Origin: Stutzerimonas nosocomialis
GTDB taxonomy: Bacteria > Pseudomonadota > Gammaproteobacteria > Pseudomonadales > Pseudomonadaceae
Direction of reading: 5' to 3'
DNA: 64,000 nucleotides
Assembly: GCF_005876855.1 (NCBI RefSeq)
Contig: NZ_QLAE01000009.1
Span: forward strand, 91,280-155,279
A program made the translations under genes and the position numbers. Below are positions 1 through 64,000 of this stretch, piece by piece (the stretch's first letter is position 1; each line of letters opens with the position of its first letter). Below the pieces are notes generated by a model. That model made no database searches. It saw nothing but the letters and a program-made list of their open reading frames with translations, and had not been told where the DNA came from.

Positions 1-553
1 CGGCCTCGGGCACCGCACGGGTCTTGATGATCCCCAGGTCCGTGCCGCAGTGGGGCTCGGTCAGGCACATGGTGCCGGTCCAGCGGCCCTCGGTCATGCG
101 GCTGAGGTAAGTGGACTTCTGCGCCTCGCTGCCGTGGGCGCCGATGGCGGCCATGGCGCCGTGGGTCAGCCCCGGGTACATGCCGAAGGAGGTGTTGGCC
201 GAGCCGACCATTTCGCCGATCACCAGGCCCAGCGAGTGCGGCAGACCCTGGCCGCCATACTCGGGCGTCGAGGCCAGCCCCATCCAGCCGCCCTCGGCGT
301 ACTGGGCGAAGGCTTCCTTGAAGCCCTTCGGCGTGGTCACCACGCCATTGTCGAAATGGCAGCCTTCCTCGTCGCCGCTGCGGTTGAGCGGCGCCAGCAC
401 CTGCTCGCAGAACTTGGCGCCCTCCTCCAGGATCGCACCGACCATGTCCGGGGTCGCATCCTCGGCGCCGATGGCGGCATAGCTGGCGTGGAAATCGAAC
501 ACGTCGTCGATCAGAAAGCGCATGTCGCGCAGGGGAGCCTTGTACTCGGGCAT
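1..553 (-). CDS. Acyl-CoA dehydrogenase, partial (C-terminus outside window)
   Basis: N-terminal 184 residues of an acyl-CoA dehydrogenase, which oxidises acyl-CoA to trans-2-enoyl-CoA using FAD in fatty-acid beta-oxidation. The fragment starts MPEYKAPLRDMRF and carries the FAD/substrate-pocket signature [13 protein letters not shown] near its end. It is clearly paralogous to the complete gene at 2101-3906, sharing the same N-terminal extension and the same motif order. The ATG at 553 begins a frame aligned with the paralogue's first residue. The active-site Glu region lies beyond the window edge. P. aeruginosa carries several such paralogues together near its biotin genes, which fits this context. 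Chain-length preference cannot be read from the fragment. Confidence 0.93.
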   Translation of the reverse strand, partial: MPEYKAPLRDMRFLIDDVFDFHASYAAIGAEDATPDMVGAILEEGAKFCEQVLAPLNRSGDEEGCHFDNGVVTTPKGFKEAFAQYAEGGWMGLASTPEYGGQGLPHSLGLVIGEMVGSANTSFGMYPGLTHGAMAAIGAHGSEAQKSTYLSRMTEGRWTGTMCLTEPHCGTDLGIIKTRAVPEA

Positions 554-670
554 GTTGTTGTTCTCCAGAAGGCAGCGCCGGGCAGTTATCCAGCCGGCAA
601 CCTACTGCTGGGGAGCGGGGTCAACAATCACATCATGGGCGCTGAATGCGCCGCCATAACCACCGGTTCG

Positions 671-1996
671 TCAGGCCGGCTCGCGCGGCGCGCGCACCGC
701 ACCGCGGCGGTTCTCGCCATGGGCGCGTACGCAGTTTCGCCCGGCGCTCTTGGCACTGTAGAGCGCCTTGTCGGCGGCCTTGATGACCTCTTCGGCGTTG
801 CGCTGCGAGGGTTGTCGCTCGGCCACGCCGATGCTGATCGTCACCGAGACCTGGCTCGCCGTCTTGCCGGCGCGGCGCTGCCGACCCTGCTCGTCGCTCT
901 TCGGCCGGCTGGCCGTGTCGCGCAGCTGCAGGGCATAGCCTTCCACCGCCAGCCGGATGTCTTCCAGATGGGGCAGGCAGGCCTGCAGGTCGCGGCCGGG
1001 GAAGACCAGGGTGAATTCCTCGCCGCCATAGCGGTAGGCCCTTCCGCCACCGCCGATCCTGCGCAGCCGGCTGGCGACCAGGCGCAGCACCTGGTCGCCC
1101 ACGTCATGCCCGTGGGTGTCGTTGAACGACTTGAAATGGTCGACGTCCGCCATGGCGATCACATACTGCCGGCCGAGTCGCTGCAACCGCTCGTTGAGCG
1201 CCCGCCGATTCGGCAAGCCGGTGAGCTCGTCGCGAAACGCCATCAGGTAGGCTTCCTGCACGATGGCGACCACCAGGATCAGCATCGTCAGGCTGGTCAG
1301 CACGTTCAGCGCGCCCGGCCGGCTGAACACCTGCGGCAGCATCAGCAGCAACCCGGGCAAGGCCACCAGTTGCGCCGCGTGCAGGGCACGGGGTCTTCGC
1401 CAGTACTGCACCGCCAGCGCGACGAAGCCGAGCAGGAACGGCGGATAGGCCAGCTGGATCAGCTGCAGCCAGTCGGCCTGCAGCGCGGGCCAGCGAACCG
1501 TCACCAGCCATTCGTGCACGGCTTCGGGAAAGCGCCGCCCCAGCGCGAACGCGAGGCTGACCACCACCAGGAGCACGGCGGCGCGCGCCAGGCCGTCCTG
1601 CAGGAGATGGGTGCGCTCGTGCCAAAGGGCATAGACGCCGTAGAGCAGCGGCAGCAGCAGGCTGCACAGATGGAAGGTCAACGCCGCCTCGGGCAGCAGC
1701 GTGCCGGTGGCCCGGTAATGGTCGGCCTGGGTGTCGAGCAGGAAATAGGCGATGTACACCACGAGCAGCAGAAACAGCTCGCGCAGCCGCCCGTAACCCA
1801 GGCACAACGCGCCGCCCATCAGCACCAGCACGGTCGGCAGCACGTTGAACAGGGAAACGAAAAACTCGTTGAGCACGGGCCGACGTGCCGTCAACAGCCC
1901 GACCGCCAGCAATCCCAAGGGCGGCAGGACATGACTGAAGCGCGCGGCGGCTGAACGGGGCACGGGTACTCCGGCGGACGGCCAGGAAAGCGGCAT
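671..1996 (-). CDS. Membrane-anchored diguanylate cyclase (GGDEF domain)
   Basis: Protein of 441 residues predicted to make cyclic di-GMP from two GTP. The first ~250 residues are strongly hydrophobic, with roughly six to eight membrane segments, and no soluble sensor domain is visible. The GGDEF domain follows: DELTGLPNRR at 256-265, DVDHFKSFNDTHGHDVGD at 284-301, and the active-site loop GGEEF at 324-328. The five residues before the loop (RAYRY) do not form the RxxD inhibitory site, so product feedback through a classical I-site is unlikely. A polar insert around 357-380 precedes the conserved SVTISIGVA strand. It lies between two acyl-CoA dehydrogenase genes on the same strand. The input sensed by the membrane part is unknown. 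Confidence 0.93.
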   Translation of the reverse strand: MPLSWPSAGVPVPRSAAARFSHVLPPLGLLAVGLLTARRPVLNEFFVSLFNVLPTVLVLMGGALCLGYGRLRELFLLLVVYIAYFLLDTQADHYRATGTLLPEAALTFHLCSLLLPLLYGVYALWHERTHLLQDGLARAAVLLVVVSLAFALGRRFPEAVHEWLVTVRWPALQADWLQLIQLAYPPFLLGFVALAVQYWRRPRALHAAQLVALPGLLLMLPQVFSRPGALNVLTSLTMLILVVAIVQEAYLMAFRDELTGLPNRRALNERLQRLGRQYVIAMADVDHFKSFNDTHGHDVGDQVLRLVASRLRRIGGGGRAYRYGGEEFTLVFPGRDLQACLPHLEDIRLAVEGYALQLRDTASRPKSDEQGRQRRAGKTASQVSVTISIGVAERQPSQRNAEEVIKAADKALYSAKSAGRNCVRAHGENRRGAVRAPREPA

Positions 1997-2051
1997 TTTG
2001 CCTGCATTCGCTCAGCTGTACACCTTTCTTGTCCCGCGCGTGAAACAGGCG

Positions 2052-2080
2052 AAAAAAAAACCGCTGCCTGCGCAGCGGTT
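2052..2080 (-). terminator. Intrinsic terminator after acyl-CoA dehydrogenase
   Basis: Read on the minus strand, AACCGCTGC and GCAGCGGTT form a 9-bp stem with a 4-nt loop (2059-2080), followed by a run of T (the A run at 2052-2060). It lies 20 bp beyond the stop codon of the gene at 2101-3906 and fits a Rho-independent terminator. It also separates that gene from the diguanylate cyclase downstream. Confidence 0.9.
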
Positions 2081-2100
2081 CTTTTACGCGTCCGAAGGAC

Positions 2101-3906
2101 TCAGTACGCCAGGGCGAAGTGTTCTTCGTCCATGTCCATCAGGTTGTCGGCGCCCGACAGCATGGCTTCGACGTGGGTGCGGGTACGCGGCAGGATGCGC
2201 TTGTAGTAGAAGCGCGCCGTCTGCAGCTTGGCCTTGTAGAAGCCTTCCTCGGCGGTGCCGGCGGCCAGCTTCTCCGCGGCCACCCGCGCCATGTCGGCCC
2301 AGAAGTAGGCCAGGCAGGCATAACCGCAGTACATCAGGTAGTCCACCGAGGCGGCACCGACTTCTTCGCGGTTCTTCATGGCCGCCATGCCGACCTTCAT
2401 GGTGATGTCGCCCCACTCCTTGTTCAGCTTGGCCAGCGGCTCGACGAATTCCTTCACCGCCTCGTTGCCTTCGTTGGCCTGGCAGAACTTGTGCACGACC
2501 TTGGTGAAGCCCTTGAGCGCCTCGCCCTGGGTCATCAGCACCTTGCGGCCGAGCAGGTCGAGCGCCTGGATGCCGGTGGTGCCTTCGTACAGGCAGGAGA
2601 TGCGGCTGTCGCGCACGTTCTGCTCCATGCCCCACTCGGCGATGAAGCCGTGGCCGCCATAGATCTGCACGCCGTGGTTGGCGGACTCGAAGCCCACTTC
2701 GGTCATGAACGCCTTGGCGATCGGGGTCAGGAAGGCGAGCATGGAATCGGCGGCCTTGCGCTGCTCCTCGTCCGCGCTGCGCTGGACGATGTCCACCTGC
2801 TTGGCGGCGAAGTAGAGCATCGCGCGGTTGCCCTCGGCGAAGGCCTTCATGGTCAGCAGCATGCGGCGTACGTCCGGATGCACGATGATCGGGTCAGCGG
2901 CCTTGTCCGGCGCTTTCGGACCGGTCAGCGAACGCATCTGCAGGCGCTCGCGGGCGTACTGGATACCGCCCTGGAAACCGATCTCGGCATGGGCCAGGCC
3001 CTGCAGCGCAGTGCCCAGGCGCGCGGTGTTCATGAAGGTGAACATGCAGTTCAGGCCCTTGTTCGGCGGGCCGATCAGGAAGCCGGTGGCGCCGTCGAAG
3101 TTCATCACGCAGGTCGCGTTGCCGTGGATGCCCATCTTGTGCTCGAGCGAGCCGCAGGACACGCCATTGCGCTCACCCACGCCGCCCTCGGCGTTCGGCA
3201 GGAACTTGGGCACGATGAACAGCGAGATGCCCTTGGTGCCTTCCGGCGCATCGGGCAGGCGGGCCAGTACGATATGGACGATGTTGTCGGCCATGTCGTG
3301 TTCGCCGGCGGAAATGAAAATCTTGGTGCCGGTCACCTTGTAGCTGCCATCGGCCTGGGGTTCGGCCTTGGTACGCAGCATGCCCAGGTCGGTGCCGCAG
3401 TGCGGCTCGGTCAGGCACATGGTGCCGGTCCACTCGCCGGACACCAGCTTGGTCAGGTAGGTCTGCTGCTGCTCGGCCGTGCCGTGGGCGTGCAGCGTGT
3501 TCATCGCACCGTGGGACAGGCCGGGGTACATGCCCCAGGACCAGTTGGCTTCGCCGACCATCTCGCTGACGGCCATGCCGAGGGACTCCGGCAGGCCCTG
3601 GCCGCCGTGCTCGACGTCGTGGGCCAGGCTCGGCCAGCCGCCTTCGACGAACTGCTTGTAGGCTTCCTTGAAGCCGGTCGGCGTCTTCACGCCCGACTCG
3701 CTCCAGGTGCAGCCCTCGATGTCGCCGACACGGTTGAGGGGAGCGATCACCTGCTCACAGAACTTCGCGCCTTCATCGAGAATGGCATTGACCATGTCCG
3801 GCGTCGCGTCTTCACAACCCGGAAGGCTCTGATAGTGCGCCTCGTAGCCGAGCAGCTCGTCACGTACGAAGCGGATATCGCGCAAGGGGGCCTTGTAATC
3901 AGGCAT
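2101..3906 (-). CDS. Acyl-CoA dehydrogenase (FadE-type, 601 aa)
   Basis: FAD-dependent acyl-CoA dehydrogenase for the first step of fatty-acid beta-oxidation. At 601 residues it is of the longer class with an extra C-terminal domain (about 460-600). Visible motifs are [13 protein letters not shown] at 163-175, IYGGHGFI at 415-422, and [12 protein letters not shown] around 439-450, where Glu441 is the expected catalytic base. The ATG at 3906 gives the same N-terminus as the paralogue at 1-553. The gene is followed by a good terminator. Its upstream region has two overlapping PsrA-like boxes (4004-4030), suggesting induction by long-chain acyl ligands. It resembles the P. aeruginosa FadE1/FadE2 pair. 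Substrate length is not determinable here. Confidence 0.94.
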
Positions 3907-4003
3907 AGCGTAAACCTCAGCGGTGAGTTCTTTTGATCAGATGACCGGCTGGCCGGTCGCTTCAGGTTCGGATATTGACCGGTCGGCAGCAGGCCGAAGG
4001 GGT

Positions 4004-4030
4004 CAAACAGGCGTTTGAAACATACGTTTA
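4004..4030. promoter_or_regulatory. Two tandem PsrA-type operator candidates
   Basis: CAAAC-AGGC-GTTTG at 4004-4017 matches the published PsrA motif (G/C)AAAC-N2-4-GTTT(G/C) exactly. A second copy, GAAAC-ATAC-GTTTA at 4017-4030, overlaps it by one base and misses only the last position. They lie about 100-125 bp upstream of the acyl-CoA dehydrogenase start at 3906, in a non-coding stretch. PsrA is the TetR-family fatty-acid-responsive regulator of beta-oxidation in Pseudomonas. The site match is seen; the regulation is inferred. Confidence 0.6.
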
Positions 4031-4100
4031 GGCCTGAGGGATGTCAAGCAGGCACCCCCTTTCCGTTTATCGGCAGATATCAGGATATGCAAGGCATGAC

Positions 4101-4128
4101 AGGGCGCCCGGCGATGGCCGGGCGCCCT
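4101..4128 (-). terminator. Perfect 12-bp GC hairpin downstream of the 82-aa gene
   Basis: AGGGCGCCCGGC at 4101-4112 and its exact complement at 4117-4128 flank a 4-nt loop. It lies 37 bp beyond the stop of the small gene at 4166-4414 and upstream of the fatty-acid gene promoter region. No clear T run follows on the minus strand, so it may be a weak terminator or a 3'-end stabiliser. Confidence 0.5.
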
Positions 4129-4165
4129 GGATTCGAAAGGAGAAGAAGAAAGAGGCGCTGAAAGG

Positions 4166-4414
4166 TCAGGCGCGGGTATCGATCAGCGTACCGAGCACTT
4201 CGTCGGCGCTGCGCACCAGGCGGGCCCCGATCTGGGCGTCGTAGCGGCCCTGCTGCAGCTCGACCAGCTGCAAGGCGAGTTCCGCACTGCTGGGAGCGTC
4301 GCTGTTGTCCGGAACCGATGCTCCGGCGATACGCCCTGCGGCCTGCTCGACGCGCTGTTGGCCCGCGTTGATGGCGGTCACTCCGTAGGAGAACAGGCTG
4401 TTGGAGATCTGCAT
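4166..4414 (-). CDS. Small conserved hypothetical protein (82 aa), flagellar-rod-like ends
   Basis: Unknown function. The 82-residue protein starts MQISNSLFSYGVTAINAGQ and ends SADEVLGTLIDTRA. The amphipathic N-terminus with Ser/Gly-rich turns, and the closing pattern, resemble the terminal helices of flagellar rod or hook proteins (FlgB/FlgC family). The middle, QQRVEQAAGRIAGA, would be helical. No signal peptide or membrane segment is visible. It is monocistronic, followed by a strong hairpin, and divergent from the SRPBCC gene. A homologous hypothetical gene sits at this place beside the bio genes in other pseudomonads as I recall. The flagellar likeness is only a pattern and no flagellar genes are nearby. 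Confidence 0.7.
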   Translation of the reverse strand: MQISNSLFSYGVTAINAGQQRVEQAAGRIAGASVPDNSDAPSSAELALQLVELQQGRYDAQIGARLVRSADEVLGTLIDTRA

Positions 4415-4598
4415 GGCGGTACCCGGGATGGAATCGTCTGGCCATTATTGAAGCAGAGTCGTTCCGTTGACGCCAGAGACATAACGGAATCAACCCGCCT
4501 TCCCTTATACCCAGCGCCACATTCAGTCACTGCTGCACAGGAACGCCAGCGCCTCGGCGGCAGTCCTCTCTAGCAGTATCCATTGCCCGGAGCACGAC

Positions 4599-5324
4599 AT
4601 GAACCGATCGAAATCACCTTTGCTCGCACAGCGCCTCGACGCGGAAATGGCCCAGGCGCCGAACGTCCACGGCCTCGAACGCCTGGCGTCAGGGCTGATC
4701 GGCGGCTGGCTCGTCGGGCGCGGCCTGCGCAGCGGCGGCCTGTTCGGCCTGGTGGGAATCGCGCTGGGCGGCATGGCGATCGCCCGGGGTGGCTCGGGCC
4801 ATTGCGCCGCCAAACGCGCCCTGTCGCCGAGCGACTATGAGAAGCAGGTGGCCGAGGAGAACCGCTGGAGCAGTGCCAAGGCGCTGTCGTGCAGCATCAC
4901 GGTCAATCGCCCCCGCGACGAGGTCTACGCCTACTGGCGCGATTTCAGCCACATGCCGACCTTCATGGCGTTCATCGAGCGGGTCGAGGCTCGCGACGAC
5001 CACCACGCGCACTGGGTCGCCCGACTGCCGATGACGGACAAGACCCTCGAATGGGACACCTACGTGACCGAGGACGTGCCCGGCGAACGCCTGGCCTGGA
5101 TGTCCGAGGCCGACGCGCCGATCCGCAACCTCGGCTGGGTGACCTTCCGCGATGCGCCCAACGGCAGCGGTACCGAAATCCAGGCGGTGATCGCCCACGA
5201 AGTGCCCGGCGGCCAGATCGGCTATGCGCTGGCCAAGGGTTTCAGCACCCTGTCCGGCTTCGAGGTCAGCCAGGACCTGCGCCGGTTCAAGGAACTGATG
5301 GAAACCGGCCGGGCCGGCGCCTAG
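4599..5324 (+). CDS. SRPBCC (polyketide cyclase/dehydrase-like) family protein with N-terminal membrane segment
   Basis: Protein of 241 residues. Residues ~28-65 are a Gly-rich hydrophobic stretch (LIGGWLVGRGLRSGG, then LFGLVGIALGGMAIARGG) like the YgaP/DUF2892 type of membrane segment. Residues ~90-235 form an SRPBCC ligand-binding fold: a first strand with ITVNRPRDEVYAYWRDFSHM, the LEWDTYVTEDVPGERLAW core, and a C-terminal helix ending DLRRFKELMETG. Such proteins bind hydrophobic ligands; the ligand here is unknown. The ATG at 4599 has GGAG seven bases upstream. It converges with bioD, and the two stop codons share the CTAG at 5321-5324. Confidence 0.85.
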   Translation: MNRSKSPLLAQRLDAEMAQAPNVHGLERLASGLIGGWLVGRGLRSGGLFGLVGIALGGMAIARGGSGHCAAKRALSPSDYEKQVAEENRWSSAKALSCSITVNRPRDEVYAYWRDFSHMPTFMAFIERVEARDDHHAHWVARLPMTDKTLEWDTYVTEDVPGERLAWMSEADAPIRNLGWVTFRDAPNGSGTEIQAVIAHEVPGGQIGYALAKGFSTLSGFEVSQDLRRFKELMETGRAGA

Positions 5325-6007
5325 CCGACCCGCAACTGCCCCAGATCCAGATGTGGCGCGACGACCGATGGCGTCGCCGCCGCAAGCTGCGGCACGAGCC
5401 CGATACAGGGCGCATCCAGACGGTCGGCCAGCGTGCCGAGGTTCTCTTCGAGACGCGAGGTCTGCGCATCGACGATGTTGGCGACCCAGCCCGCCAGGGG
5501 CAGCCCGTCACGGGCTATCGCCTCGGCGGTGAGCAGCGCGTGGTTGATGCAGCCCAGGCGCACGCCCACCACCAGGATCACCGGCAGGCCCAGCAGAACG
5601 GCGAGATCGGACAGGTTCTGCCGCCCCGACAGTGGCACCCGCCAGCCTCCGGCACCCTCCACCAGGCTGAAATCGGCCGCCAGCCCCAGCATCGCCCGCA
5701 CCGGCGTTGCGAGCCCTCCGGCGCTCAGCTCGACCCCGGCTTCCCGAGCGGCCAGATGCGGCGCGATGGCTGGCTCGAAGGCGAACGGATTGACCTGCTC
5801 ATAGCCCATCGGCAGCGTGCATTCGCCCAGCAGCGCCAGGGCATCGGCGTTGCGCAGGCCGGCCGCGGTGCGCTCGCAGCCCGAGGCGACCGGCTTGGCG
5901 GCCGCCGTGCTCAGCCCGGCAAGCCGCGCGGCATGGAGCAGCCCCGCGGCAATGGTGGTCTTGCCGACCTCGGTGTCGGTACCGGTGACGAAAAACGCCG
6001 CGGCCAT
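5321..6007 (-). CDS. bioD: ATP-dependent dethiobiotin synthetase
   Basis: Cytoplasmic enzyme (228 aa) that closes the ureido ring of 7,8-diaminopelargonate with CO2 and ATP to give dethiobiotin, the penultimate step of biotin synthesis. The N-terminal P-loop GTDTEVGKTT lies at 9-18 with Lys16. The Lys of KPVASGCE and the acidic VEGAGGWRVPL motif are both present, as in the family. It is the last gene of the bioB-F-H-C-D operon, two bases after bioC, so translation is probably coupled. Length is normal for the family. Confidence 0.97.
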   Translation of the reverse strand: MAAAFFVTGTDTEVGKTTIAAGLLHAARLAGLSTAAAKPVASGCERTAAGLRNADALALLGECTLPMGYEQVNPFAFEPAIAPHLAAREAGVELSAGGLATPVRAMLGLAADFSLVEGAGGWRVPLSGRQNLSDLAVLLGLPVILVVGVRLGCINHALLTAEAIARDGLPLAGWVANIVDAQTSRLEENLGTLADRLDAPCIGLVPQLAAATPSVVAPHLDLGQLRVG

Positions 6008-6009
6008 GC

Positions 6010-6828
6010 TCAGGCCTCCTTCAGCAAGAGGCCCTGGACGACCTGATAGGTCACCGGCAGGCCCTGGGGCTGGCGCAGGTGTTCGTAGGCCTCGATCAGC
6101 GCCCGCATGCGCGCCCGGCCGGTCAGTCCACCCGGGCGCCCGGGGTTGAGGTTATGGGCGCCGAGCGCCTTGAGGTCGTGGGTCAGCCGCCGCAGATCGG
6201 GGAAGAACAGCCGGTGGGGCACCTGCTCGAGCTGCGCCGCCCGCAGGCCGCTGCCCCCGCACAGCGCCTGGTACTGCTCGAAACGGCGGAAGCGATTGAC
6301 GTGGACGAAACCGTCGACCTGCTCCCAGCTGTCACGCAGCTCCTGCAGCGTGCCGGCGCAAAGGCTGGTGAAGGCGAACACCCCGCCCGGACGCAGCACC
6401 CGCCGGGCCTCGCCGAGCACCGCGGCGAAATCCGGACACCACTGCACTGCCAGGCTGGAAAACAGCACATCGACCGAGCCGTCGCGCAGCGGCAGCGCCT
6501 CGGCATCGCCGGCGACGAAATCCTGCGCCCCGCCCTGCAGGCGCGCGTGCCGCAGCATGCCCTCGGCGATATCCAGCGCCAGCCCTTCGGCGGCGGGGAA
6601 ACGCTGCGCCAGCTGGCGACTGAAGTAACCGGTGCCGCAGCCCAGGTCGACCCAGCGCTCGATGCCGCCCTTGGGCAGGGATTCGAGCAAGGCCTCGCCC
6701 ACCTGGCGCTGCAGCTGGGCGACGGCATCGTAGCTGGCCGCCGCCCGGGAAAACGACGCGGCCACCTCGCGCTTGTCGGGCAAGCCGGGCGCGCTGACCA
6801 CAGGTCGCTCCGCGATCATCTCAGCCAT
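6010..6828 (-). CDS. bioC: Malonyl-ACP O-methyltransferase
   Basis: SAM-dependent methyltransferase (272 aa) that methylates malonyl-ACP, so that the fatty-acid synthase can extend it to pimeloyl-ACP methyl ester for biotin. The class I SAM motif [10 protein letters not shown] is at 61-70. The acidic strand [10 protein letters not shown] and the post-I motif follow, and the C-terminal half carries the [13 protein letters not shown] loop typical of BioC. It overlaps bioH by 8 bp (6821-6828) and abuts bioD, which fits the BioC-BioH route: BioC adds the methyl group and BioH removes it. Confidence 0.96.
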
Positions 6829-7546
6829 CTTCGCCCTCGCGCATGAATCGAACCATCAGCCGCGCGACGGTATCGGGCTGCTCCAGCGGCAGGCCATGGC
6901 TGGCGTCATCCACGATGCGGATGTCCACATCCGGCACTTCGGCCTGCAGCGCGTCGGCAGCGGCGACCGGCACCAGCGCATCGCGACCGGCGAACAGGTG
7001 CAGCTGCGGCCCGGCAAAGGCACCCAGCACGTCGCGGTTGTCCAGGTGCGCGAGCAGTTGCAGGCCGGCGTCCAGGGCGGCCGGGCTCATGGCCGCGTGG
7101 GAGACCTGCAGCTGGCGGGCCAGGGTCTTCGGATCGAAGGCGCCACGACTGACCAGCAGGGTGAAACGCTTGAGGGTCAGCTCGGGATCGAGACCAAAGG
7201 CCTGGTGGAAGGTATCGAAGATCTCGGCCGGCATCGCCGTCGGCCATTGTTCGCTGCTGCGAAAACGAAGGTTGCTGGCGATGCCGATCAGCCCACGGCA
7301 ACGCTCGGCACGGCTGGCCGCCAGGCGCGCCGCCAGCATGCCGCCCAGCGACCAGCCGGCGAGCCAGGCGCCATCGGGGATCTGCGGATCGAGCGACTTG
7401 AGCCACTCGGCAGGCTCTGCCCGGTCGGGCAACGGCAGGATATCGACCTGCAGGTGGGAGTCGCGCTCGAGCAGCGCGTCGCGAAGCGGGGCCAGCGCCG
7501 CCTCGCCAAAGGCCCAGCCAGGCAGCAGAATCAGTCGGTTACGCAT
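6821..7546 (-). CDS. bioH: Pimeloyl-ACP methyl ester carboxylesterase
   Basis: Alpha/beta-hydrolase (241 aa) that cleaves pimeloyl-ACP methyl ester and so ends chain extension in pimelate synthesis. The nucleophile elbow GWSLGG is at 64-69 with Ser66. The acid (FAGRDALVP) and the base (DDASHGLPL) of the triad follow near the C-terminus. The short N-terminal strand [11 protein letters not shown], with the LPGW oxyanion segment, is typical of BioH. It overlaps bioF by 8 bp upstream and bioC by 8 bp downstream, so the three are translationally coupled. Confidence 0.96.
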
Positions 7547-8720
7547 TCTCGAAGGCCTCCTGGGCCAGTCGGTTCCAGCATTCGGCCAGGATATCCAGCA
7601 GACGTTCCACCTGCGCCTCGCTGTGGGCGGCCGTCAGGGTCACCCGCAACCGGGCGCTGCCCGCCGGGACCGTCGGCGGGCGAATCGCACCGACCAGGAT
7701 GCCGCGTTCGCGCAACAGCGCCGAAAGACGCAGGGCGCGCTCGCTGCTGCCGACCAGGATCGGCTGGATCGGCGTCGGGCTGTCCATCAGGGTCAGGCCG
7801 ATGTCCGCCGCGCCCTGGCGAAAGCGTGCGATCAGCCGGTTCAGATGCGCCCGTCGCCAGCTCTCGCCCCGCAGCAGCTCCAGGCTTTTCAGGGTCGCGC
7901 AGGCCACCGCCGGTGGCTGGCTGGTGGTGTAGATGTAGGGCCGGGCGAACTGGATCAGGGTCTCGATCAGCTCTTCGCTGCCGGCCACGAAGGCACCCGC
8001 GGTGCCGAACGCCTTGCCCAGGGTGCCGACCAGCACCGGCACGTCGTCGATGCCCAGCCCGAAGTGTTCGACGATGCCACCGCCGGTCGCGCCGAGCGGG
8101 CCGAAGCCGTGGGCGTCATCCACCATCACCCAGGCGTCACGGGCCTTCGCGGCGGCGCACAGGGCGGGCAGGTCGGCCAGATCGCCGTCCATGCTGAACA
8201 CCCCGTCGGTCACCACCAGCGTGTTGCCGGTCGCCTTCTCCAGGCGCTTGGCCAGGCTCGGGGCGTCGTTGTGCAGGTAGCGCGAGAAACGCGCGCCGGA
8301 CAGCAGGCCGGCATCGAGCAGCGACGCGTGGTTGAGGCGGTCCTCCAGCACGGTGTCGCCCTGCCCCACCAGCGCGGTGACGGCGGCGAGGTTGGCCATG
8401 TAGCCGGTGGAGAACAGCAACGCCCGTGGCCGCCCGGTGAAGTCGGCGAGCTCCTCCTCCAGTTCGTGGTGCGGCGTGCTGTGGCCGACGACCAGATGCG
8501 AGGCACCGCCGCCGACGCCCCAGCGCTCGGCGCCCCGCTGCATGGCGCGGATCACTTCGGGGTGGTTGGCCAGCCCCAGGTAGTCGTTGGAACTGAACGC
8601 CAGCACCGCCTCGCCATCGACCACGACCTCGGGCCCTTGCGGGGCCTGGAGCAGCGGGCGCTGGCGGTAGAGGTGTTCGGCCCGGCGGGCGGCGAGGCGG
8701 GAAGCGAGATCGAAGGGCAT
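7539..8720 (-). CDS. bioF: 8-amino-7-oxononanoate synthase
   Basis: PLP enzyme (393 aa) condensing pimeloyl-ACP with L-alanine to give 8-amino-7-oxononanoate. Visible family features are the [13 protein letters not shown] segment (42-54), the cofactor strand DDAHGFG at 201-207, and the PLP lysine in GTLGKAFG (Lys236). It is second in the bio operon after bioB, separated by a 115-bp intergenic region that contains repeat-like inverted repeats. It overlaps bioH by 8 bp. The aminotransferase gene bioA is not in the window, as is usual for Pseudomonas, where it lies elsewhere. Confidence 0.97.
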
Positions 8721-8733
8721 ACGAAGCTCTCAG

Positions 8734-8795
8734 CTGGAAGCCTGAAGCGGGAAGCCACGCCGAACCGCTTCAAGCTTCCGGCTTATAACTTCCAG
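8734..8795. repeat. Imperfect inverted repeat between bioF and bioB
   Basis: CTGGAAG at 8734-8740 and CTTCCAG at 8789-8795 bound a region rich in GAAGC/GCTTC units (GAAGCC, GAAGCG, GCTTCAAGCTTCC), which folds back on itself imperfectly. This resembles the short dispersed intergenic palindromic repeats common in Pseudomonas genomes. Copy number cannot be judged from one window. Confidence 0.5.
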
Positions 8796-8802
8796 GGCGT
8801 AG

Positions 8803-8828
8803 GGTGGATGACGCGCAGCTCATCCACC
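8803..8828. repeat. GGTGGATGA/TCATCCACC palindrome (REP-like) after bioB
   Basis: A 9-bp perfect stem (8803-8811 with 8820-8828) and an 8-nt loop lie 7 bp downstream of the bioB stop. The flanking TAGGGTGGAT sequence is a widespread intergenic repeat in proteobacteria as I recall. In the transcript it would form a hairpin between bioB and bioF and could attenuate read-through or protect bioB mRNA. Confidence 0.55.
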
Positions 8829-8835
8829 ATGGGCA

Positions 8836-9891
8836 TCAGGCGGTGGCGTCGTAGAACAGCTTCGAATCGCGCTGCTCCACCAGGGCCTGCTCGATGGCGG
8901 CCTGGTGCACTTCGTCGTCGTGCTCCTCGCGGGCCTCGGGCTGGATGCCCAGGCGCTTGAACAGCAGCATGTCCTTGTCGGCCTGCGGGTTGCCGGTGGT
9001 CAGCAGCTTCTCGCCGTAGAAGATCGAATTGGCACCGGCGAAGAAGGCCAGCGCCTGCATCTGCTCGTTCATCTGCTCGCGGCCGGCCGACAGGCGCACA
9101 TGGGATTTCGGCATCATGATTCGCGCCACGGCGAGCATGCGGATGAAATCGAAGGGGTCGACGTCCTGCTCGTCGGCCAGCGGCGTGCCCTTGACCTTCA
9201 CCAGCATGTTGATCGGCACCGACTCGGGATGCTCGGGCAGGTTGGCCAGCTGGATCAGGAGGCCGGCGCGATCGTTCAGCGACTCGCCCATGCCGAGGAT
9301 GCCGCCGGAGCAGATCTTCATGCCCGCGTCACGCACGTAGCTCAGCGTCTCCAGACGATCGGCGTAGGTGCGGGTGGTGATGATGTTGCCGTAGAACTCA
9401 GGCGAGGTATCGAGGTTGTGGTTGTAGTAGTCCAGCCCCGCTGCGGCCAGTGCCTTGGTCTGCTCCTGGTCGAGCTTGCCGAGGGTCATGCAGGTTTCCA
9501 GGCCCAGCGCCTTCACGCCTTCGACCATCTTCAGGACGTAGGGCATGTCCTTGGCGGACGGATGCTTCCAGGCCGCGCCCATGCAGAAGCGGGTCGAGCC
9601 GATGGCCTTGGCTTCGGCCGCGGCCTTGAGCACCTTCTCCACCTCCATCAGCTTTTCCTTGTCCAGGCCGGTGTTGTAGTGGCCGGACTGCGGGCAGTAC
9701 TTGCAGTCTTCGGGACAGGCGCCGGTCTTGATCGACAGCAGGGTGGACACCTGCACGCGGTTGGCATCGAAGTGCTGACGATGGACGGTCTGCGCATGGA
9801 ACAGCAGATCGTTGAAGGGCTGCTCGAACAGCGCCTTGACCTCATCGAGGCGCCAATCGTGGCGCAGGGCGGAAGCGGAAGTGGCGCTCAT
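8836..9891 (-). CDS. bioB: Biotin synthase
   Basis: Radical SAM enzyme (351 aa) inserting sulphur into dethiobiotin to form biotin. The [4Fe-4S]/SAM motif CxxxCxxC is at Cys59, Cys63 and Cys66 ([16 protein letters not shown]). The frame remains open for 87 more codons upstream, but the ATG at 9891 is chosen because it gives the normal family N-terminus ([13 protein letters not shown]) and length. First gene of the bio operon, divergent from comF. A TTGACA -35 element lies in the 85-bp gap. Confidence 0.97.
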
Positions 9892-9933
9892 GGGCAGTCC
9901 TTGTAATAGAGTGGTGCCTGACACGGATGCGAA

Positions 9934-9962
9934 ATGGTTAGCCAACCCCGACAGGCTGTCAA
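9934..9962 (-). promoter_or_regulatory. Candidate sigma-70 promoter for the bio operon
   Basis: On the minus strand TTGACA (9962-9957) is followed after 17 bp by AACCAT (9939-9934), a weak -10. The distance to the bioB ATG is about 43 bp. Imperfect repeats GGTTAG and GTCAACC around it are not a convincing BirA operator. Confidence 0.4.
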
Positions 9963-9976
9963 CCAGGAATGGAATC

Positions 9977-10684
9977 ATGGTGAACAACTGGCTAAATAAT
10001 GAACACTTCTGCCTGCTGTGCGACGAACCGAGCGAAGCCGGCCAGGCCCTGTGCAGTCCTTGCGAGGCCGACCTCCCCTGGCTCGGCGGCCGCTGTGCGA
10101 TCTGCGCGCTGCCCTTGCCCACCCGTGGGCTGGCGTGCGGCGCCTGCCTCAAGCGCCCGCCGGCTTTCGATCACGTCGAGGTGCCATGGCGCTTCGCCTT
10201 TCCGGTCGATGCGCTGATCACCCGCTTCAAGCACCAGGCACGCTGGCCGCTCGGCCGTCTGCTGGCGCAGCGCCTGGGACTGCACCTGAGCCACGCCTTC
10301 GACGAGGGGCTGGCGCGGCCGGATGCACTGCTGCCGGTCCCGCTGTCGCACAAGCGCCTGCGCGAGCGCGGCTTCAACCAGGCGCAGATGCTGGCCGGCT
10401 GGCTGGGCCGTTCGCTGGACATCGAGGTCGACGAACACTCGCTGGTACGCACCCAGGACACCGCCTCGCAACAGCAGCTCGACGCCGCGGCGCGCCGGCG
10501 CAACCTTCGCCAGGCCTTCGCGCTGGGTTCGGCCGGGACGATACGGGGTCGCCACCTCGCGCTGGTCGACGACGTGCTGACCACCGGCGCGACCGCCGAG
10601 GCGCTGGCGCGGCTGCTCAAGCGCGCCGGCGCCGCCCGGGTGGATGTCTACTGCCTGGCCCGCACGCCGAAACCGGGCGACTGA
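9977..10684 (+). CDS. comF: ComF family phosphoribosyltransferase-like protein
   Basis: Protein of 235 residues with an N-terminal zinc-ribbon-like part: CLLC, CSPC, CAIC and CGAC pairs within the first ~55 residues. A C-terminal phosphoribosyltransferase-type domain follows, carrying the PRPP loop [17 protein letters not shown]. ComF proteins are linked to DNA uptake during transformation in some bacteria; the exact reaction is not settled. The ATG at 9977 is preferred over upstream in-frame codons that would overlap bioB. It lies next to bioB in many pseudomonads (recalled synteny) and is divergent from it. Confidence 0.92.
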
Positions 10685-10720
10685 GCCGCCCCTGAACGGC
10701 AGTGCCTGGATGCACCGCGG

Positions 10721-10748
10721 TTGTGCAAACATCTGGTTGCAATACACT
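10721..10748 (+). promoter_or_regulatory. Candidate sigma-70 promoter for the kinase gene
   Basis: TTGTGC at 10721-10726 and TACACT at 10743-10748 are separated by 16 bp. They sit 26 bp upstream of the ATG at 10775. Confidence 0.5.
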
Positions 10749-10774
10749 GACCGGCCACGCCCGCGGAGACGCCC

Positions 10775-11749
10775 ATGTCCCATCCCTTCGATACCCTCAC
10801 GCCCGACCTGGTACTCGACGCGGTGGAGAGCCTCGGCTACCTCAGCGATGCCCGGGTACTCGCGCTCAACAGCTACGAGAACCGCGTCTATCAGGTCGGC
10901 ATCGAGGACGAAACGCCGCTGATCGCCAAGTTCTATCGCCCCGGGCGCTGGAGCGACGAGGCCATCCTCGAGGAGCATCGCTTCAGCCTGGAGCTGGCCG
11001 AGCGCGAGGTGCCGGTGGTCGCACCGCTCATGCGCGATGGGCAATCACTGTTCGAGCACGCCGGGTTCCGCTTCACGCTGTTTCCCCGACGCGGAGGCCG
11101 CGCACCGGAGCCGGGCAACCTGGACCAGCTCTATCGTCTCGGCCAGCTGCTGGGCCGGTTGCACGCGGTGGGCTCCGCGCGGCCCTTCGAGCATCGCGAA
11201 AGCCTGCTGCCGCGCCATTTCGGCCATGACTCGCTCGCCACCCTGCTCGACGGCAACTTCGTCCCCGCCAGCCTGCGCCCGGCCTACGCGTCGGTCGCCC
11301 GGGACCTGCTCGCCCGCATCGACGAGGTCTTCGCGGCCACGCCGTACACGCCGATCCGCCTGCACGGCGACCTGCATCCCGGCAACATCCTCGGGCGGGA
11401 CGATGCCTTCTATCTCGTCGACATGGACGACTGCCGGATGGGCCCGGCGGTGCAGGACCTCTGGATGATGCTCGCCGGCGAGCGCCACGAGCGCATGAGC
11501 CAGCTGGCGGAACTGGTTGAGGGCTATCAGGAGTTTCACGACTTCTCGCCGCGCGAACTGCCACTGATCGAAGCGCTGCGGGCGCTGCGACTGCTGCACT
11601 ACAGCGCCTGGCTGGCGCGCCGCTGGGACGATCCGGCCTTCCCGATGAGCTTTCCCTGGTTCGGCAGCGAACGTTACTGGGGCGACCAGGTGCTGATCCT
11701 GCGCGAACAGCTCTCGGCACTGGCCGAAGAACCGCTGAAGTTGTTCTAG
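10775..11749 (+). CDS. srkA: Serine/threonine protein kinase of the SrkA/RdoA (YihE) family
   Basis: Cytoplasmic APH-fold kinase of 324 residues, close to the E. coli SrkA length (328). Catalytic loop LHGDLHPGNIL contains Asp199 (196-206), and the metal-binding DMDDC lies at 216-220, replacing the DFG of eukaryotic kinases. SrkA counters stress-induced cell death in E. coli, with the MazF pathway among its targets. Monocistronic, with its own promoter candidate. The N-terminal ATG is in the expected place. Confidence 0.92.
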   Translation: MSHPFDTLTPDLVLDAVESLGYLSDARVLALNSYENRVYQVGIEDETPLIAKFYRPGRWSDEAILEEHRFSLELAEREVPVVAPLMRDGQSLFEHAGFRFTLFPRRGGRAPEPGNLDQLYRLGQLLGRLHAVGSARPFEHRESLLPRHFGHDSLATLLDGNFVPASLRPAYASVARDLLARIDEVFAATPYTPIRLHGDLHPGNILGRDDAFYLVDMDDCRMGPAVQDLWMMLAGERHERMSQLAELVEGYQEFHDFSPRELPLIEALRALRLLHYSAWLARRWDDPAFPMSFPWFGSERYWGDQVLILREQLSALAEEPLKLF

Positions 11750-11882
11750 CGGGGGCGCCTCGCTGGGCACGCCTGGTGGAGCGGCGTCTGGAAGGCAAAC
11801 AGCGGGAGCACGCGAAGGTGCTGGAGAAGGCAGGCTCAGGCCTGGATCGCGACAGGTTCGACCGAACCCTGGAGCGGAAAGA

Positions 11883-11912
11883 AGCGCCTGCGCATCGATT
11901 GCGGCAGGCGCT
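11883..11912 (-). terminator. Terminator after small membrane-protein gene
   Basis: Minus strand: 9-bp stem AGCGCCTGC/GCAGGCGCT with a 12-nt loop, followed by TTCTTT. It lies 6 bp beyond the stop at 11919. The convergent kinase gene ends at 11749. Confidence 0.72.
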
Positions 11913-11918
11913 CGGAAA

Positions 11919-12263
11919 TCAGTTCTGGTAACCCTCGCCCGTGCAGCCCAGGCAGCGCACGAACGCCGCCTTGCCCGGCTCGACCACCAGTGCCTTGCCG
12001 GCTTCGCCGACGTTGCCGCCCAGCGCGGTGAACGGCAGGCTGACCAGGAACGCGCCGGCACCGATGACGGTAGCGCCGATCAGCAGCGGACGGGCGATCA
12101 GCAGGTCGCCGATCATGGAGAAGGCCTTGGGCGCCTCGACGGTGTACATCGGATCGCCGCTGGCGTTCTGGGGAGCGTTCACCACTTCTGCCGCCTGGGC
12201 CGGCAGTGCCATCAGGCCAGTGGTCAGTGCCAAGACAACGGCGGTCGAGCGGAACAGTTTCAT
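11919..12263 (-). CDS. Small exported/membrane hypothetical protein (114 aa)
   Basis: Starts [19 protein letters not shown] and ends its signal peptide near ALPAQAA (residues ~20-26). A second hydrophobic stretch follows, [19 protein letters not shown], likely one membrane segment. The C-terminus has CLGC (residues ~105-108), a possible disulphide or metal site. Homologues in Pseudomonas are often labelled 'multidrug transporter', for which nothing here gives support. The start at 12263 gives a proper signal peptide, whereas the frame stays open 23 codons further upstream. A TTGGTA-N16-TATAGT promoter precedes it. Function unknown. Confidence 0.82.
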
Positions 12264-12314
12264 GGTGTGGTCCTTCAGCTGTGCAGAGCGTGGCGATGAG
12301 TTGTAGTGCCGCCA

Positions 12315-12342
12315 ACTATAACAGCGGCGCACGGCTTACCAA
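12315..12342 (-). promoter_or_regulatory. Candidate sigma-70 promoter
   Basis: Minus strand TTGGTA (12342-12337), 16-bp spacer, TATAGT (12320-12315). It lies about 52 bp before the ATG of the 114-aa gene. Confidence 0.6.
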
Positions 12343-12396
12343 CGTGAACGCCGTCAACGACCGGACGGGAAAATCGGCCATCGATCGCCTTTCCCC

Positions 12397-13209
12397 TCAG
12401 CGCTGGCAACGCGCGCAATACACGCTGGCGCGTTGTCCCAGGCGGATTTCGCGCAGCGTCCCGCCGCAGGTCTTGCACAGTTCCCCGCCTCGTCCATAGA
12501 CGAACAGCTCCTGCTGGAAGTAGCCGGGCTTGCCGTCGCCCCCGACGAAATCGCGCAGCGTGGTGCCGCCGCGCTCGATGGCCATCGCCAAGATCCGTTT
12601 GATCTCCACGGCCAGCTTCAGGTAGCGCGCCTTCGAGATGCTGCCGGCTGGCCGCCGCGGGTCGATGCCGGCGGCGAACAGCGCCTCGCTCGCGTAGATG
12701 TTGCCGACGCCCACCACCACCGCGTTGTCCATGATGAACGGCTTGACCGCCATGCTGCGCCCGCGCGACAGCCGGTACAGGCGATCGCCGTCGAAGGCCT
12801 CGCCGAGCGGTTCCGGGCCGAGCCCGGCGATCAGGACGTGGGCGTGGGGGTCGTCGCTCCAGAGCAGCGCACCGAAGCGGCGCGGATCGGTGTAGCGCAG
12901 CGCCATGCCCGAATCGAGCAGCACGTCGACATGGTCGTGCTTGCCGACCGCGAGCGACGGGTCGACCAGGCGCAGGCTGCCGGACATCCCCAGATGGGCG
13001 ATCAGGGTGCCCTGCTCCGCGTGGATCAACAGGTACTTGGCGCGCCGCTCGACCGACTCGATGCGCTGGCCGGAGAGGCGCACGTCCAGGTCCTCGGGAA
13101 TCGCCCAGCGCAGGCGGCGCTCGCGCACGATCACGCGGCTGACGCGGTGGCCGAGCAGGTGCGGCTCGATGCCGCGGCGGGTGGTTTCGACTTCGGGTAG
13201 TTCAGGCAT
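12397..13209 (-). CDS. mutM: Formamidopyrimidine-DNA glycosylase
   Basis: DNA repair enzyme (270 aa) that removes 8-oxoguanine and ring-opened purines and cuts the AP site. The N-terminal catalytic MPELPEVET (Pro2 nucleophile after Met removal, Glu3) fixes the start at 13209. A C-terminal zinc finger has two CxxC pairs, CKTC and CARC, and ends close to the last residue. The [11 protein letters not shown] segment before the finger is typical. A single gene, with the HDOD gene 69 bp upstream on the same strand. Confidence 0.97.
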
Positions 13210-13278
13210 GGCAAACGGAGCGTGGGGAATGCGGGCGGCTACCCTAGCAGGAACGCCACCGGCCGACGAGGCGCGGCA

Positions 13279-14145
13279 CTAGGCCACGCCGAGTTCGCGG
13301 ATGCTGTCCTTGAGGTTGAGGAAGTCGTATTCCGACAGGCCCACGTATTCGAGCACCAGCTGGGAAATGTGCGCCCACTCGTGGTCCTCTTCCTGCCCGC
13401 CGAGCACGCGGTGGCAGGCACAGATGTGCTCGGCCATCTTGAGGATCGCCAGCAGCGTCTTGAGCTGGGCATCGCGCCCCGAATCGTCGACGAACAGCGA
13501 CCAGGCGTTGTGGTGATTGGCGATCGCGTCGCACAGCCGCAGCGGCAGGTTCCAGGACTTGGCGGTGAAGTAGCCGACCACCGCGTGGTTGGTGTTGAGC
13601 ACGCGGTTCTCGACATCGACGATGCGCTGTTCGGCGCAGCAGCTGGCATAGGCTTCTTCGAGCACGCCCATGTAGTTGGGGAAGCGCTTGAGCATCAGCG
13701 GAATGCCGCAGTCGTGGAACAGCCCGAGGGTATAGGCCTCGTCGGGGGCCTGGTAGCCGATCCGCTTGGCCAGGGTCAGGCTGGTCATGGCCACGTCCTG
13801 GGCGGTGTCCCAGAAGCGGTTGAGGGTGACGATGGTCTCGTCGCTCATCTCGCCCTTGATCGACTGGGCGTTGATCAGGTTGATCACCGAGTCGCAGCCC
13901 AGCAGGTTGACCGCCTGCTGGATCGAGGCGATGCGGTTGGACAGCTCGAAGAAACGCGAATTGACGATCTTCAGCAGCGCCCCGGAAAGCCCCGGGTCCT
14001 GGCTGATCAGGCGGGCGATGATCTTGAGGTCCGGAACCGGCATCACCTGTTCCATCTGCAGGTCCACCAGGATCTGCGGCTGAGGCGGCACGCTGATTCC
14101 CTGCAACACGTGGCGGATCTGCTCCGCGGTTAATTCGACGGCCAT
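13279..14145 (-). CDS. HDOD domain protein
   Basis: Protein of 288 residues made essentially of one HDOD domain, related to HD-GYP phosphodiesterases but lacking the catalytic HD metal site. It shows the family pattern: PPQPQILVDLQMEQVMPVPD, then LKIIARLISQDPGLSGALLKIVNS, a helix with SIQQAVNLLGCDSVINL, and FHDCGIPLML. HDOD proteins act as signalling adaptors in motility, chemotaxis and cell-cycle control. The ATG at 14145 is chosen; a TTG nine codons upstream has no better ribosome site. No output domain is attached. Partner unknown. Confidence 0.9.
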   Translation of the reverse strand: MAVELTAEQIRHVLQGISVPPQPQILVDLQMEQVMPVPDLKIIARLISQDPGLSGALLKIVNSRFFELSNRIASIQQAVNLLGCDSVINLINAQSIKGEMSDETIVTLNRFWDTAQDVAMTSLTLAKRIGYQAPDEAYTLGLFHDCGIPLMLKRFPNYMGVLEEAYASCCAEQRIVDVENRVLNTNHAVVGYFTAKSWNLPLRLCDAIANHHNAWSLFVDDSGRDAQLKTLLAILKMAEHICACHRVLGGQEEDHEWAHISQLVLEYVGLSEYDFLNLKDSIRELGVA

Positions 14146-14278
14146 GGCAACGACTCGAGGGAGAGAAGGCAATAGGCCATCCTGTGGCCGGAGCGAAACT
14201 TTGGCCGAGAAGGTGGTCGGATTTCAAGAGAGCGGCGCCAAAAGGCGTGTCCTTTTTTGTTACCGAGGAGGAGATAAC

Positions 14279-14821
14279 ATGGCCAATGAAATCGCGGGTA
14301 AACGTGTCGCCATCTTGGTCACCGACGGCTTCGAACAGGCCGAGCTGACCGGGCCGAAGGAGGCGCTCGAGAAAGCCGGCGCCAAGGCCGAGATCATTTC
14401 CGCCAAGGGCGGCAAGGTCACCGGCTGGAACCACACCACGCCGGCGGACGAGTTTCCGGTGGACAACACCTTCGACAGCATCCGCGTCGAAGACTACGAC
14501 GCCATCCTGCTGCCCGGCGGCGTGGTCAATTCCGACACCATCCGCACCGACGAGATGGCCCAGGAGCTGGTCCGCGACGCGGCCCGCGCCGGCAAGACCA
14601 TCGCGGTGATCTGCCATGGCGGCTGGCTGCTGATTTCCGCCGACCTGGTCAAGGGCAAGCGCATGACCAGCTGGCCGTCGCTGACCGACGACCTGAAGAA
14701 CGCCGGCGCCAACTGGGTAGACGAGCAGGTGGTGGTCGACGGCAACCTGATCAGCAGCCGCAAACCGGACGACATCCCCGCCTTCAGCCAGGCCCTGATC
14801 GACGCACTGGCAGCGGCCTGA
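14279..14821 (+). CDS. PfpI/DJ-1 family (class I glutamine amidotransferase-like) protein
   Basis: Protein of 180 residues of the PfpI/YhbO type, annotated in various species as cysteine protease or as protein deglycase. The nucleophile elbow AVICHGGWLL places Cys112-His113, and Glu19 (TDGFEQAEL) is the conserved acid. Full-length for the family, cytoplasmic, no signal peptide. ATG at 14279 preceded by GAGGAGGAG with good spacing; in-frame upstream codons lack this. Divergent from the HDOD gene. Stress protection is the family theme; the actual activity is disputed. Confidence 0.93.
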   Translation: MANEIAGKRVAILVTDGFEQAELTGPKEALEKAGAKAEIISAKGGKVTGWNHTTPADEFPVDNTFDSIRVEDYDAILLPGGVVNSDTIRTDEMAQELVRDAARAGKTIAVICHGGWLLISADLVKGKRMTSWPSLTDDLKNAGANWVDEQVVVDGNLISSRKPDDIPAFSQALIDALAAA

Positions 14822-14907
14822 GCCCCCACCCACTCCTTCCGGCCCGTGCTGCCGAGGCGGCCTCAGAAGCCGCCCGCAGCCGGTGCCTGGTGCCTATGGC
14901 TTTAGCC

Positions 14908-14913
14908 TATAAT
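14908..14913 (+). promoter_or_regulatory. Perfect -10 element (TATAAT) for the rRNA methyltransferase
   Basis: TATAAT at 14908-14913, 26 bp before the ATG at 14940. No good -35 is visible at 16-18 bp, so this is a partial promoter call. The leader would be short. Confidence 0.5.
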
Positions 14914-14939
14914 CCCGCCCCTTTTGCCGGAGCGCCTTA

Positions 14940-16136
14940 ATGACACTGCCCAGCCTGCGCCTCAAAGCCAACGCCGACCGTCGCCTGCGCGCCGGCCACC
15001 TGTGGGTCTACAGCAACGAGATCGACACCGCGGTGACCCCGCTCAACGCCTTCCCGGCCGGGGCCCAGGCGGTGCTCGAAGCCGCGGGCGGGCGACCACT
15101 GGGCATCGTCGGCGTGTCGCCGAACAATCTGATCTGCGCGCGCCTGCTGTCGCGCGACCTCAAGCACAGCCTCGACAAGTCGCTGCTGGTGCACCGGATC
15201 AAGGTGGCGCTGTCGTTGCGCGAACGGCTGTTCGACCAGCCCTGCTACCGCCTGGTCTATGGCGACTCCGACCTGCTGCCCGGCCTGGTGGTCGATCGCT
15301 TCCACGACATCCTGGTGGTGCAGCTCGCCTCGGCCACCATGGAGCAGCACCGCGAGGCCGTCCTCGAAGCCCTGGTGCAGGTACTCAAGCCACGCGGCGT
15401 GCTGTGGAAGAACGACTCCAGCGCGCGCGACGCCGAAGGGCTCGAACGCTACGTCGACACCGCCTTCGGCGTGGTCCCCGAGTGGGTCGCGCTGGAAGAG
15501 AACGGCGTGAAGTTCGAGGCCCCGGTGATGCAGGGCCAGAAGACCGGCTGGTTCTATGACCACCGCATGAACCGCGCGCGCCTGGCGCCCTACGTCAAGG
15601 GCAAGCGCGTGCTCGACCTGTTCAGCTACATCGGTGGCTGGGGCGTGCAGGCGGCCGCCTTCGGCGCGACCGAAGTGATGTGCGTCGACGCCTCGGCCTT
15701 CGCCCTCGATGGCGTCGAGCGCAACGCCACCCTCAATGGCGTCGCCGAGCGTCTGGTCAGCGTCGAGGGCGACGTGTTCGAGGCGATCAAGGAACTCAAG
15801 GCGGCCGAAGAACGCTTCGACGTGGTCATCGCCGACCCGCCCGCCTTCATCAAGCGCAAGAAGGACCTGAAGAACGGCGAAGCGGCCTATCGTCGCCTCA
15901 ACGAGCAGGCCATGCGCCTGCTGAGCAAGGACGGGGTCCTGGTGAGCGCGTCGTGCTCCATGCACCTGCCCGAGGACGACCTGCAGAACATCCTGCTCTC
16001 CAGCGCCCGCCACCTGGACCGCAACATCCAGCTGCTCGAGCGCGGTGCCCAGGGCCCGGACCACCCGGTGCACCCCGCGATTCCCGAGACGCGCTACATC
16101 AAGAGCCTCACCTGCCGCCTGCTGCCCAACAGCTGA
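14940..16136 (+). CDS. rlmI: Class I SAM-dependent rRNA methyltransferase, RlmI type
   Basis: Protein of 398 residues matching RlmI, which makes m5C1962 in 23S rRNA. An N-terminal PUA-like region (LRLKANADRRLRAGHLWVYS) precedes an EEHE-like middle domain and a Rossmann methyltransferase domain. That domain carries VLDLFSYIGGWGVQAAAFG (SAM motif), VIADPPAF (motif IV) and SASCSMHL with the catalytic cysteine. ATG start 26 bp after TATAAT. Monocistronic, followed by a GC hairpin. The name is by family likeness; the modified base is not provable here. Confidence 0.92.
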   Translation: MTLPSLRLKANADRRLRAGHLWVYSNEIDTAVTPLNAFPAGAQAVLEAAGGRPLGIVGVSPNNLICARLLSRDLKHSLDKSLLVHRIKVALSLRERLFDQPCYRLVYGDSDLLPGLVVDRFHDILVVQLASATMEQHREAVLEALVQVLKPRGVLWKNDSSARDAEGLERYVDTAFGVVPEWVALEENGVKFEAPVMQGQKTGWFYDHRMNRARLAPYVKGKRVLDLFSYIGGWGVQAAAFGATEVMCVDASAFALDGVERNATLNGVAERLVSVEGDVFEAIKELKAAEERFDVVIADPPAFIKRKKDLKNGEAAYRRLNEQAMRLLSKDGVLVSASCSMHLPEDDLQNILLSSARHLDRNIQLLERGAQGPDHPVHPAIPETRYIKSLTCRLLPNS

Positions 16137-16199
16137 GCGCACCGCCAAGGCACAGCCCGGCGCCAGGCCGCACCAGCGGCAGGCATGGCGCCGGCCGCC

Positions 16200-16216
16200 C
16201 ACCCGCCGGGCGGGTG
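16200..16216. terminator. GC-rich hairpin after the methyltransferase gene
   Basis: CACCCG (16200-16205) pairs with CGGGTG (16211-16216), and further inner pairing is possible. It is followed by TTAC, with no real T run. The rest of 16137-16423 (287 bp) holds no gene I can support. Confidence 0.4.
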
Positions 16217-16423
16217 TTACGCGTCCCTACACCGCCATGATGACCAGGGCGACTTCCCGACCGCCTAGAGCCCGCCGCAGAGCGCAGCACCGTGGATGAG
16301 GCACCCATGGCCCGCTAATTGCTTTTCAACCTCGCTGATACTGCCGCTCCCAAATGAAGCAGGCAGACGCCTCAAATCGGGCCAGGCCAGACGCCGCGCC
16401 CCTGGAAAGGACCTAGCGGGGAT

Positions 16424-17542
16424 ATGGACGCACAGGCCGGTGGCACACCCTTCCTGCAATTCACCCACGTCAAGAAGACCTACGACCACAAGACCCTGGT
16501 GGTGAAGGATTTCAACCTCGACGTCGCCCGTGGCGAGTTCATCACCCTGCTCGGCCCGTCCGGCTCGGGCAAGACCACCTGCCTGATGATGCTGGCAGGC
16601 TTCGAGGACGTGACCAGCGGCGAGATCCTCATCGACGGCCGTCCGGTCACCAGCATCGCCCCCTACCATCGCAACATCGGCATGGTGTTCCAGCAATACG
16701 CGCTGTTTCCCCACATGACCCTGCGCGAAAACCTCGCCTACCCGCTGAAGGTCCGCAAGAGACCGAAGGAGGAGATCCGCGCCAAGGTCGACGAATACCT
16801 CGCTCTGGTCGAGCTGCAGGCCTTCGGCAACCGATATCCCGCCCAGCTTTCCGGCGGCCAGCGCCAGCGCGTGGCACTGGCCCGCGCGCTGATCTTCTCC
16901 CCCGACATCGTGCTGATGGACGAGCCGCTCGGGGCCCTGGACAAGAAGCTGCGCGAGCAGATGCAGTTCGAGATCAAGCGCCTGCACGAGCAGCTGGGCT
17001 TCACGGTGATCTACGTCACCCATGACCAGACCGAAGCGCTGACCATGTCCGACCGCATCGCCGTCTTCAACCACGGCGTGGTGCAGCAGTGCGCCGCGCC
17101 CCACGTGCTCTACGAGCGCCCGGCCAACCTGTTCGTCGCCGACTTCATCGGCGAGAGCAACAAGCTCGGCGGCGTGATCGAGGCGGTCGGCGAGGACACC
17201 GTCACGGTGCGGCTGGCCGACGGCGAGCAGGTCAGCAGCCTGAAAGTCGACTGCAGCGAAGTCGGCCAGCCGACCACCGTCTCGATCCGTCCGGAAAAGC
17301 TCACCTTCAGCGACCACCTGGGCAGCGCCGGCAACCGGGTCAAGGCGCGCTTCGTGACCCGTCATTACGTCGGCGAATACATCCGCTACCACTTCGAGAC
17401 GACGACCGGCACCGAGCTGGTGGTCAAGAACATGAACGACCGCTCGGCGCCGCAGTTCAACGCCCGGCAGGAAGTGTCCCTGGCCTGGCTGCCGCATGAC
17501 AGCCAGGCCCTCGACGGCGCACCGGCACCCGCGCCCGTCTAG
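16424..17542 (+). CDS. Polyamine-type ABC transporter, ATP-binding protein
   Basis: ATPase of a spermidine/putrescine-type importer (PotA family, 372 aa). Walker A GPSGSGKTT at 44-52, Q-loop FQQYALFPHMTL, signature LSGGQRQR, Walker B VLMDEPLGALDKK and the H-loop VTHDQ are all intact. The C-terminal ~120 residues form a TOBE_2 regulatory domain (VSIRPEKL). First gene of a four-gene cluster: ATPase, binding protein, two permeases. The P. aeruginosa region PA0323-PA0326 is similar as recalled. Substrate could be polyamine or another amine; the sequence does not decide. Confidence 0.93.
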   Translation: MDAQAGGTPFLQFTHVKKTYDHKTLVVKDFNLDVARGEFITLLGPSGSGKTTCLMMLAGFEDVTSGEILIDGRPVTSIAPYHRNIGMVFQQYALFPHMTLRENLAYPLKVRKRPKEEIRAKVDEYLALVELQAFGNRYPAQLSGGQRQRVALARALIFSPDIVLMDEPLGALDKKLREQMQFEIKRLHEQLGFTVIYVTHDQTEALTMSDRIAVFNHGVVQQCAAPHVLYERPANLFVADFIGESNKLGGVIEAVGEDTVTVRLADGEQVSSLKVDCSEVGQPTTVSIRPEKLTFSDHLGSAGNRVKARFVTRHYVGEYIRYHFETTTGTELVVKNMNDRSAPQFNARQEVSLAWLPHDSQALDGAPAPAPV

Positions 17543-17594
17543 AGCAGGCAGCAAGCGTCGGCCCGAACGGGCCGCGTGGAGAGCAGGCGGCAAG
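17541..17594 (+). repeat. 15-bp direct repeats flanking a hairpin in the ATPase/binding-protein gap
   Basis: AGAGCAGGCAGCAAG (17541-17555) recurs with one mismatch at 17580-17594. Between them, CGGCCC and GGGCCG (17559-17574) form a hairpin with a GAAC loop. The second copy lies 81 bp before the binding-protein start. Confidence 0.55.
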
Positions 17595-17675
17595 GCATCG
17601 CCAGGCAGTGAATCGACGATGCACAGCGGACCCTGAGCAAGCGCGAACACCCACTGAACGGACGGAGCATCACCC

Positions 17676-18749
17676 ATGGCGAAACCACTGACACTTCACT
17701 TCCCCGCACTGGCCCTGGCGGCGGCCATCGGCCTGGCCGCCCAGACCGCCTACGCGGCCGAAAGCCTGACCGTCGTTTCCTGGGGCGGCGCCTATGGCGC
17801 GGCCCAGCAGAAGCACATGATCGATCCCTTCCAGAACGACACCGGGGTCAAGGTGCTGTTCGAGGACTACACCGGCGGCGTGGCGGAAATGAAGGCCCAG
17901 GTCGAATCCGGCAACGTCCAGTGGGACGTGGTCGACGTCGAGGTGATCGACCTGGAGCGCGCCTGCTCCGAAGGCCTGCTCGAAGAACTCCCGCGCGACA
18001 TCCTGCCGGCCGGCGCCGACGGCACGCCGGCGGCCGAGGACTTCATCCCCGAGGCCCTGGCCAGCGAATGCGCCGTGGGCAACATCGTCTGGTCGGTGGT
18101 CTTCGCCTACAACAAGGACACCATCGGCGGTACCGCGGCCGCCTCGATCGGCGACTTCTTCGACCTGGGCAAGATCCCGGGCAAACGTGCCATGCGCAAG
18201 CGTCCGCAGGTGAACATGGAATGGGCGCTGATGGCCGATGGCGTGCCGCCGGAAGACGTCTACGAGGTGCTGGCGACGCCCGAAGGGCAGCAGCGCGCCT
18301 TCGACAAGCTGGCCACCATCAAGAAGGACATCGTCTGGTTCGATTCCTGGTCCCAGGCACCGCAACTGCTCAACGACGGCGGCGCCGTGCTGGTGCAGTC
18401 GGCCAACGGCCGCTTCTACGATTCGATCCGCCAGGAAAACAAACCCTTCGTGATCGTCTGGGACGGCCATGTCTACGACCTCGACGCCTGGGCCATCCTC
18501 AAGGGCTCGAAGAAAAAGGACCTGGCGCTCAAGTTCATCGCCTACGCCACCGAGTCCAAGCCGCTGGCCGGAATGTCGGACGTCGCCTACGGCCCGACTC
18601 GCAAGTCCTCCACGCCGATGATGGACCCCACCGCCGCGCCGCACCTGCCCACCGCCCACCTGGACAAGGGCATCCAGGCCGGTTCCGAGTTCTGGGCCGA
18701 CTACGGCGAATCGCTCGGCGAGAGATTCAACGAGTGGCTGTTGAAGTAA
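17676..18749 (+). CDS. Periplasmic polyamine-type substrate-binding protein
   Basis: Secreted binding protein of 357 residues, PotD/PotF family. Signal peptide: hydrophobic ALALAAAIGLAAQTAYAA with cleavage near AYA-AES. The mature protein begins ESLTVVSWGGAYGAAQ, typical of PotD-like proteins, and continues with KVLFEDYTGGVAEMKAQV and the hinge segment VYDLDAWAILKGSKKK. It hands substrate to the two permeases encoded downstream. The gene is bordered on both sides by RNA hairpins (17559-17574 and 18757-18780). The ligand is not determined by the sequence. Confidence 0.93.
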   Translation: MAKPLTLHFPALALAAAIGLAAQTAYAAESLTVVSWGGAYGAAQQKHMIDPFQNDTGVKVLFEDYTGGVAEMKAQVESGNVQWDVVDVEVIDLERACSEGLLEELPRDILPAGADGTPAAEDFIPEALASECAVGNIVWSVVFAYNKDTIGGTAAASIGDFFDLGKIPGKRAMRKRPQVNMEWALMADGVPPEDVYEVLATPEGQQRAFDKLATIKKDIVWFDSWSQAPQLLNDGGAVLVQSANGRFYDSIRQENKPFVIVWDGHVYDLDAWAILKGSKKKDLALKFIAYATESKPLAGMSDVAYGPTRKSSTPMMDPTAAPHLPTAHLDKGIQAGSEFWADYGESLGERFNEWLLK

Positions 18750-18756
18750 CCGACCC

Positions 18757-18780
18757 GCGCCCGGCCGAGCGGCCGGGCGC
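18757..18780 (+). promoter_or_regulatory. Strong intercistronic hairpin after the binding-protein gene
   Basis: A perfect 10-bp stem, GCGCCCGGCC with GGCCGGGCGC, has a GAGC loop and begins 7 bp after the stop codon. No T run follows and the next gene is co-directional, so a role as 3' stabiliser or partial terminator is likelier than full termination. This is the usual arrangement after binding-protein genes in importer operons. Confidence 0.65.
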
Positions 18781-18819
18781 GATCCACCTCGACCGTCAGC
18801 GCTGCGCAGGAGCCCCTGC

Positions 18820-20052
18820 TTGTCATCCCTCACCACTACCGAGGCCGGCCAGGCCACACGCGCCAGACGCCGCAGACGGCTGACCGCTTTCCTGTTCGTC
18901 GTGCCGCTGCTGGCGTTCATCCTGGTGACCTTCGTCGCCCCCATCGCCAGCATGCTCTGGCGCAGCGTCCACCACCCGACGGTCGCCGAGCTGATTCCGC
19001 AGACCCTCGGACAGCTGCAGCGCTGGGATGGCCAGGCCACCCCGGACCGGGACACCCTCGACACCTTCGCCCGCGAGCTGCACGGGCTCGCCGGCGAACG
19101 CCTCTCCGGCAAGCTCGCCGAAGAGCTCAACCGCGCCTACGCCGGCATGTCCAGCGTGGTGAAGAGCAGCGCGCGCCAGGTCGGCCGGCTCGATGCCGGG
19201 CAGCTCCAGGCCAAGGGCGCCGACACCCTGCTCGACGCCCATCGCAACTGGAGCCGTCCGGACGTCTGGCATGCGATCCAGCGCGCCGGGCAGCGCTACA
19301 CCTATGACTATTACCTGACGGCGCTGGACCTGCAGTTGCATCCCGAACAGGGCCTGCAGGTGCGCGAGGACACCCAGATCTACCTGCAGCTGTACGGCAA
19401 GACGCTGAAGATGGCGCTGGTGATCACCCTGCTCTGCGCCCTGCTCGGCTATCCCCTGGCCTATTACCTGGCCAACCTGCCGGAACGCCGCGCCAACCTG
19501 CTGCTGGTGATGGTGCTGCTGCCGTTCTGGACCTCGTTGCTGGTGCGCACCACCGCCTGGATCGCGCTGCTGCAGACCAACGGCGTGATCAACTCCCTGC
19601 TGCTCGGTATCGGCCTGATCGGCACGCCGTTCGAGATGCTCTACACCTCGTTCGCCACCGTGGTGGCAATGACCCACATCCTGCTGCCGTTCATGGTGCT
19701 GCCGCTCTACAGCGTGATGCGCGGCATCGACCCCAGCTACCTGCGGGCGGCGATGTCGCTTGGCGCCAAGCCGCTGCCGGCCTTCGCCAGGGTCTACTTC
19801 CCGATGACGCTGCCGGGCCTGAGCGCCGGGGCGCTGCTGGTCTTCATCATCTCGGTGGGCTACTACATCACCCCCGCGCTGGTCGGCGGGACCGATGGGC
19901 AGATGATCAGCAACATCATCGCCTTCCACATGCAGCGCTCGAACAACTGGGAGCTGGCCGCCGCGCTCGGCTCGCTGCTGCTCGCGGTGATCCTGCTGCT
20001 CTACTGGCTGTACGACCGCTTCGTCGGCGTCAGCAACATCAAGCTGGGGTAA
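18820..20052 (+). CDS. ABC transporter permease (PotB-like), TTG start
   Basis: Inner-membrane permease of 410 residues, longer than the ~280-320 usual for PotB. TM1 lies at ~22-45 (LTAFLFVVPLLAFILVTF). It is followed by a polar, mostly periplasmic stretch of ~145 residues (~48-190), then five or more TM helices and the EAA-type cytoplasmic loop (AAMSLGAKPLPAFARVYFPMTLPG). The start is TTG at 18820, supported by AGGAG at 18808-18812 seven bases upstream. The next ATG would remove TM1. It is followed after 4 bp by the second permease. Confidence 0.92.
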   Translation: MSSLTTTEAGQATRARRRRRLTAFLFVVPLLAFILVTFVAPIASMLWRSVHHPTVAELIPQTLGQLQRWDGQATPDRDTLDTFARELHGLAGERLSGKLAEELNRAYAGMSSVVKSSARQVGRLDAGQLQAKGADTLLDAHRNWSRPDVWHAIQRAGQRYTYDYYLTALDLQLHPEQGLQVREDTQIYLQLYGKTLKMALVITLLCALLGYPLAYYLANLPERRANLLLVMVLLPFWTSLLVRTTAWIALLQTNGVINSLLLGIGLIGTPFEMLYTSFATVVAMTHILLPFMVLPLYSVMRGIDPSYLRAAMSLGAKPLPAFARVYFPMTLPGLSAGALLVFIISVGYYITPALVGGTDGQMISNIIAFHMQRSNNWELAAALGSLLLAVILLLYWLYDRFVGVSNIKLG

Positions 20053-20056
20053 GCCG

Positions 20057-20908
20057 ATGACGACCGCCTATTACGGATTCTGGCACCGCCTCGGCGCCTG
20101 GCTGCTCAAGGCCAGCTCCTGGCTGGTACTGCTCTTCCTGATGCTGCCGATCCTGGTGATCGTGCCGCTGTCGTTCAACGTCGAGCCGTTCTTCAGCTTC
20201 ACCGAAGGCATGCTGACGTTCCAGCCCGACGCCTATTCCCTGCGCTGGTACCGGGAGATCTTCAACGATCCCAAGTGGATGCTGGCGGTCAGGAACAGCT
20301 TCTTCATCGGCATCTGCGCGACCCTGATCGCGACCGCCCTGGGCACCTGCGCGGCGGTGGGCCTGGCGCGGGACGACATGCCGCTGCGCCGGTTGATCAC
20401 CGCCCTGCTGCTGTCGCCGATGATCGTGCCGCTGATCATCACCGCCGCCGGCATGTTCTTCTTCTATTCGGACCTGGGCCTGGCCGGCAGCTACCTGGGC
20501 GTGATCCTGGCCCATGCGGCGCTGGGCACGCCGTTCGTGATCATCACCGTGACCGCCACCCTGGCCGGCTTCGACTATTCGCTGGTACGCGCGGCGCTCA
20601 ACCTCGGCGCCAGCCCGCTGCGGGTGTTCTTCGACGTGATCATGCCGCTGATCCGCCCCGGCGTGATCTCCGGCGCGCTGTTCGCCTTCATCACCTCGTT
20701 CGACGAAGTGGTGGTGATCCTGTTCATGGCCGGCCCGCAGCAACGCACCATCTCGCGACAGATGTTCTCCGGCCTGCGCGAGCAGATCAGCCCGAGCATC
20801 CTGGCCATCGCCACCCTGCTGATCCTGCTGTCGATCGCCCTGCTGGTGACGCTGGAACTGTTGCGCCGCCGGTCCGAACGCCTGCGCGGCGTCGAGCATC
20901 CCGTCTGA
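20057..20908 (+). CDS. ABC transporter permease (PotC-like)
   Basis: Second inner-membrane permease (283 aa) of the polyamine-type importer. About six membrane helices are seen, first LVLLFLMLPILVIVPLSF at ~24-41. The EAA loop RAALNLGASPLRVFFDVIMPLIRPG contacts the ATPase. The C-terminus is basic and cytoplasmic. It starts 4 bp after the preceding permease stop and is the last gene of the cluster. Normal family length, in contrast to its enlarged partner. Confidence 0.93.
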   Translation: MTTAYYGFWHRLGAWLLKASSWLVLLFLMLPILVIVPLSFNVEPFFSFTEGMLTFQPDAYSLRWYREIFNDPKWMLAVRNSFFIGICATLIATALGTCAAVGLARDDMPLRRLITALLLSPMIVPLIITAAGMFFFYSDLGLAGSYLGVILAHAALGTPFVIITVTATLAGFDYSLVRAALNLGASPLRVFFDVIMPLIRPGVISGALFAFITSFDEVVVILFMAGPQQRTISRQMFSGLREQISPSILAIATLLILLSIALLVTLELLRRRSERLRGVEHPV

Positions 20909-20991
20909 CGGCGCCTGGAGCGAGGATCGCGGTCGAGACCAGGCGTCCCCGACCGCGCCCGGCGCCCGCCATTGCACTTCATGGGCCAGTC

Positions 20992-21020
20992 TTTCGCCCC
21001 TGCGCCATGCGGCGTAGAAT
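20992..21020 (+). promoter_or_regulatory. Candidate ilvD promoter
   Basis: TAGAAT at 21015-21020 is a good -10, with a weak -35 TTTCGC (20992-20997) 17 bp upstream. The leader to the ilvD ATG would be about 175 nt and holds no recognisable attenuator peptide. The rest of the 20909-21199 gap shows nothing else. Confidence 0.42.
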
Positions 21021-21199
21021 CGCGCCATTCCTCGCCAACCATCCCCCGGCGGGCCAGTGAGCCCAGGCCCCTGCGAGCGGTGACCCCGCCTCGCCGAATG
21101 GCCACTTCCGCACCGTACGGCCATCGCCGTTTGCATCCACACCGGTCGACGCTCACGATACGCACATAACCTGACTGCCTGATCGCGTAGGAAACCGCC

Positions 21200-23038
21200 A
21201 TGCCTGACTATCGCTCGAAAACCTCCACCCATGGCCGCAACATGGCCGGTGCCCGCGCACTGTGGCGGGCCACCGGGATGAAGGACGAAGACTTCAAGAA
21301 GCCGATCATCGCCATCGCCAACTCCTTCACCCAGTTCGTGCCCGGCCACGTGCACCTGAAGGACCTGGGCCAGCTGGTCGCCCGCGAGATCGAGAAGCAC
21401 GGCGGCGTCGCCAAGGAATTCAACACCATCGCGGTCGACGACGGCATCGCCATGGGCCACGACGGCATGCTCTATTCGCTGCCTTCGCGCGAGATCATCG
21501 CCGACTCGGTGGAGTACATGGTCAACGCCCACTGCGCCGACGCCATCGTCTGCATCTCCAACTGCGACAAGATCACCCCCGGCATGCTGATGGCCGCCCT
21601 GCGCCTGAACATCCCGGTGGTGTTCGTCTCCGGCGGCCCGATGGAAGCCGGCAAGACCAAGCTCGCCAGCCACGGCCTTGACCTGGTCGACGCGATGGTC
21701 ATCGCGGCCGACAGCAACGCCTCCGACGAGACGGTCGCCGAGTACGAGCGCAGCGCCTGCCCGACCTGCGGCAGCTGCTCGGGGATGTTCACCGCCAACT
21801 CGATGAACTGCCTGACCGAGGCCCTGGGCCTGGCGCTGCCGGGCAACGGCTCGCTGCTCGCCACCCATGCCGACCGCGAACAGCTGTTCCTGCAGGCCGG
21901 CCGCACCGCGGTCGAGCTGTGCAAGCGCTATTACGGCGAGGGCGACGAGTCGGTCCTGCCGCGCAACATCGCCAGCTACCAGGCGTTCGAGAACGCCATG
22001 ACGCTGGACATCGCCATGGGTGGCTCGACCAACACCATCCTGCACCTGCTCGCCGCCGCCCAGGAGGCCGAGGTCGACTTCGACCTGCGCGCCATCGACG
22101 CGCTGTCGCGCAAGGTGCCGCAGCTGTGCAAGGTCGCGCCGAACATCCAGAAGTACCACATGGAAGACGTGCACCGCGCCGGCGGCATCATCGGCATCCT
22201 CGGCGAGCTGGCCCGTGGCGGCCTGCTCAACACCGACCTGCCCACCGTGCACAGCCGCACCCTGGGCGAAGCCATCGAGAAATGGGACGTCACCGTCACC
22301 CAGGACGAAGCCGTGAAGACCTTCTTCAAGGCCGGCCCGGCAGGCATCCCGACCCAGACGGCGTTCAGCCAGTCGACCCGCTGGGACACCCTGGACGACG
22401 ACCGCCAGAACGGCTGCATCCGCAGCGTCGCGCATGCCTACTCCCAGGAGGGCGGCCTGGCCGTGCTCTACGGCAACATCGCGCTGGACGGCTGCGTGGT
22501 GAAGACCGCCGGGGTGGACGAATCCATCCTGGTCTTCGAAGGCAACGCCAAGATCTTCGAAAGCCAGGACAGCGCGGTGAAGGGCATCCTCAACGACGAG
22601 GTGAAAGCCGGCGACATCGTCATCATCCGCTACGAAGGCCCGAAGGGCGGCCCGGGCATGCAGGAAATGCTGTATCCGACCAGCTACCTGAAGTCCAAGG
22701 GCCTGGGCAAGGCGTGCGCCCTGCTCACCGACGGCCGCTTCTCCGGCGGCACCTCGGGCCTGTCCATCGGCCACGCCTCGCCTGAAGCGGCGGCCGGCGG
22801 CGCCATCGGCCTGGTTCAGGACGGCGACAAGGTGCTGATCGACATCCCCAACCGCAGCATCAACCTGCTGGTCAGCGACGAAGAGCTGTCCCACCGCCGC
22901 ATCGAGCAGGACAAGAAGGGCTGGAAGCCGGCCGCGCCACGCGCGCGCAAGGTGACCACCGCGCTCAAGGCCTACGCCCTGCTCGCCACCAGCGCCGACA
23001 AGGGCGCGGTACGCAACAAGGCCATGCTGGACGATTGA
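21200..23038 (+). CDS. ilvD: Dihydroxy-acid dehydratase
   Basis: Fe-S enzyme (612 aa) that dehydrates 2,3-dihydroxy-isovalerate and -methylvalerate to the keto acids of valine and isoleucine synthesis, also feeding leucine and pantothenate. Family Fe-S/Mg motifs are present: [12 protein letters not shown] around 120-131 and [17 protein letters not shown] around 193-209. The C-terminal [12 protein letters not shown] completes the active site. ATG at 21200 follows AGGAAACCGCC. Full length. Stands alone with its own promoter and a GC hairpin after the stop. Confidence 0.98.
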
Positions 23039-23047
23039 CGACCCACC

Positions 23048-23072
23048 GGCCGCTTCCCCCACGGGAGCGGCC
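23048..23072 (+). terminator. GC hairpin downstream of ilvD
   Basis: GGCCGC(T)TCCC pairs with GGGAGCGGCC, with one bulge and a short loop, 9 bp after the ilvD stop. There is no T run, so it may be Rho-assisted. The remaining gap to 23311 (about 240 bp) contains no gene I can support. Confidence 0.45.
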
Positions 23073-23311
23073 CGCCGGCGCGTCGCCCGTGACAGGCGAC
23101 GCCCGCCTTCCAGCCGACTCGCAGAGACGCCCGCCTCCGATCGGCCATCGAAACTGTCCGAATCGAGCCTGCCGGACGCCGTCCGGGCGTCGTTCGCCGG
23201 GTATCGCGCCTGGCTGCGAGCCGCACGCGTCGTTGGGCTTGCATCGCTGCGCTTTAGGGCGTTTCATGCATAGCCATTGGCTACCTCTCCCCCGGCAAGA
23301 CGGAGCTTCCC

Positions 23312-23791
23312 ATGGATCTTCCGACCCACCGAGCGCTGCGCATCGGACTGATCGCCGACACCCACGGCCTGCTGCGACCCGAGGCCCTGGAACGCCTGAG
23401 CGGCTGCGATCACATCGTCCATGCCGGTGACATCGGCAAGCCGGAAATCCTGCAGGCGCTCGAACGCCTCGCGCCGCTCTCGGTCGTGCGCGGCAACAAC
23501 GATCAGCAGGACTGGGCACAAGCGATTCCGGAGCGTCTGGTCATCCACTTCGGCCGGGTCTCGCTCTACCTGCTGCACGACCTCAAGGAACTGGACATCG
23601 ATCCCGCCGCCGAGGGGATTCGCGTGGTCATCAGTGGCCATTCCCACAAGCCGGCGGTGGAAGAGCGCGACGGGGTGATCTACCTCAACCCCGGCAGCGC
23701 GGGACCGCGGCGCTTCAAGCTGCCGATCAGCCTGGCGCTGCTGCATATCCAGGGCCGCGACGTGAAACCCGAGCTGCTGACGCTGGGCTGA
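23312..23791 (+). CDS. YfcE/MJ0936-type metallophosphoesterase
   Basis: Small cytoplasmic metal-dependent phosphodiesterase (159 aa). The calcineurin-like metal site is complete: DTHG with Asp16 and His18, GDIG with Asp40, GNND around 61-64, and GHSHKP near 109-114. These proteins hydrolyse model phosphodiesters; the cellular substrate is unknown. The start at 23312 follows GGAGCTTCCC. It converges on folA with only 3 bp between the stop codons, so transcripts probably overlap. Confidence 0.92.
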   Translation: MDLPTHRALRIGLIADTHGLLRPEALERLSGCDHIVHAGDIGKPEILQALERLAPLSVVRGNNDQQDWAQAIPERLVIHFGRVSLYLLHDLKELDIDPAAEGIRVVISGHSHKPAVEERDGVIYLNPGSAGPRRFKLPISLALLHIQGRDVKPELLTLG

Positions 23792-23794
23792 GCC

Positions 23795-24310
23795 TCAGCG
23801 GCGCTCCCACACCTCGCAGGCGTAGCCCGGACGGTCGTCCTCGGCGGCGTGTTCGTCGCGGCTGACGCAGCGCCACTGCGCCTCGTCCCAGGCTGGAAAG
23901 AAGGCATCGCCCTCCGGCGCCAGGTCCACCCGCGTCAGATAGAGACGCTGCACCTGCGGCAGCGCCTGCGTATAGAGCTGCGCCCCGCCGATCAGCATCT
24001 GCTCGCTGGCGCCCTGCTCGCGCCCCCAGGCATCGCCACGCGCCAGCGCCTCGTCGAGGCTGGCGAAGGCTTCGGCGCCTTCCGGCGAATAGCCCGTCTG
24101 GCGGCTGATCACCAGGTTGAGGCGGCCGGGCAGCGGGCGACCGAGGGATTCCCAGGTCTTGCGGCCCATGAGCACGGGCTTGCCGAGGGTGACGGACTTG
24201 AAGTACTTCAGCTCGGCGGGCAGGTGCCAGGGCAGGCGGTTGTCAACGCCGATGACGCCGTTACGGGCCACGGCAACGATGAGGGCGAGAGGCAGACGAG
24301 TGGTATTCAT
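23795..24310 (-). CDS. folA: Dihydrofolate reductase
   Basis: NADPH-dependent reductase (171 aa) producing tetrahydrofolate, the target of trimethoprim. The N-terminal strand LALIVAVARNGVIGVDNRLPWHLPAELKYF contains the Trp-His loop, and the acidic active-site position is in this Pro-Trp-His-Leu-Pro segment. GRKTWESLGRPLPGR carries the NADPH-binding part, with IGGAQLY later. The start at 24310 is in the normal place. thyA, whose reaction uses up reduced folate, is 14 kb away. Confidence 0.97.
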   Translation of the reverse strand: MNTTRLPLALIVAVARNGVIGVDNRLPWHLPAELKYFKSVTLGKPVLMGRKTWESLGRPLPGRLNLVISRQTGYSPEGAEAFASLDEALARGDAWGREQGASEQMLIGGAQLYTQALPQVQRLYLTRVDLAPEGDAFFPAWDEAQWRCVSRDEHAAEDDRPGYACEVWERR

Positions 24311-24455
24311 CGCGCGAGAATAGCAGAGTAGAGCGGGTGGCGAAGCGACGGGAAGCCGTCGCGTTCGTCAGAATGCAATGAACGCTCGTAAAAGCGTCAA
24401 GGGTTCGTCATCTTGCTGAGGCAGCCTTTGGGTTCCCACCCCAGGAGACGCCACC

Positions 24456-25577
24456 ATGGCCGACAAGAAAAACGCTGTGCTCCGCAACTGGCTGGCCGCC
24501 TTCGGCCTGCTGCTACCGCTCGCCACCTTCGCCGCGCCCGGCGACAACGCCGCGGCCCTGCACAAGGACCGCGCGGACGCCGAACCTCTGATCGTCGCCC
24601 ACCGCGGAGCCAGTGGCTACGTGCCCGAACACACACTGGCGTCCTACGCGCTGGCGGTGATGCAGGGTGCCGATTACGTGGAACCGGACCTGGTCATGAC
24701 CCGGGACGGCCAGCTCGTCGCCCGTCACGACAACGAACTGGGGTTGACCACCGACGTCTCGCAGCGCCCGGAATTCGCCGACCGCAAGCGCACCCAGACG
24801 GTCGACGGCGTGAGCCTCACCGGCTGGTTCAGCGAGGATTTCACCCTGGCCGAGCTCAAGACCCTGCGCGCCATCGAACGTATCCCGCAGATCCGCCCCG
24901 GTAACGCCCGCCTGGACGGCGGCCTGGAGATTCCGACCCTCCAGGAGATCATCGACCTGGTCAAATCGCTGCAGCTGAGCCAGCAGCGCGTCATCGGCCT
25001 GTACCCGGAACTCAAGCACGGGACCCACTTCCAGCAGCTGGGCCTGGCGATGGAAAAGCCGCTGGTGCGCATTCTCCAGCGCAACGGCTACAACAGCCCC
25101 CGCTCGCCGGTGTACATCCAGTCGTTCGAAGTCGACAACCTCAAGGCCCTGAGCCGCATGACCTCGATCCGCCTGGTGCAGCTGTTCGGTTCCGGACAGC
25201 CCTATGACCAGCAGGTGCGCGGCACCGGCCTGACCTACGCGCAGATGGCCACCCCGGCCGGCCTCAGGGAAATCGCCCGCTACGCCGCCGGCGTCGGCCC
25301 GGACAAGAGCTACATCATCCCGCGCGATGCCAACGGCAACCTCGGCACCCCTACCCGCTTCGTCGCCGACGCCCATGCCGCCGGGCTGAAGGTCCATCCG
25401 TACACCTTCCGCGCCGAGAACGCCTTCCTGCCGACGAACCTGCGCAACGGCACCGAGCCGCAGGATCGCGGCGACATCGAAGCGGAAATCCGCGCCTTCC
25501 TCGATACCGGCATCGATGGCCTGTTCATCGACCAGCCGGACGTCGCGGTGCAGCTGCGTCAACGCCTGAACCCTTGA
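24456..25577 (+). CDS. glpQ: Periplasmic glycerophosphodiester phosphodiesterase
   Basis: Secreted enzyme (373 aa) hydrolysing glycerophosphodiesters to glycerol-3-phosphate and an alcohol. A signal peptide spans about residues 11-29 (WLAAFGLLLPLATFA). Catalytic motifs follow: HRGASGYVPEHT with the first His, the metal-binding VEPDLVMTRDGQLVARHD, and PELKHG in the middle. Full length for GlpQ. ATG at 24456 after CAGGAGACGCC. Divergent from folA. It supplies glycerol-3-phosphate from phospholipid debris. Confidence 0.96.
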   Translation: MADKKNAVLRNWLAAFGLLLPLATFAAPGDNAAALHKDRADAEPLIVAHRGASGYVPEHTLASYALAVMQGADYVEPDLVMTRDGQLVARHDNELGLTTDVSQRPEFADRKRTQTVDGVSLTGWFSEDFTLAELKTLRAIERIPQIRPGNARLDGGLEIPTLQEIIDLVKSLQLSQQRVIGLYPELKHGTHFQQLGLAMEKPLVRILQRNGYNSPRSPVYIQSFEVDNLKALSRMTSIRLVQLFGSGQPYDQQVRGTGLTYAQMATPAGLREIARYAAGVGPDKSYIIPRDANGNLGTPTRFVADAHAAGLKVHPYTFRAENAFLPTNLRNGTEPQDRGDIEAEIRAFLDTGIDGLFIDQPDVAVQLRQRLNP

Positions 25578-25745
25578 CCGTCCCGTCGCGGCCAGGGACG
25601 GCCGCGCAGCGCTGGCCCGCCTGACGCCCTGTCGCCGGGCGCGACAAGCGCGGCGCGTACCACGTACTCTTTCGGCTGACCGGTGTCGGGACGATCACCT
25701 TCTCCCGACGGCGGTCCAACCGGACTACAGCCTGCGAGAGTACGC

Positions 25746-27125
25746 GTGCCCCATACCCCGCTCACTCCCCTTGATCGTCTCTGGCTGACCGAAGCCGTGC
25801 GCCTGCGCGAGGAGCATGCCGGTCCGCTGGAAGATGCCGAAGCCAACCGTCAGGCGCGCACCCTGGGTGGCGACCTGCCCACGCTGATCGAAAGCCGGGC
25901 GCTCTGGCTGGCACGCCGCGACGGCCTCGTCGAGGCGTTACGGCACTGGCGCCAGGGCGCCCGCCTGGCCGGCTTCGGCCTGGTGCTGCTGGCCCTGATG
26001 ACCGGCGCCGGGCTCGGGCTTGCCGCGCTCGGAGACGGCCAGCGGCCGGTCAACGTGTTCTGGGCGCTGGGCAGCCTGCTCGGGCTCAACCTGCTGACGC
26101 TGATCGGCTGGGCGCTGGGCCTGTTCCTTGCCGGCGACGGCGGTGCCCTCGGCAGGCTCTGGCTGTGGCTCAGCGAAAAGCTGGCGCGCGATGCCCGCGC
26201 CGCCCAGCTCGCCCCTGCACTGTTGTCGGTGCTGCACCAGCGCCGCCTCGGGCGCTGGGTGCTGGGCCTCGGTGTCCACGGCCTCTGGACCCTGGCGATG
26301 GGCAGCGCCCTGGTCACCCTGCTCGCCCTGCTGGCGACGCGGCGCTACGGTTTCGTCTGGGAAACCACCATCCTCGGCGAAGCCACCTTCATCTCGCTGA
26401 CCCAGGCCCTCGGTGCGCTCCCGGCCCTGCTCGGCTTCAGCCTGCCGGACATCGGGCAGATCCGCGCCAGCGGCGGCACCGGCGGGGTGGAAAGCGCGCG
26501 CCAGGCCTGGGCCGGCTGGCTGGTGGGCGTGGTGCTGATCTATGGCCTGCTGCCGCGCCTGCTGCTCGCGCTGCTGTGCCTGTGGCGCTGGCGGCGGGGC
26601 CGCAAGGCGCTGCACCTCGATCTGCAGCTGCCGGCCTACCGCCTGCTGCGCGAGCGCCTGCAGCCGCCGAGCGAGCGCCTGGGCATCAACGACGAGGCCC
26701 CCTCGCAGCTTCACGTGCCCACCGCCGGCAGCCACCTGGGCGGCGAGGCGGGCGCGCTGCTGGTGGCGATCGAGCTGGACGACAGCCGGCCCTGGCCGCC
26801 CCCGCTGCCCGCGGGCGTGGCTGACGCCGGCATCCTCGACGACCGCGAGCAGCGGCGCCGCCTGCTGGAGCAGATGAGCCGCTTCGTCCCGGCGCGCCTG
26901 GTGATCGCCTGCGATCCGCTTCGCTCGCCGGATCGCGGCACCCTGGCCCTGATCGGCGAGCTGTCGCGCTGCGCCGGCAGCACCCGGGTCTGGCTGCTGC
27001 AGGCACCCACCGGACAGGCGCTGGACAGCGACCGCCTGAGCGACTGGCACCAGGCGCTCGACACCCTGGGCCTGCCTCATGCGAGCACCTCTCCCCTGAC
27101 CTGGCTGGAGACCGGCCATGACTAG
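25746..27125 (+). CDS. DUF2868 membrane protein (partner of DUF3482 GTPase)
   Basis: Unknown function. About 459 residues from the GTG at 25746. A GTG 21 codons upstream (25683) is also possible, but neither has a strong ribosome site. A charged N-terminus (RLREEHAGPLEDAEANRQART) is followed by about four membrane regions: two at ~55-125, one near residue 200, and one near ~265-285 (LVGVVLIYGLLPRLLLALLCLW). The C-terminal ~170 residues are soluble, with LVAIELDDSRPWPPPLP and ARLVIACDPLRSPDRGT. It is always found, as I recall, just upstream of a DUF3482 GTPase gene, as here with 21 bp between them. Confidence 0.85.
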   Translation: MPHTPLTPLDRLWLTEAVRLREEHAGPLEDAEANRQARTLGGDLPTLIESRALWLARRDGLVEALRHWRQGARLAGFGLVLLALMTGAGLGLAALGDGQRPVNVFWALGSLLGLNLLTLIGWALGLFLAGDGGALGRLWLWLSEKLARDARAAQLAPALLSVLHQRRLGRWVLGLGVHGLWTLAMGSALVTLLALLATRRYGFVWETTILGEATFISLTQALGALPALLGFSLPDIGQIRASGGTGGVESARQAWAGWLVGVVLIYGLLPRLLLALLCLWRWRRGRKALHLDLQLPAYRLLRERLQPPSERLGINDEAPSQLHVPTAGSHLGGEAGALLVAIELDDSRPWPPPLPAGVADAGILDDREQRRRLLEQMSRFVPARLVIACDPLRSPDRGTLALIGELSRCAGSTRVWLLQAPTGQALDSDRLSDWHQALDTLGLPHASTSPLTWLETGHD

Positions 27126-27146
27126 ACCCGTCGAAGGCGAACGCCC

Positions 27147-28520
27147 ATGAGCCGCCCGCTGAAACTCGCCCTGGTCGGCCACACCAATGCCGGCAAGACC
27201 TCGCTGCTGCGCACCCTGACGCGGGACGTCGGCTTCGGCGAGGTCTCGCATCGCCCCAGCACCACCCGCCACGTCGAAGGTGCGCGGCTGTCGGTGGACG
27301 GCGAGCCGCTGCTCGAACTCTACGACACGCCCGGCCTGGAAGATGCCATCGCCCTGCTCGATTACCTGGAACGGCTGGAGCGACCGGGCGAGCGGCTCGA
27401 CGGCCCCGCACGGGTCGCCCGCTTCCTCGAAGGCAGCGAGGCTCGGCAGCGCTTCGAGCAGGAAGCCAAGGTGCTGCGCCAGCTGCTGGCCTCCGACGCC
27501 GGGCTCTATGTGGTCGATGCCCGCGAGCCGGTGCTGGCCAAGTACCGCGACGAGCTGGCCGTGCTCGCCGCCTGCGGCAAGCCGCTGTTGCCGATCCTCA
27601 ACTTCGTCGCGCTGCCGGGCCATCGCGAAGAACAGTGGCGCGAGGCATTGGCGCGCCTGGGCCTGCATGCCCTGGTGCGCTTCGACAGCGTGGCGCCGCC
27701 GCTCGACGGCGAACGCCGCCTGTACGAAAGCCTTGCGCTGCTGCTGGAGACGTCGCGCCCGCAGCTGCAGCGGCTGATCGAGGACCACGAGGCGCAGGCC
27801 GCCGCGCGCCAGGCCGAAGGCGAGCGCCTGATCGCCGAGCTTCTGATCGACGCGGCGGCCTGCCGGCGCAGCGTCGCCGTCCAGCCCGAGCTGGAACGCC
27901 AGGCCATCGGCGAGCTGCACGACGCGGTACGCGGCCGCGAACAGCGCTGCGTCGAGGCCCTGCTGCGGCTGTATGGGTTCCGTCCGCAGGACGCCTCGGC
28001 CAGCGACCTGCCGCTGCTCGACGGGCGCTGGGGGGACGACCTGTTCAACCCGGAAACGCTGCGCCAGCTTGGCGTCAGGATCGGTGGCGGCGTGGCGGCC
28101 GGCGCGGCGGCCGGCGCCGGGGTCGACCTGCTGGTCGGCGGCATCACCCTCGGCGCGGCGGCGCTGCTCGGCGCGGTGGTCGGCGGCGGCGCGCAGACCG
28201 CGCGCCATTACGGCAACCGGTTGCTGGGCAAGCTCAAGGGCCAGCGCGAGCTGACCGTGGACGACGCCGTACTGCGCCTGCTCGCCCTGCGCCAGCGCCA
28301 GCTGCTGCAGGCGCTGGCCCGCCGCGGCCATGCCGCGATCGACGCCGTGCGCCTGGAGGCGCCGCAGGACAAGGTCTGGCGCGAAGGCAAGCTGCCCGCC
28401 GCATTGCAGCGCGCCCGCGCGCACCCACGCTGGTCCTCGCTCAACCCCGGAGCCACGCTGCAACAGGCCGAACGCCAGGCCGCGCTGGGGGAACTGGCCG
28501 GCGAACTCGCCCGCGCCTGA
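27147..28520 (+). CDS. DUF3482 GTPase, membrane-associating
   Basis: Predicted GTPase of 457 residues from the TrmE-Era-EngA-like superfamily. G1 GHTNAGKT at 11-18, switch threonines around 39-40, G3 DTPG at 60-63. The G4 motif NKxD is absent; the corresponding strand reads PILNFVAL. A helical middle follows, then a glycine-zipper hydrophobic segment (~GVRIGGGVAAGAAAGAG and LLVGGITLGAAALLGAVVGG, about 310-350) that could insert into or bend a membrane. It lies 21 bp after the DUF2868 gene and 61 bp before a universal stress gene. Cellular role unknown. Confidence 0.87.
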   Translation: MSRPLKLALVGHTNAGKTSLLRTLTRDVGFGEVSHRPSTTRHVEGARLSVDGEPLLELYDTPGLEDAIALLDYLERLERPGERLDGPARVARFLEGSEARQRFEQEAKVLRQLLASDAGLYVVDAREPVLAKYRDELAVLAACGKPLLPILNFVALPGHREEQWREALARLGLHALVRFDSVAPPLDGERRLYESLALLLETSRPQLQRLIEDHEAQAAARQAEGERLIAELLIDAAACRRSVAVQPELERQAIGELHDAVRGREQRCVEALLRLYGFRPQDASASDLPLLDGRWGDDLFNPETLRQLGVRIGGGVAAGAAAGAGVDLLVGGITLGAAALLGAVVGGGAQTARHYGNRLLGKLKGQRELTVDDAVLRLLALRQRQLLQALARRGHAAIDAVRLEAPQDKVWREGKLPAALQRARAHPRWSSLNPGATLQQAERQAALGELAGELARA

Positions 28521-28581
28521 GACGGTCGCATCGTTCAGGGCCTGGCCGAAGCCCGACACTCCGTCCGTCATGAGGTCTTGC

Positions 28582-29370
28582 ATGGTTCAGCACATTCTCG
28601 TCGCCCACGACCTCAGCGCCGAAGCCGATCTCGCCCTGCGCCGCGCCGCCCAGCTGGCCCGCCAGGCCGGCGCCCGGCTGAGCCTGGTGCACGTCCTGGA
28701 CGAGGCCACGAACCCCGCCTCGGCGCAGGCGTATCTGCGCGGTTGCCTGCGTGACTATGGCCTGCCCGAGGAGGAGCCGCGGATTCGCCAGGGGCGCCCG
28801 GTGGAGGAAATCCTCGCCCAGACCGCCGGGCTCGAGGCGGACCTGCTGGTGCTCGGCGCGCACCACCGGCAATCGAGCCAGGGGTTTGCCGGCACCACCC
28901 TCGAACGGGTGCTGCTGCGCTGTCCGGCCGCCGTCCTGCTGGCCATCAGCCCCAACCTCGCGCCCTACCAGCGCGCCGTCGCCGCGCTGGACTTCTCCGG
29001 TAGCGCCAGCCGCGCCTTGCGCTGCGCCTGGCGCCTTTTGCCGGCCACCGGCGTGCTGCATGCGCTCAACGTGCACGAGGTCGCGGAAGTCCATGGCGCC
29101 GACGAGGACGGCCTGGCACTGCAGCGCGAACTCTTCGGCCAGCTGATCGAGGATCTGGCCGCCGAGCTGGACGCCCCCCCGGGCCGCCTGACCCACGCGG
29201 TCCGCCAGGGCGAGCGCAGCAACTGCCTGGACGCCAGCCTCGCCGAACAGCGCCCGCAGCTGCTGGCCCTGGGCGGCCACAGCCGCGGCGAGCTGAGCAG
29301 CGCCCTGCTCGGCAGCCTCGTCCGGCAAATGCTGGAGCGGCCGCCGTGCGACCTGCTGATCGCGCCCTAG
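28582..29370 (+). CDS. Tandem universal stress protein (262 aa)
   Basis: Two Usp domains in one chain, like UspE. Domain 1 (1-~130) starts MVQHILVAHDLSAEADLAL and ends with TTLERVLLRCPAAVLLA. Domain 2 (~135-262) starts VAALDFSGSASRALR and ends GGHSRGELSSALLG ... CDLLIA. The first domain has a G-x2-H-like GAHHRQSSQGFAGTT, a possible ATP-binding end. The start at 28582 is chosen because the frame upstream belongs to the GTPase region. Probably read with the two genes before it. Its stop codon shares a CTAG with the convergent ParA-like gene. Confidence 0.9.
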   Translation: MVQHILVAHDLSAEADLALRRAAQLARQAGARLSLVHVLDEATNPASAQAYLRGCLRDYGLPEEEPRIRQGRPVEEILAQTAGLEADLLVLGAHHRQSSQGFAGTTLERVLLRCPAAVLLAISPNLAPYQRAVAALDFSGSASRALRCAWRLLPATGVLHALNVHEVAEVHGADEDGLALQRELFGQLIEDLAAELDAPPGRLTHAVRQGERSNCLDASLAEQRPQLLALGGHSRGELSSALLGSLVRQMLERPPCDLLIAP

Positions 29371-30137
29371 TGGCTTTCCAGCAGGTCGTGCAGCTCGACG
29401 AACTGCCGGGTCAGCTTGTGCCCCGGGTCCAGGTGCACCAGCGGCAGGCAGGCCTGGTGCGACTCGCGCATGCGCACCGAGCTCATCAGGTACACCGGCA
29501 GGACGGGCAGCCCCTCGGCCAATAGCTCGTCGATGATCTGCCGGGGCAGCGCGGCGCGTGGCTGGAACTGGTTGACCACGATGCCCTCGACCTCCAGCGC
29601 TTCGTTGTGGTCTTCCTTGAGGTCGTCGATCTCGGCCAGCAGGCTGTACAGCGCCTGGCGGGAGAAGCTGTCGCAGTCGAAGGGCACCAGGCACCGATCG
29701 GCGGCTATCAGCGCCGAAACGGTGAAGAAATTGAGCGCTGGCGGCGTGTCGATGTAGATCCGCTCGTAGTCGGCGGAGAGTTCGTCGAGCAGCTTTCGCA
29801 GCTTGTTGATCTTGTGCTTGGCCTCGAGCTTGGGCTGCAGGTCGGCCAGCTCCGCGGTGGCGGTGACGATGTGCAGCAGGTCGAAGGGCGTCTCGTAGAT
29901 ATCCGGACGGGCCTTCTTGGCCGCAGGCCCGGAGGACAGCGTCAGCTTGAAGAAATCGGCGATGCCGGTGGGGATGTCGTCCCCGGTCAGGCCGGTCAGG
30001 TAGTGGCTGGAATTGGCCTGGGCGTCCAGGTCCACCAGCAGCGTGCGGTAACCCTGGGACGCGCTGACCGCGGCCAGGTTGCAGGCAATGCTGGACTTGC
30101 CGACACCGCCTTTCTGATTGAACACCACGCGGCGCAT
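29367..30137 (-). CDS. ParA-family ATPase without ParB partner
   Basis: Deviant Walker A ATPase of 256 residues: FNQKGGVGKSS at ~6-16, DLDAQANSS, then IYIDTPPALNFF (Walker B region). ParA/MinD-family proteins position DNA or protein complexes, but no ParB-like gene is near, so this is not the chromosomal par locus. The ATG at 30137 is preferred to one two codons upstream because GGGGAG then has a 6-base spacing. A ParA-like gene next to a universal stress gene is also found in P. aeruginosa (PA5027/PA5028, recalled). The cargo is unknown. Confidence 0.9.
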   Translation of the reverse strand: MRRVVFNQKGGVGKSSIACNLAAVSASQGYRTLLVDLDAQANSSHYLTGLTGDDIPTGIADFFKLTLSSGPAAKKARPDIYETPFDLLHIVTATAELADLQPKLEAKHKINKLRKLLDELSADYERIYIDTPPALNFFTVSALIAADRCLVPFDCDSFSRQALYSLLAEIDDLKEDHNEALEVEGIVVNQFQPRAALPRQIIDELLAEGLPVLPVYLMSSVRMRESHQACLPLVHLDPGHKLTRQFVELHDLLESH

Positions 30138-30247
30138 GGTCATCTCCCCTTCGTCTGCGTTCCTGGAGTCTATACACACCACACGACAGCGATACGACCA
30201 TGCGCCCGGTTGCACCCGGCAAAACCCCTGCTACGTTTATTCAGACC

Positions 30248-30258
30248 AATAACAATAA
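30248..30258 (+). promoter_or_regulatory. AAnAAnAA motif (Hfq/Crc-type) before a possible leader ORF
   Basis: AATAACAATAA is a perfect run of AAn repeats, the 'CA motif' bound by Hfq with Crc during catabolite repression in Pseudomonas. It lies immediately before the AGGGA ribosome site (30260-30264) of the small ORF at 30272. An almost identical stretch precedes estA. Confidence 0.55.
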
Positions 30259-30271
30259 TAGGGAACACCCC

Positions 30272-30379
30272 ATGACCATCACGCCCCGCGAGCCCCGGCG
30301 ACAGCCGCGCTACATCCCCAAGGCGCCAAGCCCCCGCCGTTCCGTCCCGCTCTTTCCTCCGCACTGCCCCCAGACCTGA
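30272..30379 (+). CDS. Possible 35-codon leader peptide upstream of ABC operon
   Basis: ATG at 30272 has AGGGA eight bases upstream and ends at TGA 30377-30379. The 35-residue peptide is basic and proline-rich (MTITPREPRRQPRYIPK...) with no known domain. The frame lies in an otherwise non-coding 433-bp region (30138-30570) ahead of the ABC-importer operon. The support is the ribosome site and the adjacent CA motif, not homology. Past it (30380-30570) I see no gene; the region contains only GC-rich sequence and the AAGGAG of the next gene. Confidence 0.35.
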   Translation: MTITPREPRRQPRYIPKAPSPRRSVPLFPPHCPQT

Positions 30380-30570
30380 CGCCTCCGGCATGCGCACTCG
30401 ATGCGTAACGCCCTCCGCCACCTGCGCGCCTGCGCCCGGCGGCCCGGCCCTGCCCGCGAACCGCTCCGACGAGCGGCGCGCAGGCCACGTTCATCCGAAA
30501 CATCCCGCGGCAACCCCACGAACCGGGCTGCCGCGCCCTCTGTGTGTGCGGTTCATCTAAGGAGACACCC

Positions 30571-31779
30571 ATGAAGCTTCTGGCAATCGCAACGGCAAGC
30601 GTGATCGCGGCAACCGGCGTCAGCGCCCAGGCCGCCGAGATTTCCGACGGCAAGGTGAAGATCGGCATCCTCAACGACCAGTCCGGGGTCTACGCCGACT
30701 TCGGCGGCAAGTGGTCGGTCGAGGCGGCGCGAATGGCCGCCGAGGACTTCGGCGGTTCGGTGCAGGGCGCGCCGATCGAGATCGTCACCGCCGACCATCA
30801 GAACAAGCCCGACATCGCCTCCAACATCGCCCGCCAGTGGTACGACCGCGAGCAGGTCGACGCCATCATGGAGCTGACCACCTCCTCGGTGGCCCTCGCC
30901 GTGCAGGGCATCTCCAGGGACAAGAAGAAGATCGACGTGGTGACCGGCGCCGCGACCGCCGAGCTGACCGGCAAGCAGTGCTCGCCCTACGGCTTCCACT
31001 GGGCCTACGACACCCATGCGCTGGCGGTCGGCACCGGCGGCGCGCTGGTGTCCCAGGGCGGCGACACCTGGTACTTCCTGACCGCCGACTACGCCTTCGG
31101 CTATTCGCTGGAGGAGCAGACCACCACCTTCGTCAACGCCAACGGCGGCAAGGTGCTGGGCTCGGTGCGCCATCCCCTGTCGAGCACCGACTACTCGTCC
31201 TTCCTGCTCCAGGCGCAGTCGTCCGGCGCCAAGGTCATCGGCCTCGCCAACGCCGGGCTGGACACCGCCAACGCGATCAAGCAGGCCGCCGAGTTCGGCA
31301 TCGTCGCCGGCGGCCAGCGCCTGGCGGCGCTGCTGTTCACCCTTGCCGAGGTCCACGGGCTGGGCCTGGAAGCGGCGCAGGGGCTGACCCTCACCGAGAG
31401 CTTCTACTGGGACCGCGACGAGCAGTCGCGCGAGTTCTCCCAGCGCTTCTTCAAGCGCACCGGCCGGATGCCGAACATGGTCCATGCCGGCACCTACTCG
31501 GGCGTGCTGCAGTACCTCAAGGCCATCGACAAGGCCGGAACCGACGCCACCGAAGCGGTCGCCGCGGCGATGCACGAGATGCCGGTCGAGGACGTCTTCG
31601 CCCGCAACGGTCGCGTCGGCGCCAATGGCCGGCTGATCAGCGACGTCTACCTGATGGAGGTGAAGACGCCCGAGGAAAGCAAGCAGCCCTGGGACTACTA
31701 CAAGGTGCTCGCCACCGTGCCGGGCGACCAGGCCTACATCAAGCCGGCCGACAGCGGTTGCCCGCTGGTCACGCCATGA
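30571..31779 (+). CDS. Branched-chain-type ABC substrate-binding protein
   Basis: Periplasmic binding protein of 402 residues (LivK-like, Peripla_BP_6). Signal peptide MKLLAIATASVIAATGVSAQAA; mature start near AEISDGKVKIGILNDQSGVYADFGG. The family core IEIVTADHQNKPDIASNIARQWYD is present, with ADYAFGYSLEEQ later. This variant group is common in proteobacteria with aromatic or other carboxylate ligands, so leucine is not assured. ATG at 30571 has AAGGAG six bases upstream. Its stop overlaps the start of the ATPase gene (ATGA at 31776). Confidence 0.92.
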   Translation: MKLLAIATASVIAATGVSAQAAEISDGKVKIGILNDQSGVYADFGGKWSVEAARMAAEDFGGSVQGAPIEIVTADHQNKPDIASNIARQWYDREQVDAIMELTTSSVALAVQGISRDKKKIDVVTGAATAELTGKQCSPYGFHWAYDTHALAVGTGGALVSQGGDTWYFLTADYAFGYSLEEQTTTFVNANGGKVLGSVRHPLSSTDYSSFLLQAQSSGAKVIGLANAGLDTANAIKQAAEFGIVAGGQRLAALLFTLAEVHGLGLEAAQGLTLTESFYWDRDEQSREFSQRFFKRTGRMPNMVHAGTYSGVLQYLKAIDKAGTDATEAVAAAMHEMPVEDVFARNGRVGANGRLISDVYLMEVKTPEESKQPWDYYKVLATVPGDQAYIKPADSGCPLVTP

Positions 31780-32588
31780 GCCTGGCCAGCGTGAGCGACG
31801 CGGCGGTGCTGCCGCGGGACACCGCCTCGCCGCAGCCCTCCCGGGTGGTCCTCTCGGCGCGCGGTCTGCGCCGGGAGTTCGGCGGATTCGTCGCGGTGAA
31901 CAACGTCGACATCGACGTCGAGCACGCGCGCGTCCACGCCCTGATCGGCCCCAACGGCGCCGGCAAGACGACGGTGTTCAACCTGCTGACCAAGTTCCTC
32001 CAGCCCACCAGCGGCAGCATCCGCCTGCTCGATCAGGACATCACCCGCAGCGACCCGGCGAAGGTCGCGCGGATGGGGCTGGTGCGCTCGTTCCAGATCT
32101 CGGCGGTGTTTCCGCACCTCTCGGTGCTGGACAACGTACGCGTCGCCCTGCAGCGCCAGAACGGGCTGGCCACGCAGTTCTGGCTGCCGCTGCGGGCGCT
32201 GGACCGGCTGAACGAGCGGGCCCTGCAGCTGCTCGAGTCGGTCGGCCTGCAGGAGGCGCGTCACCGCGCGGCGGCCGACCTCTCCTACGGCCGCAAGCGG
32301 GTGCTGGAGATCGCCACCACCCTGGCGCTGGAACCCAAGGTGCTGCTGCTCGACGAGCCGATGGCGGGGATGGGCCACGAGGACGTGCACACGGTCTCGG
32401 CGATCATCCGCGAGGTGGCGCGCGAGCGGGCGGTGCTGATGGTGGAGCACAACCTGAAGGTGGTCGCCGAACTGTGCGACCGGGTGACGGTGCTGCAACG
32501 CGGCGAAATCCTCACGTCCGGCGACTACCGCACGGTCAGCCAGGACGAGCGCGTCCGCACCGCCTACATGGGGACCGAAGATGACTGA
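31776..32588 (+). CDS. ABC transporter ATP-binding protein, LivG-like
   Basis: ATPase of 270 residues, larger of the two NBDs of a branched-chain-type importer. Walker A GPNGAGKTT, signature LSYGRKRVLEIA (the Y replaces the usual second S/G pattern as in LivG), Walker B VLLLDEPMAGM, H-loop MVEHNLKVV. The ~20-residue N-terminal extension is unusual but in frame with the ATGA overlap. It overlaps the binding-protein gene by 4 bp and the next gene by 8 bp. Confidence 0.93.
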   Translation: MSLASVSDAAVLPRDTASPQPSRVVLSARGLRREFGGFVAVNNVDIDVEHARVHALIGPNGAGKTTVFNLLTKFLQPTSGSIRLLDQDITRSDPAKVARMGLVRSFQISAVFPHLSVLDNVRVALQRQNGLATQFWLPLRALDRLNERALQLLESVGLQEARHRAAADLSYGRKRVLEIATTLALEPKVLLLDEPMAGMGHEDVHTVSAIIREVARERAVLMVEHNLKVVAELCDRVTVLQRGEILTSGDYRTVSQDERVRTAYMGTEDD

Positions 32589-33291
32589 GACCAGCCCGCT
32601 GCTCAAGGTCCGCGCGCTCAACGCCTGGTACGGCGAAGGACATGCCCTGCAGGGCATCGATCTGGACGTGCGGGCCGGCGAGACCGTGACCCTGCTCGGC
32701 CGCAACGGCGTGGGCAAGACCACCGCCCTGCGCACCATCATGGGCATCATCCGCAGCCGCACCGGCAGCATCGAGTTCGACGGCCGGGACATGATGCGCG
32801 TGCCGCTGCACCGCACCGCCCACGCCGGCATCGGCTACGTGCCCGAGGAGCGCGGCATCTTCGCCACCCTCACGGTGGACGAGAACCTCAACCTGCCACC
32901 GGTGGTCGCCCCCGGCGGCATGTCGCTGGAGGAGATCTACACGCTGTTCCCCAACCTCAAGGAGCGGCGCAACAGTGCGGGCACCAAGCTCTCCGGCGGC
33001 GAACAGCAGATGCTCGCCATCGCCCGCATCCTGCGCACGGGGGCCCGGCTGCTCCTGCTCGACGAACCCACCGAGGGCCTGGCGCCGGTGATCGTCCAGC
33101 GCATCGGCGAGGTGCTGGTCACGCTCAAGCAGCGCGGCATGACCATCCTCCTGGTGGAGCAGAACTTCCGTTTCGCCAGCAAGGTGGCCGACCGCTTCTA
33201 CGTCGTCGACCACGGCCAGGTGATCGACCACTTCGCCGTCGAGCAATTGCCCGACCGCATGTCCATGCTCAACGAAGCCCTGGGGGTCTGA
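32581..33291 (+). CDS. ABC transporter ATP-binding protein, LivF-like
   Basis: Second ATPase (236 aa). Walker A GRNGVGKTT, signature LSGGEQQMLAIARIL, Walker B LLLLDEPTEGLAP, and H-loop LLVEQNFRFA. Pairs with the LivG-like subunit to drive import. It overlaps the gene before it by 8 bp and the gene after it by 1 base (TGATG), so synthesis of the parts is probably coupled. Ordinary length. Confidence 0.94.
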   Translation: MTETSPLLKVRALNAWYGEGHALQGIDLDVRAGETVTLLGRNGVGKTTALRTIMGIIRSRTGSIEFDGRDMMRVPLHRTAHAGIGYVPEERGIFATLTVDENLNLPPVVAPGGMSLEEIYTLFPNLKERRNSAGTKLSGGEQQMLAIARILRTGARLLLLDEPTEGLAPVIVQRIGEVLVTLKQRGMTILLVEQNFRFASKVADRFYVVDHGQVIDHFAVEQLPDRMSMLNEALGV

Positions 33292-34178
33292 TGACGACAA
33301 TCTTCGGCGTACCGCTGCAGGCGTTTCTTGGACAGCTGCTGATCGGCCTGATCAACGGCTCCTTCTACGCCATGCTCAGCCTGGGCCTGGCGATCATTTT
33401 CGGCCTGCTCAAGGTGATCAACTTCGCCCACGGGGCGCAGTACATGCTCGGCGCCTTCGCCGGCTACCTGCTGCTGACCTGGCTGGGCATCGGCTACTGG
33501 CCGGCGCTGCTGCTGGCGCCCTTGCTGGTGGGGCTCGCCAGCGCGGCGATCGAGCGTTTCGCGCTGTCGCGGCTGTACAACCTCGACCACCTCTACGGGC
33601 TGCTCTTCACCTTCGGCCTCGCGCTCGCCCTGGAAGGCACCCTGCGCTACTTCTATGGCTCCTCCGGACAGCCCTATGCCGTCCCCAAGGAACTCGCCGG
33701 CGGCTACAACCTGGGCTTCATGTTCCTGCCCAAGTACCGCGCCTGGGTCGTGCTGGCCTCGCTGGTGATCTGCCTGGGCACCTGGCTGCTGATCGAGAAG
33801 ACCCGCCTGGGCGCCACCCTGCGCGCGGCGACGGAAAACCCCACGCTGGTGCGCGCCTTCGGCATCAACGTGCCGCTGCTGCTGACCTTCACCTACGGGC
33901 TGGGCGCCGGGCTGGCGGGCCTCGCCGGGATTCTGGCCGCACCGATCTACCAGGTCAGCCCGCTGATGGGCTCGAACCTGATCATCGTGGTGTTCGCCGT
34001 GGTGGTGGTCGGCGGCATGGGCTCTATCCTCGGCGCGATCATCACCGGCTACCTGCTGGGCATTCTCGAGGGGCTGACCAAGGTGTTCTATCCGGAAGCC
34101 TCGAACATCGTGATCTTCGTGATCATGGCCATCGTACTGCTGGTCAGGCCTGCGGGCCTCATGGGGAGGGACGCCTGA
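33291..34178 (+). CDS. ABC transporter permease, LivH-like
   Basis: Inner-membrane permease of 295 residues with about eight hydrophobic segments. It starts with the typical QLLIGLINGSFYAMLSLGLAII and continues with FGLLKVINFAHGAQYMLGAF. The NPTLVRAFGIN segment is the cytoplasmic coupling loop. The gene starts at the last base of the preceding stop (TGATG) and ends on the first base of the next start. It forms the translocation pore with the LivM-like subunit. Confidence 0.94.
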   Translation: MTTIFGVPLQAFLGQLLIGLINGSFYAMLSLGLAIIFGLLKVINFAHGAQYMLGAFAGYLLLTWLGIGYWPALLLAPLLVGLASAAIERFALSRLYNLDHLYGLLFTFGLALALEGTLRYFYGSSGQPYAVPKELAGGYNLGFMFLPKYRAWVVLASLVICLGTWLLIEKTRLGATLRAATENPTLVRAFGINVPLLLTFTYGLGAGLAGLAGILAAPIYQVSPLMGSNLIIVVFAVVVVGGMGSILGAIITGYLLGILEGLTKVFYPEASNIVIFVIMAIVLLVRPAGLMGRDA

Positions 34179-35152
34179 TGGATACCGTCATGACCGCTCC
34201 ACGGCGTCGCCTGCGCGCGGAAACGGTGCTGATCGCCCTGGGCATCGTCGCCCTGGTGCTCGCACCGCTGTATTTCTACCCGGTGTTCCTGATGAAGGTG
34301 CTGTGCTTCGCGCTCTTCGCCTGCGCCTTCAACCTGCTGCTGGGCTACACCGGCATCCTCTCCTTCGGCCACGCGGCGTTCTTCGGCGGCGCGGCCTACT
34401 TCACCGCCCATGCGGTCAAGGAATGGGGGCTCTCGCCGGAGCTGGGGATTCTGGTGGGCGTCGCGGGCGCGGCGCTGCTGGGGCTGGTGATCGGCTTCCT
34501 GGCGATACGCAGGCAGGGCATCTATTCGACGATGATCACCCTGGCGCTGGCGCAGATGTTTTTCTTCTTCTGCCTGCAGGCGCCGTTCACCCATGGCGAG
34601 GATGGCATCCAGGGCGTGCCCCGGGGCCATCTGCTGGGGCTGATTGACCTGAACGAGCCGCTGAACATGTACTTCTTCGTGCTCGCGGTGTTCCTGCTCG
34701 GCCTGCTGCTGATCTGGCGCATCATCAATTCGCCCTACGGGATGATCCTCAAGTCGATCCGCGAGAACGAGAACCGCGCCATCTCCCTCGGCTATTCGGT
34801 GTATCGCTACAAGCTCGGCGCCTTCGTCATCTCCGCCGCCCTGGCCGGGCTTGCCGGCGGGCTGAAGGCGCTGGTTTTCCAGTTCGCGACACTGACCGAC
34901 GTGAGCTGGCAGATGTCCGGCGAAGTGGTGCTGATGACGCTGCTCGGCGGCATCGGCACCCTGATCGGACCGGTGTTCGGCGCCGCCCTGGTGACCACCC
35001 TGGGCAACTACTTCGCGACCTCGGAGCTGCCGGTGACGCTGGTCACCGGCATCATCTTCATGCTCTGCGTGCTGGTGTTCCGGCGCGGCATCGTCGGCGA
35101 GTTCTACGCCTCGAAGCTGGGCCGCAAGCTCGAGCGCCGCGCGGGCGACTAG
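34178..35152 (+). CDS. ABC transporter permease, LivM-like
   Basis: Inner-membrane permease of 324 residues. A short basic N-terminus precedes about ten hydrophobic segments, including NLLLGYTGILSFGHAAFFGG, the LivM hallmark. The loop IRENENRAISLGYSVYRYK is the coupling helix region, and the family's GEVVLMTLLGGIGTLIGPVFG follows. Last gene of the five-gene operon; its stop at 35152 lies 20 bp from the stop of the convergent oxidoreductase gene, and no clear terminator is seen there. Confidence 0.94.
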   Translation: MDTVMTAPRRRLRAETVLIALGIVALVLAPLYFYPVFLMKVLCFALFACAFNLLLGYTGILSFGHAAFFGGAAYFTAHAVKEWGLSPELGILVGVAGAALLGLVIGFLAIRRQGIYSTMITLALAQMFFFFCLQAPFTHGEDGIQGVPRGHLLGLIDLNEPLNMYFFVLAVFLLGLLLIWRIINSPYGMILKSIRENENRAISLGYSVYRYKLGAFVISAALAGLAGGLKALVFQFATLTDVSWQMSGEVVLMTLLGGIGTLIGPVFGAALVTTLGNYFATSELPVTLVTGIIFMLCVLVFRRGIVGEFYASKLGRKLERRAGD

Positions 35153-35171
35153 GTGTCGCCTGCGGCGCGGA

Positions 35172-36179
35172 TCAGAACTCCAGGCAGATCTTGCCGAAGT
35201 GGGCGCCCTGCTCCTGGTGGCGGAACGCCTCGGCGATCTCCTCCAGGGCGAAGCGGCGGTCGATCACCGGCCTGAGCCCCATGGCATCGATGCCGCGGAC
35301 GAAGTCCTGCTGCTCGCGGCGGCTGCCCACGATCAGGCCCTGCAGACGGGCCTGCCTGGCCATCAGCAGGGACGTGGGCACCTCGCCGCCGCGCCCGGTG
35401 AGCACGCCGATCAGCGAAATGTGTCCACCGATGCGCACCGCTTCGATCGACTGCGGCAGGGTGCCCGGCCCGCCCACCTCGACCACGTGGTCGACGCCGC
35501 GCCCGTCGGTCAGCGCCCGCACCCGCTTGCCCCATTCAGGCTCGGCCTTGTAGTTGATGCCGTGGTCGGCGCCCAGCTCGCGCAGGCGCTGGAGCTTTTC
35601 ATCCGAAGACGAGGTGGCGATCACCCGCGCGCCCATCGCCTTGGCGATCTGCAGGGCGAACACCGAGACCCCGCCACTGCCCAGCACCAGCACCGTGTCG
35701 CCGGCCTTTAGCGCGCCATCGACCACCAGCGCCCGCCAGGCGGTGAGCCCTGCGGTGGTCAGCGTCGCCGCCTCGGCATGGCTGAAACCCTGAGGCGCAC
35801 GGGTGAACCAGCTGGCCGGGCAGACCACCGCCTCGCGCGCATAGCCGTCGATGCCGTCGCCCGGAACCTGGCTGAAGTCCCCTACCGCCGGTGGCCCGTC
35901 CTGCCAGCGCGGGAAGAAGCACGACACCACCGAATCGCCGGTGGAAAATTCGCTCACGCCCTCGCCCACGGCTTCGATCACGCCGGCGCCGTCGGCCATC
36001 GGAATCCGACCGTCGGCGGCCGGCGACTTGCCGGAGACGACCAGGTAATCGTGGAAATTGAGCGAGCTGGCGTGTAGGCGAACACGAATCTCGCCAGGGC
36101 CGGGCTGACCCGGCTCGGGATGCTCGACCAGGCGCAGGCGGTCAAGACCGCCCGGCGCCTCGATGCTGATGGCTTTCAT
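35172..36179 (-). CDS. Zinc-independent MDR oxidoreductase (quinone-oxidoreductase-like)
   Basis: NAD(P)H-dependent medium-chain reductase of 335 residues. N-terminal GroES-like domain with HASSLNFHDYLVVSG, where the zinc-ligand Cys of alcohol dehydrogenases is replaced, as in the quinone oxidoreductase branch. The cofactor motif VLGSGGVSVFALQIAKAMGA is around 165-184. It is often labelled zinc-dependent alcohol dehydrogenase, but I see no zinc ligands. Downstream of the EamA gene by 28 bp, probably one transcript, and divergent from the LysR gene which may control it. Substrate unknown. Confidence 0.9.
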   Translation of the reverse strand: MKAISIEAPGGLDRLRLVEHPEPGQPGPGEIRVRLHASSLNFHDYLVVSGKSPAADGRIPMADGAGVIEAVGEGVSEFSTGDSVVSCFFPRWQDGPPAVGDFSQVPGDGIDGYAREAVVCPASWFTRAPQGFSHAEAATLTTAGLTAWRALVVDGALKAGDTVLVLGSGGVSVFALQIAKAMGARVIATSSSDEKLQRLRELGADHGINYKAEPEWGKRVRALTDGRGVDHVVEVGGPGTLPQSIEAVRIGGHISLIGVLTGRGGEVPTSLLMARQARLQGLIVGSRREQQDFVRGIDAMGLRPVIDRRFALEEIAEAFRHQEQGAHFGKICLEF

Positions 36180-36207
36180 CGGCTTTCCTCCGTAAGGGTG
36201 GAAAGAT

Positions 36208-37146
36208 TCAGACCGCGGCCCGGGCCCTGATGCTTTTCTTCTTCCGCCCGCCGGTGTCCTTTAGCCGCTCGCCAGGATGCGCGGGCGCGGCGGTGAGCCG
36301 CACCGCCCAGAGCGAAGCCAGCACCAGCAGCACGCCGCCGGCCCAGCCACTGGCGCCGAGCCGCTCGTCCAGCCACAGCGAGGCGAACAGGGCGCCGAAC
36401 AGCGGCTCGGTGCCCATCAGCATCGACACCCGGGTCGGGCTGGAGGCGCGCAACGCGAAGTTCTGCACGAAGAACGCCAGCAAGGTGGCGAACAGCACCA
36501 GGTAAACCACCGCCAGCCAGAACACGCCACTGCTCGGCAACGCCGGCAGCCCGCCGGGCAGGACGAACGCGAGCGCCAGGCAGCCGACCGCCACCACCGC
36601 GCTCTGCACTGCCGTCAGCGCCAGCGCCGGAACCTCGCGGCCGGCGGTCAGGCGCTGGGTGAGGCAGACGAACCCCGCGCGCAGCAGCGCCGCGCCGAGC
36701 ATCAGGCCATCGCCGAGCCCGAAGCGGATCGCCGCCCCGCCGGTCAGCAGCCAGACGCCGACCACCGCCAACGCGCAGGCGGCCAGCAACAGGGGCCGGG
36801 GACGACGGCCGAACAGCGCCCACTCGACGAAGGGCGTGAACAGCACGCAGAGGCTGATCAACAAGGCCGCGTTGCTCGCGCTGGTCAGCAACACCCCGTA
36901 GGTCTCGCACAGGAAGATCGCCAGCAGCAACAGCCCCAGCGGCAACCCCGGACGCAGCGCCGCTGCACCCGCACCACGCAGTGTCGGGGCCAGCAACAGG
37001 CAGGTCAGGCCGAAGCGCGCGGCGATGAAGCCGAGCACCGGATAGAACAGCAGCGCCTGCTTGGCCACCGCGTAGCTGCTGCCCCAGATCACCGCCACCA
37101 GCAGCAGCGCCAGTTCAGCGGCCTGCCGAGTCCCCATACGCATCAT
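36208..37146 (-). CDS. EamA/DMT-family transporter
   Basis: Integral membrane protein of about 312 residues with ten hydrophobic segments in two EamA repeats. The first begins LALLLVAVIWGSSYAVAKQALL; the second is centred on FWLAVVYLVLFATLLAFFV and ends PLFGALFASLWLDERLG. Family members export metabolites, often amino acids. ATG at 37146 is chosen because GAGG lies five bases upstream; an upstream ATG in frame (37161) has no such site. First gene before the MDR oxidoreductase; divergent LysR gene 86 bp away. Confidence 0.9.
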   Translation of the reverse strand: MMRMGTRQAAELALLLVAVIWGSSYAVAKQALLFYPVLGFIAARFGLTCLLLAPTLRGAGAAALRPGLPLGLLLLAIFLCETYGVLLTSASNAALLISLCVLFTPFVEWALFGRRPRPLLLAACALAVVGVWLLTGGAAIRFGLGDGLMLGAALLRAGFVCLTQRLTAGREVPALALTAVQSAVVAVGCLALAFVLPGGLPALPSSGVFWLAVVYLVLFATLLAFFVQNFALRASSPTRVSMLMGTEPLFGALFASLWLDERLGASGWAGGVLLVLASLWAVRLTAAPAHPGERLKDTGGRKKKSIRARAAV

Positions 37147-37165
37147 CGCGCCCTCGCACATGAAC

Positions 37166-37230
37166 GGAACGCGATTGTTCCCCAGCCAGGCGGGCGCGAT
37201 AATCCGACATTTCGGAACAGGATTTATTCC
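37166..37230. promoter_or_regulatory. Two related palindromes in the EamA/LysR intergenic region
   Basis: GGAAC-N6-GTTCC at 37166-37181 and GGAA-N9-TTCC at 37214-37230 share the pattern CGGAAC..GATT..TTCC and are 48 bp apart. They lie between the divergent EamA and LysR starts, as expected for LysR regulator sites. Confidence 0.55.
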
Positions 37231-37232
37231 CC

Positions 37233-38147
37233 GTGAGCACAGATGAACTGGCCGCCCTGCTGCCGGGGTTGGCGGTCCTGGTGCAGGTGGTCGAGACGGG
37301 CAGCTTCTCGGCCGTCGCCCGCCAGCAGGGCAGCACCGCCTCGGCAGTGAGCCGGCAGATCGCCCGCCTCGAGCAGGCCCTGTCGCTGCGGCTGCTCGAA
37401 CGCACCACGCGCAAGCTGCGCCTGACCGACGCGGGCGAGGAGGTCTACGGCCACGCGCTGGAACTGATGGCCGCCGCCCGCGCGGTGGCCGACGTCGGCG
37501 AGCGGCTGATGCAGAGCCCGCGCGGGCGGGTTCGGCTGAGCGTGCCGAAGGCGCTCGGGCGCTTCGTGATCAACCCGCTGCTGCCGCAATTCCTGCGCCG
37601 CTACCCGGACGTCGACCTGCAGGTGCAGCTCAGCGACCGCAGCCCGGATCTGATCGACGACCATTTCGACCTGGTGGTGAGGGTCGGCGACCAGCCCCCG
37701 GAAGGGCTGGCCGGCCGCCCGATCACCCAGGTACGCCAGCTGCTCTGCGCCAGCCCGGACTATCTCGACGCACACGGCGAGCCGCATCACCCGCAGGAGC
37801 TGTTGCGCCACAGCTGCCTGTTCCTCGCGGAAACGGCGGACGACCACCGCTGGCATTTCCGCCGCGGCGACGAGCAGGAGGTGGTGGCGGTGCGTGGCCG
37901 GTACGCCTGCAACCACAGCGAGGCGCGGATGCTGCTGGCTCGCGAGGGCCTGGGCATCACCTGCCTGCCGCACTTCACCGCGGCCGAGGCGTTGGCATGC
38001 GGCGAACTGCGCGAGGTGCTCCCCGAGTGGCGCTACACCGGCTCCTACCAGGGTGCGGCCTGGCTGCTGTGGCGGCCGAACCGGCAGTTGCCGCCGAGCC
38101 TGCGCGCGCTGATCGACTACCTGGCGCAGCAGCTCGACGGGCGCTGA
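37233..38147 (+). CDS. LysR-family transcriptional regulator
   Basis: Regulator of 304 residues. The N-terminal winged HTH is clear: VVETGSFSAVARQQGSTASAVSRQIARLEQAL, then LLERTTRKLRLTDAGEEVY (about 19-78). The C-terminal ligand-binding domain includes HFDLVVRVGDQPPEGLAGRPI, of the CrgA/YhaJ-like subgroup that senses diverse small molecules. Start is GTG at 37233. It is divergent from the EamA-MDR pair, the likely targets. It ends 1 bp from the thyA stop. Confidence 0.93.
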   Translation: MSTDELAALLPGLAVLVQVVETGSFSAVARQQGSTASAVSRQIARLEQALSLRLLERTTRKLRLTDAGEEVYGHALELMAAARAVADVGERLMQSPRGRVRLSVPKALGRFVINPLLPQFLRRYPDVDLQVQLSDRSPDLIDDHFDLVVRVGDQPPEGLAGRPITQVRQLLCASPDYLDAHGEPHHPQELLRHSCLFLAETADDHRWHFRRGDEQEVVAVRGRYACNHSEARMLLAREGLGITCLPHFTAAEALACGELREVLPEWRYTGSYQGAAWLLWRPNRQLPPSLRALIDYLAQQLDGR

Positions 38148-38148
38148 C

Positions 38149-38943
38149 TCAGACGGCGACCGGCGCCTTGATGTGCGGGTGGGCCTCGTAACCGACCAGT
38201 TCGAAGTCCTCGAAGCGGAAGGCGAACAGGTCCTTCACTGCCGGGTTGAGCTTCATGGCCGGCAGCGGCAGCGGCTCGCGGGTCAGTTGCAGGTCGGCCT
38301 GTTCCAGGTGGTTGGCGTACAGGTGGCAGTCGCCGCCGGTCCAGATGAAGTCGCCGGGCTGCAGGTCGCAGACCTGGGCGAGCATCAGGGTCAGCAGCGC
38401 GTAGCTGGCGATGTTGAAGGGCACGCCCAGGAAGATGTCCGCCGAGCGCTGGTACAGCTGGCAGGACAGCTTGCCGTCGGCCACGTAGAACTGGAACAGC
38501 GCGTGGCACGGCGGCAGGGCCATCTCGTCCACCAGGGCCGGGTTCCACGCCGAGACGATCAGGCGGCGCGAGTCCGGGTTCTTCCTGATCATCTCGACGA
38601 GCTTGGCGATCTGGTCGATGGACTCGCCATTGGGCGCCGGCCAGTTGCGCCACTGGTACCCGTAGACCGGCCCCAGGTCGCCGTTCTCATCGGCCCACTC
38701 GTCCCAGATCCGCACGCCGTGCTCCTTGAGGTAGGCAATGTTGGTCGAGCCCTGCAGGAACCACAACAGCTCGTGGATGATGGACTTGAGGTGGCATTTC
38801 TTGGTGGTGACCAGCGGGAAGCCTTCGCCGAGGTCGAAGCGCATCTGGTAGCCGAACACGCTGTAGGTGCCGGTGCCGGTGCGGTCGCTCTTGAAGGTGC
38901 CGTGCTCGCGCACGTGGCGCATCAGGTCGAGGTACTGTTTCAT
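38149..38943 (-). CDS. thyA: Thymidylate synthase
   Basis: Enzyme of 264 residues making dTMP from dUMP and methylene-tetrahydrofolate, and releasing dihydrofolate for FolA. The active-site Cys146 is in [11 protein letters not shown] (144-154). The family's DRTGTGT (20-26) and FNIASYALL segments are intact. The ATG at 38943 gives the usual start [11 protein letters not shown], same length as E. coli ThyA; the three extra upstream codons are rejected. Followed by the LysR gene stop, convergent. Confidence 0.98.
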
Positions 38944-39025
38944 CGAGGGCACTCGGGAAAAGGGGCTGGGCGAATAGTAAGGCGCCCGGCCCCGGTTGTC
39001 GCGCGCAGGGGCCGGGCGGCGCGGC

Positions 39026-39832
39026 TCAGGCGATGGCCTTGGGTGCGTTGTGGCGGTAGCCCCAGAGCATCATCCCGGCGCCGAGCAGAATCATCGGCAC
39101 GCAGAGTACCTGGCCCATGGTCAGCCAGCCGAAGGCGAGGTAGCCGAGCTGGGCATCCGGGACGCGGACGAACTCGACGATGAAGCGAAAGATGCCGTAG
39201 CAGATGGCGAACAGGCCGGAAACCGCCATGGTCGGTCGCGGCTTGCGCGAATAGATCCAGAGAATCACGAACAGGGCGACGCCTTCGAGGGCGAACTGAT
39301 AGAGCTGCGAAGGGTGCCGCGGCAGCTGGGCCGGATCGCTGAAGCGCGGGAATACCATCGCCCAGGGCAGGTCCGTGGCCTTGCCCCAGAGTTCGGCGTT
39401 GATGAAGTTGCCGATCCGGCCGGCCCCCAGGCCGATCGGCACCAGCGGTGCGATGAAGTCCATCAGTTCGAAGAAGCGCTTGCCGTTGCGCCTGGCGAAG
39501 ATCCAGGTACACAGCAGCACCCCGATCAGGCCGCCGTGGAACGACATGCCGCCCTTCCAGATCTGCAGGATCAGCGTCGGGTCGTTGAGGTAGGCGGCCA
39601 GATCGTAGAACAGCACGTAGCCCAGGCGCCCGCCGGCGATCACCCCCAGCGCCACCCAGAACACCAGGTCGGAGAGTTTCTCCTTGCTCCAGGTCGGATC
39701 GAACGCCGCCAGCCGGCGCGAGGCCAGCCACCAGGCACCGCCGATACCGATCAGGTACATCAGGCCGTACCAGTGAATCTGCAACGGGCCGAGGGATACG
39801 GCAACCGGGTCGATATTGGGATAAGGCAGCAT
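39026..39832 (-). CDS. lgt: Prolipoprotein diacylglyceryl transferase
   Basis: Inner-membrane enzyme (268 aa) that moves diacylglyceryl from phosphatidylglycerol to the lipobox Cys of pre-lipoproteins. About seven membrane segments. Key motif [19 protein letters not shown] contains the conserved Asn and Arg positions, preceded by [11 protein letters not shown] with the essential His. It is upstream of thyA (82-bp gap) and 10 bp after the TauE/SafE gene, the usual Pseudomonas order. It would modify CsgG at the other end of this window, among others. Confidence 0.97.
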
Positions 39833-39842
39833 CCCGCTCTCC

Positions 39843-40625
39843 TCAGATCAAGAAATTGATGCCCACGCCAAGCAGCAGCAGGGCGAACAGACGCTTGAGC
39901 ACCCGCGACGACAGGCGATGGGCCAGGTTGGCGCCGATACGGGCGAAAAACATGCTGGTACAGGCGATGCCGACCACGGCCGGCAGGTAGACGAAGCCCA
40001 GGCTCCAGGACGGCAACCGCGGGTCTTGCCAGCCTACTACCATGAAACTCAAGGCACCGGCGATCGCGATCGGCAGGCCTGTGGCCGCGGAGGTCGCCAC
40101 GGCCTGCTGCATCGGCACGCTGCGCCAGGACAGGAACGGCACGGTCAGCGAGCCGCCACCGATGCCGAAGATCGCCGACGCCCAGCCGATCACCACGCCC
40201 GCGGCGCTCAGGGCCGGCCGGCCCGGTACGTCCCGCGTGCCGCGCGGTTTGAAGTCGAGCCCCATCTGGATGGCCATGGCGATGGCGAACACACCGATGA
40301 TCTTCTGCAGCATCGGGCCCTGGATGGCCGCCGCGGTGAGGCTGCCGAGCGCGGCGCCGACCACGATGCCCAGGCTCATCCAGAGCACCAGCGGCCACCG
40401 CACCGCGCCCTTGCGGTGGTGCGCGAGGATCGAGTTGATCGAGGTGAAGACGATGGTGGCCAGTGAGGTGCCGACCGCCAGGTGGGTGAGCACTGCGGGG
40501 GCGAAGCCGTGGGCGCTGAAACTGAAAACCAGAACAGGGACGATGATGAGCCCGCCACCGACGCCGAACAGCCCGGCCAGTACGCCGGCGAAGCCCCCCA
40601 GCACCAGGTAAAGCACGAACTCCAT
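39843..40625 (-). CDS. TauE/SafE-family membrane transporter
   Basis: Membrane protein of 260 residues, eight hydrophobic segments in two halves, each with the family's glycine-rich opening: [21 protein letters not shown] near the start and [19 protein letters not shown] in the second half. Members export sulphite or organosulphur anions. The ATG at 40625 matches the family start, although the frame remains open 112 codons further. Lies 10 bp upstream of lgt, probably co-transcribed. Substrate unknown. Confidence 0.9.
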
Positions 40626-40765
40626 GGAGCGCCCCCAAAAAGCAAAGCGGCATGTTAGCGGAAACCGGCGTCCGGGGCTGCTGCCGATCGCTTCGCCAGC
40701 CGCTGGGCTGGCGCGTGCCGCCGGTTTTCGTCTAGCCTCGGGCTTTCCCTCCGATGGCCGTGCCC

Positions 40766-41566
40766 ATGTGCCTGATCGTTTTCGCCTGGCGCCCTGACCA
40801 CCCGCTGCCACTGGTGGTCGCGGGCAATCGCGACGAGTTCCGTGCCCGCCCGACGCAGCCGCTGGCGGTCTGGGACGACGCCCCTCAGGTCGTCGCCGGG
40901 CGGGACCTGCGGGCCGGCGGCACCTGGATGGGCGTCGCGCCGGGCGGCCGCTTCGCCGCACTGACCAACATCCGCGGATCGGGCCGGCAAAGCGGCCCGC
41001 TGTCGCGGGGCGACCTGCCCGAGCGCTTCCTGCGGGGCGACCAGGCTCCGCTGGCCTATCTGCAGGAAGTCGCCAGCCAGCGGGAGCAGTACGCCGGCTT
41101 CAACCTGCTGGTCGGCGATGCCGGGACGCTGTGCTACCTCAATGCCCAGGAAGGCATCCCGCGAGCGCTGCTGCCCGGGGTGTACGGGCTTTCCAATGCC
41201 GCGCTGGACACCCCCTGGCCGAAGCTGCTGAACGCCCGCGAGGCGCTGCACAGGTGTCTGGCCGAACCGCGCCTCGAACACCTGCTGGAGCTGCTGGCGG
41301 ACTCGCGCAAGATCGCCGATGCGCAATTGCCGCAGACCGGCGTCGGCCTGGAGATGGAGCGGCTGCTGTCGAGCGTGTTCATCGACAGCCCCGACTACGG
41401 CACCCGCACCAGCACGGCGCTGATTCGCCATGGCGCGGATCGCTTCGAGATCATCGAACGCAGCTTCGCCAGTGGCGGCAGGGTCACCGGTGAGGTCGGC
41501 TTCGACAGCGCATGGGGGTCGGAGGCAACGGCCCTGTCTAGCTCTGGATCACCACGGACGGCTTGA
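40766..41566 (+). CDS. NRDE-family protein (TANGO2-like)
   Basis: Protein of 266 residues with the NRDE signature (AGNRDEF, about 19-25) just after the start MCLIVFAWRP. Cys2 would become N-terminal after Met removal, as in Ntn-hydrolase-like folds, so the ATG at 40766 is preferred to one four codons upstream. Conserved GGTWMGV and FNLLVGD follow. The family, related to mammalian TANGO2, has been connected to haem handling, but the bacterial role is unsettled. It ends inside the convergent ptsP gene, a 29-bp overlap. Confidence 0.85.
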   Translation: MCLIVFAWRPDHPLPLVVAGNRDEFRARPTQPLAVWDDAPQVVAGRDLRAGGTWMGVAPGGRFAALTNIRGSGRQSGPLSRGDLPERFLRGDQAPLAYLQEVASQREQYAGFNLLVGDAGTLCYLNAQEGIPRALLPGVYGLSNAALDTPWPKLLNAREALHRCLAEPRLEHLLELLADSRKIADAQLPQTGVGLEMERLLSSVFIDSPDYGTRTSTALIRHGADRFEIIERSFASGGRVTGEVGFDSAWGSEATALSSSGSPRTA

Positions 41567-43817
41567 CCAGCCGGCTCAGGCCCAGGCTGCGCAGCGCCAG
41601 CTGCAGGGTGCTGTAGATGACCTGAGGGTTGTCGATGCACATGACCTTGGCCAGCAGGGCATGGGCCGTGGGCATGTCGACCTGGCGCAGCAGCCACTTC
41701 ACCTTCGGCAGGTTAGTGGCGTTCATCGACAGGCTGTCGAACCCCATCGCCATCAGCAGCACGGCCGCCGCCGGGTCGCCGGCCATCTCGCCACAAATGC
41801 TCACCGGCTTGCCTTCGGCATGGGCGCCGTCGACCACCAGCTTGAGCGCCTGCAGCACCGCCGGATGCAGGAAGTCGTAGAGGTCGGCGACCCGCGGGTT
41901 GTTGCGATCGACCGCCAGCAGGTACTGGGTCAGGTCGTTGGAGCCCACCGAGATGAAATCCACCTGCTGCGCCAGCTCGCGGATCTGGTAGACCGCCGCC
42001 GGCACCTCGATCATCACGCCGATCGGCGGCAACGGCACGTCGGTGCCCTCGTCGCGTACCTCGCCCCAGGCCCGGTGGATCAGGTGCAGCGCCTCTTCCA
42101 GTTCGTGGGTGCCGGAAATCATCGGCAGCAGGATGCGCAGGTTGTTCAGCCCTTCGCTGGCCTTGAGCATGGCGCGGGTCTGCACCAGGAAGATTTCCGG
42201 ATGATCGAGCGTGACCCGGATGCCCCGCCAGCCGAGGAAGGGGTTCTGCTCGTTGATCGGGAAATAGGACAGGCACTTGTCGCCACCGATGTCCAGGCTG
42301 CGCATGGTCACTGGCAGCGGGTGGAAGGCAGCGAGCTGCTCGCGGTAGATCGCCAGCTGTTCCTTCTCGCTGGGGAAGCGCTCCTTGATCATGAAGGGCA
42401 CTTCGGTGCGGTACAGCCCGACACCCTCGGCGCCGCGCTCCTGGGCCCGCACCACGTCGGCCATCAGCCCGGTGTTGACCCACAGCGGCATGCGGTGGCC
42501 GTCCGGCGTCTCGCACGGCAGGGTCCGCAGCACGTCGAGCCCTTCGGAGATCTGCCGCTCCTGCTCCACCACCGCGGCGTACTGGTCGCGCAGGACCGCG
42601 CCGGGATTGGTGATGATCTCGCCCCGGTAGCCGTCGACGATCAGGTTGATGCCGTCGACCTTCGAATACGGCAGGTCGACCACGCCCATGACGGTCGGCA
42701 CGCCCATCGCCCGGGCCAGGATGGCGACGTGGGAGTTGCTCGAGCCGAGTACCGAGACCAGGCCGACGAGCTTGCCCTCGGGCACCTCGCCGAGCATGGT
42801 CGGCGACAGCTCCTCGCTGACCAGGATGGTCTTGTCCGGGTAGGTGAGGCTCTGCTGGCGCTCCTGCTGCAGGTAGGCGAGCAGGCGGCGGCCGATGTCC
42901 TTGACGTCGGCGGCGCGCTCGCGCAGGTAGGCGTCGTCCATCAGCTCGAAGCGCTTGACGTGATCGGTCACCACCTGGCGCAGCGCGCCCTGGGCCCACT
43001 GGCCGGTGCGTATCACCTTGCTCACTTCGCCGCCCAGGGCGGAATCGTCGAGCATCATCAGGTAGACGTCGAACAGCGCGCGCTCTTCCTTGCGCATCTG
43101 CGTGGCGAGCTTGTCGGAAAGGATGCGCATGTCGGCGCGCACCGCCTCGAGGGCGGTATTGAACAGGGCGAGCTCGGCCTCGATGTCGCTGACCGTCTTG
43201 TCCGGCACCACTTCCAGATCCGCGGGCGGCAGCACCACCACGGCGGTGCCCACGGCGGCCCCTGGCGCACCCGGCACGCCGACGAAGCGCGCTTCCTGGA
43301 TGCCCTTGCCCTGGCGGCCCAGGCCGCGGATCGAACCGGTCGCCTCGGCATGGGCGATGACCCCGGCGAGCTGCGCGCTCATGGTCACCAGGAAGGCTTC
43401 CTCGCCTTCGTCGAACTGACGGCGCTCCTTCTGCTGGATGACCAGTACGCCCATCACGCGGCGGTGGTGGATGATCGGCGCGCCGAGGAAGGAGGCGTAG
43501 CGCTCCTCGCCGGTCTCGGAGAAATAGCGGTAGCGGGGATGTTCGGAGGCATGCTCGAGGTTGAGCGGCTCCTCGCGCGAGCCCACCAGGCCGACCAGGC
43601 CTTCGTTGGGCGCCATGCTGACCTTGCCGATGGCCTTCTTGTTCAGGCCCTCGGTCGCCATCAGCACGAAACGGTTGGTTTCCGGATCCAGCAGGTAGAC
43701 CGAGCAGACCTGGCTGCCCATGGCCTCCTTGACCCTCAGCACGATGATGCCCAACGCCGCCTTGAGGTCCTTGGCGGCGTTAACTTCCTGGACGATCTTG
43801 CGCAGCGTGCCGAGCAT
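41538..43817 (-). CDS. ptsP: Phosphoenolpyruvate-protein phosphotransferase of the nitrogen PTS
   Basis: EI-Ntr, 759 residues. An N-terminal GAF domain (~1-160) starts LRKIVQEVNAAKDLKAALGII. The enzyme I body follows, with the phospho-His in SSNSHVAILARAMGV. A C-terminal PEP-binding TIM barrel (GVGLYRTEVPFM, SLDIGGDKCLSYF, FISVGSNDLTQYLLAVDR) includes a cysteine in VSICGEMAGDP. It phosphorylates NPr and then EIIA-Ntr, a regulatory relay responding to nitrogen. Co-directional with rppH, 19 bp downstream of it. Normal length for PtsP. Confidence 0.97.
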   Translation of the reverse strand: MLGTLRKIVQEVNAAKDLKAALGIIVLRVKEAMGSQVCSVYLLDPETNRFVLMATEGLNKKAIGKVSMAPNEGLVGLVGSREEPLNLEHASEHPRYRYFSETGEERYASFLGAPIIHHRRVMGVLVIQQKERRQFDEGEEAFLVTMSAQLAGVIAHAEATGSIRGLGRQGKGIQEARFVGVPGAPGAAVGTAVVVLPPADLEVVPDKTVSDIEAELALFNTALEAVRADMRILSDKLATQMRKEERALFDVYLMMLDDSALGGEVSKVIRTGQWAQGALRQVVTDHVKRFELMDDAYLRERAADVKDIGRRLLAYLQQERQQSLTYPDKTILVSEELSPTMLGEVPEGKLVGLVSVLGSSNSHVAILARAMGVPTVMGVVDLPYSKVDGINLIVDGYRGEIITNPGAVLRDQYAAVVEQERQISEGLDVLRTLPCETPDGHRMPLWVNTGLMADVVRAQERGAEGVGLYRTEVPFMIKERFPSEKEQLAIYREQLAAFHPLPVTMRSLDIGGDKCLSYFPINEQNPFLGWRGIRVTLDHPEIFLVQTRAMLKASEGLNNLRILLPMISGTHELEEALHLIHRAWGEVRDEGTDVPLPPIGVMIEVPAAVYQIRELAQQVDFISVGSNDLTQYLLAVDRNNPRVADLYDFLHPAVLQALKLVVDGAHAEGKPVSICGEMAGDPAAAVLLMAMGFDSLSMNATNLPKVKWLLRQVDMPTAHALLAKVMCIDNPQVIYSTLQLALRSLGLSRLVKPSVVIQS

Positions 43818-43836
43818 GCTCAGGGCGATTCTCCCG

Positions 43837-44316
43837 TCAGTCCCGAGCCAGCAGGCGCGGAGCGAGTTCTTTTAAGGCGCGCCGATAGACCTCGCGCTTG
43901 AAGGTGACTACCTGGCCCAGCGGGTACCAGTAGCTGACCCAGCGCCAACCATCGAACTCGGGCTTTCCGGTGACGTCCATGCGCACGCGCTGCTCGTCGG
44001 AGAGCAGCCGCAGCAGGAACCACTTCTGTTTCTGGCCGATGCACAGGGGCTGGCTGTGGGTGCGCACCAGCCGCTGCGGCAGACGATAACGCAACCAGCC
44101 GCGGGTGCAGGCGAGTATTTTCACATCCTGCCGCTCCAGCCCGACTTCCTCGTTGAGCTCGCGGTACAACGCCTCTTCGGGCGTCTCGCGGTCGTTGATG
44201 CCACCCTGGGGGAACTGCCAGGCGTCCTGGTTGATCCTCCGCGCCCACAACACCTGACCGACATCATTGGTCAGGATGATGCCGACATTGGGGCGAAAAC
44301 CATCGGAATCGATCAC
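43837..44316 (-). CDS. rppH: RNA pyrophosphohydrolase
   Basis: Nudix hydrolase (159 aa) removing pyrophosphate from 5' triphosphate mRNA, triggering RNase E decay. The Nudix box [23 protein letters not shown] (about 38-60) has the full GxxExxxxxxxREUxEExGx pattern. The N-terminus [14 protein letters not shown] is highly conserved, so GTG at 44316 is taken as start, with GAGG seven bases upstream. It precedes ptsP by 19 bp, and the two are commonly together in Pseudomonas. Confidence 0.96.
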
Positions 44317-44533
44317 CGCTGCAACCTCGGAAAAACGCATGTTCCGGCATTGTTCCACAAAAATGCGCGAAGTCGGAAGCACAGATATGGCCGCCCGGCC
44401 GAGCGTCTGACGGAGCGTGCCGACGCGCGCTCCGGAGCCTGGCGTCGACAGACGCGACGCAGCCGGTGGAGGAGTCTTCAGCCGCCCCGGCCGAGCCGTT
44501 ATGCTTAGCCACTTTGCCCCCGAGGAATCCTCC

Positions 44534-45190
44534 GTGCGCCTGGCTCTTTTCGATCTCGACAACACCCTCCTGGCTGGGGACAGCGACCACGCCTGGGGCG
44601 AGTACCTGTGCAACAGCGGCCTGGTCGACGCCCAGGCCTACCGCGCGCGCAACGATGCCTTCTACCAGGACTACCTGGCGGGCACGCTGGACGTGCTGGC
44701 CTACCAGAACTTCTGCCAGGAACTGCTGGGACGCAGCGAGATGGCGCAGCTGGAACAATGGCACCAGGCGTTCATGCGCGAGTACGTCGAACCCATCGTC
44801 CTGGCCAAGGGCGAAGCGCTGCTGCGCAAGCACCACGACGCGGGCGACCAGGTGGTGATCATCACCGCCACCAACCGCTTCATCACCGGGCCGATCGCCG
44901 CGCGCCTGGGCGTCGACACCCTGCTGGCCACCGAATGCGAGATGGCCGACGGGCGCTACACCGGCCGTTCGACCGACGTGCCCTGCTTCCAGGAGGGCAA
45001 GGTCACGCGCCTGGAGCGCTGGCTGCGCGAGACCGGCCACAGCCTGGACGGCAGCTACTTCTATAGCGATTCGCGCAACGACCTGCCGCTGCTCGAGCGG
45101 GTCAGCCATCCGGTGGCGGTCGATCCGGACCCGGTGCTCAGGGAAATCGCCCAGTCGCGCGGCTGGGAAATCCTGACCCTGCGCGACTGA
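44534..45190 (+). CDS. HAD-superfamily hydrolase, IB family
   Basis: Phosphatase-like protein of 218 residues with motif I at the very N-terminus, [19 protein letters not shown] (nucleophile Asp in DLDNT). Later motifs are [14 protein letters not shown], the Lys of [13 protein letters not shown] and the acidic [12 protein letters not shown]. Related to SerB/phosphoserine-phosphatase-type IB enzymes. GTG at 44534 is chosen, since GAGGA lies seven bases before it; an ATG 11 codons upstream has no ribosome site. Substrate unknown. Divergent from rppH. Confidence 0.92.
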
Positions 45191-45194
45191 CGGC

Positions 45195-45965
45195 TCAGCG
45201 CAGCTGGCGCAACGCGTCGAGCAGCAGCTCGCGCAGCCGATCGACGACATTGGCGCCAGCGCAGCGGGACGGATCGTAGGGGCCGACGTAGGGATTCTCG
45301 CGCCCCATCACGCAGCTCACCTCCTGGTTGCGCCAGCGTTCCCAGTCGCTCACCGGATACAGGCGGTTCCAGGCTTCGTAGGTGCGCCGGTCACGCGAGG
45401 ACAGCCGCAGATCGTACTGGTCGGCCATGTACAGGTAGATGCGCGCCGCCGGCCCGCGCGCCTGCTCGGGCGGCATGGCGACCTTCTCGCCGAACGACAC
45501 CACCATCGGGCAGGCGCCGTACTGGCTGGGTTTGGCGTCAATCATGCCCAGGGCGAAGTTGGAGCGGTCGCCGTTCACCTCGCCGATGCTCGGCACCAGG
45601 TTGTGCAGGTCGGCCTCGGCGGCGCTGAACACCGGGTCGCCCGCCGCGCAGCTCTTGCGGCCGCCCTCCTTCCAGCACTGGCGCTGTCGGCCGATCACCC
45701 AGGCGGGCACCACGTGCTCCCATTCGAGCTGCTGCGCGCGCACCGGCTGCTTGCGCGGGGTGTAGCCGCAGCTGGCCAGGTCCACCGTGCTGCCGCTGTA
45801 GCGGCAACCGCAGTAGAAGGTGACGGGCTGCTCGTCATAGATCGACCGGGCGATCTGCTTGGCCTCGTTGAAGGTGCGCGGCGGCTCCGGCTTCTCTGCG
45901 ATGAACAGGACGGTGAGAACCGAGAGGCCGAGGCCAATCAGCGTGGTAAGGGTCGCACGGCGCAT
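45195..45965 (-). CDS. endA: Endonuclease I family protein (EndA-like)
   Basis: Exported DNase-like protein of 256 residues. N-terminal hydrophobic stretch TTLIGLGLSVLTVLFIA as signal peptide or anchor. The beta-beta-alpha metal region includes EWEHVVPAWVIG, with the His of the motif, and LHNLVPSIGEVNGDRSNF. Several Cys pairs (YCGCRY, CPMV) suggest disulphides as in endonuclease I. Start 45965 gives the signal sequence; the frame is open far upstream. Converges with the HAD gene, 4 bp between stops. Confidence 0.9.
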   Translation of the reverse strand: MRRATLTTLIGLGLSVLTVLFIAEKPEPPRTFNEAKQIARSIYDEQPVTFYCGCRYSGSTVDLASCGYTPRKQPVRAQQLEWEHVVPAWVIGRQRQCWKEGGRKSCAAGDPVFSAAEADLHNLVPSIGEVNGDRSNFALGMIDAKPSQYGACPMVVSFGEKVAMPPEQARGPAARIYLYMADQYDLRLSSRDRRTYEAWNRLYPVSDWERWRNQEVSCVMGRENPYVGPYDPSRCAGANVVDRLRELLLDALRQLR

Positions 45966-46032
45966 GGGGGAGCCTTCCAAAAAAGTGGCGCATGATAGCG
46001 CCCGCTCCGCTTGCTGCAACCTCGGCGGCCGC

Positions 46033-47235
46033 TCAGCGCCTGCCGACCAGCCAGAGCCCCGCCAGCACGGCGAACAGCAGCGCGCCGCCGCCATACAGCC
46101 AGGCGAAACCCGCCGCATGCCCCACAAGCAGGAAGGCCATTGCCGGGCCCAGGGCGGCCCCCAGGTCCTGGCCGATGGAATAGCGCGTCATCATCCGCGA
46201 GACGTCGCCGCGCCGGGCGAGATCGGCGGCCAGCGCATCGTTGAGCGTGGTGAGCGCGGTGCAGAGGAGCATCGCCAGCAGGCACAGCGGCAGCCAGACC
46301 GGCAGCGGCAGGCCGACCCCCAGCGAGGCGAAGACCACCGCCATGGCGCCCAGGGAGCCGACCAGCAGCGGAACGCGCCCGCGTGGCCCGTCGCTCCAGG
46401 CGCCGAGCCGCGCGCCGAGCCAGGTTTCCCAGCTCCAGCGCGCGGCCTGCAGCAGGCCGGCCAGCGCCGCCGCGCTGAGCAGCAACCCGAGAAGGTCGAT
46501 CTCACTGCCGTAGTAGTGCTCGATCAGCGCGCTCAGGGTCGCGGCCAGCACGCCCTGCACCAGCAGCGCGATGCAGAATCCGCCCAGCTGGATGCGCCGC
46601 CAGGCCAGCGCCGACACCTGTCCCGGCGCCAGCGGCGCGTGGGCCGAAACCGCCGCCGGGCGATCCGGCAGGCGGAAGTACATCAGCAACAGCGGCACGC
46701 CGAGCAGCGATACCGCGGCGAATGCCAGCGCCAGCGCCTGCAGTCCGTAAACCGGGACGAGCAGGCCGCCGATCAGCATCCCGGCCAGACTGCCCAGTCG
46801 ATACAGGCCGTTATACAGGCCCATCGCCCGCCCGCGCTGGTGGTCCGCGGCGCAATGCACCACCGCCGACAGGCCGCCGATGCGAAAGAACGACCAGCCG
46901 ATGCCCCAGAGCGCGCGCAGCAGCAGCCAGGCCAGGAAGCTGCTGGCCAATGCATAGCCGAACATGGAGACGATCCCGATGACCACCGCCAGCACAAGCC
47001 CGGTGCGCACCGAGAAATGCCGGTAGAACAACCCGACCAGCGGGTTGAACGGCAGGCGGATCAGCCGGTTGATCGACAGCAGCACGCCCACCTGCCACAG
47101 CGCATCGAGCCCGGCCTCGCGCCAGTAGAGCGGCAGGGCGATATAGAGCATCGAATCGCCGGTCAGGCACAGCGCCGTGGCCAGCGCCACGGTGACTATC
47201 GAGGATGAGCCGTCCGGCTGCGCGGCCCGGGCCAT
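46033..47235 (-). CDS. Major facilitator superfamily transporter
   Basis: Inner-membrane transporter of about 400 residues with 12 hydrophobic segments. The first is VALATALCLTGDSMLYIALPLYW, and the MFS loop 2-3 region reads NRLIRLPFNPLVG. A second half begins around FCIALLVQGVLAATL. Start ATG at 47235; the frame runs on upstream across ilvA but that part is a shadow. Between endA and ilvA on the same strand, an order kept in P. aeruginosa as recalled. Substrate unknown. Confidence 0.9.
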   Translation of the reverse strand: MARAAQPDGSSSIVTVALATALCLTGDSMLYIALPLYWREAGLDALWQVGVLLSINRLIRLPFNPLVGLFYRHFSVRTGLVLAVVIGIVSMFGYALASSFLAWLLLRALWGIGWSFFRIGGLSAVVHCAADHQRGRAMGLYNGLYRLGSLAGMLIGGLLVPVYGLQALALAFAAVSLLGVPLLLMYFRLPDRPAAVSAHAPLAPGQVSALAWRRIQLGGFCIALLVQGVLAATLSALIEHYYGSEIDLLGLLLSAAALAGLLQAARWSWETWLGARLGAWSDGPRGRVPLLVGSLGAMAVVFASLGVGLPLPVWLPLCLLAMLLCTALTTLNDALAADLARRGDVSRMMTRYSIGQDLGAALGPAMAFLLVGHAAGFAWLYGGGALLFAVLAGLWLVGRR

Positions 47236-47317
47236 CAGCCGGCGCGCCCCCAGAGGCGAGCCGCACGGGATGTCGCGCCGGCGCCGACCCTCGCGGCGCC
47301 GTGGGGCAAGCCGGGCA

Positions 47318-48832
47318 TCACCCCAGGAACAGCCGGTAGGCCGGGTTGTCGCTTTCGTCCCAGTAGGGGTAGCCGATGGCGTCCAGCGCGGCCGGCACCA
47401 GGTGGCGCTCGTCGTCCGGCACCTGCAGGGCGGCCACCACGCGGCCATCGGCCGCGCCATGGTTGCGGTAGTGGAACAGGGTAATGTTCCAGCGCCCGCC
47501 GAGCTTGTCGAGGAAGTTGAACAGCGCACCCGGCCGCTCGGGAAACTCGAAACGCAGCACCATCTCCTCGCTGACCCGCGCCGCATGGCCACCGACCATA
47601 TGGCGGATGTGCAGCTTGGCCAGCTCGTTGTCGGTCAGGTCCTGCACCGGGAAGCCCTGGCTGCGCAGCTTTTCCACCAGCGCCACGCGCGGATCGTTTT
47701 CCGGGTGCGTCTGCACGCCGACGAAGATGTGCGCTTCCTTGTCGGTGTGGTAGCGGTAGTTGAATTCGGTGATCTGGCGCTTGCCGATGGCCTCGCAGAA
47801 CGCCTTGAAGCTGCCCGGCTGCTCCGGAATGGTCACCGCGATGATCGCCTCGCGCCGCTCGCCCAGCTCGGCGCGCTCGGCCACATGGCGCAGGCGGTCG
47901 AAATTGACGTTGGCGCCCGAGTCGATGCCCACCAGCACCTGGCCGCTCACCCCGTCGCGCTCGACGTACTTCTTCATGCCGGCCACCGCCAGGGCTCCCG
48001 CCGGCTCGGTGATCGAGCGGGTGTCGTCGTAGATGTCCTTGATCGCCGCGCAGATTTCGTCGGTGCTGACGGTGATCACCTCGTCGACGTGATCCTTGCA
48101 GATGTCGAAGGTGTGCTGGCCGATCTGCGCCACCGCGACGCCATCGGCGAACAGCCCGACCTGCGGCAACACCACGCGCTCGCCGGCGGCCAGCGCCTGC
48201 TGCAGGCAGTTGGAGTCGTCCGGTTCGACGCCGATCACGCGGGTCTGCGGATAGAGGTATTTGACGTAGGCGGCGATCCCGGCGATCAGCCCGCCCCCGC
48301 CCACCGGGACGAACACCGCGTGCAGCGGGCCCTGGTGCTGGCGCAGGATCTCCATCGCCACGGTGCCCTGCCCGGCGATCACGTAGGGGTCGTCGTAGGG
48401 ATGGATGTAGACGTAGCCCTTTTCCTCGACCAGCTTGAGCGAATAGGCCAGCGCCTCGGGGAAGGCATCGCCGTGCAGCACGACCTCGCCGCCGCGGGCC
48501 CGCACGCCCTGTACCTTCAGCTCCGGCGTGGTACGCGGCATGACGATGGTGGCCTTGATCCCCAGCTCCCTCGCGGCCAGTGCCAGGCCCTGGGCGTGGT
48601 TGCCCGCCGAGGCGGTGACCACGCCGCGGACGCGCTCCTCGGGCGCAAGCTGGGCAAGCCTGTTGTAGGCGCCGCGAATCTTGAAGGAAAACACCGGCTG
48701 CAGGTCTTCGCGCTTGAGCAGCACCTGGTTGCCAAGCCGCTCGGAAAGCTGGCGGGCCGGTTGCAGGGGCGTTTCCACCGCGACGTCGTAGACGCGCGAG
48801 GTGAGGATCATCTTGACGTAGTGTTCGAGCAT
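47318..48832 (-). CDS. ilvA: Threonine dehydratase, biosynthetic
   Basis: PLP enzyme (504 aa) deaminating threonine to 2-oxobutanoate, the entry to isoleucine. The PLP lysine is Lys51 in [22 protein letters not shown] and [11 protein letters not shown] give the cofactor phosphate pocket. The C-terminal ~180 residues contain two ACT-like regulatory repeats, beginning near [15 protein letters not shown] and [16 protein letters not shown], expected to bind isoleucine and valine. Normal length for the biosynthetic, feedback-inhibited form. Divergent from rpiA. Confidence 0.97.
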
Positions 48833-48950
48833 CGGGGCTTTCTTGGCGGCGTTTCGAGGGTCATCGAGTCTACTCCAGCGGCCGAGGCCGCGACCACAGC
48901 GAATCGGCCGTCGTCCGTCCCGCCGTGCAGACCGGCCACCGGCGCAAGGC

Positions 48951-48956
48951 TATAAT
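48951..48956 (+). promoter_or_regulatory. Perfect -10 element (TATAAT) for rpiA
   Basis: TATAAT at 48951-48956, 33 bp before the rpiA ATG at 48990. The -35 position is poorly conserved. Confidence 0.55.
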
Positions 48957-48989
48957 CGCCCATTCGCCTTCATCCCCCGTGGAACCGCC

Positions 48990-49661
48990 ATGAATCAGGA
49001 CCAGCTCAAACAGGCCGTCGCCCAGGCCGCCATCGACCACATCCGCCCCTCGCTCACCGACAAGAGCATCATCGGCGTCGGCACCGGCTCGACCGCCAAC
49101 TACTTCATCGACCTGCTGGCCCAGCACAAGGGGTTCTTCGACGGCGCCGTGGCGAGCTCCGAAGGCACCGCCGAACGCCTGAAGAAGCACGGCATCCCGG
49201 TCTATGACCTGAATTCGGTGTCGGACCTGGAGTTCTACGTCGACGGCGCCGACGAGGCGAACGACCATCTCGAACTGATCAAGGGCGGCGGCGCGGCGCT
49301 CACTCGCGAGAAGATCGTCGCGGCCGTGGCGCGCACCTTCATCTGCATCGCCGACGGCTCCAAGCGCGTCGAGCGCCTGGGTGCCTTCCCCCTGCCGGTG
49401 GAAGTCATCCCCATGGCCCGCAGCCACGTGGCGCGCGAGCTGGTGAAACTGGGCGGCGACCCGGTCTACCGCGAAGGCGTGGTGACCGACAACGGCAACG
49501 TGATCCTGGACGTTCACAACCTGATGATCGGCTTCGCCCCCGAGCTCGAACAGAAGATCAACAACATCGTCGGCGTGGTCACCAACGGCCTGTTCGCCAA
49601 CCGCCCGGCCGACCTGCTGCTGCTCGGCACCAGCCAGGGCATCCAGACCCTCACCCGCTGA
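48990..49661 (+). CDS. rpiA: Ribose-5-phosphate isomerase A
   Basis: Pentose-phosphate enzyme (223 aa) interconverting ribose-5-phosphate and ribulose-5-phosphate. The family motifs [23 protein letters not shown] (catalytic Asp and Glu region) and [12 protein letters not shown] (catalytic Glu and Lys) are present in order. ATG at 48990 gives the regular start [10 protein letters not shown]. Divergent from ilvA, as in other Pseudomonas. It is followed by a strong hairpin oriented for the opposite strand. Confidence 0.98.
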
Positions 49662-49681
49662 GCGAACCGCCGCACGCGCAT

Positions 49682-49711
49682 AAAAAGGCGGCCTCGTGAT
49701 ACGAGGCCGCC
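49682..49711 (-). terminator. Rho-independent terminator of SdiA-regulated-domain gene
   Basis: A perfect 10-bp stem, GGCGGCCTCG/CGAGGCCGCC (49687-49711), with a 5-nt loop. On the minus strand it is followed by TTTTT (A run at 49682-49686). It lies 31 bp after the stop of the gene at 49742, and the hairpin may also limit rpiA read-through. Confidence 0.9.
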
Positions 49712-49741
49712 CTGCAGGCGAAGCCCATCGTGGCGAGCCGG

Positions 49742-50659
49742 TCAGTTCGCCTGGGCAGTTTTGCTGAAGGTGTAGAAGAGGTTCGGTTCGCTGACGATGT
49801 ACACCGTGCCGTCGGGGCCCATGGTCATGCCTTCGGCCTGGGGCACGGTGTCATCGAGCCCATGGTCGCCGCCACGCAGCGAAAGCCGGCTGATAGGCCG
49901 ACCATCCCGATCGAGTTCCACCACCATCCGGGATTCGTCCGAGAGCACCAGCATGTGGTCGTACTTCTCGTTGTAATGCAAGCTGGAGAGGTCACGCACG
50001 AACAATCGCGCATCACGCTCGGCGTCTTCGCTGACCTTCACATCCATCACCTCGCCGGCACCGGTCTGCGGAAAGCCCTGGATCTCGTAGATTCGCACCG
50101 GATCACGCTCCTTGGCGACGAACAGGCGCTGCCCCTTGCGATCGTACGCAAGGCCCTCGAAACCCTTGTTGCCGTTACGGTCGATGGCCAGCGCCAGCTG
50201 CTGTCCACCGGCGGCATCGACCACCTGGGTGTCGTCGTCGACCCGGACCATCAGCAGGCGCTGCGTGCGCTCGTCGCTGATCACGTAGAGCCCGGACTCC
50301 ACGTATTCGATCGCCTCGGGATCGCCGAATCCCTCCAGGGGAATGTCGCGCAGCACCTCCCCGTCGAGGCTCAGCTCCAACCAGCGGGGATTGGCGTTGG
50401 TCACGGCCACGAGGGTGTTGCGGTCCGGGTTGAAGGTCAGCGCCGAAAGGTCGTCGTCGATACCCTCGATGGCCTTGCCCTGAATCACGACCTGATAATC
50501 ACGCAACCATACCGAGCGGTCTTTCCACTGGGCGGCGTGCTGCCATTGACGGAATTCGAACCAGCTCTGCTCGAAGAAGCGGTAATGCTGACCGGCGGCG
50601 ACCACCAGCAGGAGGGCTGCAGCGACAAGAATCAGAAGAACGTTACGGCGACGCGGCAT
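49742..50659 (-). CDS. SdiA-regulated domain-containing protein
   Basis: Protein of 305 residues with an N-terminal anchor (NVLLILVAAALLLVVAAG, about 5-22) and a periplasmic beta-propeller-like remainder (SdiA-regulated family, YjiK-type). Repeating patterns such as DDLSALTFNPDRNTLVAVTNA, FGDPEAIEYVESGLYVISDE and PQAEGMTMGPDGTVYIVSE are the propeller blades. E. coli YjiK was named for SdiA control; there is no SdiA in view. Function unknown. It has its own terminator and starts near the end of the FAH gene. Confidence 0.87.
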   Translation of the reverse strand: MPRRRNVLLILVAAALLLVVAAGQHYRFFEQSWFEFRQWQHAAQWKDRSVWLRDYQVVIQGKAIEGIDDDLSALTFNPDRNTLVAVTNANPRWLELSLDGEVLRDIPLEGFGDPEAIEYVESGLYVISDERTQRLLMVRVDDDTQVVDAAGGQQLALAIDRNGNKGFEGLAYDRKGQRLFVAKERDPVRIYEIQGFPQTGAGEVMDVKVSEDAERDARLFVRDLSSLHYNEKYDHMLVLSDESRMVVELDRDGRPISRLSLRGGDHGLDDTVPQAEGMTMGPDGTVYIVSEPNLFYTFSKTAQAN

Positions 50660-50774
50660 TGTCGGAGACTCGTTGAAGGGGCCGCATTATTAACACAACG
50701 AGACTGAATCGAAACTGAATGCTGAACCCTGCGCCAAAGCGCGGGAAACCGGACGGGCCGAACGAGGCCCGGCG

Positions 50775-50798
50775 GGCGGCGCGACCGAGCGCGCCGCC
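50775..50798 (-). terminator. GC hairpin after FAH-family gene
   Basis: GGCGGCGCG (50775-50783) with CGCGCCGCC (50790-50798), 9-bp stem and 6-nt loop, 16 bp past the stop at 50815. No T run; weak call. Confidence 0.35.
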
Positions 50799-50814
50799 GC
50801 GGGTATCGGGACGC

Positions 50815-51480
50815 TTAGAGCACCCGGCTCTCGAAACGCGACAGACCCACGAGCTCCAGCACCAGGCTGTCGCCCTGCTTGAGCGGGCCGACGCCGGCCG
50901 GGGTGCCGGTGAGGACCACGTCGCCCGGTTGCAGGCTGAAGTTGGCGCTGATGTGCTGCAGCAGCGGCAGGATCGCGTTGACCATGTCGCGGCTGGTGCC
51001 GTCCTGGCGGACTTCGCCGTTGATGGTCAGGCGGATGCCGATGTCGGTCAGCGACTCCACCGCATCGCCCGGCACGAAGGGCGCCAGCACGCAGGCGCCG
51101 TCGAAGCTCTTGGCCAGCTCCCACGGATGGCCCTTCTCTTTCAGCCGCGACTGCACGTCGCGCAGGGTCAGGTCCAACGCCGGGGCGAAACCGGAGATGG
51201 CGTCGCGGACTTCTTCTTCATTGGACCGACGCGACAGGGGCTTGCCGATCAGCACCGCGATCTCGGCCTCGAAGTGCACTTCGCCGCGGTCGTCGGGGAT
51301 GCTGAAGCCGCCTTCGAGCGGCACGGTGCAGCTGCCCGGCTTGATGAACAGCAGGGGTTCGGTCGGCACCGGGTTGTTCAGCTCCTTGGCGTGGTCGGCG
51401 TAGTTACGGCCGATGCAGACGATCTTGCCCAGGGGGAAGTGGATGGGTGTGCCGTCGATGTATTGGTGTTTGTAGGTCAC
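50815..51480 (-). CDS. Fumarylacetoacetate-hydrolase family protein
   Basis: Metal-dependent C-C hydrolase or isomerase of 221 residues, close to the E. coli YcgM/acylpyruvate-hydrolase type. Visible: IVCIGRNYADHAKELNN near the N-terminus, the Glu-x-Glu metal ligands in VHFEAEIAVLIGK, and the GTPAGVGPLKQGD closing motif. Lies 71 bp downstream of the D-2-hydroxyglutarate-dehydrogenase-like gene, likely in its operon; a hairpin with stem ACGGTGGCC/GGCCACCGT (51511-51545) is in the gap. Substrate could be a keto acid, for example oxaloacetate or acylpyruvate; not shown. Confidence 0.9.
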   Translation of the reverse strand: MTYKHQYIDGTPIHFPLGKIVCIGRNYADHAKELNNPVPTEPLLFIKPGSCTVPLEGGFSIPDDRGEVHFEAEIAVLIGKPLSRRSNEEEVRDAISGFAPALDLTLRDVQSRLKEKGHPWELAKSFDGACVLAPFVPGDAVESLTDIGIRLTINGEVRQDGTSRDMVNAILPLLQHISANFSLQPGDVVLTGTPAGVGPLKQGDSLVLELVGLSRFESRVL

Positions 51481-51510
51481 AAGGGCAACTCCGGAGGTGA
51501 AGAGGCAACG

Positions 51511-51545
51511 ACGGTGGCCGGCGCATCGTTCGGCGCGGCCACCGT
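51511..51545 (-). promoter_or_regulatory. Intercistronic hairpin, D2HGDH-like/FAH gap
   Basis: 9-bp stem ACGGTGGCC/GGCCACCGT with a 17-nt loop, 7 bp beyond the upstream gene's stop. Could reduce read-through into the FAH gene. Confidence 0.35.
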
Positions 51546-51551
51546 GCAGGG

Positions 51552-52943
51552 TCAGGCGAAGATCTTGCCGGGGTTCATGATCCCGTTCGGATCGAACACC
51601 GCCTTGATCGCTTTCATGTAGTCGATCTCGGCCTGCGAGCGACTATATGCCAGGTAATCGCGCTTGGTCATGCCCACGCCGTGCTCGGCGGAAATCGACC
51701 CGTTGTAGCGCTCGACGGTCTCGAACACCCACTTGTTCACCGTCGCGCACTTCTCGAAGAACTCCTCCTTCGACAGCGCCTGCGGCTTGAGGATGTTCAG
51801 GTGCAGGTTGCCGTCGCCGATGTGGCCGTACCAGAGCACTTCGAAATCGGGGTAGTTCTGGCTGACGATCGCGTCGATGTCGGCGAGGAAGGCCGGGACT
51901 TTCGAGACGGTGACCGAAATGTCGTTCTTGTACGGGATGAAATGCGAGATGGTTTCGGAGATGTACTCGCGCAGTTTCCAGAGGTTCTGCAGCTGCTGCT
52001 CGCTCTGGCTCATCACGCCATCGACCACCCAGCCTTCGTTGACGCAGCGCTCGAAGGTGGCCAGCGCCTGGTCGGCACGCTCGTCGGTGGTGGCTTCGAA
52101 CTCCAGCAGCGCATAGAACGGCGCGCGGGTATCGAAGGGCGCAGGCACGTCGCCGCGGGCGAGGATCTTGTCCAGGCACCTGTCGGAGAAGAACTCGAAG
52201 GCAGTCAGGTCGAGCTTGTCCTGGAAGGCGTGCAGCACCGGCATGATGGAGTCGAAGTCCGGCGTGCCCAGCACCATGGCGGTGAGGTTGGTCGGCTGGC
52301 GCTCCAGGCGCATGGTGGCCTCGACGACGAAGCCCAGGGTGCCCTCGGCGCCGATGAACAGCTGGCGCAGGTCATAGCCGGTGGCGTTCTTGATCAGGTC
52401 CTTGTTCAGCTCCAGCAGGTCGCCCTTGCCGGTGACGACCTTCAGGCCCGCCACCCAGTTGCGGGTCATGCCGTAGCGGATCACCTTGATCCCGCCCGCA
52501 TTGGTGCCGATGTTGCCGCCGATCTGGCTGGAACCGGCCGAGGCGAAATCGACCGGGTAGTACAGCCCCTTCTCTTCGGCGAAGTTCTGCAGCTGCGCGG
52601 TGACCACGCCCGGCTGGCAGACCACGGTGCGATCGGTCGCGTTGAACTCGACGATCTGGTTCATGTAGTCGAAAGACACCACCACCTCGCCGTTCGGCGC
52701 CACCGCCGCTGCCGACAGGCCGGTGCGCCCGCCCGAAGGCACCAGCGCGACCTTGCGCTCGTTGGCCCAGCGCACGATGGCCTGAACCTGCTCGACGCTC
52801 TTGGGGAACACGATCGCCGAGGGCGCTGGCGCGTATTGCTTGGTCCAATCCTTGCCGTACGTAGCCAGCGAATCGGCGTCGGTGAGCACTTTGCCGGGCT
52901 CGACCAGGGTTTTCAGCTCATCGATCAGGACAGGGTCGGTCAT
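51552..52943 (-). CDS. FAD-binding oxidase, D-2-hydroxyglutarate-dehydrogenase-like
   Basis: Flavoprotein of 463 residues from the GlcD/VAO family: FAD_binding_4 domain with ALVPSGGRTGLSAAAVAPNGE and GGNIGTNAGGIKVIRYG, then a C-terminal FAD-oxidase domain (WYGHIGDGNLHLNIL, HGVGMTKRDYL). SerA of Pseudomonas reduces 2-oxoglutarate to D-2-hydroxyglutarate as a side reaction, and the dehydrogenase next to serA re-oxidises it (established in P. stutzeri and P. aeruginosa as I recall). The adjacency here supports that role. The ATG at 52943 is chosen by family N-terminus; two upstream ATGs are in frame. Confidence 0.9.
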   Translation of the reverse strand: MTDPVLIDELKTLVEPGKVLTDADSLATYGKDWTKQYAPAPSAIVFPKSVEQVQAIVRWANERKVALVPSGGRTGLSAAAVAPNGEVVVSFDYMNQIVEFNATDRTVVCQPGVVTAQLQNFAEEKGLYYPVDFASAGSSQIGGNIGTNAGGIKVIRYGMTRNWVAGLKVVTGKGDLLELNKDLIKNATGYDLRQLFIGAEGTLGFVVEATMRLERQPTNLTAMVLGTPDFDSIMPVLHAFQDKLDLTAFEFFSDRCLDKILARGDVPAPFDTRAPFYALLEFEATTDERADQALATFERCVNEGWVVDGVMSQSEQQLQNLWKLREYISETISHFIPYKNDISVTVSKVPAFLADIDAIVSQNYPDFEVLWYGHIGDGNLHLNILKPQALSKEEFFEKCATVNKWVFETVERYNGSISAEHGVGMTKRDYLAYSRSQAEIDYMKAIKAVFDPNGIMNPGKIFA

Positions 52944-53017
52944 GACGGAAACTCTCATACGATTCATGGTCACCCTGAGTACGCTTCACCTCAGGGGTGG
53001 GGGTCTTTCGCGGGGTC

Positions 53018-53033
53018 CGTATGCTAGCATACG
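53018..53033. promoter_or_regulatory. Perfect 16-bp palindrome between serA and the dehydrogenase gene
   Basis: CGTATGCTAGCATACG is an exact palindrome in the 199-bp divergent region. It includes TATGCT, a possible -10, on both strands. It is the only strong symmetric site between the two genes, so it is a plausible shared operator or a divergent -10 overlap. Confidence 0.5.
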
Positions 53034-53142
53034 CCCCCTTTGCAACGTGCCTCGAACGGCCTGCAGAGCCGTCATCGCGCCGGCTCCGGCTCAGCCCCGC
53101 GGCCCACTCGCCCCTCTCCCTCCGGCCTAAGGTTTTATGCAG

Positions 53143-54372
53143 ATGAGCAAGACCTCCCTCGACAAGAGCAAGATCAGATTCCTTCTTCTCGAAGGCGTGC
53201 ACCAGTCCGCCGTGGACACCATCAAGGCCGCCGGCTACACGAACATCGAATACCTCACCAGCTCGATTCCCGATGCGGTCCTGAAGGAAAAGATCGCCGA
53301 CGCGCACTTCATCGGCATCCGTTCGCGTACCCAGCTCACCGAGGAAGTGTTCGACGCGGCCAAGAAGCTGATCGCCGTGGGCTGCTTCTGCATCGGCACC
53401 AACCAGGTCGACCTCGAGGCCGCCCGCGAGCGCGGCATCGCGGTGTTCAACGCCCCTTACTCCAACACCCGCTCGGTCGCCGAACTGGTGCTGGCCGAAG
53501 CCATCCTGCTGCTGCGCGGCATTCCGGAAAAGAACGCCTCCTGCCACCGCGGAGGCTGGATCAAGAGCGCGGCCAACTCCTTCGAAATCCGTGGCAAGAA
53601 GCTCGGCATCATCGGCTACGGCTCGATCGGCACGCAGCTCTCGGTGCTGGCCGAGGGCCTGGGCATGCAGGTCTACTTCTACGACGTGGTCACCAAGCTG
53701 CCGCTGGGCAACGCCCAGCAGATCGGCTCGCTGCACGAACTGCTCGGCATGGCCGACATCGTGACCCTGCACGTGCCGGAAACGCCCGCCACCCAGATGA
53801 TGATCGGCGAGAGCGAAATCCGCGCGATGAAGAAGGGCGGCATCCTGATCAACGCCGCCCGCGGCACCGTGGTCGACCTCGAGGCGCTGGCCGCCGCGAT
53901 CAGGGACAAGCACCTGATCGGCGCCGCCATCGACGTGTTCCCGGTCGAGCCGCGCTCCAACGACGACGTGTTCGAAAGCCCGCTGCGTGGCCTGGACAAC
54001 GTGATCCTCACCCCGCACATCGGTGGTTCCACCGCCGAGGCGCAGGCCAACATCGGCCTGGAAGTGGCGGAAAAGCTGGTCAAGTACAGCGACAACGGCA
54101 CCTCCGTGTCCTCGGTCAACTTCCCGGAAGTGGCGCTGCCGTCGCACCCGGGCAAGCACCGCCTGCTGCACATTCACGAGAACGTGCCGGGCGTGATGAG
54201 CGAGATCAACAAGGTGTTCGCCGACAACGGCATCAACATCTGCGGTCAGTTCCTGCAGACCAACGAGCGGGTCGGTTACGTGGTCATCGACGTCGATGCC
54301 GAGTACTCGGACCTGGCGCTGGAGAAGCTGCAGAAGGTCACCGGCACCATTCGCAGCCGCGTGCTGTTCTAA
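53143..54372 (+). CDS. serA: D-3-phosphoglycerate dehydrogenase
   Basis: First enzyme of serine synthesis (409 aa): 3-phosphoglycerate to 3-phosphohydroxypyruvate. The NAD motif GIIGYGSIGTQLSVLAEG is near 155-172. The catalytic Arg (NAARGTVVDLEAL), Glu and His (TPHIGGST) are all present. The C-terminal ACT domain (LLHIHENVPGVMSEINK) gives serine feedback. ATG at 53143 follows the family start MSKTSLDKSKIRF; a start two codons earlier (53137) has AAGG closer. Divergent from the D-2-hydroxyglutarate-dehydrogenase-like gene that can clear its side product. Confidence 0.97.
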   Translation: MSKTSLDKSKIRFLLLEGVHQSAVDTIKAAGYTNIEYLTSSIPDAVLKEKIADAHFIGIRSRTQLTEEVFDAAKKLIAVGCFCIGTNQVDLEAARERGIAVFNAPYSNTRSVAELVLAEAILLLRGIPEKNASCHRGGWIKSAANSFEIRGKKLGIIGYGSIGTQLSVLAEGLGMQVYFYDVVTKLPLGNAQQIGSLHELLGMADIVTLHVPETPATQMMIGESEIRAMKKGGILINAARGTVVDLEALAAAIRDKHLIGAAIDVFPVEPRSNDDVFESPLRGLDNVILTPHIGGSTAEAQANIGLEVAEKLVKYSDNGTSVSSVNFPEVALPSHPGKHRLLHIHENVPGVMSEINKVFADNGINICGQFLQTNERVGYVVIDVDAEYSDLALEKLQKVTGTIRSRVLF

Positions 54373-54390
54373 GCACACCGGCTGGACAAC

Positions 54391-54418
54391 AAAGGGAGGC
54401 CCTCGGGCCTCCCTTTTT
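54391..54418. terminator. Bidirectional terminator between serA and the small secreted gene
   Basis: GGGAGGCCC/GGGCCTCCC hairpin with AAA before it and TTTTT after it, 18 bp past the serA stop. The A and T runs on the two sides let it serve both serA (+) and the gene ending at 54438 (-). Confidence 0.9.
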
Positions 54419-54437
54419 CGTTCCGCTCCCGGACGCC

Positions 54438-54743
54438 TCAGGTACCCGTCGCACTGCCGCCGGGCGCCGCCGCACCGCTGCCCGACCCCGACGGATTGCC
54501 GTCGCGCGGCTCGGGCAGCGGCTCGACCTTCCGCTCCGGGCTCGGCTCGCCGATCCGTTCGCGCTCCTCGCGCGGCGGTGCCGAGCCGCCCTCCTGCTTG
54601 CGCTCGATGACCTCCTGGCGCGGCTCGGTGGTATCCAGCGGGCCGGAACGGGCTTTGCCCGGCTGGGTCGCGCCGGTATTGGCGAGCGCCACGGCACTGG
54701 CCAGCAGGGTGATCGAGGCGATCCACAGTCGCAGCGCTTGCAT
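54438..54743 (-). CDS. Small secreted hypothetical protein, charged and low complexity
   Basis: Protein of 101 residues. Signal peptide MQALRLWIASITLLASAVALA. The mature part is rich in Arg/Glu/Pro/Gly (EPRQEVIERKQEGG, then EERERIGEPSPERKVEPLPEPRD) and ends in a Gly/Ser/Ala tail (SGSGSGAAAPGGSATGT). No domain is recognised and it is probably disordered. Shares the bidirectional terminator with serA. Upstream on the same strand is estA, 65 bp away, so they may be co-transcribed. Function unknown. Confidence 0.7.
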   Translation of the reverse strand: MQALRLWIASITLLASAVALANTGATQPGKARSGPLDTTEPRQEVIERKQEGGSAPPREERERIGEPSPERKVEPLPEPRDGNPSGSGSGAAAPGGSATGT

Positions 54744-54808
54744 GACCGGCTCCTGTATCAGGCGGATGTTATCCGTTCGGCAACACCCGTCCGGGTTGGT
54801 TTCCGCGA

Positions 54809-56728
54809 CTACAGATCCCAGCTCAGCGCCACCCCGACGCCCTGCTCGTAGTCATCGTTGCCGCGGTAGTCGTAGTTGATCCTCAGCGACAGGTTGTCGG
54901 CCAGGGCATGGGCGAGCCCGAGACCGAAGCGCGTCTGCCCGCTCGGCGGCGCATAGCCCGCCAGGGTGAAGCGGTTGCCCGGCACGCTGGTCAGGCCCAT
55001 GCGCAGGTCACGAGCATCGTCCTTGCGCTCGGACTCGCGCGCCACTTCACCGGTCAGGCGGGTGGCATCGCCGATCCGGTAATCGAGAAACAGCCCGGCC
55101 GACAGTCGTAGCGAACGCTCGACCTGATCGTCGAAGGCGATGGCCGTCGAGCGGCCGCTCTTCTCGGCATAACCGTCAACCTCGACACGCTGATAGTCGA
55201 CCCCGACGAAGGGGCCCGCGGCCAGGCGCTCGTCCGGCTGGAACAGGTTGAAGCCGGTCCGGGCCGCCGCGCCCCAGATCCAGCCCTCGGTATCGCCCTT
55301 CTCGCTGCGCTGGGCGATGCCGAGGGCGAAGGTGCGCTTGAGGTCATCGTATTCCAGCCGCCCGGCGGACAGGCTGATCTGGGCGAACAGGCGTTCGCGC
55401 TCGTAGCGGGCGAAGCCGGTTGCCAGCAGGCTGCGCATGTCGTAGCGCGAATCGTCGCTGCCGAGCTCCAGACGGTTGTCGCCGAGCCCGAGGCTGATGC
55501 CGGCCAGCCAGTGTTCGGTGATGCGATTGCTGGCGGTGATGTCCAGCGTCAGGCTGCGCCCGTCGCCGCTTGGGTTGGCGCCACCGGCGTCGAAGTTGGG
55601 CCGACGATAGCCGCCCTGTACCGACATCGACCAGCCGCCTACCGGCTGCCAGTCGCCCCGGCGCAGCGCCAGTTCGTTGTCCAGCTGGCGCAGGTGGCCG
55701 CGCAGCGAGGAGAACCCCATTTCCGGCAGCAGGCTCACTTCCCAGGGCGCCGACAGCAGCGCGTAGAGGTAATCGGCCGAGAGGTCCTGCACCGCGGCGG
55801 TAGGGTGGACGCCGTCGTTGAACATCAGCCGGCTCGGGTCGGGCGCGGTGCCGCCAACGCCATAGACGGGATGCTCGAGGCAGTTGTCGGCGACGAAACA
55901 GTAGTCGGTCTGCACAACCGTGGGGTCGAACCCGAACGTGGCCAGATCGCCCCGCACCTCGCCGAGCAGCGCGTTGAAATTCAAGCGGATCACATTGCCG
56001 CCCAGGGCGGCGAGCTGCTCGTCGAGCGCGGCGTTGAACCATTCGGTGCGTGCGGTCCACAGCGGCCGTGCGCCACTGGCAAAGCCCAGAGGCGTGGCGC
56101 CGACGTCCGGCAGGTCGGACACCATGATGTAACGCGCGCCCGCCGCCTGCAGCGCGGCCACCCCTGCGACCAGGTCGCCGGCGACCAGCGCGGCACTCGC
56201 CGGGTCGACGTTGCGGTCTTGGAAGATGTCGTTTCCGCCGCCGTTCACGTAGAACAGCGTGTCGGGATCGACACGTGGCATGTCCACCAGATAGCCATTG
56301 CGCGAACGGCTCAGCGGGCCGGCCGAGACCACCGAGCCGCCCGCGTCAACGATGGAGGCCAGGATCTGATCGGTGCGGTAGCCACCGACGGCATAGTTGG
56401 TGCCATCGGGGTTGCCGGTCAGCAGCGCCGGCAGCAGCGGCGTGGAGGGCAATGCCGAAAGGCCGAGCCGCGAGGCCAGCAGCTGGGTGCTGACCTGATC
56501 GTAGTATTCGCCGTTGCCAGCCTCGTAGGTCGGCCCGGTACGGTTGGTGAAACGCAGGCCGCCGAGCGGGTTGCCGCCCAGCAGCGGCCCGCCGACATCG
56601 GGAAACTGCCCGCTGTCGCTGAGCGAATCGCCGAAGATCACGAATTGGGAATAAGGGCTGGCCTGGGTCAGTGCGGGGCTGGCCGCCATGATGAGGGCGG
56701 CAGCCAGGGGTTTGAAAAAACCTCGCAT
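54809..56728 (-). CDS. estA: Autotransporter GDSL esterase
   Basis: Outer-membrane esterase of 639 residues (P. aeruginosa EstA is ~646). Signal peptide MRGFFKPLAAALIMAASPA. GDSL catalytic domain: Ser35 in GDSLSDSG, block III GGGND with Asn166, and Asp305/His308 in NDGVHPTA. The C-terminal ~280 residues (from about 360) form the 12-strand autotransporter barrel, ending VGVALSWDL. EstA affects rhamnolipid production, motility and biofilm in P. aeruginosa. ATG at 56728 starts the signal peptide. An AAnAAnAA motif precedes its ribosome site. Confidence 0.95.
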   Translation of the reverse strand: MRGFFKPLAAALIMAASPALTQASPYSQFVIFGDSLSDSGQFPDVGGPLLGGNPLGGLRFTNRTGPTYEAGNGEYYDQVSTQLLASRLGLSALPSTPLLPALLTGNPDGTNYAVGGYRTDQILASIVDAGGSVVSAGPLSRSRNGYLVDMPRVDPDTLFYVNGGGNDIFQDRNVDPASAALVAGDLVAGVAALQAAGARYIMVSDLPDVGATPLGFASGARPLWTARTEWFNAALDEQLAALGGNVIRLNFNALLGEVRGDLATFGFDPTVVQTDYCFVADNCLEHPVYGVGGTAPDPSRLMFNDGVHPTAAVQDLSADYLYALLSAPWEVSLLPEMGFSSLRGHLRQLDNELALRRGDWQPVGGWSMSVQGGYRRPNFDAGGANPSGDGRSLTLDITASNRITEHWLAGISLGLGDNRLELGSDDSRYDMRSLLATGFARYERERLFAQISLSAGRLEYDDLKRTFALGIAQRSEKGDTEGWIWGAAARTGFNLFQPDERLAAGPFVGVDYQRVEVDGYAEKSGRSTAIAFDDQVERSLRLSAGLFLDYRIGDATRLTGEVARESERKDDARDLRMGLTSVPGNRFTLAGYAPPSGQTRFGLGLAHALADNLSLRINYDYRGNDDYEQGVGVALSWDL

Positions 56729-56740
56729 GCAATACGCTCC

Positions 56741-56752
56741 ATTATTGTTATT
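56741..56752 (-). promoter_or_regulatory. AAnAAnAA motif (Hfq/Crc-type) in the estA leader
   Basis: On the minus strand AATAACAATAAT lies just before GGAG, the estA ribosome site, and 13 bp before the ATG. This is the CA motif bound by Hfq/Crc, which would block estA translation under catabolite repression. Confidence 0.6.
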
Positions 56753-56807
56753 CGATGCGTCATCCAGCAGGCGCGCCGCAACTGCAGCCCCACCGGGGCA
56801 ACGCGCC

Positions 56808-56827
56808 GCACACCCGGCGGGGTGTGC
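56808..56827. promoter_or_regulatory. Palindrome upstream of estA
   Basis: GCACACCC with GGGTGTGC, 8-bp arms and a 4-base centre. It lies about 80-100 bp upstream of estA. On the plus strand it is followed by TTTC; no gene on that strand needs a terminator here, so an operator or a leader structure is likelier. Confidence 0.4.
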
Positions 56828-56917
56828 TTTCAAACTAGCTCATGAATGGGAAGTACAGGGCCCATCGTCGGCAAGAAAGCGGCGATCCGGCCTGCCTGTA
56901 TCAGGAAGGCAAAAGAA

Positions 56918-56939
56918 AGCCCCGGCCGAAGCCGGGGCT
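56918..56939 (-). terminator. Terminator with UUCG tetraloop after the Gly/Thr-rich gene
   Basis: Minus strand: AGCCCCGGC, loop TTCG, GCCGGGGCT, then TTCTTTT. The C(UUCG)G closure is a very stable tetraloop. It lies 17 bp beyond the stop at 56957. Confidence 0.9.
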
Positions 56940-56956
56940 CGAGGGCGTTACGCCAC

Positions 56957-57286
56957 TCAGTTGCTGGTGCCGGTGCCCGTTCCGGTCCCGGTTCCAGTAC
57001 CGCCCATGCCGGTTCCGGTACCCGTTTCGGTTCCCATGGTGCCGGTGCCGGTTCCAACGCCCGAGCCGGTGCCCGGTGCGCCGGTCTGGGTGCCGTCGAC
57101 ACCGCCGGTCCCGGCGGGCCCGGTTCCGGTGGCGCTGCCCGCGCCGGTCTGGGTTCCGGCAGCGCCGGTGCCGGTGGTGCTGCCGTGTTCCATCGAGTCG
57201 TGACTACCGCTACCGGCGCCGCCGGCAAAGGCGGCGGTGGACATCAGGCCGGCAAACGTCAGGGCGGCGATCTTGGTCATTTTCAT
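56957..57286 (-). CDS. Secreted Gly/Thr repeat protein (109 aa)
   Basis: Signal peptide MKMTKIAALTFAGLMSTAAFA. The rest is nearly pure Gly-Thr with a few Ala, Pro, Ser and Gln: repeats such as [18 protein letters not shown] and a closing run of GTGT units. A HDSMEHG segment near 28-34 is the only charged part. Encoded by a hexanucleotide-like repeat (57160-56960). Start ATG has GGAG seven bases upstream. Unknown function; disordered, perhaps cell-surface. Repeat length is likely variable between strains. Own terminator with UUCG loop. Confidence 0.72.
   Translation of the reverse strand: MKMTKIAALTFAGLMSTAAFAGGAGSGSHDSMEHGSTTGTGAAGTQTGAGSATGTGPAGTGGVDGTQTGAPGTGSGVGTGTGTMGTETGTGTGMGGTGTGTGTGTGTSN
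56960..57165 (-). repeat. Degenerate hexanucleotide repeat (GGNACC-type)
   Basis: The coding part of the Gly/Thr protein is a degenerate tandem array of six-base units such as CCGGTG/CCGGTT on the plus strand, equal to GGCACC/GGAACC on the coding strand (Gly-Thr pairs). Slipped-strand change in multiples of 6 would keep frame. Confidence 0.65.
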
Positions 57287-57422
57287 GGTCGTTCTCCGTC
57301 AAGTGGATGCCCTAATTCCGGCAGCCGCCCGCGCAAAGGGTTTCACCCCTCAGCTTTGCAAAACGTGTCGATTCGGCCCAACCCACGGGCCAGAGCGGCC
57401 GGCCCGATGGCCACCGGTCGGG

Positions 57423-58496
57423 TCAGGCTTCGGCCGTGCGCTGCGGGCGGTCGCCGAGCAGATCCTCGACGTAGAACCGCCGGATCATCACCATGCCCAC
57501 CGCCGCCAGCGGCGTCGCCAGCAGCAGCCCGAGGGTGCCGGCCAGCAGCCCGAACAACAGCTGCATGCCGATGGTGATCGCCGGCGGCACCGACACGATG
57601 CGCTTCTGCAGCCAGGGCGTCAGGCCGTAGCTTTCGATGGCCTGCACCAGCAGGTAGAGGCCCACCACCCAGAGCACGGTATCCATCCCTTCGAGCGACG
57701 CCAGCAGCAGCGCCGGGACCACCGCCAGCACCGGCCCGACGTTGGGGATGAACGACAGCAGGCCGGCGATCAACCCCAGCACCAGCGCCAGCTCGATGCC
57801 GAGCAGCCACAGGCCGAGGGTGGTCAGCACGCCGATCAGGAGCATCTCGAACAGCTTGGCGATCAGCCAGGACTGCAGGGTCGAACCGGTTTCCCTGAGC
57901 ACTTTCCCTGCCCGCGGCCGATAGCCCGGCGGAACGAGCATCAGCAAGCCGTTGAAATACACGCCAGGGGTCAGGCTCAGGCAGATGCCGAGCACCAGGG
58001 CGATACCGAAGCCGGCCAGCGCCCCCAGGGTGGACGACATGACCTGCGCCACCGTGCCGAACACCCCGCCGCCTCCGCCCGAGACGGCCGCCTCGATCTG
58101 CTCGCGGCGCTCCATCAGCCAGCGGTAGCTGGGCGAATCCTCGGCACGCGTCTGCAGCCGCTCGATCGCCTGGGGCAACGAGTCGGACAGCGCATCGAAC
58201 TGCTCGGCGATGCTCGGCGCGATCAGCACGCCGGCGAGTGCGGTCAGCCCCAGCAGCGCCACGAAGAAGGTCGCCAGGGCCGCCTTGCGCGGCATGCCGG
58301 TCTTGTCGCGAATCCAGCAGCTGATGCCATGGAACATCACCCCGAACAGCACGGCGGCGAACAGCATCAAGAGAAAATCGAAGGCCAGCCAGCCGACGAT
58401 GCAGAGCACCACCACCAGTGCCAGGACGCACGCCTGAATGAGGGTTCGGGTCGCTACCGCCTTGCCTTCGTGTCGCTGCCCCTCGGGCGCCGCCAT
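57423..58496 (-). CDS. AI-2E family membrane protein
   Basis: Integral membrane protein of 357 residues, eight hydrophobic segments with a long soluble loop after the third (about 80-150, IAEQFDALSDSLPQAIERLQTRAED). The family includes TqsA (AI-2 export) and PerM-like proteins with other ions as substrates. The PGYRPRAGKVLRETGSTLQSW cytoplasmic segment is typical. ATG at 58496 gives a short hydrophilic lead. The actual cargo is unknown. Lies downstream of an OPT-family gene on the same strand. Confidence 0.9.
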   Translation of the reverse strand: MAAPEGQRHEGKAVATRTLIQACVLALVVVLCIVGWLAFDFLLMLFAAVLFGVMFHGISCWIRDKTGMPRKAALATFFVALLGLTALAGVLIAPSIAEQFDALSDSLPQAIERLQTRAEDSPSYRWLMERREQIEAAVSGGGGGVFGTVAQVMSSTLGALAGFGIALVLGICLSLTPGVYFNGLLMLVPPGYRPRAGKVLRETGSTLQSWLIAKLFEMLLIGVLTTLGLWLLGIELALVLGLIAGLLSFIPNVGPVLAVVPALLLASLEGMDTVLWVVGLYLLVQAIESYGLTPWLQKRIVSVPPAITIGMQLLFGLLAGTLGLLLATPLAAVGMVMIRRFYVEDLLGDRPQRTAEA

Positions 58497-58596
58497 GCCG
58501 TTCTCCTCTGCCTGGCGAGCGAGCCCAGGGGCGCTCGCCGATTACGGGTGTGAAGTTACGACCGGGCGGGGTATCGGAAATTCAGGCGAGCCGGGC

Positions 58597-60291
58597 TCAA
58601 CGCAGCAACGCCCAGAGCGAGGCGCCGACGCCGGTGATGCTTTCACCGGCCACCAGGCCCGCCGCCGCGGCGATCACGAAGCGCTCGGCGAGGCTGCGCC
58701 AGCGTGACGCCACCAGCCAGGCCAGCACGGCGCCGAAGGTCATCATCAGCGAGATCGAGGCCGGGATGATGAACGCCAGCCCGAGCGCCGCGGAGCTGGG
58801 CAGCCAGCGCAGACGATCCGCCGGCAGCAGCGCCTCGAGCGCACCGAGGGCGATGCCGCACAGGGCCCCGGCGAGCATCGCCCAGCGGATGTCCATCGCC
58901 AGCGCGCCGAGCCCTCCGGTCAGCGCCTCGGCCACGGCACGCCAGGTCGCCACCGCGGGCGCAGGCCATTCGTTGGTCACCAGCATCCCTTGCGGATCGG
59001 GAATCAGCGCCTTGTACACCAGCACGCCCACCAGGCTGCCCATGAGGATGCCCAGGCACTGGGCGATCACCTGGCGCGACGGCGACGCACCGATCACATG
59101 GCCGACCTTGAAGTCGTTGAGCAGGTCGGTGCACTGGCCCGCCGCGCCGCCGGCGGTGTTGGCGCTCATCAGGTTGATCGCCACCTGCCCTGGCGCCATC
59201 ACCCCGAAGCTCAGCTGCGAGAGCTGGCCGATGGCACCGATCGGCGGAATCCCGGTCGCCCCGACCACCCGGGCGGCGACCATCGCCAGCAGCACGGCCA
59301 GAGGAATCGACAGCGCCGCCATCACCGGATTGATGTCGAACAGTCGGGTCTGCAACACCACCACCAGCACGGCGGCGCTGAGCAGGCCCAGCGCCGGCAG
59401 CCCGGCCGGACGCCGCCAGGCGCCGCGCCGCGACCGCTCGCGGCGCTCGCGCAGCAGGCGCAGCCCGAGCGAGGTGAGGGTGGCGCAGACCATCAGGCTC
59501 ACCCCCGGCCAGAGCAGCCATTCGATCAGGACGGCGAATTGCGGCCCCTCGGCACCGGCCGGCAGGCCGACCGCGCCCAGGCCGAGCAGCGCGGGAGCGA
59601 TCACCCCCCAGGCCAGCACGGCACCGAACAGCAGCGAGAGGCCGACCCGCAGGCCGATGATGCCGCCGAACCCAACCAGCAACAGCGACGGTTCCAGGGT
59701 GAAGGTCAGGCGTTCGAGCGCCGCGTTCGGCGCCCAGCGCGGCAGGCTCAGCACGAACACATCGATGGCCTTGAGCAGACCGGCCAGCAGCGCCGCGCCG
59801 CCGAGCACCGCCAGCCGCCGCAGCGCCTCGCGGCCGTGGCTGTAGATCTGCTGCATGGTTTCCAGCGTGGCCATGCCTTCGGGAAAGCGCAGCCCCGAGT
59901 CGACCACCAGCGAGCGGCGCAAGTACCAGGCGACCCAGATGCCGAGAAAGCTCACCGAGAACACCCAGGCGATCAGCGGCAGCGTGTCGAGCTGCTGGCC
60001 GGTGAGCAGCGTGTAGGCCGGGATCGGCGCCACCAGCCCGCCGGAAATGATCGAAGCGGCCGACGAGGCGGTGGTCTGGGTGATGTTGCTCTCGCGCAGC
60101 GCCCATTTCGGTCGGCCCAAGGCGCCGGCCAGCAACTGCCAGAACGCGAAGCCGACCAGCAGGGCGATGATCGACATGTTGAACGACCAGCCGATCTTGA
60201 GTCCCGAATAGATGTTCGACGGGGTCAGCAGCGCGCCGAGCAGCAGCCCGGTGGCCAGGGCGCGAACGGTCAGTTCACGGGACTCGCTCAT
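58597..60291 (-). CDS. OPT-family transporter
   Basis: Membrane protein of 564 residues with about 14 hydrophobic segments, the oligopeptide-transporter (OPT/YSL) family. Typical elements are LLGALLTPSNIYSGLKIGWSFNMSII near the N-terminus, ANTAGGAAGQCTDLLNDFKVGHVIGASP in the middle and LPSSAALGLAFIIPASISL near the end. OPT proteins move small peptides or metal-chelates. ATG at 60291 is chosen (GGA six bases before); an ATG two codons upstream is also in frame. Divergent from the curli cluster. Confidence 0.9.
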   Translation of the reverse strand: MSESRELTVRALATGLLLGALLTPSNIYSGLKIGWSFNMSIIALLVGFAFWQLLAGALGRPKWALRESNITQTTASSAASIISGGLVAPIPAYTLLTGQQLDTLPLIAWVFSVSFLGIWVAWYLRRSLVVDSGLRFPEGMATLETMQQIYSHGREALRRLAVLGGAALLAGLLKAIDVFVLSLPRWAPNAALERLTFTLEPSLLLVGFGGIIGLRVGLSLLFGAVLAWGVIAPALLGLGAVGLPAGAEGPQFAVLIEWLLWPGVSLMVCATLTSLGLRLLRERRERSRRGAWRRPAGLPALGLLSAAVLVVVLQTRLFDINPVMAALSIPLAVLLAMVAARVVGATGIPPIGAIGQLSQLSFGVMAPGQVAINLMSANTAGGAAGQCTDLLNDFKVGHVIGASPSRQVIAQCLGILMGSLVGVLVYKALIPDPQGMLVTNEWPAPAVATWRAVAEALTGGLGALAMDIRWAMLAGALCGIALGALEALLPADRLRWLPSSAALGLAFIIPASISLMMTFGAVLAWLVASRWRSLAERFVIAAAAGLVAGESITGVGASLWALLR

Positions 60292-60448
60292 ATGCATTCC
60301 AATCAACTTGGTCCGGTGAACCCTAGCCCACAAAACGTGCGCCAAATAGTCGACATGACAGGCAACGGTGGCGTTTAGCCATTGAAGCCATTGAGGAAAT
60401 TACCTTTCGTCGGCTCGCCAGAACTCGACCTAGAGCCAGTTCCCAAGC

Positions 60449-60473
60449 CGCCTAAGATGTCTGAACTTAGGCG
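60449..60473. promoter_or_regulatory. Inverted repeat upstream of csgD
   Basis: CGCCTAAG (60449-60456) and CTTAGGCG (60466-60473) form a perfect 8-bp inverted repeat with a 9-bp centre, ending 64 bp before the csgD ATG. It is in the divergent OPT/csgD gap (60292-60537, 246 bp), which is less GC-rich than the coding DNA around it. Could be an operator or a leader hairpin. Confidence 0.5.
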
Positions 60474-60537
60474 TAATCTGTTTGTCGCTTATGAACTCTA
60501 ATAATTCAGCCAGCATGTCTGGTAAAGGCGCCAAGCC

Positions 60538-61194
60538 ATGGATGCTCCCGTAAAAACCGCTTCGATTCCGACCTCGACCGTGACCCTGGTAACCAGCAAC
60601 GAGCTGCTGGGCCTGTTCTTTCGCCACTTTCTCGGCGAGCACAGCCAGGTGCAGTTGTGCGTCGCCGCGTTCGGCGGCAAATGCCAGCGCACGGATCTCT
60701 GGCTGCTCGACGCCGGACAATGCGAACCCCAGGCGCTTGGCGAGTTCATCGAACAGCACGATGACGGCGCGCCCTTCGCCCTGGTCAACATCACCCCCGC
60801 GCAGGCCGAGTGGCTGGTGGACCGGCACCCCACCATCCGCGGGGTGTTCTACAGCCAGGCCACCCGCGAGCAGCTGCTGAGCGGCATCATGGCGCTGATC
60901 GAAGGCGGCGACTGGCTGCCCCGCGCACTCATGGAGCGCATGCTCGCCGAGCTGCGCCGCGCCCGGCAGCAGGCCGAAAGCAAGACCGAACTGACCCTGC
61001 GCGAGCGCGAGATCCTGAGCCTGGCCGGCAAGGGCCTGTCCAACGCCGAGATCGCCGCGCAACTGTGCCTGAGCCCGCACACCATCAAGAGTCACATCCA
61101 CAACCTGTTGCGCAAGCTCGGCGCCAGCAATCGCGCCGAGGCGGCCTTCCTGCTGCGCGATCGCCTGGACTGGAGCGAGTCGTGTCGCGCCTGA
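60538..61194 (+). CDS. csgD: LuxR-type curli regulator, CsgD-like
   Basis: Regulator of 218 residues. N-terminal ~1-130 is a receiver-like fold without the phosphorylation triad (VTLVTSNELLGLFFRHFL, then LLDAGQCEP), as in enteric CsgD. The C-terminal LuxR HTH covers about 152-210: ELTLREREILSLAGKGLSNAEIAAQ, then SPHTIKSHIHNLLRKLGASNRAEA. Start ATG at 60538. It overlaps csgE by 13 bp, so the operon is translationally coupled. Probably activates this curli operon; direct binding not shown. Confidence 0.9.
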   Translation: MDAPVKTASIPTSTVTLVTSNELLGLFFRHFLGEHSQVQLCVAAFGGKCQRTDLWLLDAGQCEPQALGEFIEQHDDGAPFALVNITPAQAEWLVDRHPTIRGVFYSQATREQLLSGIMALIEGGDWLPRALMERMLAELRRARQQAESKTELTLREREILSLAGKGLSNAEIAAQLCLSPHTIKSHIHNLLRKLGASNRAEAAFLLRDRLDWSESCRA

Positions 61195-61580
61195 TTCGCG
61201 CCGGCCTGCTCCTGCTGGCGCTGGCGGCGCCGTCCGCCGGCGCGCAGGAAGAGGAAGCCGAGGTGTATGGCCTGGTGGTCGACAACACCATCACCCGCTT
61301 CGGCCACGACTTCCACCGCTACTTGAGCGCCCGCCTGCAGGACACCAGCCCGATGGACTTCGACCTGGTGGTTCGCGAGCGTCCTTCGGCCCGCTGGGGC
61401 AGCCTGGTGTGGGTCGAACACAACCGGAACATTCTCTATCGACGCTTCCTGCAACCCAACGTGGCGCAGATCGAGGAGATCGCCACCCAGGCCGCCGACC
61501 TGGTGCTCGAGGAAATCAACCGCGCAAAACTGCAAAGCCTGCTGCAAGACACCTTCGACATGGAAAGGGATGAACTATGA
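61182..61580 (+). CDS. csgE: Curli assembly protein CsgE
   Basis: Periplasmic factor of 132 residues (E. coli 129) that caps the CsgG pore and delivers the curlin subunit. A signal peptide with LIRAGLLLLALAAPSAGAQ precedes the mature chain. The family block LVVRERPSARWGSLVWVEHN, then ILYRRFLQP, matches the CsgE signature closely. Start is GTG at 61182, inside the end of csgD, with GGAG six bases upstream. It overlaps csgF by 4 bp (ATGA at 61577). Confidence 0.92.
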   Translation: MSRLIRAGLLLLALAAPSAGAQEEEAEVYGLVVDNTITRFGHDFHRYLSARLQDTSPMDFDLVVRERPSARWGSLVWVEHNRNILYRRFLQPNVAQIEEIATQAADLVLEEINRAKLQSLLQDTFDMERDEL

Positions 61581-61993
61581 GCACCCATCGCACCCTCCTG
61601 CCGGCCTGCCTGATGGCGCTCGGCGCCCTGGCCTTCGAGGCCACCGCCACCGAGCTGGTATACACGCCGGTGAACCCGTCGTTCGGCGGCAACCCCCTCA
61701 ACGGCGCCTATCTGCTCGGTAACGCGCAGTCCCAGGACGACAACAAGAACCCCGACGCCCTGTCGCGCTCGGCGACCACCACCTCGGCGCTGAGCCGCTT
61801 CACCAGCCAGCTGGAGTCGCGCCTGCTCTCCCAGCTGCTCACCGACGTCAGCGACGGCAAGGGCGGCGGCAGCCTCACCACCAACGACTTCATCGTCAAC
61901 ATCGTCGATCTGGACGGCATGCTCACGGTGCAGATCACCGACCGGCTGACCGGCGAAATGTCGGAAATCATCATCAACGGCGTCGCCCCATAA
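61577..61993 (+). CDS. csgF: Curli assembly protein CsgF
   Basis: Exported protein of 138 residues that binds the extracellular rim of the CsgG pore and anchors the nucleator. Signal peptide THRTLLPACLMALGALAFEATA. The N-terminal region of the mature protein, TELVYTPVNPSFGGNPLNG, is the conserved CsgF pore-binding segment. The middle is polar, and the end, DGMLTVQITDRLTGEMSEI, is typical. Starts in the csgE stop (ATGA). Followed by csgG after 25 bp. Confidence 0.94.
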   Translation: MSTHRTLLPACLMALGALAFEATATELVYTPVNPSFGGNPLNGAYLLGNAQSQDDNKNPDALSRSATTTSALSRFTSQLESRLLSQLLTDVSDGKGGGSLTTNDFIVNIVDLDGMLTVQITDRLTGEMSEIIINGVAP

Positions 61994-62018
61994 CCCGCGC
62001 AGAAGGCGTTCGAGCAAA

Positions 62019-62873
62019 ATGAACAGGACGATCACTGCAGCGTTACTCGTGACGCTGCTCGGCGGGTGCGCGCTGCGCGAACCGATGCCGGCCGACCAGG
62101 GCGAGACCCCGACCCTCACACCCCGAACCTCGACCTACGAGGACCTGCTGCAACTGCCGCGACCGAGCGGCCGGCTGGTCGCGGCGGTCTATGGCTTCCG
62201 CGACCAGAGCGGGCAATACAAGCCGGGACCGGCGAGCTCCTTTTCCACCGCGGTGACCCAGGGCGCGGCGAGCATGCTGGTCGATGCCATGCAGGCCAGC
62301 GGCTGGTTCATCGTGCTCGAGCGCGAGGGCCTGCAGAACGTGCTGACCGAGCGCAAGATCATTCGCGCCTCGCAGAACAAGCCGAACATCCCGGAAAACA
62401 TCCAGGCCGATCTCCCCTCGCTGCAGGCGGCCAACATCATTCTCGAAGGCAACATCGTCGGCTACGACACCAACGTGCGCACCGGTGGCCTGGGCGCCCG
62501 CTACCTGGGCGTCGGCGCCTCGCAGGAATACCGGGTGGACCAGGTCACGGTGAACCTGCGCGCGGTGGACGTGCGCAGCAGCCAGGTGCTGGCCAACGTG
62601 ATGACGTCCAAGACCATCTACTCGATCGCCCGCTCGGCCAGCGTGTTCAAGTTCATCGAGTACAGGGAACTGCTCGAAGCCGAGGCCGGCTACACCACCA
62701 ACGAACCGGCGCAGCTGTGCGTGCTGTCGGCCATCGAAGCCGCCGTGGCGCACCTGGTGGCCCAGGGCATCGAGCGCAACCTCTGGCGCGTCGCCGACGG
62801 CCAGGTACTGGAGAACACCTCGCTGAGCAAATACCTGAGCAGCTCGCTGGTCCAGGCGTCGCCGAGGAATTAA
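62019..62873 (+). CDS. csgG: Curli secretion channel lipoprotein CsgG
   Basis: Outer-membrane lipoprotein of 284 residues (E. coli 277) forming the nonameric secretion pore. Lipobox LLGG-Cys17 is modified by Lgt. The periplasmic domain has LVAAVYGFRDQSGQYKPGP and TQGAASMLVDAMQASGWF, followed by the transmembrane hairpin segments, with IRASQNKPNIPENIQA as the conserved pore-side block. Near the end RNLWRVADG is like the family. 102 bp to the curlin gene. Confidence 0.95.
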   Translation: MNRTITAALLVTLLGGCALREPMPADQGETPTLTPRTSTYEDLLQLPRPSGRLVAAVYGFRDQSGQYKPGPASSFSTAVTQGAASMLVDAMQASGWFIVLEREGLQNVLTERKIIRASQNKPNIPENIQADLPSLQAANIILEGNIVGYDTNVRTGGLGARYLGVGASQEYRVDQVTVNLRAVDVRSSQVLANVMTSKTIYSIARSASVFKFIEYRELLEAEAGYTTNEPAQLCVLSAIEAAVAHLVAQGIERNLWRVADGQVLENTSLSKYLSSSLVQASPRN

Positions 62874-62975
62874 TCCCGGCACGCCCGCCAGCCCGCCCGC
62901 TTTACACCGTGTGGCGGATGCGCCCCGACGCCGCGTCGGCCACAATCAACACCTTGCGTTTCGAGGGACCATGCG

Positions 62976-63467
62976 ATGAACAGTCTCTGGATCAGAGCCG
63001 GCCTGCTCGGCGCCGCACTGCTGTCGAGTTCGACGCTGCTGGCCTCCGACGACCTGGTCGACAATGGCGATCTCTTCGGCAGCAGCAGCTTCACCGTCGG
63101 CAGCAGCATCCCGGGCCTCGGTACGCCTCCGCCCGACGGGCAGAGCGCCCTGGTGCAGCAGCAGGGCACGCAGAACGTCGCCACCCTGGAGCAGAGCGGC
63201 CAGGGCCTGCTGGGCGACATCGTCCAGCAGGGCAGCGACCAGGAAGCCTACATTCTTCAGCAGGGCACCAACTCGGTGGCCAGCATCCTGCAGTCCGGCT
63301 ACGGCAACGCCGCCAGCATCAACCAGACGGGCGACGGCAACGAGGCCGCGATCGTCCAGCACGGTGCCTACAACAATGCGGGCATCAACCAGTACGGCGA
63401 TGGCCTGCAGAGTTCGGTCATCCAGTTCGGCGACGGCCAGACCATCCAGATCAACCAATACCGCTGA
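62976..63467 (+). CDS. csgB: Curlin repeat protein (CsgB/CsgA-like)
   Basis: Secreted amyloid subunit of 163 residues. Signal peptide AGLLGAALLSSSTLLAS. A 30-residue linker (25-57) leads into five ~22-residue curlin repeats: 58-80, 81-102, 103-124, 125-146, and a shorter 147-163. Each has the alternating pattern Q..G..N..A with I/V/L strands, e.g. SILQSGYGNAASINQTG. The last ends QYR like CsgB. Whether it nucleates (CsgB) or is the major subunit (CsgA) is uncertain; no second curlin gene is in view. Confidence 0.88.
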   Translation: MNSLWIRAGLLGAALLSSSTLLASDDLVDNGDLFGSSSFTVGSSIPGLGTPPPDGQSALVQQQGTQNVATLEQSGQGLLGDIVQQGSDQEAYILQQGTNSVASILQSGYGNAASINQTGDGNEAAIVQHGAYNNAGINQYGDGLQSSVIQFGDGQTIQINQYR

Positions 63468-63481
63468 GCCTGCCCGCCCGC

Positions 63482-63504
63482 GGTCTCGCCAGACCGGCGA
63501 GACC
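63482..63504 (+). promoter_or_regulatory. Hairpin after the curlin gene
   Basis: GGTCTCGCC and GGCGAGACC, 9-bp stem with 5-nt loop, 14 bp past the curlin stop and without a T run. It could stabilise the curlin mRNA and limit expression of the next gene. Confidence 0.5.
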
Positions 63505-63586
63505 GGCGCGGCCCCGGCGGTCATGCCGCGGTAACGGCCAGCCGTCACCCTGACGCAGGCCCAACCCGACCATCGAGGACATCGCC

Positions 63587-63655
63587 ATGAGCACCGTCAT
63601 TTTCGTCAGCGGCGCACCAGCGCGGCTCCCTGGGGCCGGGCGGTGCGGATGTTGA
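63587..63655 (+). CDS. Mini-ORF overlapping the CsgC/H-like start
   Basis: ATG at 63587 has a good ribosome site (GAGGA, seven bases upstream) and reads 22 codons (MSTVIFVSGAPARLPGAGRC..) to a TGA at 63653-63655. That stop lies within the first codons of the CsgC/H-like frame (GTG 63643, ATG 63649). It may be a translational-coupling leader, or the true start of the gene separated by a frameshift. No homology is claimed. Confidence 0.35.
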   Translation: MSTVIFVSGAPARLPGAGRCGC

Positions 63656-63999
63656 GCATGGCCCTGGGCGGCTGGCTGATCGCCGCGGCGCCCGGCGGGG
63701 TCGAGGTGCAGCTGCAGCTCGAGCCGGTCGAACAGGAGCGGGTGGAACTGGCGCTGTGCCTGCGCGGCAGCGGCCAGCGGGTCGACTATCGGCTGACCGT
63801 GAGGGCCAGGGGTCTGGCCGGTACCAGCCAGACCAGCCAGGGCGGCCAGCTGACCCTGTCGGACCAGCCCCAGTGTCCGCTGCGCAACCGGCTCGGCATC
63901 AGCCCCGGCGCGCATCTGGACGCGGAGCTGCAGTGGTCGGTCGATGGCGTCGAACAGCCGCCGCTGCAGCGCTCCTACCCCGACCAGCACGACGCCTAG
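63643..63999 (+). CDS. CsgC/CsgH-like curli chaperone
   Basis: About 118 residues. Short hydrophobic start MLSMALGGWLIAAAP, then a beta-rich domain with VEVQLQLEPVEQERVELAL, GLAGTSQTSQGGQLTLSD and DAELQWSVDGVEQPPLQ. The SGxSQTxQ-type turn and overall pattern resemble CsgC (E. coli) and CsgH, periplasmic inhibitors of premature amyloid formation. The CxC pair of E. coli CsgC is replaced by two separate Cys. Start is uncertain: GTG 63643, or ATG at 63649 or 63658, or the upstream mini-ORF after a frameshift. Ends at TAG 63997-63999. Confidence 0.68.
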   Translation: MRMLSMALGGWLIAAAPGGVEVQLQLEPVEQERVELALCLRGSGQRVDYRLTVRARGLAGTSQTSQGGQLTLSDQPQCPLRNRLGISPGAHLDAELQWSVDGVEQPPLQRSYPDQHDA

Positions 64000-64000
64000 C

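Follow-up and report, generated by a model that had tools for sequence, protein, structure and literature searches.

Genes of the curli cluster

The window, by which we mean the whole 64,000-nucleotide stretch of DNA that was analysed, carries at 60538-63999 six csg genes in the order csgD-E-F-G-curlin-csgH, all on the + strand, next to a divergent transporter gene:

58597..60345, - strand: OPT-family transporter, outside the csg locus, divergent neighbour (Pfam OPT 5.8e-100)
60538..61194, + strand: csgD2-like LuxR-family regulator, 218 aa (GerE domain 5.1e-18)
61182..61580, + strand: csgE, periplasmic adaptor of the exporter, 132 aa, GTG start (Pfam CsgE 1.8e-36)
61577..61993, + strand: csgF, surface assembly factor, 138 aa (Pfam CsgF 2.3e-31)
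62019..62873, + strand: csgG, outer-membrane secretion channel, 284 aa (Pfam CsgG 5.7e-78)
62867..62876, no strand: palindromic site GAATTAATCC, one mismatch to GGATTAATCC, followed by a GCTTTACACCGTG block
62976..63467, + strand: CsgB-like curlin, 163 aa (Curlin_rpt 1.3e-15, five stretches)
63649..63999, + strand: CsgH-like periplasmic anti-amyloid chaperone, 116 aa (NCBIfam CsgH 36.8 bits)

An earlier note on this DNA had described six genes facing the same way beside an OPT transporter gene, with overlaps of 13 bp (csgD/csgE) and 4 bp (csgE/csgF), and the coordinates and the Pfam match agree with it; the curlin and csgH are preceded by gaps of 102 bp and 181 bp, respectively. The assembly contig ends where the window ends. 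In the 90%-identical relative L015, csgH is the last gene of the operon and the next open-reading frame is on the opposite strand; a csgA hidden past the contig end was considered and rejected, as none is present at L015 or L020.

CsgE, CsgF and CsgG all score well above their Pfam cut-offs. Under the NCBIfam models CsgE is above its cut-off (138.5 vs. 137 bits), whilst CsgF (89.7 vs. 171 bits) and CsgG (305.3 vs. 505 bits) are below; PDB matches were to 2na4 for CsgE (5.6e-14) and to the CsgG structures 6lqh (1.6e-84) and 3x2r (1.7e-84). The best match of the regulator is the NCBIfam CsgD equivalog, at 95.5 bits under a cut-off of 250, and we therefore name it CsgD-like. The window genome has one match each for CsgG, CsgF, CsgE and CsgH. 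With a CsgG channel, CsgE and CsgF all present, the cluster is, as judged from its sequence, a genuine curli (type VIII secretion) gene cluster, whose products would be expected to form amyloid.

The cluster holds a single curlin, which is short and has four strict QxGxxN and nine QxG units, as a curlin-repeat subunit should. It shares 45–55% identity with curlinB of three second csg loci (described below) and 53% with that of L020, and carries the DL(M/V/L)DN block that follows the signal in csg-type curlins. As it scores below the NCBIfam CsgB equivalog cut-off (72.5 vs. 165 bits; CsgA 65.5 vs. 160 bits, also below), it is named CsgB-like only. Separate CsgA and CsgB subunits are not found inside the cluster, where there is this one curlin; long curlins are encoded elsewhere in the genome.

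The last gene, which the earlier note had left as csgC or csgH, encodes a CsgH-like protein and not CsgC. It exceeds the NCBIfam CsgH cut-off (36.8 vs. 35 bits) and falls below that of Pfam (16.7 vs. 27 bits), and two distant cysteines, C39 and C78 (numbered on the 118-aa form), are invariant in three sequences, in place of a CxC motif. Its AlphaFold model (pLDDT 83.8) has the predicted CsgC/CsgH fold: the best PDB match in Foldseek was CsgH (2n59, 1.5e-6, TM 0.57/0.64), the second CsgC (2xsk, 1.5e-4, TM 0.59/0.70), with other beta-sandwich domains following from ~1e-3.

Two csg loci in Stutzerimonas

The earlier note had taken a full csg cluster to be uncommon in a Pseudomonas-like chromosome. 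The genus is Stutzerimonas, however, where CsgF is present in 47 of 56 genomes (56 species), and a sample of 398 genomes of the family gave 136 with CsgF, in 10 of 19 genera. Likewise, of 38 named loci, all retrieved with the window CsgG as query, 33 have csgD-E-F-G on one strand. The cluster is thus largely ordinary among its relatives, except in its full gene order, csgH included: CsgF and CsgH share a cluster in only 3 of the 45 genomes that have both, and in the remainder they are on separate contigs or separated by 849 kb or more.

Most genomes of the genus (42 of 56) have CsgF and CsgH far apart, in two csg loci. The first has the layout csgD1-E-F-G-curlins; the second, csgD2-(E)-curlinB-curlinA-csgH, is without csgF and csgG and is flanked by an OPT gene in 36 of 44 cases. 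The window locus belongs to the second type and, in addition, has all of csgEFG, as is the case in those three genomes. Its csgD is 64–69% identical to those of the 44 second loci, orthology also extending to L100 and L101, and in the CsgD tree it shares a branch of seven sequences with six second-locus proteins (support 100). Its CsgE falls in a clade with that of a second locus having csgE only (support 97), and its CsgF and CsgG group with those of L015 and L020 (support 97). By sequence, then, the window locus is an orthologue of the second, OPT-linked csg locus found in Stutzerimonas. A first csg locus is missing from the window genome, and the window locus is therefore its only curli exporter. 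In two genomes curlins and CsgH are retained although no match to CsgF or to CsgG was found; one of the CsgG search sets included no genome with a known match.

Alternatively, the S. azotifigens clade might have gained csgEFG (or csgFG) by insertion at the OPT-linked locus, the source being either foreign or the first locus, instead of retaining these genes from an ancestral full operon. A full csgEFG stands beside csgH in three genomes only, and one of these (G001) has two csgEFG sets, which speaks for insertion; yet 20 of 44 second loci have a csgE in this position, at 69–77% identity to the window csgE against 45–60% for the others compared, and in the tree the CsgF and CsgG of the window clade are separated from every first-locus sequence, those of Halopseudomonas and P. 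profundi included. This split, with a support of only 83, argues against a recent copy, and we consider insertion somewhat unlikely, whilst csgEFG may have been transferred from an unsampled lineage.

Long curlin genes and a shared palindromic site

Eight longer curlin genes lie at unrelated sites of the window genome, six of them intact and two apparently broken. Six have syntenic counterparts in a sister genome, and dN/dS was 0.06–0.32 in the five compared, against 0.07–0.26 for the six csg genes. They encode 12–17 QxGxxN repeats behind starts that look signal-like by eye, and none carries the DL(M/V/L)DN block.

The palindromic site of the window overlaps the csgG stop, 100 bp upstream of the curlin. 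It is the sole one found on scanning the window, with none before csgD, and since 33 of 100 shuffled controls had such a match, one in 64 kb is unremarkable alone. The motif was first spotted by eye in the window genome, where GGATTAATCC, at one mismatch or fewer, lies upstream of the csg curlin and of four of the eight scattered curlin genes. That genome has 30 such sites (3 for the reversed pattern), of which five, including two of the three exact ones, are 100–182 bp upstream of curlin starts, where a post hoc calculation (30 sites × 9 genes × 250 bp/4.76 Mb) gives an expectation of ~0.014.

In other species the palindrome precedes curlinB in 33 of 44 second loci, whether csgE is in front or not, and 11 are without it; as these loci are related, the counts overstate their independence. 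Only 34 sites occur in the 243,744 bases of these other-species loci, so that all but one are before curlinB, and 30 of 40 second loci fetched after the motif was named carry it. The site takes the form AGG[G/C]ATTAATCC, with TTTTnCAnCn..GATGG ~25 bp on in other species. A matrix of the other-species sites, seeded with those of one mismatch or fewer, ranked the window site and curlin promoters among the five best places in the 159 kb scanned (the window and seven curlin loci). The first-locus curlin regions have no site, and an unbiased k-mer enrichment across 60 curlin upstream groups, in which related first-locus sequences predominated, failed to pick out the palindrome.

Scattered curlins were checked for the site in five genomes. 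The remaining four genes of the window genome have 2, 3, 3 and 4 mismatches at best, three of seven regions in the sister genome G002 are without it, and G001, G014 and G025 have it in none of six (best 2 or 3 mismatches); its presence at scattered genes therefore rests on two sister genomes.

These genes could be unrelated to curli export, being secreted by another route or representing decaying copies, as suggested by the two genomes with curlins but no CsgF or CsgG match, the two broken copies, the missing DL(M/V/L)DN block and the missing sites in three genomes. Their signal-like starts, repeat number, kept synteny and dN/dS speak against this, the site is common to the csg curlin and scattered genes in two genomes, and all seven genomes of the genus without a long-curlin profile match are also without CsgF. 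We regard an unrelated role as unlikely, and these dispersed long genes probably encode the main subunits of the fibre.

The earlier note had proposed a simpler design, in which one autoregulated csgD-E-F-G-curlin-csgH transcript makes a fibre of the lone curlin. The overlaps, the common strand and the one curlin would fit, and no sigma-70-like promoter was found within the cluster, where a scan for consensus promoters and terminators gave nothing above shuffled sequences. The curlin, however, is flanked by gaps of 102 and 181 bp, and the site recurs before curlinB in relatives with and without csgE. Because the site lies at the csgG-curlin gap with none before csgD, and long curlins, four with the same site, are scattered elsewhere, the design looks split and a single transcript is improbable. 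Separately, an attenuator between curlin and csgH was considered; the hairpin (z -2.9 in the window) is weaker in L015 (-1.3) and L020 (-1.4), and no attenuator is therefore claimed.

A proposed split curli system

Curli is a proteinaceous fibre by which bacteria stick together in biofilms, and the usual picture is of one CsgA, one CsgB and their exporter, all in one place. We think it likely that the window holds instead a second-locus-type curli cluster with csgE-F-G, read as two transcription units, csgDEFG and curlin-csgH, and supplying one exporter for dispersed curlins. Going by the roles of the known families, CsgG would be the outer-membrane pore fed by CsgE, CsgF would act at the surface, together with the nucleator, the CsgB-like curlin, and in the periplasm subunits would be kept soluble by CsgH. 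The curlin-csgH unit and four of the eight scattered genes would share the palindromic operator, which CsgD2 probably binds, and the scattered curlins would be exported by the window CsgG. That one exporter serves some nine curlins, several of them diverged long subunits encoded at unrelated sites and switched on at least partly via one operator, and so yields mixed or alternative amyloid fibres, is a more tentative proposal.

The genus thus appears to keep many curlin genes and to have redistributed exporter, nucleator and chaperone across two loci; in one clade, the scattered genes seem to be tied to the csg locus by a control sequence. If so, this would be a natural system for asking which curlins one CsgG accepts and whether the fibres are mixed, and the motif could be used to find curlin regulons.

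Comparison with known curli systems

Enteric curli (E. coli, Salmonella) is encoded in two divergent operons, csgDEFG and csgBAC. The window cluster resembles it in its exporter proteins, CsgB-like curlin, CsgC/H-type chaperone and regulator gene ahead of the exporter genes, and probably in having subunit genes under their own promoter. It does not have the two-operon layout, and the earlier note's description of a colinear curli cluster unlike the enteric one stands; CsgH replaces CsgC, there is no second curlin, and the long curlins are scattered.

Among titles and abstract openings, with few subscription journals covered, we found nothing that describes a pair of csg loci, or scattered curlins, for Stutzerimonas. 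Dueholm et al. 2012 (PMC3521004), in the parts consulted, list Pseudomonas curli, single out P. stutzeri as the one Pseudomonas whose csgD lies nearby, and mention additional operons with further copies of csgA/B. They describe the operons of Pseudomonadales as divergent, with a separate csgD, csgC as absent outside two other orders, and csgH as alphaproteobacterial. Neither a pair of loci headed by csgD nor scattered genes with a common site feature in that text. Multi-copy genomes are also on record, in which CsgA is present more than twice (declining to 14, with a maximum of 30), as are curlin-like proteins encoded away from csg operons (Sleutel et al. 2023, PMC10192328), whilst a common operator tying scattered copies to a csg locus is not described in the sections seen. 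For the CsgH family, the portions consulted of Taylor et al. 2016 (PMC4838910) report distant cysteines, a gene beside the subunit gene and a distinct Pseudomonas clade; the window csgH differs from the CsgH described there in being clustered with csgD-E-F-G, and agrees with it in the distant cysteines, the same fold and the place beside a subunit gene.

The csg cluster at the end of the window

Six csg genes end the window, all on the plus strand, and their coordinates bear out the gene overlaps of 13 and 4 bp reported by the earlier note:

60538-61194, plus strand: csgD, LuxR-type; best NCBIfam model CsgD, scoring 95.5 bits (cut-off 250)
61182-61580, plus strand: csgE; Pfam, NCBIfam and a PDB sequence match
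61577-61993, plus strand: csgF; Pfam and NCBIfam
62019-62873, plus strand: csgG; Pfam, NCBIfam and a PDB sequence match
62976-63467, plus strand: curlin, 163 aa; Pfam curlin repeats; NCBIfam scores CsgB slightly above CsgA, both below cut-off
63649-63999, plus strand: CsgH-like; above the NCBIfam cut-off, below that of Pfam

The CsgH-like protein has two cysteines far apart and by sequence alone reached only E = 0.067 against CsgH (2n59), its AlphaFold model (three sequences, pLDDT 83.8) having CsgH and CsgC as top PDB matches. A perfect hairpin with a 9-bp stem (63482-63504, z -2.9), not clearly conserved, lies between curlin and csgH. The window also ends its contig. In S. azotifigens 115A1, 90% identical to the window region over 7 kb, csgH is followed 3' by an opposite-strand acyltransferase-like ORF (named by eye), so, judging by a sister genome, no csgA would be concealed past the edge.

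The same note called a full csg cluster next to an OPT transporter uncommon in a Pseudomonas-like chromosome, which the counts do not support: CsgF is present in 47 of 56 Stutzerimonas genomes and 136 of 398 sampled family genomes (10 of 19 genera), and the closest named records to the window cluster are Stutzerimonas. Among 38 named loci, which are those recovered with the window CsgG and several of which are truncated by contig ends, 33 carry csgD-E-F-G on one strand, 30 of these with same-strand downstream curlin matches; two loci (L046, L049) have the curlin on the opposite strand. In S. urumqiensis T3 (locus L023, 3234-9974) csgD-E-F-G is tandemly duplicated, the copies 4.5 kb apart.

Two csg loci across the genus

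Most Stutzerimonas genomes carry a first locus, csgD1-E-F-G-curlins, and a second, often OPT-linked locus with its own regulator (CsgD2) and csgH, without csgF or csgG. CsgH was detected in 48 of 56 genomes with a profile of three sequences. Where CsgF and CsgH are both present (45 genomes), they lie <10 kb apart in three (the window genome, G001 and the sister genome G002). Another 15 have them on a shared contig but separated by 849 kb or more, and in the other 27 they occupy separate contigs, three cases being close to a contig start. Gene order was read in 44 of the 45 CsgH loci outside the window genome, G001 and G002 (G018, near a contig start, was left out), giving csgD-curlinB-curlinA-csgH in 19, csgD-csgE-curlinB-curlinA-csgH in 20, csgD-curlinA-csgH in two, csgD-curlinB-csgH in one and csgD-csgH alone in two, with the OPT-family transporter gene upstream in 36/44. 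Beside OPT on the minus strand, the window holds a Gly-Thr-rich ORF with a signal-like start (56957-57286) and a membrane-like ORF of 357 aa (57423-58496); similar-looking ORFs adjoin OPT in L101, so the neighbourhood seems conserved.

G001 carries both full csg sets. G050 (L099) keeps csgD2, csgE, curlins and csgH but yielded no match to CsgF or CsgG, G005 (L101; 5% contamination) keeps csgD2, curlins and csgH with no CsgE, CsgF or CsgG match, and in G044 (L102) the second locus is only csgD2-csgH, in a genome without long-curlin, CsgE, CsgF or CsgG matches.

The window CsgD shares 64-69% identity with second-locus CsgDs and 40-57% with those of first loci (aligned part). In trees built by a quick method, it joins six other second-locus CsgDs on one branch (support 100, tree without outgroup); the window, L015 (the S. 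azotifigens locus) and L020 form a clade with the csgE-only locus of G050 for CsgE (support 97, in a tree where long branches meet) and by themselves for CsgF+G (support 97). Together, the CsgD identities and agreeing trees indicate that the window locus is a second locus carrying a complete exporter set. A branch of support 83 in the CsgF+G tree separates the window clade from every first-locus sequence, among them those of Halopseudomonas and P. profundi. The exporter genes of the window clade may possibly have come by transfer; for the origin of the two loci we favour an old duplication followed by unequal loss.

Scattered curlin genes

Pfam curlin repeats gave 22 matches in the window genome, and a profile of six long curlins gave 12 at E ≤ 0.01, amounting to nine genes. 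Besides the csg curlin, these sit among apparently unrelated ORFs, with a neighbouring pair on contig C6 and single genes on C9 (beyond the window), C23, C33, C42, C43 and C49. Six are intact (345-432 aa, 12-17 QxGxxN, signal-like starts by eye); one C6 copy lacks an in-frame signal, and the gene on C33 is divided between frames, these two broken-looking genes being at L075 7399-8469 and L079 6360-7498. Both are open in the sister G002, where six compared stretches supplied syntenic counterparts for 6/8 scattered curlins, with dN/dS of 0.06-0.32 over five pairs (one minus its signal region). Across the genus, 49/56 genomes have long-curlin profile matches, up to 19 per genome with pieces counted separately.

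A shared palindromic site before curlins

The site GGATTAATCC, first spotted upstream of several curlin genes of the window genome, occurs there three times exactly and 30 times with at most one mismatch, its backwards pattern three times. Five of the 30 lie 100-182 bp before curlins (C6, C49, C23, C43 and the csg curlin) against about 0.014 by random placement, for a motif picked after looking. The third exact copy (L116 1501; G000 C36:42512) is near a ParA-like ORF (by eye), not near a curlin. The sole site in the window, at 62867-62876, overlaps the csgG stop, and the window scan found none before csgD; a single chance match in 64 kb is no rarity, 33 shuffles in 100 having one, so it is the position that gives the site weight.

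Sister G002 has the site at 4/7 scattered curlin regions, G001, G014 and G025 at 0/6, and it is absent from every first-locus curlin region checked. Fourteen previously unexamined regions yielded four with the site, three of them second-locus curlinB, where letter shuffles average 0.08 and the background is 11/512 tiles of the same loci, curlin upstreams among them. It precedes curlinB in 30 of 40 second loci fetched after the motif was chosen (33/44 with four fetched earlier), and these 33 are pre-curlinB positions among all 34 sites in the 243,744 bases of the 44 loci. With a matrix of 29 distinct sites from other species, seeded with at most one mismatch, five curlin promoters rank first and a sixth ranks seven in 159 kb (the window plus seven curlin loci). 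A second block, TTTTnCAcCgT.CGATGG, which played no part in site selection, is also conserved ~25 bp downstream, and in the window genome is clear only at the csg curlin, C23 and C9.

A putative division of the system and its relation to known curli

The csg cluster most likely functions like curli elsewhere. The difference would lie in how the parts are distributed: one unit would comprise the exporter and CsgD2 and another the nucleator and chaperone, with major subunits encoded apart and, in the window clade, roughly half of these preceded by the common site. CsgD2 would be the protein binding that site, as it is the regulator present in 44/44 second loci. The scattered curlins would be exported by the window CsgG, since beyond the cluster's own the window genome gave no CsgE, CsgF or CsgG match.

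Dueholm 2012 (PMC3521004) described Pseudomonas curli, with csgD close to the other csg genes only in P. stutzeri, and noted additional subunits; a Pseudomonas clade of CsgH was reported by Taylor 2016 (PMC4838910), and genomes with many CsgA copies by Sleutel 2023 (PMC10192328). The component parts are thus known; the arrangement of the loci and the shared site look like a new variation on them.
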